Positions 1-64,000 of a stretch of 64,000 bases of DNA are shown one piece after another. Below the pieces are notes generated by a model. That model was not told the DNA's origin. It ran no database searches and saw only the letters and a program-made list of their open reading frames with translations. How positions within the stretch are numbered: position 1 is the first letter of the stretch; every line of letters starts with the position of its first letter. The translations under genes and the position numbers were made by a program. The DNA is taken from the NCBI GenBank assembly GCA_963921795.1, contig OY997649.1:60508372-60572371 (forward strand), given 5' to 3'. The DNA is from Nannobrachium achirus (lineage: Eukaryota; Chordata; Actinopteri; Myctophiformes; Myctophidae).

Positions 1-50
1 CCAGTAGTGGCCACTAGAGAACGCTGTCGCACTGCTAGTCCCTTAGCTAG

Positions 51-965
51 TCAACCGTTTCATGTCAAGGACCCCCAAATTGAAACTTTATTAGCTCGCA
101 GACCCCTATTTGAAAAGATATGCCAGGGACCCCCATAAGAGAAGATTTGTACGGCTATAGTGGTAATTCTCGACCATTTTAATTTCAAGGACCCCCCAGT
201 TTGACTTGCATTAGGCTACGGACCCCCATTTAATGGCATTTCTATCTCTGAGACCCCCATTTATATTGTGAAATTAATGTAACTCTGACAGTGTACAAAT
301 GGAACCAAATGGACCTGTCAGGGTCCATTTGGTTCCATTTGTACACTCTCTGAGTTACAGACCCATAAAGCTGGGGACCCCCTGGAACTCCCTCAAGGAC
401 CCCTGGGGGTCCCTGAACCCCACTTTTTTTTTTTACTTATAATTTTTATCCTACGATTTTGCAACCCATTTTCACCCAGTGCCAATTAATTGCCTATGTA
501 ATCCTGGGCTCTGCTCTCCCTCTGCCGCGCCTGGGGAGACAACGGACTGACCTCATGCTTCCTTCTATGCATGAGGAGTCCAAGTTGTTTCTTTTCACCT
601 GACAGGGGGGATTTCCCTGGGATGGACGTAACATGTGGAAGGAACACGTTATTCCAACCAGTTACTTTCCCCTCCATCAAAGCGCCCCGGCTGGCCAGGG
701 GGAGGCATCATTGAGACCAGGATTACTGCATTTTTGTGAGGGTATCAACCCTAGGAGACACAGGGAGAACATGCAAACTCCACACAGAAAGGCCCTATCC
801 CCTACCCCACCTGTGGGCGCTGATGATGCGGAGGGAGAAACACACCCCCAGCACCCACAGCGTCCCCCGGCGGGAATCGAACCCAGGACATTCTAGCTGT
901 GAGGCGAAGCGCTAACCACTGCGCCACCGTGCCCCCCCTGAACCCCACTTTAAGAACCAATGCCC
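51..965. mobile_element. Old MITE with hairpin centre, split by a SINE
   Basis: The sequence has repeated 'aaggacccccaaa' blocks and a palindromic core at 294-345, where AAATGGAACCAAATGG is followed by its inverted copy. It resembles non-autonomous hAT-type elements of this window that end in CAGTGGTTCTCAA. It is interrupted at 427-935 by a SINE, and its own ends are degraded. Related palindromes are at 6,980-7,030 and 9,945-9,995. Family assignment is inference. Confidence 0.5.
427..935 (-). mobile_element. tRNA-derived SINE with target-site duplication
   Basis: On the minus strand the head begins GGGGGGCACGGTGGCGCAG. It carries an A-box-like TGGCGCAGTGG (plus 916-926) and a B-box-like GGGTTCGATTCCC (plus 872-884), as in tRNA-derived fish SINEs. 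The other end is an A-rich tail, seen as poly-T at about 424-434. The 16-bp sequence CCCTGAACCCCACTTT flanks the insert on both sides (411-426 and 936-951), a clear target-site duplication from retroposition. Confidence 0.75.
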
Positions 966-1073
966 TAAGCCTGGTGTGGGCTATACTTCGTTGTACGACG
1001 GTGGCCGTGGCGCCCCCCAAAAGCAGGGGATCTGTAACCTCACTCAGGGAATTCATCATGGTTGATAATGGGA

Positions 1074-1074
1074 T

Positions 1075-1112
<38 letters not shown>

Positions 1113-1262
1113 GACTTTATTAGAAGTTTGCATAGCAAAAGGTACAGTTTCATGACGGTACAGTGCACTGGTAAAAGGTCATCTAAAAGGAGATCCTAGA
1201 AAAGACTAAGCTTATTTCCATAGGAAACCATTGAAGTATCTCATAACATTGAATGACAGACC
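1074..1262 (-). repeat. Retroelement 3' tail with (TTGA)n
   Basis: A run of GATT/TTGA units is followed by a conserved block (AGACTTTATTAGAAGTTTGC and onward). Read on the minus strand it ends in AATAAAGTCTTCAATCAATCAA, like a polyadenylated retroelement 3' end with a short tandem tail. Sister copies are at 4,753-5,030, 6,052-6,212 and, in the other orientation, 51,777-51,905. Confidence 0.6.
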
Positions 1263-1499
1263 AATAGAACACAAAAAAAGGAAATAAAAATAAAATAAAT
1301 AAAAAATATATACAGTAGGTAAATACAAAGAAGGGTCAGGGGCTAGGTTTGTTATTCATAATAGGCAACAAGTTACTACAACCACGACTGAATAGACCTA
1401 TGCTATGTGGGTGAAAACTTTACGTTTATTCAACAAAACGTGTCATCATATTTCCTAAAGACATTAGCTTTTTTCATATTGATAATTGATTTAATGACT

Positions 1500-1680
1500 T
1501 TATTAACAGTTTGTAAAAAAAAAGAGTGTACAGTAGCACCAGTACGATTATGCAATGATGCTTTTGATTTGATGGAATGAATACTTCATTAAAAAGTTTG
1601 CAAATAGTAGGCTACAGGTGGTGCGATTATAATGGTGCTAAAAGGATAACACAAAAAAGCCCTAACATTGTTTTTCCATT
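1500..1680 (-). repeat. Related retroelement tail fragment
   Basis: This is a diverged relative of the tail repeat above: 'tgactttattaacagtttg', then an AGGATAACAnAAAAAGCCCT block. The same block recurs at 4,410-4,560, 8,330-8,450 and, inverted, at 51,950-52,050. No coding capacity is seen. Confidence 0.45.
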
Positions 1681-1709
1681 GTAATAATAATAATAATAAT
1701 AGTTAGCTA

Positions 1710-1905
1710 CTTCCTCCTGAGGGGGAAATTCAGTTTTCAGCCCAACCCAACTGATTCGCTGCCCACAAGGAGCGCATGAGCAATTAGGAGTTAAGAGTCT
1801 TGCTCAGGGACACACATCGACATTGCTACCCTGGCCTGGAATCGTACCAGGGACAACCAGGGTCTCTGGTTCCCCAGGCAGGCTCCCTAACCATTCAGCT
1901 ACGCC
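1710..1905. repeat. Fish interspersed repeat, SINE-like
   Basis: Contains 'gagtcttgctcaggga' and a tRNA-like 'ggcctggaatcgtaccaggg' block, matching the general plan of short fish repeats such as that at 49,975-50,252. Family not identified. Confidence 0.4.
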
Positions 1906-2248
1906 ACCCCCAAATTCTTTATGTATTCGATTCAGCAAGACATTTAATGGCATACAATAATATACGGTTCTGAAGGAGGGTAGGGAGTTTTTATGGCTGT
2001 TGTTAAGGCATTCCACCTTTGGGTGGCATAACCGTAGAACAAATTCAACCCTTTGTTTGTGCAGAATGTGGGTTGTACGAGATCAGTGGAGTGTTGGTCC
2101 TGTGGATGTCTCTCACCAAATTCTGGGCCCTGCATGGTACACGGATTCAATGCTGGCCCCCCATGAATGTTCTTCATAGGGAGATGGGTTTAACCCATTT
2201 AGACTGGGAACACATCATTATGCGTTATTGTGTGCTTTAACTATTGAA

Positions 2249-2675
2249 AAATAGCAGATATGCAAGCTCACAGCGGGAGATCCTCATCCTGCCCAAAAAT
2301 ATTGGTTGTTTGGTTTACTTTCTTGATTACTTTTGTTGCTAGTAGATCTGCTATTTTTGAAAAGTTGTGCTTTTCTTCCCCTCACTTTTTCATGTGAAGG
2401 ACCCCCAAAATTATATGTATTTGTCCACAGACCCCCCCCCACCACCCAGAAGCAAAATTTGAGTTATAAATGTTTGCTTAAAAAATAGCCTACATATTTT
2501 CAAAGATTTGCACACATTTTCACAGCTTTTCAAAAATAGCAGATCTACAAGCTCGCAAGCTTATATATCTGCTATTTTTCAATAGCTAAAGTATAAAATA
2601 ATTCCAGGCCCATCCACCTTGGGCCCTAGTAACTCAGTCCCACTTCCCCACCCCTTGTGACGCCCCTGGTTTAAC
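2249..2675. mobile_element. Mixed MITE fragments with hairpin module
   Basis: Pieces of the 'aaggacccccaaaat' element and of the GGGGCGTCAC-terminated element (end at 2,660-2,672) lie together. A shortened hairpin module sits at 2,530-2,583 (AATAGCAGATCTACAAGC with its inverted partner). Boundaries are approximate. Confidence 0.45.
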
Positions 2676-2829
2676 AGGTCGGTAGGCTACTGAAGACCAG
2701 GCCAATTGCAAGGTGCTGTAGCCTAACATTTCTCCTTCTTCTTTTCCCTCCAATTTAGTTGATATGCCAAATTGATTCCTCCTCACGCACATTTCTGTGT
2801 TGTCACTGCTGTTGTATCCTACTGTATAC

Positions 2830-3192
2830 CAGTGTTTCTCAACCTTTTTTCTGCATGGGCAAACCTTTCATGTCCCAAGAATCCATGCATGGGCACACCA
2901 ACATACAGTAATAAGGGGGTGTAAATATCGTCACTGTCAGGAATGTATCTCCAAGTTTCAAATTTGTACGTTTCTTCGTTTCTTGCTTCATCATACAAGG
3001 CTGTCGCACAACAGTATAGTGAAAACAGCAGATCTACAAGCACTTGTGCTTGTAGATCGGCTGTTTTCACTAGTTTAAATCATTTTTAAAATGATAAATA
3101 CAAAACCGGCTTTCAAGCAGTTTCAAGAGGCACACTTGACCCTTCTCAGGGGCACACCAAAGGTCCCCAGGCACAGTGGTTGAGAAACACTG
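2830..3192. mobile_element. hAT-type MITE, CAGTGTTTCTCAACC ends
   Basis: It starts CAGTGTTTCTCAACC and ends GGTTGAGAAACACTG, perfect terminal inverted repeats of the hAT style. The flanking octamers CTGTATAC and TCCTATAC are similar but not identical. It contains an inner TA-type element remnant and a short hairpin module at 3,020-3,074. Other copies are at 37,919-38,290, 45,446-45,777 and 59,342-59,705. Confidence 0.75.
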
Positions 3193-3834
3193 TCCTATAC
3201 TGACTCACCTGCTAGTGAGGAGCCCCCACCGGGAGGATGTAGAAGAGCATTCGCCCATACTCCCCTCCTGCCCCGCTTGACAGATGCCTGAGCGCTATAA
3301 GCCACTATGTGCTCTACCCTGAGACCATCCCACCCTAGCATAATGAGCAGGGGGTATGTGAGTTCTAGGTGTGAGGTTTAGTAGTAACCTGATCTGTTTG
3401 TTTTGAGAGATTTGAAGTTTTGTTTTTAATGCCTATTAGCTGGCTGCTAGAGTAGCCTATATACCTCGAGGTGTATGCATAGTCAAAATGACAACATTGG
3501 GTGAGTGCTACTAACAGCTAGTGCATTACTGATCAACAGGGAGATCCTGCCCAAAAGTCTTGGTTGTTTGGTTTACTTTCTTGATTACTTTTGTTGCCAT
3601 TTTTTCCACTGGAAAGATTGTTCTCTTAAAATACAACCCATGATCAGGTAGGTCATTTCTTATTTACTTATAGTTTGTTGATAACTTGATGCAGTAATGG
3701 CATTTTTTTAAGTCTTAAAAGTCCATTGTTACTTCTTCTAGGGACCCCCCAAAAAATCATTTGGGGACCCATTTGGGGGTCCCGACCCACAGGTTGAGAA
3801 CCACTCGGATAGGCTACCTGAATTTCCCTGCTTG

Positions 3835-3940
3835 AGGATGAAAACAATCTGTCTGTCTGTTGTTTGTTTGTTCGATCAATCTATCGATCTATCGATCTAT
3901 CTATCGATCTATCTATCGATCTATCTATCTATCTAGATAA
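3835..3940. repeat. (TCTATCGA/TCTA)n microsatellite
   Basis: Interrupted tandem TCTATCGATCTA units, preceded by short CTGT and TTTG runs. Confidence 0.8.
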
Positions 3941-4011
3941 AATAATACAAATAATCTAATAAAAATAACTAGGCCTATTGGATTCCTGAACAGACCTGGG
4001 GCCAATCAGGT

Positions 4012-4264
4012 CCAGGGCGTCAATTGGATTCCCCAGGTCAGCTGCACAGGTGCAATGCATTATTGTTAATTGTGGCACGTTTACTAACATGCCAAGTTTA
4101 GCTGCACTTGAACAACCGTTCCAGGCTGCCATATCCAGCCCAAGAAACCGAAGAAACGGGGGGAAAATAGAATATACTTCTTCAAATAAATGTATCATGC
4201 CTTTGCGCGCGTGCAAGACACAAGTCATGTTGCCATACCTTAGCTTTTACTGAACTGACGCCAC
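4012..4264. mobile_element. MITE with GGCGTCA ends
   Basis: The left end is CCAGGGCGTCAATTGG and the right end is GAACTGACGCC. A second copy spans 53,540-54,028 and shares the internal 'gccaagtttagc' and 'catatccagcccaagaaacc' blocks. No transposase is present. Confidence 0.55.
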
Positions 4265-4752
4265 CGATCAGGTCCAAAGGTCAAGAATACTGCTCCAGAA
4301 CCAGAACCTGAGTAGGCCAGTATAGGCAGTCCTTTCCGGTTCCCCAGGACCCCTGAACCCATAGAGCATGCATGGCCCCTGGCTGTTGATGGTGGCACGT
4401 GGCTGGTAGTGGTATTATTGATTTATAACAGTTTGCATACTTTGCAAATTTGTACAGAGTATATGGATCACGTCACCACGGTTTACAATTATTGTTGAAA
4501 GGATAACAACAAAAAGCCCTATAGTTTCCATTGTGGTCTGGTGTTTTCAATTCATGAACACATTTAATGACATACAATAATGTGCAATAATAAACAAGAC
4601 ATAATCAACACTAGTAGCAACGAACTTATATGTAGCCTAAACAGTTGGGAGCAGTTACAAATTGCAGGGGGATGCTGGGCTGGGGTTCAATGACAATTGG
4701 TTAATGATGCACTCTTTGATAAGTGCATACATTTCGTTTGGGTTTAGGGTTT

Positions 4753-4826
4753 GTTTGATTGATTGATTGATTGAAGATTTAATAGACGTTTGCATAGAAA
4801 AGGGTACAGTTTCATGACGGTACAGT

Positions 4827-4880
<54 letters not shown>

Positions 4881-5030
4881 CGACTTTATTAGAAGTTTGC
4901 ATAGAAAAAGGTACAGTTTCATGAAGGTACAGTTCACTGGTACACGGTCTACTAAAAGGAGATCCATGAAAAGACTAAGCTTATTTCCACAGGAAACCAT
5001 TTAAGTATCTCATATAACATTGAATGACAG
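4753..5030 (-). repeat. Retroelement 3' tails with (TTGA)n, two copies
   Basis: Two adjacent copies of the tail block, each headed by TTGA/GATT units (the longer run at 4,829-4,881). This is the same family as 1,074-1,262. Diverged copies continue to about 5,450, with A-rich and 'aagaagggtcag' segments. Confidence 0.55.
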
Positions 5031-5930
5031 ACGAATAGAACACAGTAGCCTACTATGCAGTAGATATAGTCAGTAAAAAAAAAGAAAAAAAAAAGAATAA
5101 ACAAAAAACAGTAAGTCTATACAGACAGTAAGTATATACAAAGAAGGGTCAGTTCACTGGTACAAGGTCAACTAAAAGGAGATCCTATAAGCTTTTTGGC
5201 TTATTTACCATTTAAGCATCTCATATAACATTGAATGACAGATGGATAGAACACAGTAGGCCTACAGTACTATGCAGTGGATAGTCAGAAAAAAGAAGAA
5301 GAAAAAAACAGCGCAAAATATAGACCTATATAGGCCTACAGTACTATGCAGTAGATAGTCAGAAAAAAAAGAAGAAAAAAAAAACAGTGCAAAGTAATAT
5401 AATATAGGCTAGGCTGGCCTACAGTAGATATTTACAAAGAAGGGTCAGGGGGAGGATATAAGGCTATAGGTTTGTTTTTAACAGTTAAGGGCTGGGCTGG
5501 GAATGGGATTCAAGTGGTTAATAATGCACACTTTGATATGATAACAAGTGCTTGCATTTCGTTTGGGTTTGGGTTTAGGGTGAGGCAGGTCGGGTTCAGT
5601 GGTCGCTGTGACATTTTGCTGTCTACCAGTGTCTAGCAGCTCCCCCCTGTTATGCGGAGCAGCAGTGAGAGAGAGTCGCATAAGAGGAGGAGGAGAGGGA
5701 GGTCGCCCCGCTTTTGGTAGTTGTGATCTGGAGCCAAAATAGTAGCGACTCTTTTGGTAATGCATGTCTGCAGCTGCACTCCTTTAGAGGTGAGGAGAAC
5801 GGCGTGTGACTGTTGTCACCCGCCGCACATTTACTGTCTGTAATATTCTTGGATATCTGTCCAATAACGCTCTTTGAACTTATAAACTGTTAAAAAAAGA
5901 GTGAAACTGAAACTAAAATATGCATGATGT

Positions 5931-5974
5931 GATATGATATGATATGATATGATATGATATGATATGATATGATA
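5931..5974. repeat. (GATAT)n microsatellite
   Basis: About eight tandem copies of the pentamer GATAT. Confidence 0.85.
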
Positions 5975-6487
5975 GAATATAGGCTACTAAAATAAAATCA
6001 AAAATACTTTGGGAACTATTTCATATGCTTATACCTGTCAGTTAGGATGTTTTGATTGATTGATTGAAGACTTTATTAGAAGTTTGCATAGGAAAATGTA
6101 CAGTTTCATGACGGTACAGTTCACTGGTACAAGGTCTACTAAAAGGAGATCCATGAAAAGACTAAGCTTATTTCCACTGGAAACCATTGAAGTATCTCAT
6201 TGAAGTATCTCATATAAATGCGTTGTCTTGAGACATGTAGGCTATTAGAGACAGCTTCTAGTTCTACTTCACTAATTAATTAATTATGACTTCATTGTTA
6301 ATTTGATTTCGAATCAATGAAGGCTGATGATATCAATCCTGAAAGCTGATTATATTTACTTAGCCAAGCATTACATTTTGTAAGCCTACACATACTTTAA
6401 GTAACACACTTTAATGGGAAAATAAACCTTTATTGGGTGGAATTTCATTCATTTTCCACCTGTCGCTTCCGCAATCCGCATAGAAAT

Positions 6488-6600
6488 GGGCGTGGCAAAC
6501 GGAGTGCTCAGTGGTGATTGGTCTGTAAGTGGGGGTGCCCTGTGCCAAGCCCCCCTGCAGCATGTATATATAATTATGCACATATAATGAAGGCAACAGA
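6488..6600 (+). promoter_or_regulatory. Probable sds core promoter
   Basis: A GC/KLF-type box GGGCGTGG (6,488-6,495), an inverted CCAAT box ATTGG (6,517-6,521) and a TATA-like TATATATAA (6,565-6,573) are spaced as in a TATA-driven vertebrate promoter. This predicts a start near 6,595-6,605, just ahead of a good 5' splice site. Known sds genes are liver-enriched and hormone-regulated, but I see no specific hormone element that I can defend. This is a prediction from motifs only. Confidence 0.45.
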
Positions 6601-6662
6601 AAGTTTGGAATTATCACTTGTACAGAGACTTCTTTATTGTATACTCAGCCATCAACAATCAG
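6596..6662 (+). other. sds: Probable non-coding exon 1 of sds
   Basis: The segment downstream of the TATA box ends in AATCAG followed by the donor GTAGGT at 6,663. The next acceptor, TATTGTAG at 7,214, precedes the start codon by 4 bases, so the first exon would be untranslated. Start position inferred. Confidence 0.4.
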
Positions 6663-6896
6663 GTAGGTAATCATCTATTCACTTTTATGTTATCTTTGAG
6701 GTATATTATCAAATATTAACATTTAAAACAATTACATATTTTAATTCAACTCAATATTTTATTTTACCAATATCTATGATCAATTTTAACAAAAGATCTT
6801 TCTAATATATTCACTTGATCAAGCATAGTGCTTTGCATTGCTCTGAGATCATAGCATCTTGGTAGAGAAATAGTCAGACAATTATAGCCTACAACA

Positions 6897-7072
6897 GTAG
6901 TGGTTCTCAAAGTGGATTCCAGGGACTTTGTGGGTACCTTTTATGGGGGTCTAAATTGACCCTTGCAAGTCTGTAACTCTAACAGCATACAAATAGAACC
7001 AAATGGACCCGCTATACTATTACTGTCAGAGTTAAGGGGAAACCTTGAAATGTAAAAGTTTGAGAAACACTG
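6897..7072. mobile_element. hAT-type MITE remnant in sds intron 1
   Basis: Ends resemble AGTGGTTCTCAAAGTG and TTTGAGAAACACTG, with the AAATGGAACC palindrome core inside. It is related to the well-delimited copy at 9,860-10,042. Confidence 0.55.
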
Positions 7073-7218
7073 GCCCACAAGATGCTTGCCTTGAATCCAC
7101 CTGCCTGAATACAGCTTTCTCTTCTCGTCTGTGAGGCTGAACATGTACATGCACACCTTCATCATTCACTCTTGAAACATATCGGTCTGTTGTTCATCAT
7201 CTGTCCTATTGTAGAGAA

Positions 7219-7371
7219 ATGAAGATCCAGAGACCTCTTCACGTCGCCACCCCAGTGAGGGAGAGCCTCGCCCTGACTAAACTGGCAGGGTCCTCCGTGT
7301 TCCTGAAACTGGACTCGTCACAGCCCACGGGGTCCTTCAAGATCAGAGGCATCGGGCATCTCTGCAAAACG
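7219..7371 (+). CDS. sds: sds coding exon 1 (start codon, PLP lysine)
   Basis: 153 nt, phase 0 at the end. The ATG at 7,219 is chosen because MKIQRPLHVATPVRES aligns with the family N-terminus and the acceptor lies 4 nt upstream. It encodes the Schiff-base lysine motif GSFKIRG. Donor: ACG then GTGAGC. Confidence 0.93.
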
Positions 7372-10300
7372 GTGAGCAAATTAATCTCTCTTTTTTCCCC
7401 AGATCCCATGATGAGTCAGAGGAGCACAGGGTGATGGTCGTCACTGTCGGGCAGAAACCTTGTATCTCCAAGTTTCAAATTTGTATGTTTTTTCGTAAAG
7501 TAAAGCCCTGATTCATCATACAAGGCCGTCGCACAAAAGTAGTGAAAACAGCAGATCTACAAGCACACAACGCCTCGCGGTGCGAGGCGTTGTGTGATCG
7601 TAGATCGGCTGTTTTCACTAGTTTAGCTCATTTTTTAAATGATAAATACAAAATGAACGGTTTTGGACATACAAGTTTTCCACCCGACAACGACGATATT
7701 GTTTGGTTCTGACCAGGGTGATGTCTACTAGCCCCAAGTCACGCTTGGTTTCAATAGGGGCCCAAAACAGCTCAGCTCAGAGAGGGGGTGGTGGTGGTGG
7801 TGGTGGTGGTGAACCAGCACAGACCAGTTTAGGAGGGCCACCTCCGGTCTGAACTCTTTGTTTGTAGTGATCATCATCAGACAACAAGCAGATGCTTGTT
7901 CTGTGACTCATTATTTCTTTTGCTTTGTTTGGCAGTGGGCTGAGAGAGGCTGCGAGCGCTTCGTCTGTTGTTCAGGTCAGCAAGCAAGTCCACGTTATGA
8001 ATGACAATAAACGACAGCATCAAGGCATTACATAATAATAAATAAAAGAAATACAAATAAAGAAAATAGTCCAAGCACATTAACATGCCATGTTTCTTCT
8101 TTGCCCTGCCCTGACAGGAGGAAATGCAGGCATGGCTGCTGCCTACTCTGCTCGCCAGCTTGGGGTTCCCGCTACCATAGTGGTTCCAAGTGTCACCCCC
8201 AACCAGACCGTAGAGAGGCTCAAGGATGAGGGTGCCCATGTGATCATTCACGGCAAGGTGAGCTCATCATCATCATCATGCATGTGTTGTTTATTTCCCA
8301 ACACATCATTGTGTTCAGCAGTAACTTTGACTGATCGATTGAATACTTTAGTAGCTGTTTGCAAAAACAAAAAGGTACATTGTACAGATTTATACAAAAT
8401 CTCCGGTGATAAGCTTAGACTTTTTACAGGGGCCAGTTACAAATTGCAGACACCTTTTAGAGTACATTTACTAAAGTACAATTTTGAGGTACTTTACTGG
8501 AGTATATCCAATATGCAATACTTTTACTCCAGTACGTCTCAGAGGCAAATATCGTAACACCACTACAATTATTTGAAACTTTGTAGATTTCGATTTTTAT
8601 TACAAAACATACTAACCACAGCCCTATATATATATTTTGGCCATTTGAAAATAGCAAATATACAAGATCGTCTATTCTTAATATATTTTTTATACATTTG
8701 AAAACTATAAAAGTATTTTAAATATTTTGATGCTGTACTTTTACTCAAGTACATTTTAAATACGGGACTTCAACTTGTAACAGAGTATCTACATCGCAGC
8801 ATTGATACTTTTACTCGAGTAAAGACAATTTGTACTATTTCCACCACTGTATTGAAAGAATTAAGAATGATATTATTTCAGATTATAATTAATACAAAAC
8901 TGAGAGAACTTGAGGATGCATCTCTCATTGGCTTTTCTTTTCTCTTTCTCCACCAGGCTCTAAATGAAAGCATCGAATATGGCAAGCAGCTCGTCGCTAA
9001 CAACCCCAGATGGATCTTCATCTCTCCCTTTGACGACCCTCTCATCTGGTAATTAATTGACCTTTTCGTTAGTCACCATTTCTCTCTGCGTAACATTTAC
9101 GTTGCGTGTGCTCAGCAATTCTTGTCACGATGACAGTCTATCATGACCAAGATACAAGAGGTGGAAAGTGATAAGGGAGATCCTGAAGTATTCCAATGGG
9201 GAAGCTATCTTTAAATGTATACACATTGCTGATTATCATATCTGTGTTATCACGTCTTTTCAAAGAAACACACGATTGTGCCATTGATAACAATCTTTGA
9301 ATGGGACAATACTGTACAGTGGAGTGTTACATCAGCGTTATCTTATCATGGTCATTTGTGCTGGTGCTAAAATTGAAGGGATGCCAAGTACAGTAAACAC
9401 AAGGCATCTCGTACAGCATATATCATTAACCCATTAAGACCTGAGGCAGATTCTGCTTTAATGCTCTCTAAATCCTAACAGTTTTCTGAAAAACGTACGT
9501 CAGTCTCTGTCGGGTGGAAACCTCATATCTGTACTTTACTTTCAGGATTCAGATTCAAAAATAGCAACAGTAGCAAATCTTTTGAAGCTTTTGTGAGACG
9601 CTGAAGTATGGTCAAGTAGGGCATTCATTTATGAAAAAAGAAAACACAAAATGTTAGAAAATGGAGATACAAGGTTTCTGTCTATTAACAGCAACGACAT
9701 GTACAGCATCTAAAATCTAAAATGACACAGATGCTTTTAATGGATGCTTTTAACCAAATAAATGTTACATTTAAAAAAGTCGGGTCGTAAAAGGTTGTTG
9801 AAATGAAAACGTTAAGCAGATCGTGGTCTTCAGTACAACTGCATTTAAACTTGTTACACCAGTGGTTCTCAAAGTGCATTCCAGGGACTCTGTGGGTTCC
9901 TTTAGGGGGGGTCTAAATGTACCCATAACAAGTCTGTAACTCTGACAGGGTACAAATGGAACCAAATGAACCCGTTAGGTTCCATTTGTACCCTGTCAGA
10001 GTTAAGGGGAAACCTTGAAATTTGAAAGTTTGAGAAACACTGTGTTACACACAACACAAACAGATCTTTGTTTTCCTAAGCACGGTGGTTTTGTTGTGTG
10101 CTCACAGGGAAGGTCACACGTCGCTGGTGAGGGAGCTGGAAGACGACATGCCGGAGAAGCCAGGAGCCATCGTGCTGTCGGTGGGTGGCGGTGGCCTGCT
10201 GAACGGGGTGGTGGAGGGACTGCGGCGCGCCAGCTGGGGCGACGTGCCCATCATAGCCATGGAGACCGTGGGAGCGCACAGTCTCAACGCAGCAATGAAG

Positions 10301-11217
10301 GCCGGGGAGCTCGTCACTTTGCCTGAAATCACCAGGTATAAAAGGCCTTTTTATTTAAGATGCGATAAGTAAGCCTTTTACCATGAGAGGGAGTGGGTTG
10401 TTGGCTGATTTACCACTGTTTCAGGGTTGTGCCACGAGCCACAGGCGAGTGGCAAACAACCCTGACCTTGAATGGTAAATGGCTTTTCTACCACTTTTTC
10501 CATATAAATGAAAGAAAACACAGTTGTAACTTGCAAGGATTTTTAGTTACAATACACAGTTGTAACTTGCAAGGATCTTTAGTTACAATCATTAATTGTT
10601 TCAGTGGGCGGGGTCCATGAGCCAACTCAAGGTTGTTGGCCTATTTACCACTGTTTTAAACCAACCAGAATCCAGTATTTGAACATGTGACTAGAAAAAG
10701 TGGTAGAATACACAATATCGTCATAATTCAGCATTCTTTCCCTCGTGACTTGAACGTTCTTGCGGTGGAGTAACAAGCACGTTTCTCTCTGTAGTGTCGC
10801 CACCACGTTGGGCTTGACGAGAGTTTCCGCACAGACTCTGAAACTGGTCGGCGAGCACGCCGTCTTCTCGGAGCTCGTCACAGACCAGGAGGCCGTCACG
10901 GCCGTGGAGCGCTTCGTTGGTGAGTAGCAAAGAACATGTTAGTCCACACAACACTTCACCAAAGTATTTCAACAGAATCCCTGAGGCTTATCTTTCCTCC
11001 CTTTCTCTCCTCTTTATCTGCAGATGATGAGAAGGTGCTGGTGGAGCCAGCCTGCGGCGCGGCCCTGGCCGCCGTGTACTGTGGCATCATCAAACGGCTG
11101 CAGAAGGAGGGCAAGCTGGCGCAGGACCTGGGCCCCGTGGTGATCGTGGTGTGCGGGGGCAACAACATCAGCATGGAGCAGCTGAGGAGTTTAAAGAAGC
11201 GGCTGGCTATGATCTAA
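7219..11217 (+). CDS. sds: L-serine/threonine dehydratase (sds), seven coding exons
   Basis: The enzyme uses pyridoxal phosphate to deaminate L-serine (and L-threonine) to pyruvate (2-oxobutyrate) in the cytosol. The joined exons 7219-7371, 7936-7975, 8118-8257, 8957-9048, 10108-10335, 10795-10919 and 11024-11217 give 972 nt, 323 aa plus TAA, close to the usual 328 aa. All junctions are GT-AG and phases agree. The PLP lysine is K41 in TGSFKIRG. The glycine-rich cofactor loop is residues 168-171 (SVGGGGLL). The C-terminal VEPACGAALAAVY and VVCGGNN blocks are intact. Residue 65 is Gly (CCSGGNAG), the state I recall for the SDS-like paralogue, whereas the short N-terminus and overall sequence favour SDS. 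The alternative call is therefore sdsl. It is convergent with hectd4. Confidence 0.93.
7438..7696. mobile_element. TA-flanked MITE with central hairpin (family A)
   Basis: The left terminus TCGTCACTGTCGGGCAGAAA and right terminus ACCCGACAACGACGA are imperfect inverted repeats. The right side is followed by TA. The middle (7,540-7,620) is a long hairpin built on CAGATCTACAAGCAC with apex CCTCGCGGTGCGAGG. It lies in sds intron 2. Family members are at 16,977, 26,846, 29,299, 40,174, 43,741, 47,034 and 49,069. Confidence 0.75.
7785..7812. repeat. (GGT)n microsatellite
   Basis: Tandem GGT/TGG triplets inside sds intron 2. Confidence 0.85.
7936..7975 (+). CDS. sds: sds coding exon 2 (40-nt microexon)
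   Basis: Acceptor TTTGGCAG, donor TTCAG then GTCAGC. It encodes WAERGCERFVCCS plus the first base of a Gly codon, exactly the residues missing between the neighbouring exons when compared with the SDS family. It is too short for an ORF scan. Confidence 0.9.
8118..8257 (+). CDS. sds: sds coding exon 3
   Basis: 140 nt. Acceptor CCCTGACAG, donor GGCAAG then GTGAGC. It encodes GGNAGMAAAYSARQLGVPA and the following IVVPS block of the PLP-binding fold. Confidence 0.95.
8447..8850. mobile_element. Fish MITE of the 'acttttactcaagtac' type
   Basis: AT-rich element with inverted 'ctttactggagta' and 'tttactcgagtaaa' ends, occupying most of sds intron 4. Similar copies are at about 13,160-13,618, 31,240-31,430, 49,700-49,990, 59,745-60,180 and 61,478-61,858. 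The copy at 13.2 kb carries a full hairpin module. Here only 'gaaaatagcaaatatacaag' remains. Confidence 0.55.
8957..9048 (+). CDS. sds: sds coding exon 4
   Basis: 92 nt, ends in phase 2. Acceptor CTCCACCAG, donor ATCTG then GTAATT. It encodes ALNESIEYGKQLVANNPRW and then IFISPFDDPLIW, a conserved stretch of the family. Confidence 0.93.
9500..9699. mobile_element. Degraded family A element
   Basis: A 'ctctgtcgggtggaaacctc' left arm and a 'ggagatacaaggtttctgtc' right arm remain, but the hairpin centre is largely lost. It lies in sds intron 5. Confidence 0.4.
9860..10042. mobile_element. Complete 183-bp hAT-type MITE with 8-bp TSD
   Basis: It starts CAGTGGTTCTCAAAGTG and ends TTTGAGAAACACTG. 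The flanking octamer TGTTACAC is identical on both sides, the 8-bp duplication typical of hAT insertions. The core is an inverted AAATGGAACCAAATG palindrome. It ends 65 bp upstream of the next sds exon. Confidence 0.85.
10108..10335 (+). CDS. sds: sds coding exon 5 (PLP glycine loop)
   Basis: 228 nt. Acceptor GTGCTCACAG, donor ACCAG then GTATAA. It completes a Trp codon and encodes EGHTSLVRELEDD, the cofactor-binding SVGGGGLL loop and the WGDVPIIAMET block. Confidence 0.95.
10520..10592. repeat. Two-copy 37-bp tandem duplication
   Basis: 'cagttgtaacttgcaagga' followed by 'tttagttacaat' occurs twice in direct orientation, inside sds intron 6. The surrounding intron also holds inverted 'ggtaaat' and 'atttacc' blocks. 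Confidence 0.7.
10795..10919 (+). CDS. sds: sds coding exon 6
   Basis: 125 nt. Acceptor TCTCTGTAG, donor GTTG then GTGAGT. It encodes VATTLGLTRVSAQTLKLVGE and then the FSELVTDQEAV region. The position and phase fit the family. Confidence 0.93.
11024..11217 (+). CDS. sds: sds last coding exon
   Basis: 194 nt to the TAA at 11,215-11,217. Acceptor TTATCTGCAG. It encodes DDEKVLVEPACGAALAAVYC, and the chain ends in KKRLAMI. Confidence 0.95.
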
Positions 11218-11337
11218 GGGTTTTCCTAGGGTCATGATGAAGACCTTTCTTCTGTCTCCTCCATTCCAACATCAACTGGATGCTTTCGGCTAGATCTCTG
11301 TCTGCGCCTGCACTGTTGCAATGCAGTTGCCTGGAAC

Positions 11338-11846
11338 CAGGGGCGTCACAAGGGGGGGGGGGGGGGGGGGGGGGGAGTGGGACTGAGTTACTAGGGCCCA
11401 AGGTGGAGGGGCCCTAGTAACTTTAGCTATTGAAAAATAGCAGATATACAAGCTCAAAGCTTTTTTGAAAAGTCGTGAAAATGTGTGCAAATCTTTGAAT
11501 ATATATTTTCTAAGCAAACATTTATAACTCAAATTTTGCTTCTGGGGGTCCCTGGAACTAAATATTTAGAGATGGGTGTCCGTGGCCAAACACATATCAT
11601 CTTGGGGGTCCTTGGCATGAAAAGGTTTGAGCACCACTAACATGGAAACATAGGTTTCTTTGCACACATCTTCATGATTTAAAAAAAATAGCAGATCTAC
11701 AAGCTCGCAGCGCGGCACTCGGTGCTGCGCTGTGAGCTTGTATACAGTATCTGCTATTTTTCCATAGTTAACATTGATGGGGGGCCCGCAGTGAATCCTT
11801 GTACCCAGGGCCCAGAATTTGGTGTGACGTCACGTGACGCCCCTGG
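11338..11846. mobile_element. CAGGGGCGTCAC-ended MITE in sds 3' region
   Basis: The ends CAGGGGCGTCAC and GTGACGCCCCTG are inverted repeats. The flanks GTTGCCTGGAAC and GTTGCCTGTAAC match at 11 of 12 positions, suggesting a target duplication. It contains a 24-nt G run (11,352-11,375) and a hairpin module at 11,687-11,762. It falls between the stop codon and the likely poly(A) site, so it may be transcribed. Confidence 0.65.
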
Positions 11847-12281
11847 TTGCCTGTAACAGTAATCCAAGCAGGAGCTCAGCTCTGTAGGCCCAAATCATTC
11901 CAGACGTAGTGTGTGCCGCTCTCCTTAATACGGAGGCTGACTGACTGCATGTTGGGCAGGGTGCCTGAGGACTTGTAGAATTATTAAATTACCCTGAGGA
12001 GAGATGCTGCTCTGGCCAGTGGCTCTGGCCAGTGGTCGTCTAAAAAAAAAACATTCAATTATCCTATACAGACAACTGCCAGTCAGCCCAAAAGTCCCTT
12101 CACAATTTATGTAGCCTATACATTATATATGTATATACTTGCCTACTTTGAGGTTGTACTGTATAGCCTACATGTTTGTACTTAGTTAGCATGTTTCTTT
12201 GTTGATGTAAAATTGGTTGCACATGTTCTCTTGTTTTTTCTTTTTGTACTTCATTAATTGTATTTAAAAAGCTATTATGTG

Positions 12282-12287
12282 AATAAA
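12282..12287 (+). terminator. Candidate poly(A) signal of sds
   Basis: AATAAA about 1.06 kb after the stop codon, followed by T/G-rich sequence. It is the first clean canonical signal I see downstream on this strand. Confidence 0.5.
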
Positions 12288-13159
12288 TTATATTTCCTGA
12301 ATGTTGTGCCTAAAGGATTTCTTCTTTTCCATGACAATGTCCTTCCTCCTGACTACAGTGAGTGATATAATAATAAAGTAGCGGACATTCCACACTACAG
12401 ATTCTCAGCCACCACTACAATGCAGGGCTTTCATTCCTGTCTGCTTCCCATTTGTTTTATGCTTTCTGGAGCAAGTTATTGAACAATATAACGTTCCAGA
12501 TGGACTTTGCTTAACAGCTTTTTTTTACTCTCTGCCGGAGTAGCTGTAGAGTTAGTCATATCTGGACACGGACATGAAGTATGGAATAAATGATGTGCTC
12601 TAGCTGAAATGCCAAAGGTTAGGCCAATCTAGTATAGGCTATTATTATGTTATCTCACCCACATTGTGCAGGTGATTCTGGCATCTAAAATATCACTAAG
12701 ATTAAACTTTAATTCCTAAAAACCACAGCAACAAAAGTTCAGTGAGACATTTTTATATTTTTCGGATGGGTTTTATAAAAAGGTATATTTTCTATTTGAA
12801 GATTTGTCAAGTCAGTTTTCTATATTCCTTTTTTTTTTTTTTAATATGTATTTTTCACATTTTATACTTTATTTAAGACAAATGCAGAGAGAGACAGGAA
12901 AGGTAGGAAAGTGGGGTAGGACTATAACCTTGTTTATAATATAAATGGTATGGTATGCACTCTTTTTTCCCAATTATTGTTTGGTTTTGGCTTGCAGTTT
13001 TGCCTCAAATTGCACAGCGCATACAGTATGTCAGCACATGTATATTCCTCTCCTAGTCGAAGTTCAACACGAAATAGCCTTGTCAGACAGAAAGGAAAGT
13101 GACATATCTATACTGTAGGTTCATATCAATTTTAATCACTTAAGAAGATAAGCGTGACA

Positions 13160-13618
13160 ATTTTGAGGTATTTTCACTTTCTTCAGCATGTACACTACTT
13201 CAATTGTTTTACTTCTACCCCACTACATCTCAGAGAGAAATATTGTGCTTTTACTCCACTACAACTATATGAAAACTTTAGTCACTGGTTAGATTTTGAT
13301 TATTATTACAAAACACACTAACCACTTCAGCCCTACATTTTCACCATTTGAAAACAGCCGATCTACAAGTTCACAATGCGTTGCCATGCGAAGCATTGTG
13401 AGCTTGTAGATGGGCTATTTTCAAATGAACTTTTTGAACTTGTGAATTGGGACATTCTGCACAATGAGTACTTTTAGGTATGTTGATACTAATACCTTTG
13501 CACTTTTACTCAAGTACATTTTGAATTCAGGGCTTTTACTTGTAACAGAGTACATCTACATTGCAGTATTGATACTTTTACTTAAGTAAAACATGTGAGT
13601 ACTTCTTCCATCACTGAC
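13160..13618. mobile_element. Fish MITE with inserted hairpin module
   Basis: Same 'tttactcaagtac' family as 8,447-8,850. At 13,347-13,428 it carries a full hairpin: GAAAACAGCCGATCTACAAG, apex GCGTTGCCATGCGAAGC, then the inverted arm to GGGCTATTTTC. Confidence 0.6.
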
Positions 13619-15162
13619 AAAGTGTACCCATACACTACTATAGTACAAACCAGCCTGTGATGCAAGTATGAGATTTTGTGAATGTTGTATGTTCTGAAAA
13701 GGATGACCTCTGGCCTCTTGGCTGAAGAGGTTGTTTTTCCTGTGTACAGTGCTCCTGTAGGAGTGATGTTGTGATGTTTGGCGTCGTTGGCATTTCAAAT
13801 GGCCATGCCCCTCGGCCATGTCAACATGCTTCACTGCAGAAATCTTATCTGTGGCTGACCAGCCCAGAAGCTGTGTTAATGGGTCAGAGGGACACAACAG
13901 CACCATAAACCTCATCATTCTATTGGCCGGGCGGTTGGGGCTGTGACTCGTTCCTGGTTGTTCATTGGCCCGCGGCCCATTAAAGGAGGGGTGGAGGGTC
14001 CTTTTCATCAGGATGAGAGGAGTCAGCTGTGAAGGGAATAGGGATCAATAAAGAGGGACCCCCTTTTCAAGACCCAGTACTTGTCAACATCCTTGAAAAC
14101 AACACGTCATGCATTTATGCAACCTCATGTAACGGAACACAGATATGTCATTATACAAGAAAAACAACACCCTAAAATGAATTCATGACACGTGTGTGGT
14201 CAGTTACATTGCTTAATAAGGGAATAGGTTACATTCTATCAGATTATTGTATTCTAGAAATAAAAAAATGTAAGCTTCAATTCGTTCGACAATAAGAGCA
14301 GATCCACTGTACCTCGTTGGTACCATTGCTACTACACTGTGTACACTTTCAACAGGTGCAATAATTCTTATTTATTCATGGAACCTACTGTATGTTGCTA
14401 TACCAGCCTATCCAGTTTCCAGCTTGTTTTATTTTAAGAATAAATAATTTAAAACGTTTCTATAGGATTGCTGTCAGTATAATGCACCAACCTCACACCA
14501 ACCTGTCCTTGCATGTGCAAACTTGTGTGACAATAAAAATAATGATGTTCTGATATAGGAGAATGGTGATGTGCATTACTGTTTGTCCCATTCAAGTTTG
14601 AAAGACTCGAATAAAAGTTTAAACCAGACCATATCAATTTCTTTGTCTTTTTGACAAAATAATCCGTATTCCTTTTAGAGACCATTCCTCTCGTAATGCA
14701 GCATTTAATGAGGTGGGGGGTAAATGCCATGGGGTAAATTTGGGGGTGGGGGGGGTGCCGGGAGAGGAGCAGCGTGACTGCGATCCAGCTCCAACTGGCC
14801 GAGCCCGGCCACTTGCTGCTGCTCTCAGAAGGTGTCTGGTTTACAGGCGGTGTGGGTGACGCAACAAGGCTTGGGAACAGAACAGGGCCTTACATAAAAC
14901 ATAAAACGTGTGTCCAAAAGGAGGTGAGAAGATTAACGGCCAGCCTCATTCTATCTGCATTATCAACATTCAGACATTGTCTGCATGCACATGACTGGAC
15001 CGTTACGCAATCCCAAAGCCCTTTCAGGACACTATTTTATTGCCGCATATCCAGTACAGTAAACACCTAATCTTAAAGTCTGAAAACATCAGGACAAACG
15101 GCTGTGACCTGACCACACTATGTTTTAGTCACAATGTCACATGTTACCAGGCCCTCCAGGCC

Positions 15163-15525
15163 CAGGGCCTCTCCCCACACACACCCATTGTAACGTCAAA
15201 CTTCATTTTAACCATGATAGATTCATTAAAAACACCCATTATTTTTTTCTGGTGACTCATACTACCCTCATAATGCGTGAGCAGGCAGTGTTTTTTCAAT
15301 AACTTTTTTAGTTTATTTTTAATAATTATTTTTTGTATTTCATTTTTTTCCATTTTCCCAAATAATTATTAAAAATAAATGAAAAAAGTTATCGAAAAAA
15401 CACGGCCTGCTCACGTATTAGGAGGGTAATATGGTCATAAAATAATGGGTGTTTTTAATGAATCTATCAGGGTTAAAATGGAGTCTGAAGTTACAATGGG
15501 TGTGTATGTGGAGAAAAGCCCATAA
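15163..15525. mobile_element. Foldback element, arms about 165 bp
   Basis: The left arm runs inward from 'cctctccccacacacaccca' and the right arm mirrors it to 'tgggtgtgtatgtggagaaa'. The AT-rich centre lies near 15,340. Arms are roughly 80-90 percent complementary by eye. No coding capacity. Confidence 0.75.
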
Positions 15526-15695
15526 GGTGTTTCCCTGTTGAAAGTGGAATATCCCTTTAAGCAGCATTAATCAAGTTAGTAAATTAGTACATTTTAAAAC
15601 GTACCAATCAAATGCATTTTGCGTTTGTTACCATGCGAAAAGGTACAAAACCGAAATAGTGGTCAAACGCGCCAATTTGTACATCAAGACATTTC

Positions 15696-15701
15696 TTTAT
15701 T
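15696..15701 (-). terminator. Candidate poly(A) signal of hectd4
   Basis: AATAAA on the minus strand (plus TTTATT), about 3.0 kb beyond the hectd4 stop. This would make a long 3' UTR, as expected for this gene class. Other A-rich sites nearby are possible, so this is only the best candidate I saw. Confidence 0.35.
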
Positions 15702-15937
15702 GTGACACAGAAATCTCAAACGCCATCCGATTCTTTACATCTGTATAATCCATTTTTTAGATATGTGTTAAGTTTCTGATGTGCAGAGGTAAGACAGTAA
15801 AAGTTAAGTTAATGCAACCATAAATAATTGTAATAAATATCAAGTAAATGTACATACAGCACACATTTTCTTTATCGTAACACCTCTTTGTATGGATATG
15901 TCCTTTTTATAATCTCCTCCACCTCCCAAAAGAGGAA

Positions 15938-15961
15938 AGGAGAGAGAGAGAGAGAGAGAGT
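15938..15961. repeat. (GA)n microsatellite
   Basis: Perfect GA dinucleotide run. Confidence 0.85.
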
Positions 15962-16976
15962 GATAGCGTCCTCATTAGCAGCGGTATACCCTTCAAGAGA
16001 ACAAAACCAAAAACGAAACCAGCAAGCAATTCAACCATCCCATACATGTCCAATGTCAATCAATCAATCAATCAATCAATCAACCAGTCAAATCATTCTT
16101 TTATAACTTTCGTCATGTTCTTTAGTTCAATCCAATCCAAGTAAGATGGCGTTTTTTTTTTTTACTCACACGAAGAAAACATGTTTCACCATGAGTAGTA
16201 GTAGAGTCTGTCTGAGTACAAGACAAAACAAATGTTGATCTATTACTGGTCATTTGAAAATTTGTAAAAAATAATAACCCAACAAACCCGGATGTCAAAC
16301 AGACATCGTTTATAGTTTGCTCCATTTTAGAATCTTTTCATGGAAGAGCATTATAGTGCAAAGCAAAAAACAAAACCAACCAAAAAAAAAAAAAAACTGA
16401 AAATAATCAAAATATCAAAAAATCATAATATGATTTGAATTAGCAATCAATTCAAACTGCCATCATACATAACTTATATAAGTCTATATACATTTGTTTG
16501 TTTTTTCTGTGTGTTCTTTTACACAGCTGGAACATTTGGTTATGGGTAAAAAAGCAACAAACCAAAAACAAAAGAATCCTGTTCTCTCCGGACAGAAAAC
16601 CTTTAAAAGGCAGAACGTAAGATAAGCCACCCCCACCCCACCCCACCCAGCGGTTTGTGTGTGTGTGGATTGAGTGAGTATGACATGTTGGGGACTCGGA
16701 GAAGGGGGTGGGGGGGGCTTTGTTGCACATTCAGTAGCAGTAGCACACAAGCAGTGCAGGGGGAGCAGCTCGGGAGACCGGCGTCCCCCTCCCATTTCAC
16801 AAAGCAACACAGGTTTTTTTTTTTTCAAACCCGAAATGCAAGTAATAGCAAGTAAGACAAGGTTCCCCAATTAGTTTTCCCCAAGGGCCGAATCATGTCT
16901 AGGGTAGGAAGCCGAGGGCCACGGCATTGCAGGGGGCGACGGTGGCGTTCCCGCTACTCCAGCGAGGGTTCAGATA

Positions 16977-17228
16977 TTGTCGTTGTCGGGTGAAAACCTT
17001 GCATGTCCAAAACCGTTCGTTTTGCATTTATCATTTTAAAAATGATTTAAACTAGTGAAAACAGCCGTTCTACAAGCACACAACGCCTCGCACCGTGAGG
17101 CGTTGTGTGCTTGTAGATCTGCTGTTTTCACTACTTTTGTGAGACGGCCTTGAATGATGAAGCAGGGCTTTACTTTGCGAAAGAACGTACACATTTGGAG
17201 ATACGAGGTTTCCACCTGACCGCGACGA
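16977..17228. mobile_element. Family A TA-flanked MITE
   Basis: It begins TTGTCGTTGTCGGGTGAAAA and ends CACCTGACCGCGACGA, with TA on both sides (16,975-16,976 and 17,229-17,230). The central hairpin at 17,053-17,135 has arms ACAAGCACACAACGCCTCGC and its complement. Confidence 0.75.
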
Positions 17229-18660
17229 TATACTAGTGTTGTTGCTGCTCTTATACCACCATTATTACTGGGGTTGGTGGGGGCCAGAGAGTAGCCCCCC
17301 CCCCGGGCCGCAAATGGCCCGCGGGCCGCCTATTGGGGAACCCTGAAGTAAGACCTGGCACTGAACAGGGCTCTCCTGGGGTCCAGACAAAGAGCCCTCG
17401 TTGTCCCAAAAGGCCGGTTTGAAGTCGATCGTTCTTGACCTACCATGCCGCCACTGTAGCTACTAGGATATTTAAAACCAAATAGCAATTTCAATAAACT
17501 AATAGATTAATATGACTTTTTACATGACTTAAATACCCTCTCTTCGGAGATTCGAATAAAATATATTCACGGTTTATATCGGAAGATAAGTTAGTTTGTC
17601 CATTAGCAGATTTTTTTTTCTTTTCTTTACAGGCAGTAACTACATGATTTCCTATACAGCACTTTGTTCACATGTTCCGCCGGCCTGCTAGGATAGCTGA
17701 CGTGGTCAGAACTAGTAATAGCTGACGTGGTCAGAACTAGGCGGCAGAGCGTCACAGAGTGTTTCTTTCCCGTCCTGACAGTAGATGCACACCTCCGCCT
17801 TAACGCATCACATAAAAGCTCAATTCATCCTGCAACGATCCAGATGAATTAATTCATTCGGAATAACATTTCACACAAAGCCAGCGTCGACCTCCCCGTC
17901 TAGAGGAAGGTAATGGAGTAAAAGGCAAGTTTTCAGAGCGTTCTCCACAAAGGGAAGCAGTTAGGTGAGGAACCCGGGGGAGATTAAGACAAGCTTGACA
18001 CCCGCTGGCAAGTTCTGCAACTGTGAGACTTGGTTACTCATGTTTTAGAATGTTTGATTCAAGCCAAAGCACAGTTAGAGAGCGACGGTGCACAGGAATT
18101 GAACTTTCTTTTCTTTACAGTGCTGCTGGCACAAGCGTCTCTCATTTGGTATCACAAGACTTGACTTAACCTCGTAAATTCACAACCTAGGGATGCAATT
18201 AGGACCAAAACCCACCGTAAGAAGGGGAGGAGTGGTTGGTGGGATAGACTGGGTGGGGGTCATGGTACTGCACCATGTCACAGTTCCACAACTTAAGCCC
18301 CCCCAAAAGATCAATGATGAGCCTCAATGCCGCTCCAAAACGCAGTGCAAAAAGAACGGACACTCGGGGTGACAGACAGTGTCAAGGAAGGACCGGTGGA
18401 GATCATCTCCTGTGAATTCGAAAATAAATATGCTTCATCTGTACACACAGTATACACTGTTGTTCAAATGACGCACTGGCACATTGCAGTTACAATTTTT
18501 GTGAAGATAAAGAAATAAAGAAAGAAAGAAAAAAAAATATATAATAATAAAAGAAGGTTGAGTGAGGCGTCTCAGAGTGGAGGTGAAGTGGGGCTGGGGA
18601 GAGGAGGTTATGGAGTAAGGGACAGAGATTGGACATATCGTTAAAGCAGTTAGCAAGTGT

Positions 18661-18747
18661 TCCTAGCCGCTCAGAGGGTCCTCGCGGTAATGGATAGCAT
18701 AACTTCCTAGCCGCTCAGCGGGTCCTCGCGGTAATGGATAGCATAAC
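18661..18747 (-). repeat. 44-bp tandem duplication over the hectd4 stop codon
   Basis: The block encoding the last residues (HYREDPLSG and stop) occurs twice in tandem, 18,661-18,704 and 18,705-18,748, with one mismatch near the stop. The inner copy (18,705 upward) ends the reading frame. The outer copy lies in the 3' UTR. Confidence 0.9.
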
Positions 18748-18843
18748 GCAGTTTCTCCAGCATCACGTCCAAGGAGGAGTACTGGGGCAGCTTCACCATG
18801 AACATGCAGGTCTCCACGCGGATGTAGCGGGAGTCCGGCGAAC
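18707..18843 (-). CDS. hectd4: hectd4 last coding exon (catalytic Cys)
   Basis: 137 nt to TAG (18,707-18,709). Acceptor ACCTCCAG in the minus sense. It encodes SPDSRYIRVETCMFMVKLPQ and the terminal LRYAIHYREDPLSG. The T-C-M motif aligns with the universal HECT thioester cysteine position (TCF/LP..YSS). Confidence 0.95.
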
Positions 18844-21800
18844 CTGGAGGACACAGAAACATGCACAACATGTCATTGCATGAGTACAAAGAAAAGAAAT
18901 CTTCTGCTCCTCTCAACAACCCATTAAGACAGGGATTTTCAAAGTGGGTGACGGGGATAGATTTTGTGGAGGTAATTTTGTATTTCTTGAGGACTTTGAG
19001 GGCCGTATTGAGATGGTCGAGGTTGCCCCTGTGTGCCCTAGAAGAAGACCTGAGGCCGATTCTACAAATGCCTTCTAAATCAGTGGTTATCTACTACAAA
19101 AATAGCAGATAAAAAAAAAGAAAGAAAAGAAAAGCTATCCACGGGTTTCCAACGCCCCATAGTGCATTGCGCAGACGCTGTACAGAGCTTCCGGCGCCGC
19201 AGCCGAGTGTGATTTACAAGCTCACAACGGGCTGCATCTGCGATGCGACGTGAGCTTGTATGAATGAATGAATGAATAATTTTATTTTCGTGTCTGGCTG
19301 CCTTTCGCAGCCCATCCCTTACGGGATTATTCAGACACAATTACATAACATTTTCTTTTTCACATACATTTTTTTTTTTTTCTTTTCCTTTTCCCAGTGC
19401 CAACAAGCTGACACAAAAACAAATAAACAAAATAAAGTAATACTGCATAATTAAGATCAAGAGTACATCAATTGTTGTTCTGAACGAGAGTGGAGGGCAA
19501 GAGAGAGAGAGAGAGAGAGAGGCACAAAGACAGAATGAACCAGAAACCAGGTTTAACCAGTATGTCTGCTGTTAAACCGGAAGTGTGGTCCAAATAATCT
19601 CCAGTAAACTCCCGCGGAAACAGGTGGATACAAGCTGTGAGCTTGTAGGGTGTAGGGTTTAAGTGGTTAAAAGACAGTTCTAAAATAATAGTTTAAACAA
19701 AAGGATACTATCATCGCTGACCATCCCAGTTCTATTCCTGCTTTCACTCCGTTATGAAATATCCCATCACTGCCAAGATTCACCAGTAGTATTGTGAACT
19801 GTCACTGACTCCCTGCGGGTGTGGCGTTCCAGATGTGGGTGAGTCAGCAAAATTATGTTGACAACACATCTGACTGATGCAATATCGGCCATAACAGCTA
19901 CTGTATCTACAGGAACCGACACAGAGATACAGTATTATGTCCTTCTTCCGCTTTATTTTGAGAACTATGCACAACGCGACCGGTGATTTCCCGGTGAATC
20001 TAAGCGCAACGGTGGGGGCTTGGGAGTGTGGGATGGGGAACACGAACATGCACCACTGACTGAGAATGAGAGAGGCACTCTTGCCGATTTAGTAAGAGAC
20101 TCGTCGCCAATTGCAAGATATTTAAAAGTTATTTGGGGCCATGATGATAACCTTTTCTTCCCACAACCAGACTAAGGATTTATATTAGAAAATAGGAATT
20201 AAATTCCAAAAAGGTAGCACATCCCCAATGTTTAAATCAGGAGGACAAAGTACTCACATTTCCACTTATTTATTGGCACACACCAAAAAGGAACGCTTAC
20301 GCGTTTCGGCTAAGAGCCTTCGTCAGAGCATGCTCTGACGAAACGCGTAAGCGTTCCTTTTTGGTGTGTGCCAATAAATAAGTGGAAATGTGAGTACTTT
20401 GTCCTCCTGATTTAAACATTGGGGATGTGCTACCTTTTTGGAATTTAATTCCTATTTTTTATGTAAATTTGACTTTAGGTCTAGCACTCCACTGAGAAAA
20501 CCATTGCTGATGCGCACCTTCTTTTTCTTATATAAGGATTTATATTGTCTGTGTTATTGTTTACAACCACAATTATTCACGTGTGGCGAGATCGCGGTTC
20601 ACTAGTTTTAGTAAGCTATAGTGTAGGCTTAGAAGCCTTTTCAGAAGTTAATTTAATGTTTTCCATTTAATGTTTTCCTTTATCCTCATCTAATCTTGCG
20701 CTAATGCACGCAACTGTTTTTGCCATGTTTTAAGGCCGTGTAGGCTTTTCAGAAGTTGATTTAATGTTTTCAATTTAATGATTTCCTTTATTGTCATCTT
20801 GCGCTAATGCACGCAACTGTTTTCGTCAGGTTTTAAGGTCTTATTTTAGTTGTTTCTCATAAGCTGGCAACCCTCCTTGCCCATCGGCCCCCACCTTTGC
20901 GCACAGGTTCACCGGGAAATACACGGTCGCACGCACAACACGTAAAATGATACACTGCAAACGTACTTGTGAACCTGTAGTGTGAATGTGTAGCTGATAA
21001 TCAGGATGGTCATGTCCTTTTAACACATCCTGCTGCTGGCTAAATAATATACATTTTGTTTCAAATATCTATATTGTGAATCACAGGATAAAGACATACA
21101 ATAACGATTCAAACACTTATGAAGTGCTTCCCTATTTTCCTTTTCTCCAAAAACAAACAAAAATAAACAGGTACAGTGAAATGAACACAAAGACAAACTC
21201 TACATATGAATTATATAATTTTGCAGCTTTAATCTGATAAGGTGTATCTGAACGCATCTCTACCGTGACTGATTCCTGCATGATTACATAACAAAAACCT
21301 AATCTGCATTCACTACTTTTCCAAGGCCATTTTAACAATTTCGCCATTGTTCATGCGTGGAAACTGCATGAAAATTTCCAGACTTTCAAGGATGCGTATG
21401 CAACAAGTGCGATGCGAGATAAGCTCATCGTGCTCAGGTGATAAAAACTGGTTAACAGGGTCGACCTCTTATCTCAAGCAGTTATGAAGCCTGTCCCTGT
21501 TAGTCTTGAGGGAGACATACTGTAGTAGTTTACGCTAGTGCACTGTAGGCTGATAACACAGCAGCACGTATCACGGTTGCATTCTCCGTTCATGCCTCCT
21601 GTTCCTATCCACAAAACCCACTCTATATCTCGCCATAAAACACTCATTTAGGTTCAGATAATGCCCAGTAAGGCAGGCAGGCATGATAATCACTATCTCA
21701 GTCTCTGGCACACAGTGGCACAGTCTCTGCACCATAAGACGAATGTACAATCAGAGCTCAATATTCAATAACTGCCTGTCTGAGGGAATAAACTCTTGTC

Positions 21801-22243
21801 ATGTGCACGGCCGTTACTACACGACGAAATCAAGAGACTACAAATCAAACATCCCGTCGCTGATGTATACAGTAGGTGTATAGAATACTGAAGTATATAT
21901 AGATGCACGTACCGCAAATTCTATAACCCCTCACAAAATAAAAATAATAATAAATAAAATACAATATGAACATGCTCCCATGGATTAACGCAAAATTAAA
22001 TCTCACGTCAATAAAAGGGATTTGGTACGCCCGACATCACTGTGATGGCCATATATGGAGATCCCTGATGTCCACATCACTGTGACATCACTGTGACTCT
22101 GTGCCACACTGGCCAGATGGCCCAAGACATGGTGCGACCTCGCCATTTGGTTGTGTTTCGCCCTTAGGCGTCTTACTGGTAAATTAAGGTTACAATATGC
22201 ATAAAATAATTGAATTTGAGATTAAATGTGAACATCGCACCCG

Positions 22244-22280
<37 letters not shown>

Positions 22281-22487
22281 TTTGCAATTGCTACTTTGTG
22301 GGGACATTACACATAGTCTACTATCTTTGTGGGGACATTCCATTCATTTTTAACCCTAACCCTAACCCTTAACCTAACCCCTAAACACCTTGTGGGGACA
22401 TATTAATTTGTCCCCACTTGGTTTTTTCCTCCGATTGTACTATCATTGTGGGGACATGAGGTCCCCACAAAGTAGCAATTCCCTGTC

Positions 22488-22522
<35 letters not shown>

Positions 22523-22532
22523 ACGCACACGC

Positions 22533-22572
<40 letters not shown>

Positions 22573-25500
22573 AGACTTGGAAAGTCCTTCGTGCCGGTTG
22601 CTCTCAAGCAATACAACGAGACTCATAGCGGAAGCTTGCCAAGGCCTAATAGGATAACCTAGGACAACTTTTACCTTGCACTACTGGAACAAAAAGTTGT
22701 ACTGACTCTGACCACTAACATACTTTTCCCTGAGAGGGTTGCTGTGGCGTCTTGCTGTGGCTCCCTTTATTGCTTAAAAAAGAGGGAACAAATATATATA
22801 TATATAAACAGCAGATCTACAAGCACACAACGCCTTGCATCGCGAGGCGTTGTGTGCTTGTAGATCTGCTGTTTTCACTAGTTTTGTGCGATGGTCTTGT
22901 ATGATGAAGCAGGGCAAAAGACGTACACGTTTGAAACCTGGAGATACGAGGTTTCTGCCCGACAGTGACGATATTTTAGTGATTATGTTGCGAGGAAAAT
23001 GTTGAGATAATAGCTATTTTGGTTAGAACTGACTGAAAATAACATTGCACTTCAAGTTTAAAATGATACTAAATATTTTTTCAAGTGTCCAAATGAATTC
23101 CAAATATTATCAAATGATCTCGCGGCACCCCTGGACTGCCGTCGCGGCACCCCAGGGTGCCCCGTCACCCACTTTGAAAACCCCTGATCTACACACACAG
23201 GCCTATGTGGCCTCTTACCCGCGGCTCCGTCGGGCGGGGCGATCTTCATGGGGTAGGGGGGGACGTGGGCGGTGTCTTACCTGCGGCTCCGTCAGGAGGG
23301 GCGATCTTCATGGGGTAGGGGGGCACGTGGGCGGTGTCGGGCCCGCCGTCCTTGCAGGGGCAGGTGAAGGGGATGCGCTCCTGGTTGCAGGCGAACTTGA
23401 TGAACTTGCAGAGCTCCTCCTGGGTGAACATCTCCAGGGCGCTCCAGAAGAACTCGATGTGCTGGTCCGTCTCCATCAGGCCCACCTGGTACATGGTGTG
23501 AGCCTGTCGGGAGGAGGGCGCCAAAGAGAGCACACAACACACCGGGGGTTTACGCTGGGTTCAACCCATTTAAATGCATTAAACGCGGGAACGCATTATT
23601 ACTTTTTTTATTATAAAAAAATAGCAGATAGACAAACTCACAGCGCGCCACCGAGTGCCGTGCTGCGAGCTTGTAGATCTGCTATTTTTGAAAAATATTG
23701 AAAGGTCTTTGAATATTTTTAACCCGATTCTATAAGTGGTTTTAATAATATCTTTGACCCGATTCTATAAGCTCGCGGGCGGGCGGCCGAGCTTCTAGTT
23801 TCTTTAACCCATGAAACACATTTGAACTTGTGTATTCATTAAACATCTAACATATAATTAGAGAGAGAGGTCAGTCAGTCAGTCACCTAATTTTGCTGTT
23901 AAATTATTTGTATCCATCATAAATATACACTCCTCCATGGGTTGCTCCTTACATTATGATGCTCCCACATATTCTCACGCACGCACCATGCAGTTACAGT
24001 TACTTTCCCCAAAACCCACACTCTGCACATATTTTGCAGCACATATATTCGAACGGGTAAGGTCTAGTTAATATGGTTTACCTTGAGGAACTCCAGGTTG
24101 ATGTAAGGTAAGCCGCAGGTGCGCAGCTCCACCTCCAGGGGGCTGAGCATGGTGAGCAGCTGCAGGGGGATGATGGAGCCCAGGCCGGCGCGCACCGCCG
24201 TCATGCACTCCACGTTCTGCAGCTCCCGAAGACGCAGCCCGCGCACCGCCCGCGCATACACATCCTTATTCTCCCAGCTGACACACACGCACGCAACGCA
24301 CGCACGCACCCACACACACACACACACACACACAGTTCAGACAAAGGTGAAAATGCCATAAAGCATGTATACAAAATCAAAATTTCATGTTCACAAAGTG
24401 CAATGGAAGAAGCACCATGAAAACCCTGAAAAATATACTTTATTATTTAATTTTTTTACCAGACGTAATATTTTGAGTCTTTTTGCCATTTCCCGTATAT
24501 TTTTGATGGACAGGGCGACAGTGGCTCAGGGGTAGAGCAGCCGGATGTCAACCGGGAGGTTCCCAGTTCGATCCCGGGGTCCCCCAGAGTTTGTGTTGAA
24601 GTGTCCTTGAGCAACACTCTGAACCCTCTGCTCTAGTGCTCTACGTGCAACTCTGTTGCACTTAGAACGGCAGACTCACTCCTTAGCTTCCGCCGTGGCC
24701 TGTAGACTCACCTCTTCAGACTCCACCTTAGCCCATAGCTCTTAACACTTATGGTGCCGTTGACATTCCTCACCGTCTTTTAAAGGGTTAATATCATGGT
24801 GCCGTTGACAGCGCTCACCGTCAATCTTACTGTATTTACAGTAAAAGTATTATTACTTACTATACGGCGCTCCGGTCCAGCCCACATCGGTAATGTCCGC
24901 GATTTGTTTACAACGCGCGTTGGGCGTGCACACGAAGTGAAGATCCTCCATAGCAAATCCATTGAGAGACCCATAAAGAGACTTCATTTACTCAAAAAGA
25001 GACATTTTGATCGAAAGGGTGGCATGTTTACAGTACAAACAGCACTCGGCTATGTTACTATGTTACTATGTTACTCGGCCATGTTACTTTTCTGGGCCCA
25101 CACTGTCATGTGACTAGATGACCTAAACGTTGAAGTCAAGTGATAATCCATCTGCGCAAAAACAACCCCGCCCGGCCCTACGGAGGAAACGGCGCGGCAC
25201 CAAGGCACCAAGCATCCCTTCAAAGTAAGAGGCAGTAGAAGTGTTAACGTAGCACTCGCCTATACCCTCAATGACCATACATGTTTTTATCTGTTCTTTC
25301 TGGTTCCTATGACGTTTTTTATTGAATAGGTGCTTGGCCTTGGCCTACCTATGTTCTTCTTAGATTATAATTGCTGTGCATTTGATGTATTGATGTTGAT
25401 ATCTTACTTATTGTAAGTCGCTAAGAGCGTCTGCTAAATGCCTACTGTAAATTGTAACCCCTAATTGCTCCAATGAGTACCGTAGGTTGGTGCCTTGCAT

Positions 25501-28500
25501 GGTTTCCTACCAGATCATCATATCGGATGCTTTCTTTTTCTCCTTTTTTCCCTTTCTCCTCTTTGTTACCAATTTGAACTGTGTGGTGTTATGATGTTTC
25601 ACATGCTCCGTCTCACAATAATCTGCTTTTAGTTATATTTTGTTTGACCCTACTACTGTGTTTTATTTTGTATTGTTGTTGTTGTTTGTATGTCATTGTG
25701 GGGGCAGGGAGGGTGTGTGGGTCATCGTCTTACTGATGTAACTGTCACCGATATCAAAATGATAATTGCTTTACTTGATGTCGACTGATTAACCCATTTA
25801 GGCCCGAACTCGCAATATGTTATGCTTTAAATATAAAAAAATAGCAGATATACAAGCTCACAGCGCGGCACCGAGTGCCGCGCTGCGAGCTTGTAGATCT
25901 GCTATTTTTGAGAAATCATGAAAATTAGAATTTTGACCCGATTCTATAAGTGTCTTTTGAATCCTTCTAAGATTTTTGGAAAAAAACTATGTTTCTATGT
26001 CAGCAATCTGGCCAGCCATCGTCAAAGAAAAGGTCCTTTTCACTTAACTGGAGCTCAGTTAGTCTGTTCTTGAGAGACTACCATGTCAGTGGTTCTCAAT
26101 CCTTTTCATGTGAAGGACCCCCAACATGATATTTATTTGGCCACGGACCCCCATCTCAAAATATTTAGTTCCAGGGACCACACAGAAGCAAAATTTTGAG
26201 TTACAACCGTTCGCTTTGAAAATACATATATTCAAAGATTTGCACACATTTTCATGACTTTTTCAAAAATAGCAGATCTACAAGCTCACAGCGGCACTCG
26301 GTGCCGCGCTGTGAGCTTGTATATCTGCTATTTTTCACTGGTTAAAGCATTCAATAAAAAAAAACATTGAACGTAGCATACCTGACGCTGAGACTGCGGC
26401 CTCGCTGACACAGCTCCACGTCCTCCCCCGTCATGGTGAAGTAGGTGAAGGTGCAGCAGGGCCTGCTAGGGGATTCTGGGCTTTCTCCTGAGTGGTGCTG
26501 AGAGCTGATCTCTGCACACAGAGCCTCCAGCTCCGCCTCGTCCACCACCTGGACGGTCACACACACGGTATATTGTTGTTAAAACAATCCAAAAAAGCAA
26601 GCCAAAACTTTAAATCAGAGGAGGACAAAGTATCCACATTTCCACTTTTTTATTGGCACACACCAACAAAGAACGCTTACAGTGTTGTCGGCTATGAGCC
26701 TTCATCTGAAGGCTCATAAATCATCCGAAACTGATTTAAAGTTTTGGATGTGCTACCTTTTTGGAATTTTGAATTCCTACTTTTTATGTATACTGAGAAA
26801 CCCCAACGCTGGCTGATGCGCAACCTCTTTTCCTTATTTAGTATATCGTTGTTGGCGGGTGGAAACCTTGTATGTCCAAAACTGTTTGTTTTGTATTTAT
26901 CATTTAAAAAAAATATATATATATATATCTTTTTTATTGTGAAAATAGCTGATCTACAAGCAGATCTGCTATTTTCACTAGTTTTGTGCGACAGTCTTGT
27001 ATGATGAAGCAGGGCTTTACGGAAAAACATACAAATGTGAAACTTGGAGATATGAGGTTTCTGCCCGACAGTGACAACTACTGTATATAAGCTGTACACC
27101 TGATAACAGTGGTGTGAAATATTCTGCTATTGCTGACACTATATAAGCTGTACAGCTCATACCAGAGGTGTGGAATGACATTATTAATTAGGATGTGTAT
27201 AGTGCAATGGTTCCCAAAGCTTTTTGCGTCAAGGACCCCCAAAATAGACACATATTTTAGCCCACGGACCCCCATAAGAGAAGATGTTTTTTTCGGCTAT
27301 AGCAGTGATACTCATTTCAAGGACCCCTGGTTTGATATGCATTAGGCCACGGACCCCCATTTGATACCAAGTTAATCTCCGGAGCCCAATCTACAGTTTG
27401 TAGTATAATCCAGTATAATCAGTGTTCATTTAAATCAGAGAGTGTACAAGTGGAACCAAATGGACCACCCATTTATACCCTCTCTTTGTTACAGACACAT
27501 ACGGGTCAATTTGGTTCCCAACTATTAACCCATTTAGAACGGGTACACATCATTATTTTATGCTTTAACTATTGAAAAATAGCAGATATACAAGCTCACA
27601 GCGCGGCACCGAGTGCCGCGCTGCGAGCTTGTAGATCTGCTATTTTTGAAAAATCGTGAAAATTAGAATTTTGACACGATTCTATAAGTGTCTTTTGAAG
27701 TTTAAAAAAAAAACCTATGTTTCTATGTCAGCAATCTGGCCAGCCATCGTCAAAGAAAAGGTCCTTTTCAATTAACCGGAGCTCAGTTAGTCTGTTCTTG
27801 AGAGACTACTATGTCAGTGGTTCTCAAACCTTTTCATGTGAAGGACCCCCAAAATGATGATGATTTATTTGGCCACGGACCCCCATCTCAAAATATTTAG
27901 TTCCAGGGAACCCCCAGAAGCAAAGGGTACGCTATGGGACGTCACTTCTTCTTCTCTTACGTTCTCAAACTTCTTGACGTAGTTGTAGGTGAGCAGGTCG
28001 GCCTCCTGCAGGTCCATGTCGGGGTCCAGGGGCTGGCCCACCAGGCCCTTCCAGAAGGAGCCCAGGAGGTCCAGGGGCAGCGGCACGTCGGCCCGGATGG
28101 CGATGCCCAGCAGCTGGCCCAAGAAGTGCAGCAGCTGCTCCTCCGTGTAGCTGATGGGACACGGAGTCAGGATGTATTTACCCTGTGGGGCGGGGGGAAA
28201 ACAAACACGTTACCACCGTGGGCACGGCGTCAGGATGTATTTACCCTGTGGGGGGGAAAACAAACACGTTACCACTGTGCTTCTTAACTCATTGATTGCC
28301 AAGGCCCGAGTTTCCCAAGTTATTACAGTAGTCCCAGGCTGCCACAGCCCGAGTTTCCTGAGTTGGCAGCCATTTTGAAAAAAAAAGAAAGAAAAAAAAA
28401 ACATTTTTTTTTTCTAAAATGTTTTTTATAAAAGAAATTCCAAAAATGCCTAAAATGTATTAGGCATGATCACAATCGCGAAATTGCATGTTTAGCCCCA

Positions 28501-31500
28501 TAACAAACACATCTTTCAAAATGGCAAAATGTTTGTTTTGTCTGACTTTGAAGGCTTGTATCTCATGAATGCCTGAACGGATTTCCAAGCGGATTTTTTT
28601 GTTTGAAAGCTGTTAAAAAGTACTACACATATGGTGCATGATCTAGGCATGGGCGTGCACGATCCGTGCACTAAAAATTGATCCGTGCACTAGAAATTTA
28701 GGAAGGTGGCAGTGTTTGTTTTGTCTGACTTTGAAGGCTTCTATCTCATGAATGCCTGAACGGATTTCCAAGCGGATTTTTTTGTTTGAAAGCTGTTAAA
28801 AAGTACTACACATATGGTGCATGATCTAGGCATGGGCGTGCACGATCCGTGCACTAAAAATTGATCTGTGCACTAGAAATTTAAGAACGTGGCAGTCTGG
28901 AACTTGGCGGCCATTTCAATGAGTTAAAACCCATTTATTTTATGCTTTAACTAATTTTGACCCAACTTTGACCCGAAGTGTCTACTACGTTTTTTTTTTT
29001 CTTTTTTAAACACACGTTTCTACGTCAGTGGTTCTCAAACTCTTTCATGTCAAGGACCGCGTCTCAAAATATTTTGTATCAGGGACCCCCCCAGAAGCAA
29101 ATATTTTAGTTACAAATGTTCACTTTAAAAAAAATTGATATTCAAAGATTTGCAGAAATGGTCACAATTTTTCAAAAATATCAGATCTACAAGCTCGCAG
29201 CGCGGCACTCGGTGCCGCACAAATACTGACACAAGCTGAGAACATGTGATTGCGTTTCATGCCGCTAAGGATTAACAAAATAAGTCCCTGTTAACATATC
29301 GTCGTTGTCGGGTGGAAACCTCGTATCTCCAAGTTTCAAATTTGTATGTTCTTTCGCAAAGTAAAGTCCTGCTTCATCGTACAAGACCGTCGCACAAAAG
29401 TAGTGAAAACAGCAGATCTACAAGCACATCACGCCTCGCGGTTTTGGACATACAAGGTTTCCACCCGACAACGACGATAATGGTGTCATTATCACCAACC
29501 AGTAGGGGAGATTTATGGAATATTTATGGAATGTGGATGGTTTTCACTGGCGTTAAGTGATGGAACAGATACGGAACCGCCTCTTCTCCCAGAAGAGGAG
29601 TTCACTGAAGCAGTGCCTAGCAGCCTGACAGCTGTTTCTCAGCAGTTACTGGCCCAACAACCCCACTGCTGCTGCTGCACTGTTAGCCAACTTGGCTTTT
29701 CCATGCTGCCTGGAACATTTTAACTTAAAACCCATTCAGAACGGGTACACTATATTGTGTATCATTATGTTATGCTTTAACTATTGAAAAATAACAGATC
29801 TACAAGCTCACAGCGCGGCTGCGAGCTTGTAGATCTGCTATTTTTGAAAAATCGTGAAAATTTGAATTTTGACCCGATTCTATAAGTGTCTTTTGAATCC
29901 TTCTAAGATTTTTTTGAAAAACCTATGTTTCTATGTCAGCAATCTGGCCAGCCATCGTCAAAGAAATGGAGCTCAGTTAGTCTGTTCTTGAGAGACTACT
30001 ATGTCAGTGGTTCTCAAACCTTTTCATGTGAAGGACCCCCAAAATGAAGTATTTGGCCACGGACCCTCATCTCAAAATATTTAGTTCAGGGACCACCACC
30101 CAGAAGCAAAATTTGAGTTACAAACGTTCGCTTTGAAAATACATATATTCAAAGATTTACACACATTTTCACGACTTTTTCAAAAATAGCAGATCTACAA
30201 GCTCACAGCGCGGCACTCGGTGCCGCGCTGTGAGCTTGTATCTGCTATTTTTCACTGGTTAAAGCATTCAATAGTTCTAGGCCCTAAATGGGTTAACAAA
30301 CTTAACATCAATTGTTTGAATCCCATAATCCCAACAGAGCTCAGCAGCAGTGCGTCATTTAAAGTTTGAATCAACGTCATAACGTACTTATAAATAACAA
30401 CATAACAAGCAGCAGCATCAGCTGGGGTGATTACAGCAACCGGGCAGGAATGGAGCACATTCATTCACTGCTTGCTGTGAATTTGGTGGTTCACGGTTTG
30501 TCACTCTATCATAGTGACATACTGTACTTACAGAGTGGAATCACCCACATTGGATAAGCCGTCTTTGTGGCAAGACTAAATCCCACTGGTCTCAAATGTA
30601 TGTGTTCTGAGACAAATATGTCTATCTGAAATGTGTAATAGCCTGACTGGGATGAATGCATATCAAATCTAAAATAAATGCTACCCTAAAAAACATGGAT
30701 CTGTCCCATTTCCCATATTCCCTCCTGATTGGCTACCACTGCCTTCTAAAGTTTGTGTATGCGACCTGATGGTCACTTATCTCCCGATTAGGAAGTCTTA
30801 CTGGTTTTATTTGTATGTTTATTTGGAAGGGACAGCACAGAAGAGAAAAAAACAACAGTAAAAAAAGGTCTACTTTTGACGCTCAAGGAAAAAATTAAAT
30901 GAAACGTTTTTAGCCTATCTAAAAATGTTTGTTTGATTGTCCATGATCCATCCTTTTAGTTGGACCTTAAAAGATGTAAAAAAGGACGGACACTCTCTTA
31001 TGTTAGTGGGTAGAAGGATTGCTCCAAATTGTGCTTCCTTGAACTGAAAAGGAATTCTGCGCAAAGGCTGAGCGTCCAGACTGCAGCTCACACACATTAT
31101 CAATACAGTGCTGTATATAAAACACACAGTGGATGTACAGTCTTCTACATCTTGTTGTGCAAACAGATCCCAGTGGGCTCAAAACACTCCTGGAATTGAG
31201 TGGAAGCCCCTCGGGCTTTGTGTTCCACACACAGGAACTTGTTTTGGAGTGTTTACGATTTCCAATACATTTACTTCTTCTCCACTACATCTCGGATCAT
31301 AATATGGTACTTTTACATTTAGCTACTTTATAGATTTTGCTTATTATCACAAAACATACAGTACATTAACAACTTCAGCCCTATATACATTTCGGCCATG
31401 TGAAAATAGCCGATCTACAAGCTCACAATGCATATATATTGTTTTATTACATTTGTACTTGTGACTTAATGTAAAACTGCTCATTGATCCTAAATGTTTC

Positions 31501-31899
31501 AAGGAAAAAGCCAATTCAAATAATAATTGCATCAAAGATAACAAAAAATCCTGGTGAGCAGTTTACTGATGGCTGTTTCGCAGGACTTGATGGAATGCAT
31601 GCACGCACGCACACACACACACAGAGCAATAACAATAACAACCCTAAACCCCTGTGGCAAATAAAAGGGACAAGCCTCAAGGCCATCTTCTGCCTTCCAT
31701 TCATCTGACTTAGCACAATGGTGAAGAAGGGAAGTCCGCACACTGTTCTGTAGCTCCCAGTAGAAATGGTTTTTATTATATTTTAAGCGACAACGTTTTG
31801 ACACGTGTGAGTCTTCATCTGATGAAGACTATCAGGTCTGATCGACTTGGATGACACCTGAAGACCCACACAGATTTATATAAAATATATAATATATAT

Positions 31900-31982
<83 letters not shown>

Positions 31983-32979
31983 TCTGCATTGTACATATTT
32001 TTGTTCAGCACCTGTTAATTTTTGTCGGGATGTGGGTGCTCTATTTCCAAAACTTTGCACATACACAGGACAGGACACCAAAACGAGCGCTCCCCGAAAC
32101 AACTGGCTTTAGAATGACATGCACACACACCTGACAGTCCCACGCTGCAGACTAGTGGGTTATTATGAGGGTCTGAAGGAGGGGTGCTGGTTTACCTTGT
32201 TCCGGTTGGCTGCAGCGCTGGGGCAGGGGAGCAGCAGGGAGAGAGCAGAGCTCTGGAGCTCCTTACACACCTGCCATAGGAAGTGTCTGAAGGAGCCGCC
32301 TGTGGAGAGACATGTTTATCACAGTCTGATATACAGTATAATATATATATCGTTGCTGTCGGGTGGAACCTCATGTCCAAAACTGTTACTTTTCAGGATT
32401 CAAATATACTGTATAAAAATGGAAACCAATATAGTTTATTAGGCTACAATGTTTCGTTCTAAACCAGTGGTTCCCAAACGTTTTAGCTCGAGACCAAAAG
32501 AGAAATTAAGACGTTTGCCCGGGAACCAAACTAGTGAAAACAGCAGATCTACAAGCTCACAACACGCCGCTTCGCGCCGCGTTGTGAGCTTGTAGATCGG
32601 CTATTTTCACTACTTCTTAAACATTTGCTTTCTAGTTGATTAGAATTTCTTAGTTTTATGCTAAAAACATTCCCAAAAAAGCAAACATTTTCATGAATTC
32701 AAAGCAAATTCAATGATTTATTTGAGTAATTTCATGTCGAAAAATCTACAACGGCAAAAACAGTCCCAACAAAAGGCAGCAGTGACATGGAGATAACAGT
32801 ACTGACTTGTGCCGTGGACCTCCTCTCCGGTGAAGCGGATATTGAAGGCGTACGTGGGGTCTCCTCCGCTGGCCAGCTTGACACACAGCTGGGACGAGGG
32901 CACGCACGCCAGCTGACGGGCCGCCTGACAGAAGTATGTGTTCTCCGAGGATCGAATCTCTCCTGCGGTGCAGTTGCGA

Positions 32980-33069
<90 letters not shown>

Positions 33070-36000
33070 TTTATTTGTTAACATAGTATTTCTACAGTAC
33101 ATGGCAGTATCTTGATACTTTTACTTAAAGAGGTGGTGCCATAGTTTTGTACTTTTTCTGTTTTTCATGTGTCTAGGAGGTTGAAAGTACTTCATTAGAC
33201 CCCCTGATGTGTTTTTTTTGAAAAATGATGTATTCTCTTAGTATTTGTTTGTTTTCTCTTGGAGGCTGCCACCTTGTGGCCAAAAGTGTCAGTTAAAAAA
33301 CACAGATACTGTGACACCCTTAGTATCAACTCCTCCCCAATTGCCATTCACCCAACACTGTGGGGTGTGGCTATACCAGCTGGGTCACCACCCACCATGC
33401 CATCCATGCATACTTAATGAACTGGGGGTGTGGCCACATAAAAACCCAATTTTAACTCTTTCTGTATACTTTTTTGGAAAAAATGTTCCTCCTAGTATAA
33501 TCATAATACATGATAATCATGTTTTAGAGGGGGGGGGGGGGGGGGGTCATGGCACCACCTCTTTAAGTCAAAAACGTGAGTACTTTTTCTGACCATTAGA
33601 CACTAGGGCTCTCGTGGTTAAATAAATGAATAAATGCGGACCTCCTACGATCTCCAGAGGGTCCAGGGTGATCTCCGGGGCTGCGTGGTCGGCCGTCCGC
33701 TGCACAGTGGCGTTCAGCACTCGGTTCATCACCGTCACCTTGGTGTCGTAGTAGACCAGGCCTGGAAACACACACACACACACACATCACAGTCACCTTG
33801 GTGTCGTAGTAGACCAGGCCTGGAAACACACACACACACACACATCACAGTCACCTTGGTGTCGTAGTAGACCAGGCCTGGGAACAAGCATGGCAGCAGA
33901 CAGGGGCGTCACAAGGGGGGGGGGGACTGAGTTACTAGGGCCCAAGGTGGAGGGGACTTAATTATTTTATACTTTAGCTATTGAAAAATCGCAGATATAT
34001 AAGCTCACAGCGCGGCACCAAGTGCACAACCACCCACCTGACCTAAATACATTTGTTTTACTGCAAAGCTGCACGGAAAGCTGGATTGGACCTCACTGTT
34101 TTCTTTGTCGTAAGCAAGATTGATTGATTTAATAGAAATGTGTTCTGTTATATTTTGTGTCAAATGATTGATCCCTGGCACAAAATATTTTGAGAAGGGG
34201 GTCTGTGGCCGAATACGTTTACATTTTGGGGGTCCTTGACATGAGAAAGTTTGAGCACTGCTGATATTTAGCAACATAAGCTTTTCAGAAAACTGTTAGA
34301 ATTTAGAATTTATTATAGATTCGGCCTCAGGCCTTAATGGGTTAAAACATTAAAAGTAAAATGAAAATTAAGTGGGATACAGGCTGATTGCACATTCATT
34401 CACCCTGTCGAGTCATGTTCATACAGTATCTCACGGATTGCAGCTTTAAGCTTGGCTTCGGTGCCTTGTGAGATTTCTTCTACTGTACTGTAGATGTTGC
34501 CATTTTCAAATCGGGGCACATTATCCCTCTGACCTCTCTACTGTAGATGTGTGCTGCTGAGACCGTGTGGAGGATGTTTTCCCCGCTCACCTTTAGCCTC
34601 GCACAGCAGCGCTGCGATGCTGTTCTGATAGGTGTGTGTCTGCTCACCTTTAGCCTCACACAGCAGCGCTGCGATGCTGTTCTGATAGGTGTGTGTCTGC
34701 TCACCTTTAGCCTCACACAGCAGCGCTGCGATGCTGTTCTGATAGGTGTGTGTCCGCTCACCTTTAGCCTCACACAGCAGCGCTGCGATGCTGTTCTGAT
34801 AGGTGTGTGTCTGCTCACCTTTAGCCTCACACAGCAGCGCTGCGATGCTGTTCTGATAGGTGTGTGTCTGCTCACCTTTGGCCTCACACAGCAGCGCTGC
34901 GATGCTGTTCTGATAGGTGTGTGTCTGCTCACCTTTAGCCTCACACAGCAGCGCTGCGATGCTGTTCTGATAGGTGTGTGTCTGCTCACCTTTAGCCTCA
35001 CACAGCAGCGCTGCGATGCTGTTCTGATAGGTGTGTGTCTGCTCACCTTTAGCCTCACACAGCAGCGCTGCGATGCTGTTCTGATAGGTGTGTGTCCGCT
35101 CACCTTTAGCCTCACACAGCAGCGCTGCGATGCTGTTCTGATAGGTGTGTGTCTGCTCACCTTTAGCCTCACACAGCAGCGCTGCGATGCTGTTCTGATA
35201 GGTGTGTGTCTGCTCACCTTTAGCCTCGCACAGCAGCGCTGCGATGCTGTTCTGATAGGTGTGTGTCTGCTCACCTTTGGCCTCACACAGCAGCGCTGCG
35301 ATGCTGTTCTGATAGGTGTGTGTCTGCTCACCTTTAGCCTCGCACAGCAGCGCTGCGATGCTGTTCTGATAGGTGTGTGTCTGCTCACCTTTGGCCTCAC
35401 ACAGCAGCGCTGCGATGCTGTTCTGATAGGTGTGTGTCTGCTCACCTTTGGCCTCACACAGCAGCGCTGCGATGCTGTTCTGATAGGTGTGTGTCTGCCT
35501 GAGCTCCACCAGCGGAAGGAAGAAGCTCTCCAGGGTGTTGTTGAGAGACTGCAGCAGGGCGAAGCGAAGACGCAGGCTCTCCACAGGCACGTCTATGAAG
35601 AGACACCACCACCACCACCACAAACATAAATCACTCTGTGTAAACAAGTGTACAGTAGGGCATTAACGAAAAAGTCGACAAGTCAACTGAGTCGACTTCA
35701 TTACACAAGGTGACTCCCACCAGAGAAAGTTGAAAGTCGAAGTTGAAAAAAAATAAAAAAAAATCCTTTGTATTTTATTCTATCATTATTTTTGCTCCAT
35801 GTGTGCGTACAGCATTCAAACAGTAGGATTGCTTATTATCAAGGACGGAATGATCCAATATTACAGTGCTACACTACATTTGGTATAACATGGTTCTATC
35901 TTTTAGGCTTTGTGAACAAAAGTTACACAGAGCTTTTCATTTTCGATCCGATTACCGATCTGATACAGATACCGATCCGATATAGCACATATTTTATATA

Positions 36001-39000
36001 TTTATATATGAAATATGATATACTGTATAAATTATAAGTACAATAAAATAAATGCACATATTTATGATCGGTCATTTTCGGTGCGATCCGATCCAATCTA
36101 CGTTTTTTTTTGGCTGATATGGGGCCGATATCCGATATGAACATCGGATCGGTGGCATCCCTACATTTAATTACTTTATACTTTCAAAAAAATATTAATA
36201 GCGTAGTGGATCTTGATCTGCTATTTGTACCATTTTCTTTTTTATTTTAAAAACACATCAACATTTTTAACATGGTAACGATTAAGCCGATTATGCCAAA
36301 AGAGTAATTATCTCAGGGTATTTGCGATTAGGCGATTTTGTAATAATTGCGAGACGAGAGGCCCTGGAGGGGCAGTGAGTGATTTGCTGCTTACTGAGGA
36401 GCGAGGCCACGCGGGGGTCCGCGGCGTCGCTGGGGTCCAGGTAGACCTCGTGGGGGTGGAGCCTGGCCGGCGTGATGGCCAGGTGACGACACAGCCTGTT
36501 GATGTACTGCACCAGCGCCACGTCCATCTCCAAGCTCCACTTCCTGCAGGCCTTCTGGGCGTGGCGCGTGTCTATGCAGGTACACCTGGAGCACAGGTAG
36601 ATAGAGACAGGTTTCCCACCCATTTTTACCAATTCATTTCCAAAACTTTTCCAAAACTTTTCCAGAATATTGAACCCAATTTCCAGGACTATATATCAAT
36701 AATTCAGCTCAATAACAGGTCACTTACTCCCTATGCACAATGCCCAAAGACAGGTAGTATATGCCAGTGGTTCTCAACCTTTTCAGGCCGTGACCCCGAA
36801 ATAATCATGTTTTAACTGGGAACCCCCCACCCTGACGAGCACTAAGAGTTGAGGAATTTTGTATAACACGGGTTCTATTGTGAAAATAGCAGATCTACAT
36901 GCTCACAAAATGACCCCCGAAATAATCATGTTTTAACTGGGGACCCCCCACCCTGACGAGCACTAAGAGTTGAGGAATTTTGTATAACACGGTTCTATTG
37001 TGAAAATAGCAGATCTACATGCTCACAACGCCTCGCAACGCGAGGCGCTGTGAGCATGTAGATCGGCTATTTTCACAATTTCTGCCTCTAATATTTGAAA
37101 TTTTTTGTCAAATATTTGTTCAATTTGTCATTTCAGAGGTATTAACAAAATCAATAACCAAAGACAATGCATATCTATTTTTTTCCAGGAACTTCCAGGA
37201 CCCTTGATCAATTCCAAAACTTTTCCAGTACTGGAAAAATATTAATTTCAAAATATTTCCAGGAATTTCATGACCGTGGGAACCCTGTAGAGAGTGTCTA
37301 TGCAGGTACACCTGGAGCACAGGGAGATAGAGAGTGTCTATGCAGGTACACCTGGACTACAGGTAGATAGAGAGTGTCTATGCAGGAACACAGGTAGATA
37401 GAGAGTGTCTATGGAGGTACACCTGGAGCACAGGGAGATAGAGAGTGTCTATGCAGGAACACAGGTAGATAGAGAGTGTCTATGGAGGTACACCTGGAGC
37501 ACAGGGAGATAGAGAGTGTCTATGCAGGTACACCTGGAGCACAGGTAGATTATAGGACATTTCAGCAGGGGTGTTGCACCAAATTCTGGGCACTGTGTGC
37601 TTTAACTGTTGAGAAATAGCAGATATACAAGCTCGCAGCGCTTGTAGATTTGCAATTTTTGTAAAATCGTGAAATTTGCCGTCACCTCACCCACTTTGAA
37701 AACCCATGGCAGGATTGGTGGATTGACCCAACCCTAACCTCTATGGAAGTGCTGCCACTCAGACAATCAGAAGTCAATGTCTGAATGGCAGCATGTCGGA
37801 ATGGAGAGCGGTGCCCACTAGGGGGTTATGAGCTTCATATGACACTTTGACCAGACTATAAGTGGGCCATTTTCCATGATTGGTCACGTTTCACTTCACT
37901 ATGAAACTCTCCTTAGTTCAGTGTTTCTCAACCACTGTGCCTGGGGACCTTTGGTGTGCCCCTGAGAAGGGTCAAATGTGCCCCTTGAAACTGCTTGAAG
38001 CCAGTATTGTATTTATCATTTTTAAAATGATTTAAACTAGTGAAAACAGACGATCTACAAGCACACAACGCCTCGCACGTGTGCTTGTAGATCTGCTGTT
38101 TTCACTACTTTTGTGCGACAGCCTTGTATGATGAAGCAGGGCTTTACTTTGCGAAGAATCGTACAAATTTGAAACTTGGAGATACAAGGTTTCTTCCCGA
38201 CAGTGATGATATTTACACCCCCGTATTATCTTGGTGTGCCCATGGATTCTTGGGACATGAAAAGTGTGCCCATGCAGAAAAAAGGTCTTAGTTGACTGGG
38301 ATCCACCAGGGCTCTGTACTAGTATGAATGGATCCAAATGTCATCAGGCAGTGACATCACAACATTGTCATCACAGCCAATGTACTTGTCTTAAAGGTAA
38401 ACGTCCAACAAACCAAATGTCATTCAACAACTATTCAGACTAAATAAACTTTCCTTTAAGAACCTGTACATTTTCTTGCACTGATTCACGGTGGTGCTGC
38501 TGTGTGAAATGTTTCACTGGACAATAGATCTGAAAGGAGGGCCTCAGACTTGCTACCATGCTGCTGTGGCAGTCAGACACAAGCTGTACTCATTTGGAGG
38601 GACCAACAACTATCTGAACAAAGTCCACATCTTCAACACAGTGTCTTTGCGTTGGAGGACGTTGCCCCCTGTGACAAATGGTAGAGGACAAGGTCCCTTT
38701 GAGGTTCCCTCTGGGGGCTGGGGCCACACAGCTGCGCTGGTAGAAGAAATTGTCTTCATCTGGGGAGGAGGGCCTACTTACTGCAATGTGCTTTATGCCT
38801 TTGATGTTGACACCCACAGCTGGTTCAAACCCAATGTCTCTGGGTCTATTCCAGAAGCAAAGATCTACCACTCAGCCTGTGTCCTGGAGAAGGTCATGTA
38901 TGTGTATGGGGGAACCACCCAGCTGACTAGATGGACTAATGACATGTACAAGTTGGACACCAGCACAATGCTCTGGTCTTTAATTAACACCAGAGGAACT

Positions 39001-42000
39001 ACACCACCTGCTTCCCACAGTCACTCTGCCACCATCATCGGAACAAAGATGTTTGTATTTGGGGGCAGGGGGAGACAGGGGAACTTAAACCTCAACACTG
39101 TGTTTGACACAGAGACCAACTGCTGGCTGAATACACTTTCTGCACAGCTTCTCACAGAAGAACGTTCATTTCATTCAGCCTTTGCCTACAATGGAGAGCT
39201 GTACATATTTGTTGGCTGGAATGGGAAACAATGCTTCAATGATCTGAGGAAATTCAGTCCAGAGACCCTTTCCTGGAAGCAGGTTGTGCCCAAGGGGAAA
39301 GGACCCTGTTCGATGTGTGCGATGGTCTGTTGCATGGTGGGAGGTCGCATCATCATCAACGGAGGATACAAGAAAGCAGACAATTCAATGTCTGATGACC
39401 TGTACATCTTAGATTTAAGTCCTAGCCTGAAGACGTTATGCAAACTATCAGTTATTCATTATGGTCTGGATGAGTCTGAACTCCCACATGACATCAGGTG
39501 GGAACTGGCAACCATGACTACCAACAGCAACTGAACAAAATTACAGCCCACAGCCCCACATCACACGTGCAGACCATGTCTAGGCAAACACATGCACGCA
39601 CGCACGCGCACACACACACACACACACAAAAGTGGCTTGTCACAATACTCAACTGCATAAGTCAATAATACTTTATAATGTGTTATGATTATTGTCATAA
39701 AGCATCGTGAGTCCTTATGAGTGCATATAAATATAATTATACAGCTTTACAAGCAGATTCATTGTAATGGATTATAAGTATGTTTAAGATGAGTTGCAGA
39801 AAGGGGCTTCATGGAAAGTGTTACCAAATATTATTGCTAAGGAGTGTACACACGCAACTGAACACATACAGGCATTTCCCACGTCATGCAACGCACAATC
39901 ACGACATGTGTCAAGGAGGAATGTTAAATATGAGCGGCCCGGGGTTGGGGGGGGGGGGGGGGTTAGGTAGGGCAGTGGTCTCACCTTTCAAAGTGGAGGT
40001 CGTAACCACACGCCAGTATTGCCCTCCACACGCTACGGATGTCCAGCTTGGCGCGGTCCACAGCAAACTTATGGAAGCCATCTAACGTGAGGTACTTCTC
40101 CTCTGGAACTGAGAGAGAACACAGACAGTGCTGGGTTCCTAACAACACTCCAATGTAACAGTATAGTAACATATCGTCACTGTTGGGCAGAAACCTTGTA
40201 TCTCCAAGTTTCAAATTTGTATGTTTTTCGCAAAGCAAAGCCCTGCTTCATCATACAAGGCCGTCGCACAAAAGTAGTGAAAACAGCAGATCTACAAGCA
40301 CACATTGCTTGTAGATTGGCTGTTTTCACTAGTTTAACAAATTTTTAAGGTTTCCACCCGACAACGACGAAATCCATTACATTATTATTATTTAAACTTT
40401 AAAGGACAACTTTGTTTTTTTACAACACAGGTTCATATTTTAGATAATCATTAGAGAAAAGAAAAGATGGGTGTTAAAATGTTTTCATTTACTTCTTTCT
40501 ATCCTTTTAGTGATTTTAACGTTTTTGATTTGCATGGGCATGCATGCAAGTGGCTAAATAATAAATATGTATTTTTAGACACAATAAGCCCATTCCCAAG
40601 ATGCACCGCAATTTTTCATGGGCAGATGTGACTTATGGGGGCTGGTGTAAATAGTAACACAGAAATTGACGGCTTATTGTGTCTAAAAAGACATATTTAG
40701 CCACTTGTACGCATGCCCCCACCCACTGAAATCAAAATACCAAAATCGCTAAAACAATGGAAAGCAGTGAATGACAATATTTGAACACTAATTTTTTCTT
40801 TTCTCTAATTACAATCTAAAATATGAACCTTTGTCGTAAAAAAACTAAGTAAAAAGGAAATAATTAGGCAACAAAAACATGTTAAGGCTGATTGATTTTG
40901 AGTTTGGTGCCTAAAACAAGTGACTGGTGAAAGAGAAACTATCTTTCTAAGTTTCAAGCCCAAACGAAAAAGAAAAAAAAAATCCAGAGTGCAGTGACCC
41001 ACAAGCTGGTGAACTGTGTAAAGAAACATCAAGGAGAACCAATCATAGTGGAAGAACCCCTTAAGACAGTTTGATACACTCAAGATTGCCTCTATACTAA
41101 ACCAAGTCAACTTGTTGTCACCCTTACCGGAAGGTAATTTATTATGCGGTCGATGCACACAATGCCAACACACAACTAAGTGCATATCCTTCTTCCATCC
41201 TGTAACAGGAAAAGAGTACAAGATTCTGGCCACAAGTTGCTGTATAACTGCTTGTGCATGGATTAAAGCAAAAATAAAATCTCGCAACTGAAACGTCAAA
41301 GTAGATTTAACCATTTATTACATAAATGGAATAAGGTTAATCTTGGCGTTAAAGGGCTCTGCGTTCGGAGGTGTTCCCTGAATTTTGTGCATGCTTGCTA
41401 ATCAAAATCAGGGAACGCTAAGCAAGACTCCCATAGGTATACAATAGCAGAACAATAGCAATACATTGACACATAGCTTACATCAACGGACGTAATCACA
41501 AGTATTTGAGCTTAGCCAGACTGATCAAAGGTGGAGGCTGGGGTGGGGGAGGCAGCTAGCAGGCTAGCAGCGCGTATCCGAGCTTCACATAACCAAGCAT
41601 AGGTAGAGAAAGCGAGCCGTATTTAAAGGAGCCTCCCCTACTGAACGAGAGCTTTGATTGGAGTATGACAGTGTGACGTCATGACCAGCAGATATGTGAA
41701 TGAGGAATAGGAAAAGAGCTGACTGACAGCTGACTACAGCTATGTAAACAAAAAATGATTATGTTTTACTAGCCTAATATTATTTCTGCTGTTCTACATA
41801 CTGCCAAACAGGTGAAGAAATCACAGACTGAGGCTTTAACCTTTGCTTTTATCTGAAATGTCCAAGACTATTAAGATTTTATGGAAGATGCTTCTGAACA
41901 TTTTGCTAGTTTGACCACTTCAAATGCTCTAATCCTAAATGAATATCATATAACTATAGCCTGTCTACAAGATCTCAATGCGTTGCAGACACATTGAGAG

Positions 42001-43049
42001 CTTGTAGATCTCTGGTGTCCTAATATGACAGTAGTTATACAGGAAATTGAGGTGTATTATACCACATCAAGTGTCATTGTGGTAAAGTACGTATCAGCAT
42101 AACAGCAAGAACTTTGAAGACTAGAATGGCGGAACACCGTTTTTCTATCCGAAACGTAACCAGTCCAGTTGCCCTTCATTCACATACTGTATGAAACATC
42201 CCCCGAACTCACACTGATATACTGAGAAAGTTCACAATTCCAGAGCAGGAGGCAACTTTTAGAAAGCACTATCGGACCCAATCCATCCTACTGCTAAATA
42301 TAATTGACCCGCGTGTTTTATCCTAAAACGTTTTGTAACTATTCTACAGTGATTCCTAAACGGTGAATCGTGAGACCAGTCCAGGCGAGCTTGGAATGGA
42401 TTGACATTGCAATATATCCAACTAGACAAAAAGTTAATCATTTTTTTAATTCACTTCAGTACTTTGTGCTCACCCATTCCCCAAAACGGTGGCAAAATCT
42501 GCACCCTAAAAATACATATTTTAACCACCTTTCATCGGGTGTCCATATTTGGGGAACGTTTAGGCCATATACAAACGTCTTTAAATTATTATTCTTTTTT
42601 TTTAATTTAACATTTTAATCAGCTATTTTTGACTTCCGGCTATGAATACAAGCACGCCTTGAGATTTGTACTTGTCCTTTGTTTTTGTCTTGGCCTTGAG
42701 CACAAAACGTTTGAACCCACTGGTTGCCTCGTGTAGAAAATTCCTAGTAGAGGCAACTTGTTTTGATAAAGAATTAATTCAGTTCGGGTAATGTTTTCTA
42801 CTGGGTAACAAGTGTAGCAGCAATGCAAACAAGGTTTGCAACCACCAGCATAATGCATTGCTGTTCTCTATTAGAATGCTTGCTAGAAATACTGTCTGCA
42901 GCTGAATCCTATTTTAGCACTAACGTCTTTCTCTCTCTCTCTCTCTTTTTTTTACTGTTTATTGAAATTCTTCTTTTCAGCCTTTTTTTTAAATGAAAGG
43001 CATCTTGTCAAGTGTGTCAAACATGTCAAAAATTGGTCTTTGCACCCCC

Positions 43050-43127
<78 letters not shown>

Positions 43128-46100
43128 AGTTATAATGATAGCTGAGGGAATATTGAATGGGTGAATGTACGTTCTCAAGTGCGTGCACGCGTGTGTACAG
43201 TATGTGCGGCAATGCATGTGCACGTGTGTGATTGTGGAAACACCTCCAACACAGCTGTGGACCATCATGTAATTATGGGCTGTATTTCAGCACCATGTCA
43301 CTTTATAGTTGGAATGTCTTAAGAAAGGTCCTCGAGACGACATCTTTTCAATAAATCAACGAAGAGATGATTAGTACGTGTGGGAATTAACTTTGGAAAT
43401 TGGTTCTTTGGGATAATGAGTCCCTGCACCATGGCGTGTTGCTTTGTACTTATCCTACCCTTTCAAAGCCCTTAAAACATTCCTAGGACAGGACAATCAG
43501 GACATGGTCCACTTAAAAAGGAGCACTTCACCCATTTCCAACCTTATCTTCATGTATAGCAGGGGTTTTCAAAGTGGGTGACGGGGCGATCATTTGCCGC
43601 GAGATCATTTGATAATATTTGGAATTTATTTGGACACTTGAAAAAATATTATTTAGTATAATTTTAAACTTGAAGTACAACGTATTAAACCAAAATGGCT
43701 ATTATCCCAATGTTTTCCTCCCAACATAATCACTAAAATATCGCCACTGTCGGGCAGAAACCTCGTATCTCCAAGTTTCAAATTTGTACGTCTTTTGCTC
43801 TGCTTCATCATACAAGACCGTCGCACAACACGAGTGAAAACAGCCGATCTACAAGCACACAATGCCTCGCGTGTGCTTGTAGATCTGCTGTTGTGTTTTC
43901 ACTAGTTTAGTACATTTTATAGATGATAAATACAAAACGAACGATTTTGGACATACAAGGTTTCCACCTGACAATGACGATATGCTATAAATAAAAGGTG
44001 CTGGGAGTGAAAATTATAATGTAGGGGTGCCTCGGATTAAAAAAATATTAATGGGGTGCCCTCCTCTGAGACAAAAAAGTTTGGGAACCCCTGATGTATA
44101 GTACACTAATGCTCATTAAAACAGGGAAGCATATTTCTGTCACCTCGCGCTGTGTTTCAGAAGTGGGCTGTGGACAGGTTCTGAAACCTGTCTAGCAATA
44201 ACATCACAGATGTTTCCAAGCTAATGGAAACTAAAGCCTTTCTCTTCCTGGAAGAAGTTAGCGTGCTGAAATAAAAGCCACCGTTACTGCCGTGCCATTC
44301 CTTTCTGAACTGTCCTCCACTGCCCACCTCTGAGCCGCAGAGAGAGTAGAGCAGCAAAGTTTTGGGGCGGCAAGGAGAGCGTGCGCGGTCCCTTGAAATC
44401 CACCGCGAGCGTGCTCGTTTGTGCATGCGTACGCGGGCGGTGAGAGATGGATTGTGTTCATCTTTGTGAAATACCGTGCAGCGTTTAATCACTGAGCAAG
44501 TGTGTTTGTGTCTCACCGTGGTGCGGCCACCGCTGATCCTAGCGGCAGCCCCGACGGGAACCGCGCCTAGTGTGGAGGGCACCATAGAATTGGTGCCTTC
44601 TTATAAAGACCATTAAGCCCCTTTTCAGCTTTAGCACAACACTACACTGCACCACACTGCACCACATAAAAATATATTAAGTTTCCATTACACAAAAGTA
44701 CCCCTATCGGTAAGAAACAAATTGACCCTTTTAACTGTGATTATAATACAAAATAAATTTGTATTACAACCATCCTAAATTATAATACACTATAATGGAT
44801 TATAACTGTGATTATAATACACTATAAAGCATTAATGTATTACTATGATAATTATAATACACTATAATAGATTACCAGTAAGACTCCCTAATCGGGAGAT
44901 AAGCGACCATCAGGTCGCAGCGTGATTTTAGGCCAAAATGTGTAGGAGCAGTGTCCAATAATTATAATACACTATAATAGATTATAATAGTGATTATAAC
45001 ACAATAGAATCTATTATCATGTATTACATATAATATCCTGGTGGTCTAAATGAAAAGTCAGTCAGTGATCAGGCTCACCAGGCTCAGACCTATTCTAGAT
45101 TGGATACTTTTTAGTACCATATTTTGTACTGCTTTCACACCACTCTACCCAGGTCCTTGTAGTGGAAAACCTGGCACAAGTGGGCGGTGTGGAGTGGTGT
45201 TGTGTTGGGCCATGTCAGTGGAAAAGGGGCTTTAGTTGGGGACACATTATACCAAGATGCGGTTGAAAATGTGTGGAATGCTCCTTCAAACACTTAATCC
45301 CAAGTGTATACTTCACAAGAAGGTGTTGCGCAGCGAAAACATTTTCGCCTATGATATGATATGCTCAAAAACAGGTATGCCCAGGTTAATGTGGCATACC
45401 TGATGCTTGCTGAACATCTGTGATTTACGACATTAGGCTTTAGACCAGTGTTTCTCAACCACTGTGCCTGGGGACCTTTGGTGTGCCCCTGAGAAGGGTC
45501 AAGTGTGCCCCTTGAAACTGCTTGAAAGCCAGTATTGTATTTATCATTTTAAAAACGATTTAAACTAGTGAAAACAGCCAATCTACTGTTGTGAGACAGC
45601 CTTGTATGATGAAGCAGGGCTTTACTTTGCGAAGAAACGTACAAATTTGAAACTTGGAGATACAAGGTTTCTTCCCGACAGTGACGATATTTACACCCCC
45701 CGTATTATGTTGGTGTGCCCATCGATTTTTGGGACATGAAAAGTGTGCCCATGCAGAAAAAAGGTTGAGAAACACTGCTTTAGACGGCATGTCAAACTAT
45801 CAGGCTAGCTAGAAGATTCCCACGTTTTAGAAATGCAGACAGTGAGCCTGCAAGCAAGAACAATGGCTGAGGCAAAATAGGCCGCAACAGCATGAACAGA
45901 CAAACAGAACGAGACCTCCTCCTCGGAGCATGTCTGCAATAGAAATACACTCATTAAAAAATTAAAGAGCTTATGAAGGCATCGCAGAAGGAAATTGACT
46001 ACATTAAATCTATCTCAGGAGCATTCAGGGGAACCATTGTTGTTTCCCCTAAATGCTCTAATCTGCATAATTATTTATCCTCTTTCATTATACCTTCTAT

Positions 46101-47282
46101 CCGTATGAAGATGTGACAGTCTGCTTTAACCCATTTAGGCCGTGTACGAATTATTGCGTATTAATTTATGCTTCAACTACAGTATTAAAAAATAGCAGAT
46201 CTCCAAGCTCACAGCGCGGCACCAAGTGCCATGCTGCGAGCTTGTAGATCTGCTACTTTTGAAAAATCGTGAACATTTGAATATTGACCCGATTTTGACC
46301 CGATTCTATAAGTGTCTTTTGAATCCTTCTGTCAGCAATCTGGCCAGCCATCGTCAAAGAAAAGGTCCTTTTCATTTAACTGGAGCTCAGTTAGTCTGTT
46401 TCTTGAGAGACTACTATGTCAGTGGTTCTCAAACTTTTTCATGTAAAGGACCCCCAAAATGATATCTATTTGACCACGGACGCCCATCTCAAAATATGTA
46501 TTTCCAGGGAACACCCAGAAGCTAAATTTGAGTTACAAACGTTTCCTTTAAAAATACATACAGTATATTAAAAAGTGTGCACAAATTGTCATGATTTTTC
46601 AAAAATAGCAGATCTACAAGCTCGCAGCGCGGCACTCGGTGCCGCGCTGTGAGCTTGTATATCTGCTATTTTTCACTGGTTAAAGCATTCAATAATTCTA
46701 GGCCTTAAATGGATTAATTTGATGTCTGTGCTTAACTAAACGGTGCAGATCTCCTACCTTCAGGCTTCTTGGCAGGAGATTTCTCCACGTCTTTCTCATC
46801 AGGCCTTGATTTCTCAGGAGACTTGGGCTTCAGAACAGCCTTCTTCTCACTCAGCGCCGTCCTGGCAGAGACCAACACATTGGTGTGATTACAGACAGAC
46901 AGAGCTCCTCGCAGGGACGTGCTGGCCATTGGGAAAAGCGGAACAACTCCCGAACCGCCGGTTCATTCCCGGCCGGTCCTAATAATAAAATGTCTTCGTT
47001 CCATTTTGGGGGCTGGGCGGCCAACAAAGTAAATCGTCACTGTCGGGCAGAAACCTCGTATCTCCAAGTTTCAAATTTGTAATTCTTTTCGCAAAGCAAA
47101 CCTGCTTCATCATACAAGGCCGTCGCACAAAAGTAGTGAAAACAGCAACAAGCACACAACGCCTCGCGGTGCGAGGCGTTGTGTGCTTGTAGAGCGGCTG
47201 CTTTCACTAGTTTAAATCATTTTTAAAATGATAAATACAAAACAAACGGTTTTGGACATACAAGGTTTCCACCCGACAACGA

Positions 47283-47321
<39 letters not shown>

Positions 47322-50300
47322 ATTGGCCCACTGGCTTGTCACTTGTCATGATCTGAAATGGCAAATCTTTGAGTAGCAGCAGCGCTATAGAGAGAAATCT
47401 CTCTCTATAGCGCACAATGAGGGCCTCTACAACTCTTTTTCCCGGGCTGAATCAGGGGCCCAGCATGTTCCTGGCTCCTCGCAGCCTGAGCGTCGAGCAC
47501 CGAAGTGAGCTTGATGAGTCACTTAGTTTTAGAACACATTTAGCTTGATTTCTTCAGGTGTCGGGTTTCAAATAACAAATTTGCTCAATTACAGAGTCCA
47601 ATTGGAAACATGTCTGGCAAAGCGTGAAAGAAAATGTGCTTAACTCTTTGCGTGCCAGCGCCCTCTAGGGGCCAAAGAATGCCAGCGCATCTCTCATAGG
47701 CGAGCGCTTTAGCTTCCAGGACTTCAGCTTCCAGGACCTGACGTGCTCACGTTGATGCACGGCATGGAGATGTCCCGGATGAAGATGCTAACAGAATGGC
47801 TATTCTCATTTTGTCATCTAAAAGATCATTTTTGGGCGATTTCGCCGTAAATAAACCTCGCGCCGCTTTCCTAAAACACAAAAAAGAGATATAAGCCTTT
47901 AAAGATGCGGTCTTTCATTGGATTAGGCGGAGATTGGCGATTGCGTTCGCAAATTACGGCCGGCCGGGACGTTGTTAGCTTTCGGCTAGTAGCTACAAAA
48001 ATCAAGCCAGGCTTCAGAAGGCCTCTTATCATTTTATTCATTTAATTAAATAAAGCCGAACTACTTCGGGATCGGCACACTCGTGTACTCATCGGAAGCG
48101 GCGCCGAACATCGGGTGAACATTGGGGAGCTCAAAAATGTATTTTAAACCATTTTTAATGGAATATATCGTCGGACAGAGTAGAACGGCTAGCTGGCTAG
48201 CGGCTAGCGAGCCAGGACCACCCACGACTCTACAAGCAGCTCGGGGTAAGTGAATTAATAAAAAAAAGATTGTATTGGATTGAAATAAAGCCGAACTAGT
48301 TCGGGATCGGCACCAGATGAGTTAATATTGCAGTGTGGGAATAACACCTCAGATTTAAATAGCACTTTACATGGGGAAAAAGATAAAGAGAAATAAACTT
48401 TATTAGGTGAAATAATCAAATAAGTAAAAACAGGGGTGGGGGGGGTTTAGCAGGGGAAATCAAGTCTGAAGAGTTTGGGTTTTGAAGGCAGCATTGAAGG
48501 ATGTGAGAGTGGGGGCATCTTTGATGTGGTTAGGGGCCCTAACTGGGCCCTATCTGGGCCGGCCCGAGGCCCTACCCGGCCCGACTAGTTAGCATACATT
48601 TTAGGCCCTACACGGCCGGAAAACGTTGGGTCGGGTCGGGTATGGTCGGGTTTGGAAAGAATTTGAGAACTCTACTTGTGGGCGGCGGTGAATGACTCAC
48701 CTGACACTGTTGAGTACGGACTTCTCCTTGGTGGGAGGCTTGGTGATGGGTCGTTTGGTGCTCACCACCTTGCCCTGGTGCTGCTCCTTGCCCGCCTTGC
48801 TGTACTTGTTCTTGTTGGGTTTGGGAGTTCCATACTTCCTCAGAATCTGTGGAGGGACACTTTTGTTTATTCACTGGGAAACGAATGTTGTGCTTTGACA
48901 AAATGGAAATGCTCTGACAATAATAGGGAGATTAACAATGAGATAACCATGGCTAAAATATAGCAGGGCATTCCCTAGTCAAAGCGGTGGTTGTGATTCG
49001 GTTTATAGGGTCACATGTACAGTGACTAACTTTTGGTATGCCATAGAGTACATCGCCTTATCTGCATATTGTTGTTGTCAGGTGGAAACCTTGTGTGTCC
49101 AAAATCATTCGTTCTGTATTTATCATTTACAACGCACCGCACCGTGACGCGCTGTAGATCTGCTATTTTCATTAGTTCTGCGCGACAATCTTTTATGATG
49201 AAGCAAGGCTTTACTTCACGAAAAAACATACACATTTGAAACTTTTGATATGAGGTTTCTGCCCGACAGTGACGATATAATATATTTGATGGTGATTTAA
49301 AACAACGCCTTGCTGCTCTCCATTATAATGCTTGCTGGAAATACTATCCATTCTGAATCCCATTTTACCAATAACCTGTTCCTCATTAAAAGAAGTGCCC
49401 ACAAAACTTCCCCTAAAAAATATATATATTTTCCGACATACCTTTCAGTTTGTGTCACCTTTTTACGGCGATAAACACACCTTCTTCCAGTGTATTATTA
49501 AAATAATGTCCAACTGGATTCAGTTACAGACACTGTTGCGTTGGTACTCATAATGGAAGAAGCAATACTTCCAAAGAGGGCAGGATTATGCTCTGGACAA
49601 GATGTTGGACAAAGTGCAAACCCATACTGTACGTCTGGCGAGGGACTCATAAAATAAAGATCATTTGTTTGAAAATTTGGTAATTTTTTTTTTTCTTTTT
49701 TTTTACATAAGTGAAAGTATCAATACCACAATGTAGAAACACTGTGTAAAGATTCGGTAATCCAAATTCACGAAGTAAAATTAAAGTACAAAAGTATTGG
49801 CATCAAAATATACTTAAAAAGTACCAAAAGTTAAATTACTCATAATGCAGAACGTCCCATTTATAATGGTTCCAGGAGGAACCATTATGGCTAAAATGTA
49901 TAGAAAATATTTTGAAAATAGTCAGCAGCCAATGTTCAAATAGGGTAAAAAACCTCAAAAACTGTCCTTACGTACTAAAATGGTAAATGGTGCATTTATA
50001 TAGCGCTTTTATCCAAAGCGCTTTACAGAGATTGTGCATTACATTCACCCATTCACGCACACATTCATACACCGGTGGCGGAGGAAACCATGCAAGGCAC
50101 CAACCTACTCACCAGGAGCAATGTGGGGTTCAGAGTCTTGCCCAAGGACCCTTCGACATTAACTCAGGGGGAGCCCGGATTCGAACTGGGAACCCTTCGG
50201 GAACCCTTCGTGCTCTAATAACGGTTTCTCTACCCCCTGAGCTATGCCGCCCCACACTACTGCCGGGGTTCCCAAACTTTTTTGGCCCAGGGCACTCCTC

Positions 50301-53300
50301 CTATGAATATTATTTTCATCCGAGTCACCCCTACATTATATACATAATTTTCACTCCCAACACCTTATATTTCTACCATATTTTAGCGATTATGTTGCGA
50401 GGAAAACATTGAGATAATAGCCATTTTGGTTATAGAACTGACTGAAAATAACTTTGTACTTAAAATGATACTAAAATAAATTGTCCAAATAAATTTCAAA
50501 TATTATCAAATTATCTCGCGGCACCCCAGGGTGCCCCGTCACCCACTTTGAAAACCCCTGGCGTACAGTACTTGAGTACATGTACTTAGATATTTTACAC
50601 CACTGACATTCTATCCTCCATAATACCTGTGTTAGCTGGTCCTCCAGTACTTTCTTGGGGGGCCTGATGTTGGTGAAGAAAACGTGCAGCAGGTTCCCAG
50701 GGGTCTGAGAGTTGATCTGCTCTTTGCTGAGGAAAATGTCCGACACTTTAACTGGCTTGGCCGGTGTGAGGCTCAACATCTGTTCGGAGTGAACGCAGCT
50801 CTTAAAGATGTCCGTCAGGATATCTCGGGCCCCTGGTACAAGCTTGTCCCCTTGGATTAGAAAAGCAGATCATTTATACTGTATATTAGGTTCTTGTTAT
50901 GAAGAATTTCTTTAAGGCATTCCTGCTTTATTTGGGAGAAGAGGACAGAATAATAGGGGTGTAACAATGTAGTAACTGCATTGAAATATCGTTTTTAATT
51001 AAAAAGATCGAAATGAAAACAGCTAAAATCGAATCACATGCGAAAGTTTGAGAGCCACTGATTTAGAAGAAGAAGGATTTAGAAGACATTCATAGAATCC
51101 GGTCAAAAATATTCAAAGTCTTGCACAAATGTTCACACGATTTTTCAAAAATAGCAGATCTACAAGCTCGCAGCGTGGCACTCGGTGCCGCGCTGTGAGC
51201 TTGTATATCTGCTATTTTTTTAATAGTTAAAGCATAAAATAATGCTTAAAGTGGTTAAAATCTAAAGTAGCACAGATTTGCGTTCAGGCCTAATGGGTTC
51301 CAGTGCATGGACAGCAGGATGTATATAAAGACCTCTGATGGACTTATCCACGAAGTAGTCTTCTAGTGCGGAGCTGCCCTGCGTATCAAACAAGCTCTGG
51401 TTGACGCTGGAGGCGGTGAGGATCTCCTCATTGGTCAGCTCCATCAGCTCCTCCTCGCCCTCCAGACTGGACAAGCCAATCAGGTCGCTGCTGTTGAAAA
51501 GACTGGCACGGATCTTCTCCACTTTAGCCCGGGAGCGAACCTGCAACGCAAAGAAAAGAGACCCGACACGGATGTTATGACCTAAAAGGAAAATGCAGCT
51601 GGTAATCACACTACCATCGTGCTGTCAAAGCTAGCAGTGTCCGAAATCTCTATAATGAACTTTCTGAGTACAGCATCTTGCAATGTGTACAAGATATACT
51701 ACACCACTAAGATACCCATGTACCTGGCAAAATACTAAAAAACTTCCACAATTACAACACCAGAGGCAGCGCCTTTCCTGTGTAAATAAGCCAAGTGCTT
51801 TCTAGGATCTCCTTTTAGTTGACCTTGTACCAGTGAACTGTACCGTCATGAAACTGTACCTTTTTCAATGCAAACTTCTAATAAAGTCTTCAATCAATCA
51901 ATCAATGAGCTCATTGAGTTGAATACATAGGACCACAATGGAAAGGAGCCCTCACTGGGCTTTTTGAGTTATCCTTTTAGCATTGTTATATACCGGTAAC
52001 TGTACCTCTGTACTTTTTGCAAACTGTTAATAAAGTATCCAATGAATCAATCAATGAGTATATATCATTTTGAAAATGTTCACGTATAAAGACATGACCC
52101 AAAGGGACGTCAGGCTGAACGTGGTTAAGACATACAACAACAACGACACTAAACCCACCTCGATCACAGCATAGCCCTTGATAGGCCTGGCCATGATGGC
52201 GTTACTGTCCAGCGAGGTGACCGTGTACATGGAGCCTCCGTCGGACACCGAGGCCGTCTCTGCGCTGTCCAGAGGCTCTCCCAAGCTGCCCAGACTCCCC
52301 AGGCTCCCCGTGCTGCACAGGGAGATGTCCAGGCTCTCCTGACTGGAGACGGTGTGGGGGTCCTGGGGTCCCTGCGGCGGGTAGGGGACGGCCGAGGCAG
52401 CAGCTGCGGCTGCGGCGGGAGTGAGAGGCGGGGCAGGCAGCTCCTGGTCCACAGAGAGCTCGCTGGCGGTGCGAGAGACCCCCTGCGAGGAGCTACAGAT
52501 GGACGTCTGGCTGGTGGAAGCCGAGGCGCTGACGCTCATGGCCGGAGTCACGCTGCTGGAGCTGTCGGGACTCTCGGGACCCCCACTGTTGGGGAAGGGG
52601 CCGCGCTCTGGCTCGTGGCCGCCCACCTTGCCGTCCTGAGGGCTGCACACCACCGTCGCCGCCGCCTTGGGCTTCTTGGGGTCTTCCTCCTGTAGGGGGA
52701 TGAAGATCTCGTCCTTGAAGAGCCCCCCGTGGGCGTTGCAGGCCCTGCGGATGGCACTGCGGACCACCGCCTCCTCCAGGTGGGTGGGGATCCCTGAGAG
52801 CACCAGCAGGCGGCTGTGCGCCGTGGGGCCCACCAGCGCCTGGCAGGCGTCCGTGACCGCGTCGCTGGTCACGCTCAGTCCCTGGGGGAAGGCCTGTCAC
52901 AATTACTACATGATCGTCTAATCGCAATCATTTGACACAATTGCAATTATTTTGTCATAATCGTTTCCATTTTCATATTATTTGCAAACATTTTCAATAA
53001 TTGTAGATCGGCTATTTCCACTATCAATGTTATTTTTTAATAAAAAATATAAAGTTGTCAAATATGTCAGTCACTTCTTTGTATATTTAGGTTATGTGTC
53101 ATATCTGCCATGTGCAAATTCAAAGCCTACAAGCCAAACAGAAATGTAATCGTCGGCGACAAAAAACACAATTACATCGTTAATCGCAATTCACCCTTTG
53201 TCAAGTCCCGCCCGTTGTCCCGCCCCTCTTCACACCCATTGGTTGCTTTGTCTTGGTGGGACACTCCATCCACTACCATTTTAATTCAGTTGCTTCGTAT

Positions 53301-56300
53301 TATTATTTAAATGGAGCTGCTCAGTGGCAGTATAGTGACTCAGCATGTTTTTAAATGTTTTTATTTCTCCAAAAATTATGTTTTAGCAAATTCAACATAA
53401 AAAAGGCAGAACCAGGGCGGGACAAGGCAGACAGAGCCTGCTGGTTGGTCAGTCAGGGACCAACCAGAAGGCTAACAAAGGGTGAATTATTTGAGTGACA
53501 ATTATTAATTGTCAGTGTAAAATGTCATTATCGTGACACAGGGGCGTCAATTGGGTATGGCAGGGGTATGCAGCTGCCATATCCTGGGTCCAGGGGGGAG
53601 AATACAAGTTACTTTAAAATATAAATCCATGAATGTCTCTTTGTCTATACCTCTGTGCTGGTTATGTTGTTAAATTACATTAAAATAACTACAAATGCAA
53701 AATTTAACAAGGTATTATAATTATATTCTCCACACTTTTATTCTCCCCATCTTGACAGAATAGTATATTCCCAGGTTCCGTAGGTCAGCTGCACAGGTGC
53801 AATTCATCATTGTTAAATGTGGCACGCTTACTATATTATGCCAAGTTTAGCCGCACTTGAACAACTGTTCCAGACTGCCATATCCAGCCCAAGAAACCAT
53901 AGAATCTTTTGGGGAAAAAAATAGAACTTCTTAAAATAAATGTATCATTCTTGTTGCTAAGGTATGGCAACATGACTGGTGTCTTACCAGTCATGTTGCC
54001 ATACCTTACCTTTTTCTGAACTGACGCCACTGTCGTGACGGCCCTACCTGGGGGTCCTTGTTGGCGAGGTGTCTCAGGATCATGAGCAGGGTGAGTCCGC
54101 GGTGGAACCAGAGCATGTCCTCTGGCTTGCTTCCCGCCATGTTGAGCAGGGCGCTGTCGCTCTCCGACAGGCGAGTGCCTCCGCCGCCACGCTTACCGGA
54201 GGCCACCGCCGCTGCCACGGCGGCCGCCGCCCTCTCGCGCTTCATCTTGACCTTCTTGCGCTTGGACAGCAGGCTGGGGCTCTGGGGCGTCTGGCCCGGC
54301 GACGAGGACGACGAGGAGGACGAGTCGCTGAGGTTGGGGGCGCTGGTGGAGGACAGGGCGCCCACCGCAGAGACGCCCACGTTGAGGGGCAGTGTGACCT
54401 CCGCCACCGCCAGGCACACCTGGTGGTAGAGATATTTATAGACTGTCAAATGCATATTTATCCTGCTTATATTCAACTTTGTAGAACTTAGTTTAAAGCA
54501 AGTCTTAAACACTAAGTTAGATTTGCCTGCAGCTGTCAATCCAACAGCTGAAAATCCTCCACGGTCTGTGACTTCTACTTCAACTCTGGGATGATTATAT
54601 AACGGAATCATATGTTTTATTTAACTTAAAGTGAGGACAGCGGTCCCTCTGTGCCCAGTTAAGAACTGGTGCATTACCTCTGGCAGTTGAGAGGTGGGTA
54701 GGTATACTGGTATTCATGAGGAGCAGAGACGGACAGACAAGCTACGACATTTGTCATGGTATACTGCGACCTTCGGTCGCAATTACATTTTTCCATCACA
54801 CACCTCCATCAGGGCGTGGAAGTAGGTGGAGAAGCGGCTCTGCTCGGTGCCCAGGGCCAAGGCGGCGCCCCCGGAAGAGGAGCCACCGCCGCCCGCCCCT
54901 CCGGCCCCTCCGGCTGCCGCCCAGCCCTGGGTCTCGCGGTCGTAGAGCTTGCGGAGCTCCGTCTGCAGGGCCATGAGCACGGCCAGGCAGGGGTTGAGCA
55001 GCAGGGCGATGGAGCTGGACAGGCCCGCCGGGCCACGCCGCTGCTCCAGGTGGTGGATCTTGCGGAAGAGCTCGGCCAGCAGGTGGAAGGAGAGCTCCTT
55101 TATGGAGGGGGCCAGATCGGTGGTCCAGAGCAAACCGCCTGGAAATGAAACGAGGAGACGTTAAAGTTATTATTTATATGAATAAATCCCATTTAGTGCC
55201 CTTACTTTGAAGGGATGAAGGGGAGCAGAGTGCCCGGACTTCCTCCCATAGGCCTGCGCTGATTTTTTGTGAACTTATTTTTTTCAACCTTACCCCAGAT
55301 CTAGTGCAGAAGCTGGGTGTCAATGGCGGCACTCGGTAGAAAGCCACCATGCAATCACTATTTTGCCGTGATAAATGCCAGCCTTGGGATCAAGATTTCA
55401 AGTAAATGAGGCTTCTTTATTGCAAGATCAATGGATTTCTATCGAGGATCTTCACTTCACGTGCACGCCAACGTGCGGTTACATCAGTACAGTACATCAC
55501 TGGCCACATGGTGAAGAATCGCCCTGAGGCATCTCTACCATCTATGTATAACTACAGATAGGATCCATTGCACCCACCTAGCAGCTCCACCACCTGCAGC
55601 AGCACAGACGAGGGCACCGTGTCCAGGTCCTCCTCGGAGCGCTCGTTGCTCTCGCTCAGCTTCCACGTCAGCAGCTGCTCAGCGAACGCCAGGGCCAGAG
55701 GGAACTCTAGCGGCAGGGAGTGCAGTACCATCACAGCACCAGGAGGGGGCGACACTCCTGAAATGAAGAGACCAACGTGACTTAACACTCAAATATCTGG
55801 AATACGCCTGAGTCGTTAGATTTTAACCACTTTAACCAAGCTCTGAGTGCCGCGCTGTGAGCTTGTAGATCTGCTATTTTTGAAAAATCGTGAAAATGTG
55901 TGCAAGTCTTTGAATATCATTGACCCGATCTTTAATGACCCGACTTCTAATTCCTTCCTCTAAATCAGTGGTTCTCAAACTTTTTCACGTCAAGGACCCC
56001 CAAAGTTACAGGTATTTGGCCGTGGACCCCCATCTCAAAATATGTTGTTCCAGGGACCCCCCAGAAGCTACAAAAGTATAAAAATATATATTAAAAAATG
56101 TGGACACATTTTCACGATTTTTTCAAAAATAGCAGATCTAAAAGCTCGCAGCGCGGCACTCGGGGGGGAGATGTTAAAGAAAAGAACAACATCTGTCTCC
56201 AAATGGATGGTGGATGTTCTTGAACCCGGACAGGACCCTCACCTAGTTTGATGTGGACCTTGTCTGTGGGGATGATGACAGAGGGGTACTGGTTGGTGGT

Positions 56301-59300
56301 GGGAGGGGGGGTTAGTCCCGTGTTGGTGGGCGAGGCGTCCAGGGGGTAGCACATGGCCTCCATCAGGTTCAGCTGCCCGTTGCGGCGTACCTTGTGGCCC
56401 AGGCCGTACACCATGACCCGCGCCCAGGGAGCCTTGTACAGGCTGGAGCTATGAGCACCAGGGAGAGGGGAAGAGGAGAGTGATGAGCAACGCCAACAGC
56501 GTGACACAAACGTAAACTGCTAGACATGGGTGTTCTCGAATGAATATCATCATCATCATGACCTGTATTTCAGTATACAGTTGAGGGGCAGGCCGTTTTC
56601 AATGTAGCCGAGATAAGAGACATCCAGACATATATACTAGGACATTAACCAAAAAGTCGACAAGTCGACTCAGTTGTCTTCATTACACAAGTCGACTGCC
56701 ACCAGGGAAAGTCGAAAGTAAAAATAAAATGTCTCCACTCTGTCACATTGACAGGTTGACAGACAGTGAAGTGACTGCAGTCAGAAGTTGTAACAGCAGC
56801 CACCAACTTTATCCTGTTGGATCCAACATTAAATAGGAATTTATTATTCAATGCTGGTTGCAGTGGAATCTATAATATTAACATCAAAACAAAAGCCATA
56901 TTAATGAAGAAAGGATCACTTTAGGCTATTCCATGATCCCCAGAGGTAAGTCATTTTCGGGTTTTGTCCCCCGTTCATCAATGTGATGACGACTTCAACT
57001 CAACTTTTTACTGAGTCGAGTCGCCGTTACAATCTTGGGAGAAAAAAAAGTGTCGGAAACCACTGCCCTGAATTGACCCAAAGAAGGAAGTGAACCGATT
57101 GTTTAAGGACTTGTGGAGCTCATTCCAAGCAGATGGAGCCCAGCCCTGGCAGAAAAGCCCTGCCTTGGCAAGCTCTGTCTGAGCTAAAGGTGAGCGTCAG
57201 GAAGTCACTGGAGCGGGTCTGGCAGGGGGCAAGGGTTCTGATCCAACATAGAGCTTAAACCCATTTAGACCGGGTACGCTTTATTGGGTATTATTATTTT
57301 ATGCTTTAACTATTAAAAAATAGCAGATCTACAAGCTCACAGCGCGCTGCGAGCTTGTAGATCTGCTATTTTTGAAAAATCGTGAACATTGGAATTTAGA
57401 CCAGATTTTGACCCGATTCCTGTGTCTATCTAAACCTTTCTAAGGTTTTTTGAAAAACACATGTACTGTTTCTACGTCAGTGGTTCTCAAACTCTTTCAG
57501 GTCAAGGACCCCTAGAGTTATGTGTATTTGGCCGCCGACCCCCCCCCCCATCTCAAAATATTTAGTTCCAGGGACCCCCCCAGAAGCAAAATCTGGGTTA
57601 CAAATGTTCGCTTTAAAAATACATATATTCAAAGATTTGCACAAATTTTCGTGATTTTTTTCAAAAATAGCAGATCTACAAGCTCGCAGCGCAGCACTCG
57701 GTGCCGAGCTGTGAGCTTGTATATCTGCTATTTTTCAATAGTTAAAGCATTAAATAATGGACTCACTCTTTGCGACAGCCCAGCGTGCTCTCCTTGCAGG
57801 ACACGATGACGAACGCGGCGCCCGGGAAGCTGACATCCATGCTGACCTTTGACTCCGTCACGGGGAACTCCTCCGATGTAAACTGCTCTGGCGCATTCTG
57901 CCGGATTGTACACACAATTAGTCAATTAGTCAATTCATACACAAGCCTAGTATGAAACCTACAGTATCTTCCTTTCTTTCTTTTTGCTGTGCCATTTTTG
58001 TTTTCATCGTGAATATTTAACACTTTTGCTGCCTCTTACTTTGAAGGGATGAATTTTCCTTGCTGCCGCGCCGCTTCCTCCATAGGCCGTCGCTCTTATT
58101 TTGAAGGGCCGGGTGGAAATTTGCGCAGATTTTTTTTTGAGTAAATGTTTATTGTAAGATCAATGGATTTGCTATGGAGGAGCTTCACTTCGTGTGCACG
58201 CCCAACGTGAGTTGGGCGGACATTACCGATGCAGAATGGACAGCCCAGACGTACAGTAAGTCATAACAGTTTTACTGTATTTACAGTATGAGTGACGGGC
58301 TGCCCCGTCAACGGCGCCATGGTATTAACCCTTTCATTGATGAGCTGACATGACAACTGCAGCATAAGTGTTAAGACAATGTCTTTTAATGTATTTTTCC
58401 CCTTTTTTGTATTTCGTCCCTGACAATAAATACACAGAGAGAATTATTAGCTGGCAACGAAAACGTTGGTTTATTACAACAGGGTTCCCACACATTTTTA
58501 CCAATTAATTTCCAAAACTTTTTCAGAATATTAACCCAATTTCCAGGACTATATAACAATAATTCAGCTCAATAACGAGTCACTTACTCCTATGCACAAT
58601 GCCCAAAGACAGGTAGTGTATGCCAGTGGTCTCAACCTTTTCGGGCCGTGACCCCCGAAATAATCATGTTTTAACTGGGGACCTGGCACCCTGACGAGCA
58701 CTAAGAGTTGAGGCAATACATTTTGTATAACACGGTTCTATTGTGAAAATAGCAGATCTACATGCTCGCGTTGCGAGGCGTTGTGAGCATGTAGATCGGC
58801 TATTTTCACAATTTCTGCCTCTAATATTTGACAATTTGGCCCATGTTTAATTTTGTCATTTCAGAGGTATTAACAAAATCAATAACCATTGCCAAAGACA
58901 ATGCATAGCTATTTTTTCCAAGACCTTCCAGGACCCTTGATAAATTCCAAAACTTTTCCAGTATTGGAAAACATATTTTTTCTAATTTCAAAATATTTCC
59001 AGGAATTTCATGACCGTGGGAACCCTGTTACGAGCACTCCCCCGGATTTATCTGGTATTCATGTAAAAAAGAAAAAGAAAAGAAGCAAAGTGCTGACCTG
59101 CAGAAAACAGCAGATCTGCTTGGTGAGCTCCAGTAGGGACTCCTCCCCCTGGTGCAAGGCACGGGTGATGGCCACGGTCAGCCACTCCCTGATGGGCGTG
59201 GCGTGGCCCTGGTAGAACAGCTCTGTGGGGGAACAGCTCTGGCCCTGCAGGTTGTGCAGCACAGACTGGGCCAGCAGGATGGAGCCGGAGCTGAGGGTGC

Positions 59301-62267
59301 CATCTGCAGGATGAGACATGACATTACAGCCATCATTAAGCCAGTCTTTCTCAACCTTTTTTCTCCAAGAATCTATGGGCACACCAACATAATAGGGGGG
59401 GTGTAAATATTGTCACTGTCGGAAAGAAACCTCGTATCTCCAAGTTTCAAATGTGTACGTTTCTTCGCAAAGCTGCTTCATCATACAAGGCTGTCGCACA
59501 ACAGTAGCGAAAACAGCAGATCTACAAGCACACAACGCCTCGCACCGCGAGGCGTTGTATGCTTGTAGATCGGCTGTTTTCACTAGTTTAAATCATTTTT
59601 TAAATGATAAATACAATACTGGCTTTCAAGCAGTTTCAAGGGGCACACTTGACCCTTCTCAGGGGCACACCAAAGGTCCCCAGGCACAGTGGTTGAGAAA
59701 CACTGCATTAAGCAACACACACACACATCCAAACATCTGTGTCAGTCAGAGGTGGGAAAAAGTACTACATTTTTAGTAAAAGTAAAAGTATCAATACTGC
59801 AATATATAGAAATACTCTGTTACAAGTAAAAGTCCGGAATTCAAATTGTACTTGAGTACAAGTATGAAAGTCAACGAAGGGTCTCACTAAGGTAAGTTCT
59901 TCTAGCACACTCATGAGACAAGGAACATTTAAGTGGCCTTTTATTAGTTTTAATATGTATTAGCCCAAGCTAAATAAAAGCTTTTTAACTGTTCCTTGCG
60001 TTCCTTGTCTCATGAGTGTGCTGGAAGAACTTCCCTTAGTGGGACCCTTCGCTGATTTATATATTCATATTAACTTCAAGCACCTCAGGCACCACAGGAC
60101 TGGAGCTCACCCTGCTAAGCTCAGAAGCACTCGGCTCACCTTGTTTCTTTACAAGTATGAAAGTGTTGGCATCAAAATGTACTTAAAGCTCATATGACAC
60201 GGGCCAAAATGATCATGTATGATACAGTAGCGATGATATTGTACGAGCGGGGGGAGAAGTCGTGAACAGTCAACATTAACCTTCTACCAGCAATAGGATC
60301 GCTTCAGTGCTTCCAGTTGATTACATAGCCGCCATTAGCCAATAAAAATGACCAGAGCACGGGAGGAGAAAGTTATTAGACGCCTGAATTCTAATCTCTG
60401 GAGGCTTGTTTGTTTTCGACTTGTACATTTTAAGATAAGGTAAATATGCCATGAAAAAGTTGCGAAATCTTTATAATGTTTATGCCTGCAACTGCAGTTG
60501 TGCAACTGCTAAATGTGTTATGTAAATTAGCATTTTAACTCCGGCCAGCTTTCTGTGTCGCAGATTCAATGACATGCACGCTAAACTCCGCCCCTTCGCC
60601 CAACAATAACAACGGATAACCTTCAAATAGCCTAGGTATGAAATTGTGTGTTAAAACACACCGTGAGGGTCCCTGGACTCCACTTTAAGCACCCCTGATC
60701 TAAAACACTTCACTGCGTGAATTCACCAAGAAAAACAAATTCACTGAGTTTACCGGGTAGTGGCGGAGCAAGCAGCTGGTTGGACAGGAGCTGAAGGTGT
60801 TCCAGCGTGATGTCCCGGATGGCGGGGATGTGGAAGAGGCGGGTGAAGGTGTGGGGGCTCTTGGGGGCGTAGATGTTGAGTAGGGCGGCGCGGCAGTACA
60901 GCCGCGCCAGAGCACTCTCACAGCGAAGCAGCTCCCTGAAGACAAGCGGGGAGATTCACTGTTATCTCACAGTGGTGTCAGTTCAGCAAAATCTAAGGCA
61001 GTGGTTCTCAACCTTTACAGGCCGCGACCCCGAAAATAATCATATTTTAACTGGGGACCCCCCCCCACCCCGACGGGCACTAAGAGTTGAGGCATAACAT
61101 TTTGTATAGCACGGTTCCATTGTGAAAATAGCCGATCGGCTATTTTCAAAATTTCGGCCTCTGATATTTGACAATTTGGCCAATGTTTAATTTGTCATTT
61201 TAGAGGTACTAAAAAGTCCTTAAATTGTCACTTTAGAAATGTGCAGATACCCTCTATACACTTAAAACTTTATGTTGGTTCGTTTACTGTTGAGTGAGAA
61301 AACAATGTTGCACATTAAGTTAATCATCTGGGGACCCCCCCAAAAATAATTTGGGGACCCCTCTGGGGTTCCCGACCCACAGGTTGAGAAGCACTGAGGT
61401 ACAGTATGGCAACATGACTGGTGTCTTGCACGCGTGCCATACCTTTGCAATTTATTTAATTTTGAATTTATTTTATTAAGTAAAAGTGTCAATACGGCAA
61501 TGCAGAATTACTCGGTTGCAAGTAAAAGTCCGGAATTCAATATGTACTTGTAAAAGTACAAAAGTTTTGGCCTCAGAATGTACTTATTTCACAGAATGTC
61601 CCTTTTCAAGTTTTCAAATGTATAAAAAGCTTTTGAAAATAGCAGAAATGTATATGGGGAAGTGTTTAATGTATGTTTTGTAATAATAATCAATCTACAA
61701 CGTTTTCTAATAATTGCAGTGGAGTAAAAGTACAATATTTGCCTCTGACATGTAGCGGCGTAGAAGTTTAAGTATTGGAAATACTCAAGTAAAGTACAAA
61801 TAACTCAAGAAGTGTACATAAGTCCATACTAAAGTAAATTGACTTTACACCACTGGGATAAAAGCACAAAAAAAAATCAAGCTCACAACGCGTCATGAGC
61901 GGATATGCAGCTCGGCAAATAAAAGGTGAATTGATCCCAGTGCATGACGGAGGACGATATCACGATAAATTCAATCTCCACGACAAAATTATCGCGAGTG
62001 TTTTTTATCACGATAAACCATAACATCGCTTATCGTCCCATCCCTGATGTACAGTACTACGTACGCACGGCGTTACCTGTGAATCTGAATGTTGCTGCTG
62101 TCCAGGGACACCAGTCCGTTGGCTGCGGTGCGGCGCGACCCGGCAGGCGGACGCTCCAGCATCTCGATGGGATACCAGTACCGCACCAACACCCCCTCAC
62201 TGCGCAGGTACGTCTCCACCTGCACAAGCTCATTCACCTGGAGGCACACACACACACGCACGCACAG

Positions 62268-62299
<32 letters not shown>

Positions 62300-64000
62300 G
62301 CACGCACGCACACACACACACGCACAGACACATGCACACGAATCACTGATGTTATTCAGACAATCAGACAGTTGACCGTGCAGACGTGTGTGCTCTTCAT
62401 ATGTATAAGATTTGTTTTTGATTTTGTGTGGAAAAAAGAAAGAGAGAAAAAAAAGAGCATGCATTGTTGCAGGTATACATTCTTTTGTGTATACTTTTGT
62501 ATATTTCTGACTACATGTAATTTGCTCAAATAAAAGATAATAAAAAAGAAAACAGTTGACCGTGCAGACTTGCAGTGGTTCTCAACCACTGCAGGTGGTT
62601 TTTCAGGCCTCGGCCCACAAAATAATCATATTTCAACTGGGGGACCCCCCCCCCACCCTGACGAGCACTATGAGTTGAGGCATTACATTTTGTATAACAC
62701 GGTTCTATTGTGAAAATAGCGAGTCGTTGTGAGCATGTAGATCTGCTATTTTCACAATTTCTGGCTCTAATATTTGACAATTTGGCCAATGTTTCATTTG
62801 TAATTTTTTAGAGGTATTAAAAAGTCCTTAAATTGTCACTTTAGAAATGTACATATACCCTCTATACACTTATACGTTATGTCGGTTTGTTTACTGTTGA
62901 GTGAGAAAACAATGTTGCACATTAGGTTAATCATCTGGGGATAATTAAAATAATTTGGGGACCCCCCTGGGGCTCCCGACCCACAGGTTGAGAACCACTG
63001 TAGTAATGAACCAAACCCTGGTGTCTCATGTGCTGCACTTACAGCATACATGGGCAACTGGCGGCCCGGGGGCCACATGCGGCCCCCACCTTCACTAAAT
63101 GCGGCCCGCAGGTTAATATCAGAATGCTGATATATTATTGATTTCAGCTGTTACAATTCCAAACATGCAAACATGACCATTTTAATTACTTCAGTCTATC
63201 TTAGAAGCTAAATGACTAGTATAGTAGTACTAAAATGTATTTTTTTCATATCCAACATATTTGTATTTAGGTTCATAAAGTTAACATGAGTATAACTAAA
63301 TGCATTTGAAATTAAATACAATTGTACATTTCAGGATTCCAATTAAAAAATAACAAAAAGTTATTCATGTTTCCAATTCAAAAGAAGCAAAAATAGCAGA
63401 TCTACAAGCTCAAAACGCGTCGCAGTGCGACGCGTTCTGAGCTTGTAGATCTTCTATTTTTGCTTCTAAGGAGGGCCACAATGCAAAATGCATTGTGGCC
63501 CTCTGGAGTGAAGGTGAAAATATAGTGGCCCTCGCCATCATCAAAGTTGCCCACCCCTGACTTACAGTGTCCACATCCAGCACCACCCCGTGCAGGCCAA
63601 AGGTCTTCAACATGCCCCGGATGGCAAACTTGGGCAGGGCCGTTCCCCCCGTAGTGGTGTTGGTGTTGTTGCTGTCCGGGCAGCGGATCACCACAGTCAA
63701 GCCTGGGCAAAAACACATCGCAAGTCAGATCCCTCGTTTGGCCAATTCAAAAACATCTCCTTAGTATAAGGATGCACCTCCAACAGTCTAAAATTGTCGC
63801 TTCCAATGTGCAAACAAGTTTCTATTATTATTACTTTTCTTTTGACCTGCCGTTCCCATTTTGGACATAATCTTTGTAGGCAAAGATCTCTTTTCATGAG
63901 GTTCATTAATACAGAGCTGTGGGTGAAAGATACCTTTTCGGACTTTATCGATGGTAAACTTGTTGGCCTCGTCCTTGATGTCCTCTATGGTAGGCAGGTA
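18707..64000 (-). CDS. hectd4: HECT-type E3 ubiquitin ligase HECTD4, C-terminal 1,722 aa (5' part outside window)
   Basis: Giant ligase that receives ubiquitin on a HECT cysteine and passes it to substrates. I assembled 26 exons, listed separately. All have GT-AG junctions and matching phases, totalling 5,169 nt. The human protein is about 3,996 aa, so roughly 43 percent is here. The HECT domain covers about residues 1,340-1,722 of this fragment. It includes GSFRHFLWQVCKELQ, the LLHFLGQLLGIAIRADVPL helix, MTGEDVELCQRG, EELCKFIKFACNQERIPF, and the catalytic Cys in RVETCMFMVKLPQYSS (codon 18,806-18,808), 32 residues before the end. Upstream are Ser-, Ala- and Lys-rich linkers. A KLHDC3-like retrogene sits in one intron. 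Several exon edges are tandemly duplicated. Assignment to hectd4 rather than another large HECT gene rests on remembered C-terminal similarity. Confidence 0.9.
19201..19262. repeat. Variant hairpin module
   Basis: TTTACAAGCTCACAACGGGC pairs imperfectly with GCGACGTGAGCTTGTATG. It is followed by (TGAA)n at 19,259-19,277. It belongs to the hairpin family but lacks the AATAGCAGA outer arm. Confidence 0.5.
19498..19521. repeat. (GA)n microsatellite
   Basis: Perfect GA run within the last hectd4 intron. Confidence 0.85.
20202..20461. mobile_element. Near-perfect 260-bp palindrome
   Basis: The arms run from AATTCCAAAAAGGTAGCAC to its exact inverse, and the centre is CAGAGCATGCTCTG near 20,332. 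The left arm carries 14 extra bases (CGGCTAAGAGCCTT) that the right arm lacks. A diverged single-arm relative is at 26,600-26,790. It reads as a foldback made from a known fish repeat containing 'gagccttcgtcaga'. Confidence 0.8.
22255..22569. mobile_element. GTGGGGAC element framed by CA repeats
   Basis: Inverted ends TTGCTACTTTGTGGGGAC (22,286 on) and GTCCCCACAAAGTAGCAA (to 22,481) enclose a telomere-like AACCCTAACCCTAACCC tract at 22,351-22,382. (CA)n runs flank both sides (22,255-22,279 and 22,489-22,569, the latter with CACG units). It is a common type of microsatellite-associated fish repeat. Confidence 0.6.
22806..22971. mobile_element. Truncated family A MITE with hairpin
   Basis: The left end is lost into a (TA)n run. 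The right end CCCGACAGTGACGA is followed by TA. The central hairpin is AGCAGATCTACAAGCACACA, with apex GCCTTGCATCGCGAGGC. It sits in the same host position (before TTTTAGTGATTATGTTGCGA) as the 43,741 copy. Confidence 0.65.
22972..23190. mobile_element. Half of a CAGGGGTTTTCAAAG-type MITE
   Basis: Matches the right half of the element at 50,268-50,560, ending 'acccactttgaaaacccctg'. It adjoins the family A insert and runs to 28 bp short of the duplicated hectd4 donor. Confidence 0.6.
23216..23339 (-). repeat. 62-bp tandem duplication of a hectd4 exon end and donor
   Basis: The block ending exon 25, including AAGATCGCCCC and the donor GTAAG, occurs twice (offset 62 bp). Donor 1 is at 23,280/23,281 and donor 2 at 23,218/23,219. 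Use of donor 2 adds KTPPTSPPTP and a stop, removing the catalytic exon. Confidence 0.9.
23281..23503 (-). CDS. hectd4: hectd4 exon, HECT C-lobe hinge region
   Basis: 223 nt, ends phase 1. Acceptor CTCCCGACAG. It encodes AHTMYQVGLMETDQHIEFFW, then FTQEELCKFIKFACNQERIP and MKIAPPDGAAG. Donor CCGCAG then GTAAGA. A second copy of the donor lies 62 bp downstream. Confidence 0.95.
23555..23800. mobile_element. Hairpin-bearing MITE fragment
   Basis: 'aaaaatagcagatagacaaa' to 'tagatctgctatttttgaaa' (23,617-23,690) forms a hairpin with apex GCGCCACCGAGTGCCG. It is followed by two 'gacccgattctataag' repeats shared with 25.9, 27.7, 29.9 and 46.3 kb. Confidence 0.55.
24082..24277 (-). CDS. hectd4: hectd4 exon, HECT mid region
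   Basis: 196 nt. Acceptor GTGTGTCAG directly after a (TG)n tract, donor CTCAAG then GTAAAC. It encodes WENKDVYARAVRGLRLRELQ, then AVRAGLGSIIPLQLLTMLSP and LRTCGLPYINLEFLK. Confidence 0.95.
24280..24334. repeat. (CA)n microsatellite at an acceptor
   Basis: CA/CG-rich dinucleotide tract. On the transcribed strand it is a UG repeat that ends right at the AG of the hectd4 exon. Confidence 0.85.
24510..24780 (+). mobile_element. tRNA-derived SINE
   Basis: It starts GGGCGACAGTGGCTCAGGGG. The A box TGGCTCAGGGG and B box AGTTCGATCCC are at tRNA-like spacing. It is followed by a body with 'gagcaacactctgaaccc'. There is no clear poly-A end. It shares a downstream block with 58,020-58,340. Confidence 0.65.
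24780..25000. mobile_element. Fish repeat with 'gtgccgttgac' end
   Basis: Shares 'cttactgtatttacagta' and 'atggatttgc' blocks, in inverse orientation, with 58,120-58,330, and partly with 55,190-55,510. Family unknown. Confidence 0.45.
25795..26346. mobile_element. Double-hairpin composite MITE
   Basis: It begins TTAACCCATTTAGGCC. The first hairpin at 25,838-25,912 has apex GCGGCACCGAGTGCCGC. An 'aatctggccagccatcgtca' spacer follows, then CAGTGGTTCTCAATCC and a second hairpin at 26,264-26,336. The same order recurs at 27,520-27,925 (cut), 29,730-30,300, 46,128-46,718 and 57,255-57,755. Confidence 0.65.
26382..26548 (-). CDS. hectd4: hectd4 exon, HECT N-lobe end
   Basis: 167 nt, ends phase 2. 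Acceptor TGACCGTCCAG, donor GTCAG then GTATGC. It encodes VVDEAELEALCAEISSQHHS and the CCTFTYFTMTGEDVELC motif. Confidence 0.93.
26846..27078. mobile_element. Family A MITE, shortened hairpin
   Basis: The left terminus TCGTTGTTGGCGGGTGGAAA follows TA. The right terminus is GCCCGACAGTGACAA. The centre is a short hairpin, ATAGCTGATCTACAAGCAGA. Confidence 0.65.
27180..27540. mobile_element. MITE of the 'aaggaccccc' type
   Basis: Same family as the element at 51-965, with 'agagaagatg' and 'ggaaccaaatggacc' blocks but a degraded palindrome. Confidence 0.5.
27520..27925. mobile_element. Composite hairpin MITE abutting a hectd4 donor
   Basis: Same order as 25,795-26,346, but broken after 'ccagaagcaaa', leaving only 36 bp between the transposon and the exon ending at 27,961. 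The hairpin is at 27,573-27,650. Confidence 0.6.
27961..28182 (-). CDS. hectd4: hectd4 exon, HECT N-lobe core
   Basis: 222 nt, phase 0 at both ends. Acceptor GCCCCACAG, donor GAGAAC then GTAAGA. It encodes GKYILTPCPISYTEEQLLHF, LGQLLGIAIRADVPLPLDLL and the LLTYNYVKKFEN end. Confidence 0.95.
28158..28282 (-). repeat. 63-bp tandem duplication of a hectd4 acceptor edge
   Basis: The acceptor CCCACAG plus exon start (GGTAAATACATCCTGAC) and intron side are repeated once, offset about 63 bp (second copy 28,220-28,282). The outer acceptor would give GKYILTPCPRW and a stop, so the inner one (28,183) must be used for an active enzyme. Confidence 0.9.
28284..28927. mobile_element. TTAA-flanked (piggyBac-like) MITE
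   Basis: It starts TTAACTCATTGATTGCC and ends CCATTTCAATGAGTTAA. TTAA targets and TTAACTCAT ends suggest a piggyBac-type non-autonomous element. Inside is a 182-bp unit in two tandem copies (28,531-28,712 and 28,713-28,894). Confidence 0.6.
28930..29220. mobile_element. Broken hairpin MITE
   Basis: CAGTGGTTCTCAAACTC-type element with the hairpin cut in its apex (29,168-29,218, left arm only). Confidence 0.5.
29299..29477. mobile_element. Family A MITE, half hairpin
   Basis: TA-flanked on both sides. Termini are TCGTCGTTGTCGGGTGGAAA and ACCCGACAACGACGA. The right hairpin arm is deleted. Confidence 0.7.
29730..30300. mobile_element. Double-hairpin composite MITE
   Basis: Same structure as 25,795-26,346. 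Hairpins are at 29,786-29,850 (short apex) and 30,180-30,250 (apex GCGGCACTCGGTGCCGC). It ends at AAATGGGTTAA. Confidence 0.65.
31240..31430. mobile_element. 'acttttactc' MITE fragment with left hairpin arm
   Basis: Contains 'tccactacatctc', 'cagccctatata' and GAAAATAGCCGATCTACAAG (31,402-31,421). The right arm is missing. The rest of 30,300-32,190 is intron with no gene seen. Confidence 0.45.
31902..31980. repeat. (AT)n microsatellite
   Basis: About 79 bp of nearly pure AT dinucleotide. The open frame across it is meaningless. Confidence 0.9.
32196..32299 (-). CDS. hectd4: hectd4 exon, HECT start region
   Basis: 104 nt. Acceptor TCTCCACAG, donor AACAAG then GTAAAC. It encodes GSFRHFLWQVCKELQSSALS and then LLLPCPSAAANRNK. 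Confidence 0.93.
32529..32614. repeat. Complete solitary hairpin module
   Basis: GTGAAAACAGCAGATCTACA to its inverse GTAGATCGGCTATTTTCAC, with apex ACGCCGCTTCGCGCCGCGT. No obvious transposon ends lie close by except 'ccagtggttcccaaacg' at 32,465, so it may be part of a degraded MITE. Confidence 0.7.
32807..32962 (-). CDS. hectd4: hectd4 exon before HECT core
   Basis: 156 nt. Acceptor CTGCACCGCAG, donor GGCACAA then GTCAGT. It encodes EIRSSENTYFCQAARQLACV, PSSQLCVKLASGGDPTYAFN and IRFTGEEVHGT. The phases fit only with this donor. Confidence 0.9.
32982..33066. repeat. (CA)n microsatellite next to an acceptor
   Basis: About 85 bp of CA. On the hectd4 sense strand it is a (TG)n tract starting 20 nt upstream of the acceptor at 32,963. 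Confidence 0.9.
33642..33761 (-). CDS. hectd4: hectd4 exon with duplicated acceptor
   Basis: 120 nt. Acceptor GTTTCCAG, donor GTAGGAG then GTCCGC. It encodes LVYYDTKVTVMNRVLNATVQ, RTADHAAPEITLDPLEIVG. Only the innermost acceptor keeps frame. Confidence 0.9.
33736..33893 (-). repeat. 58-bp unit, three tandem copies, carrying an acceptor
   Basis: Each unit has a short TG run, TTTCCAG or TTCCCAG, and the exon start GCCTGGTCTACTACGACACC. Unit starts are offset 58 bp (33,736, 33,794, 33,852). As 58 is not a multiple of three, use of outer acceptors shifts the frame. Confidence 0.92.
33899..34275. mobile_element. CAGGGGCGTCAC MITE fragment
   Basis: It starts CAGGGGCGTCACAAGG as at 11,338, carries the left hairpin arm 'gcagatatataagctcaca' and then parts of the 'gtccttgac' element. 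Confidence 0.5.
34585..35500 (-). repeat. 57-bp minisatellite of 16 units, each an exon end plus splice donor
   Basis: Sixteen near-identical 57-bp units encode QTHTYQNSIAALLCEAKG and then GTGAGC, a consensus 5' splice site. Donor positions fall every 57 bp from 35,446 down to 34,591. Units differ at a few sites (Q/R codon, GCC/GCT, TGT/TGC). 57 is divisible by three and no unit contains a stop, so any donor gives an in-frame hectd4 product. Confidence 0.95.
35446..35592 (-). CDS. hectd4: hectd4 exon with multi-donor 3' end
   Basis: Shortest form 147 nt. Acceptor CTCTTCATAG, first donor AAAG then GTGAGC at 35,445. It encodes VPVESLRLRFALLQSLNNTL, ESFFLPLVELRQTHTYQNS, IAALLCEAKG. With distal donors it may extend to 34,591, adding up to 15 copies of a 19-residue repeat. 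Which donor is used cannot be told from DNA. Confidence 0.88.
35655..35765. mobile_element. GTCGAC-rich repeat fragment
   Basis: 'aaaaagtcgacaagtc' and 'gtcgacttcattacacaag' blocks, shared with the larger copy at 56,641-57,060. Confidence 0.45.
35925..36160. mobile_element. 'cgatccgata' fish repeat
   Basis: Inverted 'gatccgattaccgatc' and 'gatatccgatatgaacatcg' blocks ending 'ggtggcatccctac', a common fish interspersed repeat type. Confidence 0.5.
36395..36585 (-). CDS. hectd4: hectd4 exon with duplicated acceptor
   Basis: 191 nt, ends phase 1. Acceptor GTGCTCCAG, donor CTCA then GTAAGC. It encodes CTCIDTRHAQKACRKWSLEM, DVALVQYINRLCRHLAITPA and HPHEVYLDPSDAADPRVASLL. Confidence 0.92.
36610..37291. 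mobile_element. CAGGGTTCCCAC hAT-type MITE splitting an acceptor array
   Basis: Starts CAGGTTTCCCACCC and ends GACCGTGGGAACCCTG, with TAGAGA-like sequence on both sides. Inside is a CAGTGGTTCTCAACC element with a 118-bp tandem duplication (36,790-36,906 and 36,907-37,025) and a full hairpin at 37,003-37,078. A second copy is at 58,484-59,031. Confidence 0.65.
37292..37556 (-). repeat. 40/31-bp minisatellite carrying an acceptor edge
   Basis: Seven units of 'gtctatgcaggtacacctgg' plus 'agcacagggagatagagagt', two of them in a 31-bp short form. They copy the acceptor (GTGCTCCAG) and first exon bases at 36,571-36,606, from which they are now separated by the MITE at 36,610-37,291. Confidence 0.9.
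37919..38290. mobile_element. CAGTGTTTCTCAACC MITE with hairpin
   Basis: Left end CAGTGTTTCTCAACC. The right end is eroded ('gcagaaaaaaggtc'). It contains a family A half and a hairpin at 38,037-38,108. It lies just 5' of the kelch retrogene. Confidence 0.65.
38509..39534 (+). CDS. KLHDC3-like kelch protein, intronless (retrogene)
   Basis: 341 aa, with clear similarity throughout to KLHDC3, a substrate receptor of CUL2-RING ubiquitin ligases that reads C-terminal degrons. KLHDC3 is normally split into many exons. This copy is intronless, as expected of a retrogene. Six kelch blades are visible (YSFGG, FIWGG, YVYGG, FVFGG, YIFVG, IINGG). The fifth has lost one Gly of the pair. Several short in-frame deletions are present. 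The C-terminal SLKTLCKLSVIHYGLD and LPHDIRWEL segments, the elongin-C and CUL2 boxes, are intact. The protein stops at TTNSN, short of the parent's tail. I chose the ATG at 38,509 because MFHWTIDLKGGP aligns with the parental start. It sits antisense in a hectd4 intron. Open frame suggests function or recent origin. Confidence 0.85.
   Translation: MFHWTIDLKGGPQTCYHAAVAVRHKLYSFGGTNNYLNKVHIFNTVSLRWRTLPPVTNGRGQGPFEVPSGGWGHTAALVEEIVFIWGGGPTYCNVLYAFDVDTHSWFKPNVSGSIPEAKIYHSACVLEKVMYVYGGTTQLTRWTNDMYKLDTSTMLWSLINTRGTTPPASHSHSATIIGTKMFVFGGRGRQGNLNLNTVFDTETNCWLNTLSAQLLTEERSFHSAFAYNGELYIFVGWNGKQCFNDLRKFSPETLSWKQVVPKGKGPCSMCAMVCCMVGGRIIINGGYKKADNSMSDDLYILDLSPSLKTLCKLSVIHYGLDESELPHDIRWELATMTTNSN
39596..39628. 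repeat. (CA)n microsatellite
   Basis: CACG then CA dinucleotide run shortly after the kelch retrogene stop codon. Confidence 0.85.
39947..39962. repeat. G homopolymer
   Basis: Sixteen G residues (C run on the hectd4 strand), 23 nt inside the intron after the exon ending at 39,985. Confidence 0.85.
39985..40108 (-). CDS. hectd4: hectd4 exon
   Basis: 124 nt, ends phase 2. Acceptor CTCTCAG, donor GAAAG then GTGAGA. It encodes PEEKYLTLDGFHKFAVDRAK and LDIRSVWRAILACGYDLHFE. Confidence 0.92.
40174..40370. mobile_element. Family A MITE
   Basis: TA precedes TCGTCACTGTTGGGCAGAAA. Ends ACCCGACAACGACGA. The hairpin at 40,275-40,332 has a short apex. Confidence 0.7.
40413..40846. mobile_element. Foldback element, arms about 200 bp
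   Basis: 'aggttcatattttaga' on the left is mirrored by 'tctaaaatatgaacct' on the right. Inner blocks such as 'tttagacacaataagcc' and 'ggcttattgtgtctaaa' also pair. Imperfect arms, AT-rich, no coding capacity. Confidence 0.7.
40847..43740. other. hectd4 intron body
   Basis: Intron sequence with short repeat pieces, including a partial hairpin at 41,966-42,012 (CTACAAGATCTCAATGCG and its mirror) and a (CA)n run at 43,053-43,125. The stretch 41,340-41,940 reads like diverged repeat, and I see no exon or gene in it. Confidence 0.45.
43053..43125. repeat. (CA)n microsatellite
   Basis: About 73 bp of uninterrupted CA. Confidence 0.9.
43558..44097. mobile_element. CAGGGGTTTTCAAAG MITE hosting a family A insert
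   Basis: Left end CAGGGGTTTTCAAAGTGG, right end AAAGTTTGGGAACCCCTG. An uninterrupted relative lies at 50,268-50,560 in the other orientation. The difference is the family A element at 43,741-43,980. Confidence 0.75.
43741..43980. mobile_element. Family A MITE with demonstrable TA target duplication
   Basis: Flanked by TA at 43,739-43,740 and 43,981-43,982. The empty-site relative at 50,370-50,400 has a single TA at this point. Termini TCGCCACTGTCGGGCAGAAA and CCTGACAATGACGA. Hairpin at 43,833-43,908. Confidence 0.85.
44640..45020. repeat. AT-rich 'attataatacactataat' repeats
   Basis: Irregular tandem copies of a TATAATACACTATAATAG motif in hectd4 intron sequence. Confidence 0.7.
45446..45777. 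mobile_element. Complete hAT-type MITE with perfect 8-bp TSD
   Basis: Ends CAGTGTTTCTCAACC and GGTTGAGAAACACTG. The octamer CTTTAGAC flanks both sides exactly. Its hairpin is reduced to 'gtgaaaacagccaatctac'. Confidence 0.9.
46128..46718. mobile_element. Double-hairpin composite MITE
   Basis: As at 25,795. Hairpins at 46,188-46,262 and 46,602-46,677. It ends 40 bp from the hectd4 exon at 46,758. Confidence 0.65.
46758..46861 (-). CDS. hectd4: hectd4 exon, Lys/Pro-rich linker
   Basis: 104 nt. Acceptor CTCTGCCAG, donor CTGAAG then GTAGGA. It encodes TALSEKKAVLKPKSPEKSRP and DEKDVEKSPAKKPE, a charged, probably disordered linker. Confidence 0.88.
47034..47285. mobile_element. Family A MITE
   Basis: Termini TCGTCACTGTCGGGCAGAAA and ACCCGACAACGACAA. 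Hairpin apex CGCCTCGCGGTGCGAGGCG. It runs into (AT)n at 47,286-47,318. Confidence 0.7.
47640..48325. mobile_element. TTAA-flanked element
   Basis: Starts TTAACTCTTTGCGTGCC and ends GGCACCAGATGAGTTAA. Contains 'aataaagccgaact' with 'ttcgggatcggcac' twice (48,046 and 48,284). Possibly piggyBac-like and non-autonomous. Confidence 0.5.
48701..48846 (-). CDS. hectd4: hectd4 exon, Lys-rich linker
   Basis: 146 nt, ends phase 2. Acceptor CCCTCCACAG, donor GTCAG then GTGAGT. It encodes ILRKYGTPKPNKNKYSKAGK and TKRPITKPPTKEKSVLNSV. Confidence 0.9.
49069..49275. mobile_element. Family A MITE, damaged hairpin
   Basis: TA on both sides. Termini TTGTTGTTGTCAGGTGGAAA and CCCGACAGTGACGA. Only the right half of the hairpin is left. 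Confidence 0.65.
49975..50252. repeat. Common fish repeat ('tatagcgcttttatccaaag')
   Basis: Recognisable teleost interspersed repeat: 'gcatttatatagcgctttta', 'ccaaagcgctttacag', 'acccattcacgcacacattc', 'ttgcccaaggacccttcgac' and a tRNA-like 'ggattcgaactgggaaccc' end. Confidence 0.7.
50268..50560. mobile_element. Uninterrupted MITE (empty site for family A)
   Basis: From 'ggggttcccaaacttttttg' to 'cactttgaaaacccctgg'. Same family as 43,558-44,097 but without the hairpin-bearing insert at its CCATATTTTAGCG position. Confidence 0.7.
50627..50850 (-). CDS. hectd4: hectd4 exon
   Basis: 224 nt. Acceptor CTAATCCAAG, donor ACACAG then GTATTA. It encodes DKLVPGARDILTDIFKSCVH, SEQMLSLTPAKPVKVSDIFL and NIRPPKKVLEDQLTQ. 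Confidence 0.92.
51040..51262. mobile_element. Hairpin MITE fragment
   Basis: Element fragment with a full hairpin at 51,140-51,222, ending in 'taatgcttaaagtgg'. It lies 70 bp from the next hectd4 exon. Confidence 0.5.
51333..51540 (-). CDS. hectd4: hectd4 exon
   Basis: 208 nt, ends phase 1. Acceptor GCGTTGCAG, donor ATCAGAG then GTCTTT. The donor is weak, but the phase match with the next exon supports it. It encodes VRSRAKVEKIRASLFNSSDL, EGEEELMELTNEEILTASSV and EDYFVDKSIR. Confidence 0.88.
51777..52052 (+). repeat. Two retroelement 3' tails, (CAAT)n-terminated
   Basis: 'aataaagtcttcaatcaatc' (51,880-51,905) and 'aataaagtatccaatgaatc' (52,030-52,050) are the 3' ends of two related copies, inverse to those at 1.1, 4.8 and 6.1 kb. 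Confidence 0.6.
52159..52881 (-). CDS. hectd4: Large hectd4 exon, Ser/Ala-rich linker
   Basis: 723 nt, 241 codons, phase 0 at both ends. Acceptor CTTCCCCCAG, donor ATCGAG then GTGGGT. It begins GLSVTSDAVTDACQALVGPT and LLVLSGIPTHLEEAVVRSAI (a folded, RRM-like start is possible). It then runs through a low-complexity stretch (SASASTSQTSICSSSQ, poly-Ala, SLGSLGSLGEPL) to IKGYAVIE. Confidence 0.93.
52905..53535. other. hectd4 intron, repeat-like
   Basis: Contains 'aatcgcaatcatttgacac', 'gtagatcggctatttcc' (half hairpin, 53,002-53,020) and AT-rich sequence. No exon seen. Confidence 0.4.
53540..54028. mobile_element. MITE with GGCGTCA ends
   Basis: CAGGGGCGTCAATTGGG to CTGAACTGACGCC, second and larger copy of 4,012-4,264. 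It stops 20 bp short of a hectd4 donor. Confidence 0.55.
54048..54419 (-). CDS. hectd4: hectd4 exon, Ser-run and basic region
   Basis: 372 nt, phase 0 at both ends. Acceptor CTACCACCAG, donor CCCCAG then GTAGGG. It encodes VCLAVAEVTLPLNVGVSAVG, an eight-Ser run, SKRKKVKMKRERAAAAVAAA and a conserved end (PEDMLWFHRGLTLLMILRHL). Confidence 0.92.
54804..55138 (-). CDS. hectd4: hectd4 exon, Gly-rich insert
   Basis: 335 nt. Acceptor CATTTCCAG, donor ATGGAG then GTGTGT. It encodes LLWTTDLAPSIKELSFHLLA, SSSIALLLNPCLAVLMALQT, a Gly/Ala/Ser stretch and TEQSRFSTYFHALME, which joins in phase 0 to VCLAVAEV. Confidence 0.92.
55190..55510. mobile_element. Fish repeat
   Basis: 'cttactttgaagggatgaa' to 'acgtgcacgccaacgtg'. 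Same family as 58,020-58,335. No genes. Confidence 0.45.
55578..55757 (-). CDS. hectd4: hectd4 exon
   Basis: 180 nt. Acceptor CATTTCAG, donor CTGCTAG then GTGGGT. It encodes VSPPPGAVMVLHSLPLEFPL, ALAFAEQLLTWKLSESNERS and VLLQVVELL. Confidence 0.93.
55822..56170. mobile_element. Broken hairpin MITEs
   Basis: Right hairpin arm at 55,848-55,885. Then a CAGTGGTTCTCAAAC element whose hairpin stops in the apex at about 56,165. Confidence 0.5.
56243..56448 (-). CDS. hectd4: hectd4 exon
   Basis: 206 nt. Acceptor GTGCTCATAG, donor AACTAG then GTGAGG. It encodes SSLYKAPWARVMVYGLGHKV, RRNGQLNLMEAMCYPLDASP and PSVIIPTDKVHIKL. Confidence 0.93.
56641..57060. mobile_element. GTCGAC-rich MITE
   Basis: 'aaaaagtcgacaagtcgact' at the left and 'ctgagtcgagtcgcc' near the right form inverted ends. 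AT-rich middle. Related to 35,655. Confidence 0.5.
57255..57755. mobile_element. Double-hairpin composite MITE
   Basis: Hairpins at 57,312-57,376 and 57,658-57,738 with the CAGTGGTTCTCAAACTC junction between them. It ends 12 bp from a hectd4 donor at 57,767. Confidence 0.65.
57767..57897 (-). CDS. hectd4: hectd4 exon
   Basis: 131 nt, ends phase 2. Acceptor ATCCGGCAG, donor CAAAGA then GTGAGT. It encodes NAPEQFTSEEFPVTESKVSM and DVSFPGAAFVIVSCKESTLG. Confidence 0.92.
58020..58340. mobile_element. Fish repeat, inverse of 24,780-25,000
   Basis: 'tgctatggaggagcttcac', 'actgtatttacagtatg' and 'catggtattaaccctttcat' blocks shared with two other copies in this gene. Confidence 0.5.
58484..59031. 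mobile_element. CAGGGTTCCCAC hAT-type MITE
   Basis: Ends CAGGGTTCCCACACATTTTT and CATGACCGTGGGAACCCTG. Nested CAGTGG element with hairpin at 58,743-58,810. Second copy of the element that splits the 36.6/37.3 kb acceptor array. Confidence 0.75.
59098..59303 (-). CDS. hectd4: hectd4 exon
   Basis: 206 nt. Acceptor CATCCTGCAG, donor CTGCAG then GTCAGC. It encodes GTLSSGSILLAQSVLHNLQG, REWLTVAITRALHQGEESLL and ELTKQICCFLQ. Confidence 0.93.
59342..59705. mobile_element. Complete hAT-type MITE with perfect 8-bp TSD
   Basis: Starts CAGTCTTTCTCAACC and ends GGTTGAGAAACACTG. CATTAAGC is exactly repeated on both flanks. Full hairpin at 59,506-59,585, apex CGCCTCGCACCGCGAGGCG. Confidence 0.9.
59745..60180. 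mobile_element. 'tttactcaagtac' MITE split by a foldback
   Basis: The element at both edges ('ggtgggaaaaagtac' and 'ggcatcaaaatgtactt') is interrupted at about 59,876-60,058. The insert has inverted arms GCACACTCATGAGACAAGGA and its complement. Confidence 0.6.
60754..60935 (-). CDS. hectd4: hectd4 exon
   Basis: 182 nt. Acceptor TTGTCTTCAG, donor CTACCCG then GTAAAC. It encodes ELLRCESALARLYCRAALLN, IYAPKSPHTFTRLFHIPAIR and DITLEHLQLLSNQLLAPPLP. Confidence 0.93.
61001..61397. mobile_element. hAT-type MITE with minimal hairpin
   Basis: Ends CAGTGGTTCTCAACC and GGTTGAGAAGCACTG. The hairpin has shrunk to AAAATAGCCGATCGGCTATTTT (61,126-61,147), the outer arms with no apex. Confidence 0.75.
61478..61858. 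mobile_element. 'acttttactcaagtac' MITE
   Basis: From 'aagtaaaagtgtcaatac' to 'agtaaattgactttacacca'. Hairpin nearly absent ('gaaaatagcagaaatg'). Confidence 0.5.
62077..62237 (-). CDS. hectd4: hectd4 exon
   Basis: 161 nt. Acceptor TGTGCCTCCAG after a long (TG)n tract, donor CACAG then GTAACG. It encodes VNELVQVETYLRSEGVLVRY, WYPIEMLERPPAGSRRTAAN and VSLDSSNIQIH. Confidence 0.93.
62244..62340. repeat. (CA)n/(CACG)n microsatellite at an acceptor
   Basis: About 97 bp of CA with CG and GA interruptions, starting 7 bp from the hectd4 exon. Confidence 0.9.
62573..62998. mobile_element. hAT-type MITE with hairpin
   Basis: CAGTGGTTCTCAACC to GGTTGAGAACCACTG. Hairpin remnant at 62,710-62,757. Same family as 61,001-61,397. 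Confidence 0.75.
63080..63480. repeat. Intronic region with complete hairpin module
   Basis: At 63,388-63,464: AAAAATAGCAGATCTACAAG, apex ACGCGTCGCAGTGCGACGCGT, then the mirror arm ending CTTCTATTTTTGC. The context 'gcggcccgcaggttaatatc' and 'gagggccacaatgcaaaatg' is a further, different host repeat. Confidence 0.6.
63566..63702 (-). CDS. hectd4: hectd4 exon
   Basis: 137 nt. Acceptor TTTTTGCCCAG, donor GACACT then GTAAGT. It encodes LTVVIRCPDSNNTNTTTGGT and ALPKFAIRGMLKTFGLHGVV. It ends phase 0. Confidence 0.93.
63934..64000 (-). CDS. hectd4: hectd4 exon, cut by window end
   Basis: 67 nt inside the window. It encodes YLPTIEDIKDEANKFTIDKV and RK, ends phase 1 at GAAAAG then GTATCT. The exon start lies outside. 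Confidence 0.9.

Follow-up and report, generated by a model that had tools for sequence, protein, structure and literature searches.

We report that a coding exon of a HECT ubiquitin ligase gene in the fish Nannobrachium achirus ends in a minisatellite in which the exon-intron boundary is itself the repeated unit, so that 16 identical 5' splice sites follow one another at 57-bp intervals, all of them in phase with the next exon. This array is one of about ten that lie on predicted exon edges of the same gene. We read it as a frame-neutral exon-edge minisatellite that is spliced mostly at its first donor, with leakage to later ones, a reading to which we give about an even chance. The copied exon edge has the look of an accident that is tolerated, not of a mechanism built in for choosing protein length.

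A tandem array of identical splice donors at the end of a coding exon

The window analyzed here is a 64,000-nt stretch of contig OY997649.1 (C12 of an assembly with 564 contigs and 1.66 Gb). A first-pass annotation had described in it 16 tandem copies of a unit made of an exon's terminal 52 nt and GTGAG, and this array is real (Table 1): Tandem Repeats Finder returns a period of 57, 16.0 copies, 98% matches and 0% indels. When the units were cut out and translated, each was found, as claimed, to end in AAAG followed by GTGAGC, with the identical donor AAAG/GTGAGC (the slash marking the splice site) in 16/16 copies and the first intronic bases at 35,445, 35,388 ... 34,590. Every one of the 16 units thus holds an exon end, a splice site and an intron start, the combination that defines an exon-edge minisatellite, and none has a stop codon in the coding frame (0/16). 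The unit translates as QTHTYQNSIAALLCEAKGE in 14/16 copies, the first Q being changed to R in the other 2/16. Variation is confined to 3/57 columns (CAG or CGG, TGT or TGC, GCC or GCT), two of the changes being silent and one being Q to R. An assembly-wide search with a 39-nt core of the unit, matched exactly, gave at least 14 hits, each inside the array, whose copy number is that of one assembly. Higher-order blocks were considered as a sign of multi-unit expansion and rejected: a 4-unit block does repeat, yet it also did so in 855/5000 shuffles.

Joining the predicted exons gives a 553-aa model with a Pfam HECT match at residues 215-547 (E 1.2e-44), and the gene encodes a HECT ubiquitin ligase with a C-terminal HECT domain. 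Its nearest solved relative among those listed is HECTD3 (E 1.1e-20); the gene itself we take to be HECTD4. By manual count the array junction falls at about residue 112 of the joined model. The insertion site, placed by the first-pass annotation just before the HECT domain, is indeed upstream of the domain but lies about 80-100 residues away from it rather than directly before it. Elsewhere in the assembly, dozens of clustered HECT-domain matches at 66.56-67.24 Mb of contig C5 mark a local expansion of a HECT gene family.

The exon prediction sets the 3' end of the host exon at the last donor of the array, use of which would make the exon 1,002 nt long. Joined to the next two predicted exons, the donors give an open frame in 16/16 products, which upholds the earlier statement that all of them join the next coding exon in phase and without a stop; the capacity for up to 285 extra residues stands with it, every donor being in frame (15 x 19 = 285). 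A product without exon 35,592-35,446 likewise keeps an open frame across both of the following predicted exons. Both the count of edges inside duplications and the acceptor frame test took the host exon to end at 35,449, where 35,446 is correct with donor 1; the frame is unaffected by these three bases.

We draw no inference on how a longer isoform would fold, because the beta-solenoid that AlphaFold 2 returned for the array (without alignment, mean pLDDT 85.6) is of a known artefact type and was discarded: confident AlphaFold 2 beta-solenoids of perfect repeats have been reported as artefactual (PMC11795689). The host exon alone (47 residues) is predicted as one helix, the best model reaching a pLDDT of 89.9 and the other four 71-75. 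Among the hits of Pfam and NCBIfam searches with the array, no single stretch passed.

Table 1. Exons, repeat arrays and duplications of the gene in the window and in the adjoining 100 kb (flank, own coordinates)
Feature	Position	Strand	Basis
57-bp x 16 array, each unit the exon's last 52 nt + GTGAG	window 34,585-35,498	minus	Tandem Repeats Finder
Host exon when spliced with donor 1, 147 nt	window 35,446-35,592	minus	
Next coding exon, 120 nt	window 33,642-33,761	minus	
Preceding coding exon (predicted)	window 36,395-36,585	minus	
Exons encoding most of the HECT domain	window 18,707-28,182	minus	Pfam HECT on joined model
58-bp x 2.8 array over acceptor of exon 33,761-33,642	window 33,727-33,886	minus	Tandem Repeats Finder
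Array of 31/40/71-bp units repeating exon 36,585's acceptor edge	window 37,288-37,550	minus	
62-bp tandem duplication (x 2) spanning the donor of exon 23,503-23,281	window 23,213-23,338	minus	
~57-bp duplication over acceptor of exon 28,182-27,961	window 28,160-28,275	minus	
Stop codon covered by a 44-bp duplication, x 2 (coding end rather than splice edge)	window 18,660-18,747	minus	
38-bp array, 51 donors CAG/GTAAC, at predicted exon 90,787-90,585	flank 88,680-90,597		
26-bp array over predicted acceptor 113,077	flank 113,065-113,248		
44-bp duplication over predicted acceptor 126,952	flank 126,942-127,035		
47/64-bp array at predicted acceptor 130,310	flank 130,301-131,035		
53-bp array at predicted acceptor 132,451	flank 132,416-132,741		
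31 bp x 6 array abutting predicted acceptor 93,169	flank 93,170-93,359		
26 bp x 18 array abutting predicted acceptor 78,209	flank 78,212-78,721		

Arrays on exon edges recur along the gene

The sibling arrays are spread over the window and the adjoining 100 kb, here called the flank, in which predicted exons place more of the gene. Two of them multiply a donor. The 38-bp array, 55 kb from the 57-bp array, carries 51 donors (the first part was read directly and the 51 obtained by count), and the coding frame is open at donor 1 only (1/51). The 62-bp duplication is open from donor 1 alone as well, its second donor leading to stops. The units of the 38-bp array that were read also contain a TTCAG acceptor-like site.

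On the acceptor side, the 58-bp array presents three AG acceptors of similar score (3.0, 2.4, 2.4), with exon starts at 33,877, 33,819 and 33,761, and the frame is kept only by the last of these, 33,761. In the same array, the joining of the first acceptor to a weak TGT/GTGTGT donor was predicted once as a 36-nt in-frame microexon. The array with 31/40/71-bp units sits 700 bp upstream of the acceptor edge that it repeats. In the flank, the 26-bp unit over acceptor 113,077 consists of 13 exon and 13 intron bases, while the two abutting arrays (at 93,169 and 78,209) stop exactly at the acceptor or 3 nt short of it, only the intron end being multiplied. Unit lengths are divisible by three in 2/10 of the gene's edge arrays and not in the other 8/10, which gives no sign that frame governed how such arrays arose or grew. 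Introns of the window also hold two-copy tandem duplications of 121 bp (36,794-37,028) and 183 bp (28,530-28,896), with copies 97-98% alike.

That edge arrays recur in this gene is a fact; that they are over-represented there is likely but not settled, the apparent preference being method-dependent because one of the tests below, per base in the flank, shows no excess. All exons in these counts are predictions, 24/30 being kept in the window and 47/58 in the flank after those unlike the gene had been dropped. When arrays are counted singly (Tandem Repeats Finder arrays of period >=20, with 8 low-complexity rows dropped, against random placement), 4/8 in the window touch an edge where 0.71 are expected (P 0.004), one of the four lying over the stop codon and not a splice edge. 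The flank, examined after the idea of edge arrays had arisen, gives 5/23 where 0.98 are expected (P 0.0014). A tolerance of 3 nt leaves the window at 4/8 (P 0.0054) and brings the flank to 7/23, a count matched in 0/5000 placements; automatic exon calls put 7 of the gene's 31 arrays on an edge (1.42 expected). A hand-made, post hoc list of arrays gives 6/12 (P 5e-5).

Counting positions instead, we find 6/48 predicted edges of the window inside short tandem duplications, versus a share of 5.4% among the 37,308 positions in introns (P 0.028 by rotation) and 0/2,128 positions inside window exons. The per-base test, which takes the edges of exons scoring over 12, finds 5/38 edges duplicated in the window versus 6.4% of bases. 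In the flank it finds 5/80 edges versus 7.1% of bases and hence no excess, two of these five edges coming from an exon later dropped and two further edge arrays going uncounted because they are on exons below the score limit. In control sequence (100 kb and 12 HECT loci), 0/23 arrays touch an edge where 0.26 are expected, from a small set with 24 predicted exons in which two of the four long regions yielded no exon, so that it does not bear on whether edge arrays are special to this gene.

Repeats and duplications known from other splice junctions

Several published cases share features with the 57-bp array. In human genes within segmental duplications, minisatellites sit at exon-intron boundaries, and their repeats are either kept or spliced out in alternative transcripts (PMC2812944). 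Those repeats, like ours, sit on an exon-intron boundary; they differ in belonging to recent primate paralogues, in having on average 30-bp units in four copies, and in being described as forming new introns, whereas the units of the 57-bp array provide identical in-frame donors. In PRDM7, an 89-nt duplicon with splice signals reaches 8 repeats in the chimpanzee gene, and its retention is reported from RT-PCR (PMC2082429). This too is a tandem unit bearing splice signals, but it lies inside an exon, involves a GC-AG intron, and shifts the frame when retained. The potato RdRp gene gained an intron by a tandem duplication that took in an intron-exon boundary and put the splice signals there to renewed use (PMC4974935); that was a single duplication making a new intron, while the 57-bp array has 16 copies and no good internal acceptor.

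A single step of the array's growth has a counterpart in MSH6 c.3936_4001+8dup, a 74-bp tandem duplication of 66 exon and 8 intron bases described in a human family (PMC9818763), which likewise copies an exon end, an intron start and a donor. The duplicated allele uses the downstream donor or skips the exon, the normal transcript being absent; in one carrier's blood the downstream donor prevailed 7:1 over skipping, and some other samples had skipping only. It differs from the 57-bp array in having two copies, a length of 74 bp (2 mod 3) and a pathogenic effect. The MIR137HG VNTR was dropped as a precedent, its alternative donors being in pre-miR sequence.

Searches of open-licence papers, judged mainly by titles and abstract openings, turned up no coding exon with many identical donors in an array, and those on hectd4, fish and tandem repeats, judged in the same way, turned up none either. 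The first-pass annotation knew of no description of such a splice-selected protein ladder. That claim of novelty is weaker than it was put, since boundary repeats with alternative splicing (PMC2812944) and a tandem unit with splice signals, that of PRDM7 (PMC2082429), are both published.

Choice among sixteen equal donors

The donor of the array pairs with U1 at -9.6 kcal/mol, more strongly than 10/14 of the other predicted donors of the gene (-4.2 to -11.2 kcal/mol, n=14), and because its energy is within their range it can work. The weakest U1 match among the 14 tested is GAG/GTCCGC, the donor of exon 33,761-33,642. RNA structure was rejected as a selector among the donors, the costs of opening them being too alike to name a winner: with 35-nt flanks, donors 1-15 cost 4.3-5.3 kcal/mol and donor 16 costs 5.4, and with 60-nt flanks the figures are 6.2-7.9 and 5.4. 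Under the folding model with 60-nt flanks, the last donor would be at most slightly favoured.

The reading we favour would start from one tandem duplication across an exon-intron boundary of what is presumably a HECTD4-like gene, followed by growth into a minisatellite. Splicing in this gene would usually pick whichever site makes the exon shortest, the first donor or the last acceptor, and the bulk of the 57-bp array would then be intron. The argument comes from the siblings and presupposes a working gene whose exons behave alike. Judged by its open exons the gene seems functional, and splicing in the sibling donor arrays should therefore take the donor nearest the exon body, the 38-bp and 62-bp duplications both being productive only from there; the 57-bp array, if it behaves as they do, should be spliced mainly at donor 1. 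The array would persist because any slip to a later donor, or skipping of the exon, leaves the frame open. Since every outcome does so, mistakes cost little, and a fraction of transcripts should carry additional 19-residue units as unregulated leakage.

The identity and common frame of all 16 donors, and a U1 pairing better than that of 10/14 others in the gene, would equally suit an unregulated ladder in which several donors, or mainly late ones, are substantially used, the result being a mixture of proteins that carry between 0 and 15 additional 19-residue units or lack the exon. MSH6 speaks against donor 1 here: the layout of its duplication is alike and predicts use of a later donor, and the duplicated allele gave no normal transcript (PMC9818763). 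A preference for late donors would, however, wreck the protein at the 51-copy and 62-bp siblings, and the last donor of the 57-bp array would require the 1,002-nt exon. Because the MSH6 case contradicts the sibling analogy, we leave about a third of the probability to substantial later-donor use.

A different outcome, Rogers-type intron gain, in which the GT of one unit pairs with the AG of a later unit and whole units are removed, appears improbable. Excision by units would keep the frame since every unit has AAAG/GT, and PRDM7 and the potato RdRp gene offer precedents. The 9 AGs in and around one unit nevertheless score between -1.6 and -7.6, whereas 14 predicted acceptors of the gene reach 0.3 to 4.6, on an approximate matrix by which a few kept acceptors in the refined exon list go down to -0.4. 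On that matrix the unit contains no usable acceptor, and self-splicing of units is unlikely because the acceptors inside it are poor. In cDNA, Rogers-type excision and donor choice would look identical.

We think it similarly improbable that the copy number was inflated, or the array misjoined, in assembly. The window does contain further short two-copy repeats, but the three variable columns are spread among the units, the window is free of N, and four contigs among those listed span 58.8-66.6 Mb. Assemblies, moreover, collapse tandem copies more often than they invent them.

Frame neutrality and the case for a functional ladder

The first-pass annotation saw in the array the design of a splice-selected protein ladder. 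We simulated 22,000 donor-spanning duplications of random extent on 11/21 exons, those with a single open frame; 34% had a length that is a multiple of three, and 29% yielded a second donor that was both in frame and open. With a chance of about 0.29, the in-frame property of the array is not evidence of selection. Nor is the identity of its donors, which 3/57 variable columns make likely anyway (P 0.59 for no variation in the 9 donor columns), a degree of conservation that does not exceed expectation. The sibling edge arrays are mostly blind to frame, and two of them give protein from the first donor only. The idea of a design is thus left unsupported.

A functional ladder, with regulated donor choice and a repeat number that matters to the ligase, would accord with the frame neutrality of every outcome tested and with the silent changes in 2/3 variable columns, but we consider it very improbable in the face of the in-frame chance of 0.29, donor columns unvaried at P 0.59, the frame-blind siblings, and a solenoid model of a reported artefact type where the prediction for the exon by itself is a helix. 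That slips in the 57-bp array would be harmless is explained by frame neutrality, which does not show that they are put to use.

A natural experiment in splice-site choice

Taken together, the 16 and 51 identical donors at predicted coding exons of one gene form a natural experiment in spliceosomal choice between equal sites. Of the choices offered by the 51-copy array all but one break the frame, and those of the 16-copy array all preserve it; because the two differ in this cost, transcript reads alone would measure the default donor preference. A broader reading, in which some process in this fish repeatedly seeds minisatellites on the splice junctions of one large conserved gene, at donors as well as acceptors, and an in-frame unit turns one of them into a heritable, copy-number-variable isoform ladder through choice between identical donors, seems to us doubtful. 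If the recurrence of edge arrays holds genome-wide, it would point to a mutational bias at splice junctions or to selection that tolerates repeats hidden by splicing, and either of these, if true, would be a route for change in intron-exon borders and protein lengths.
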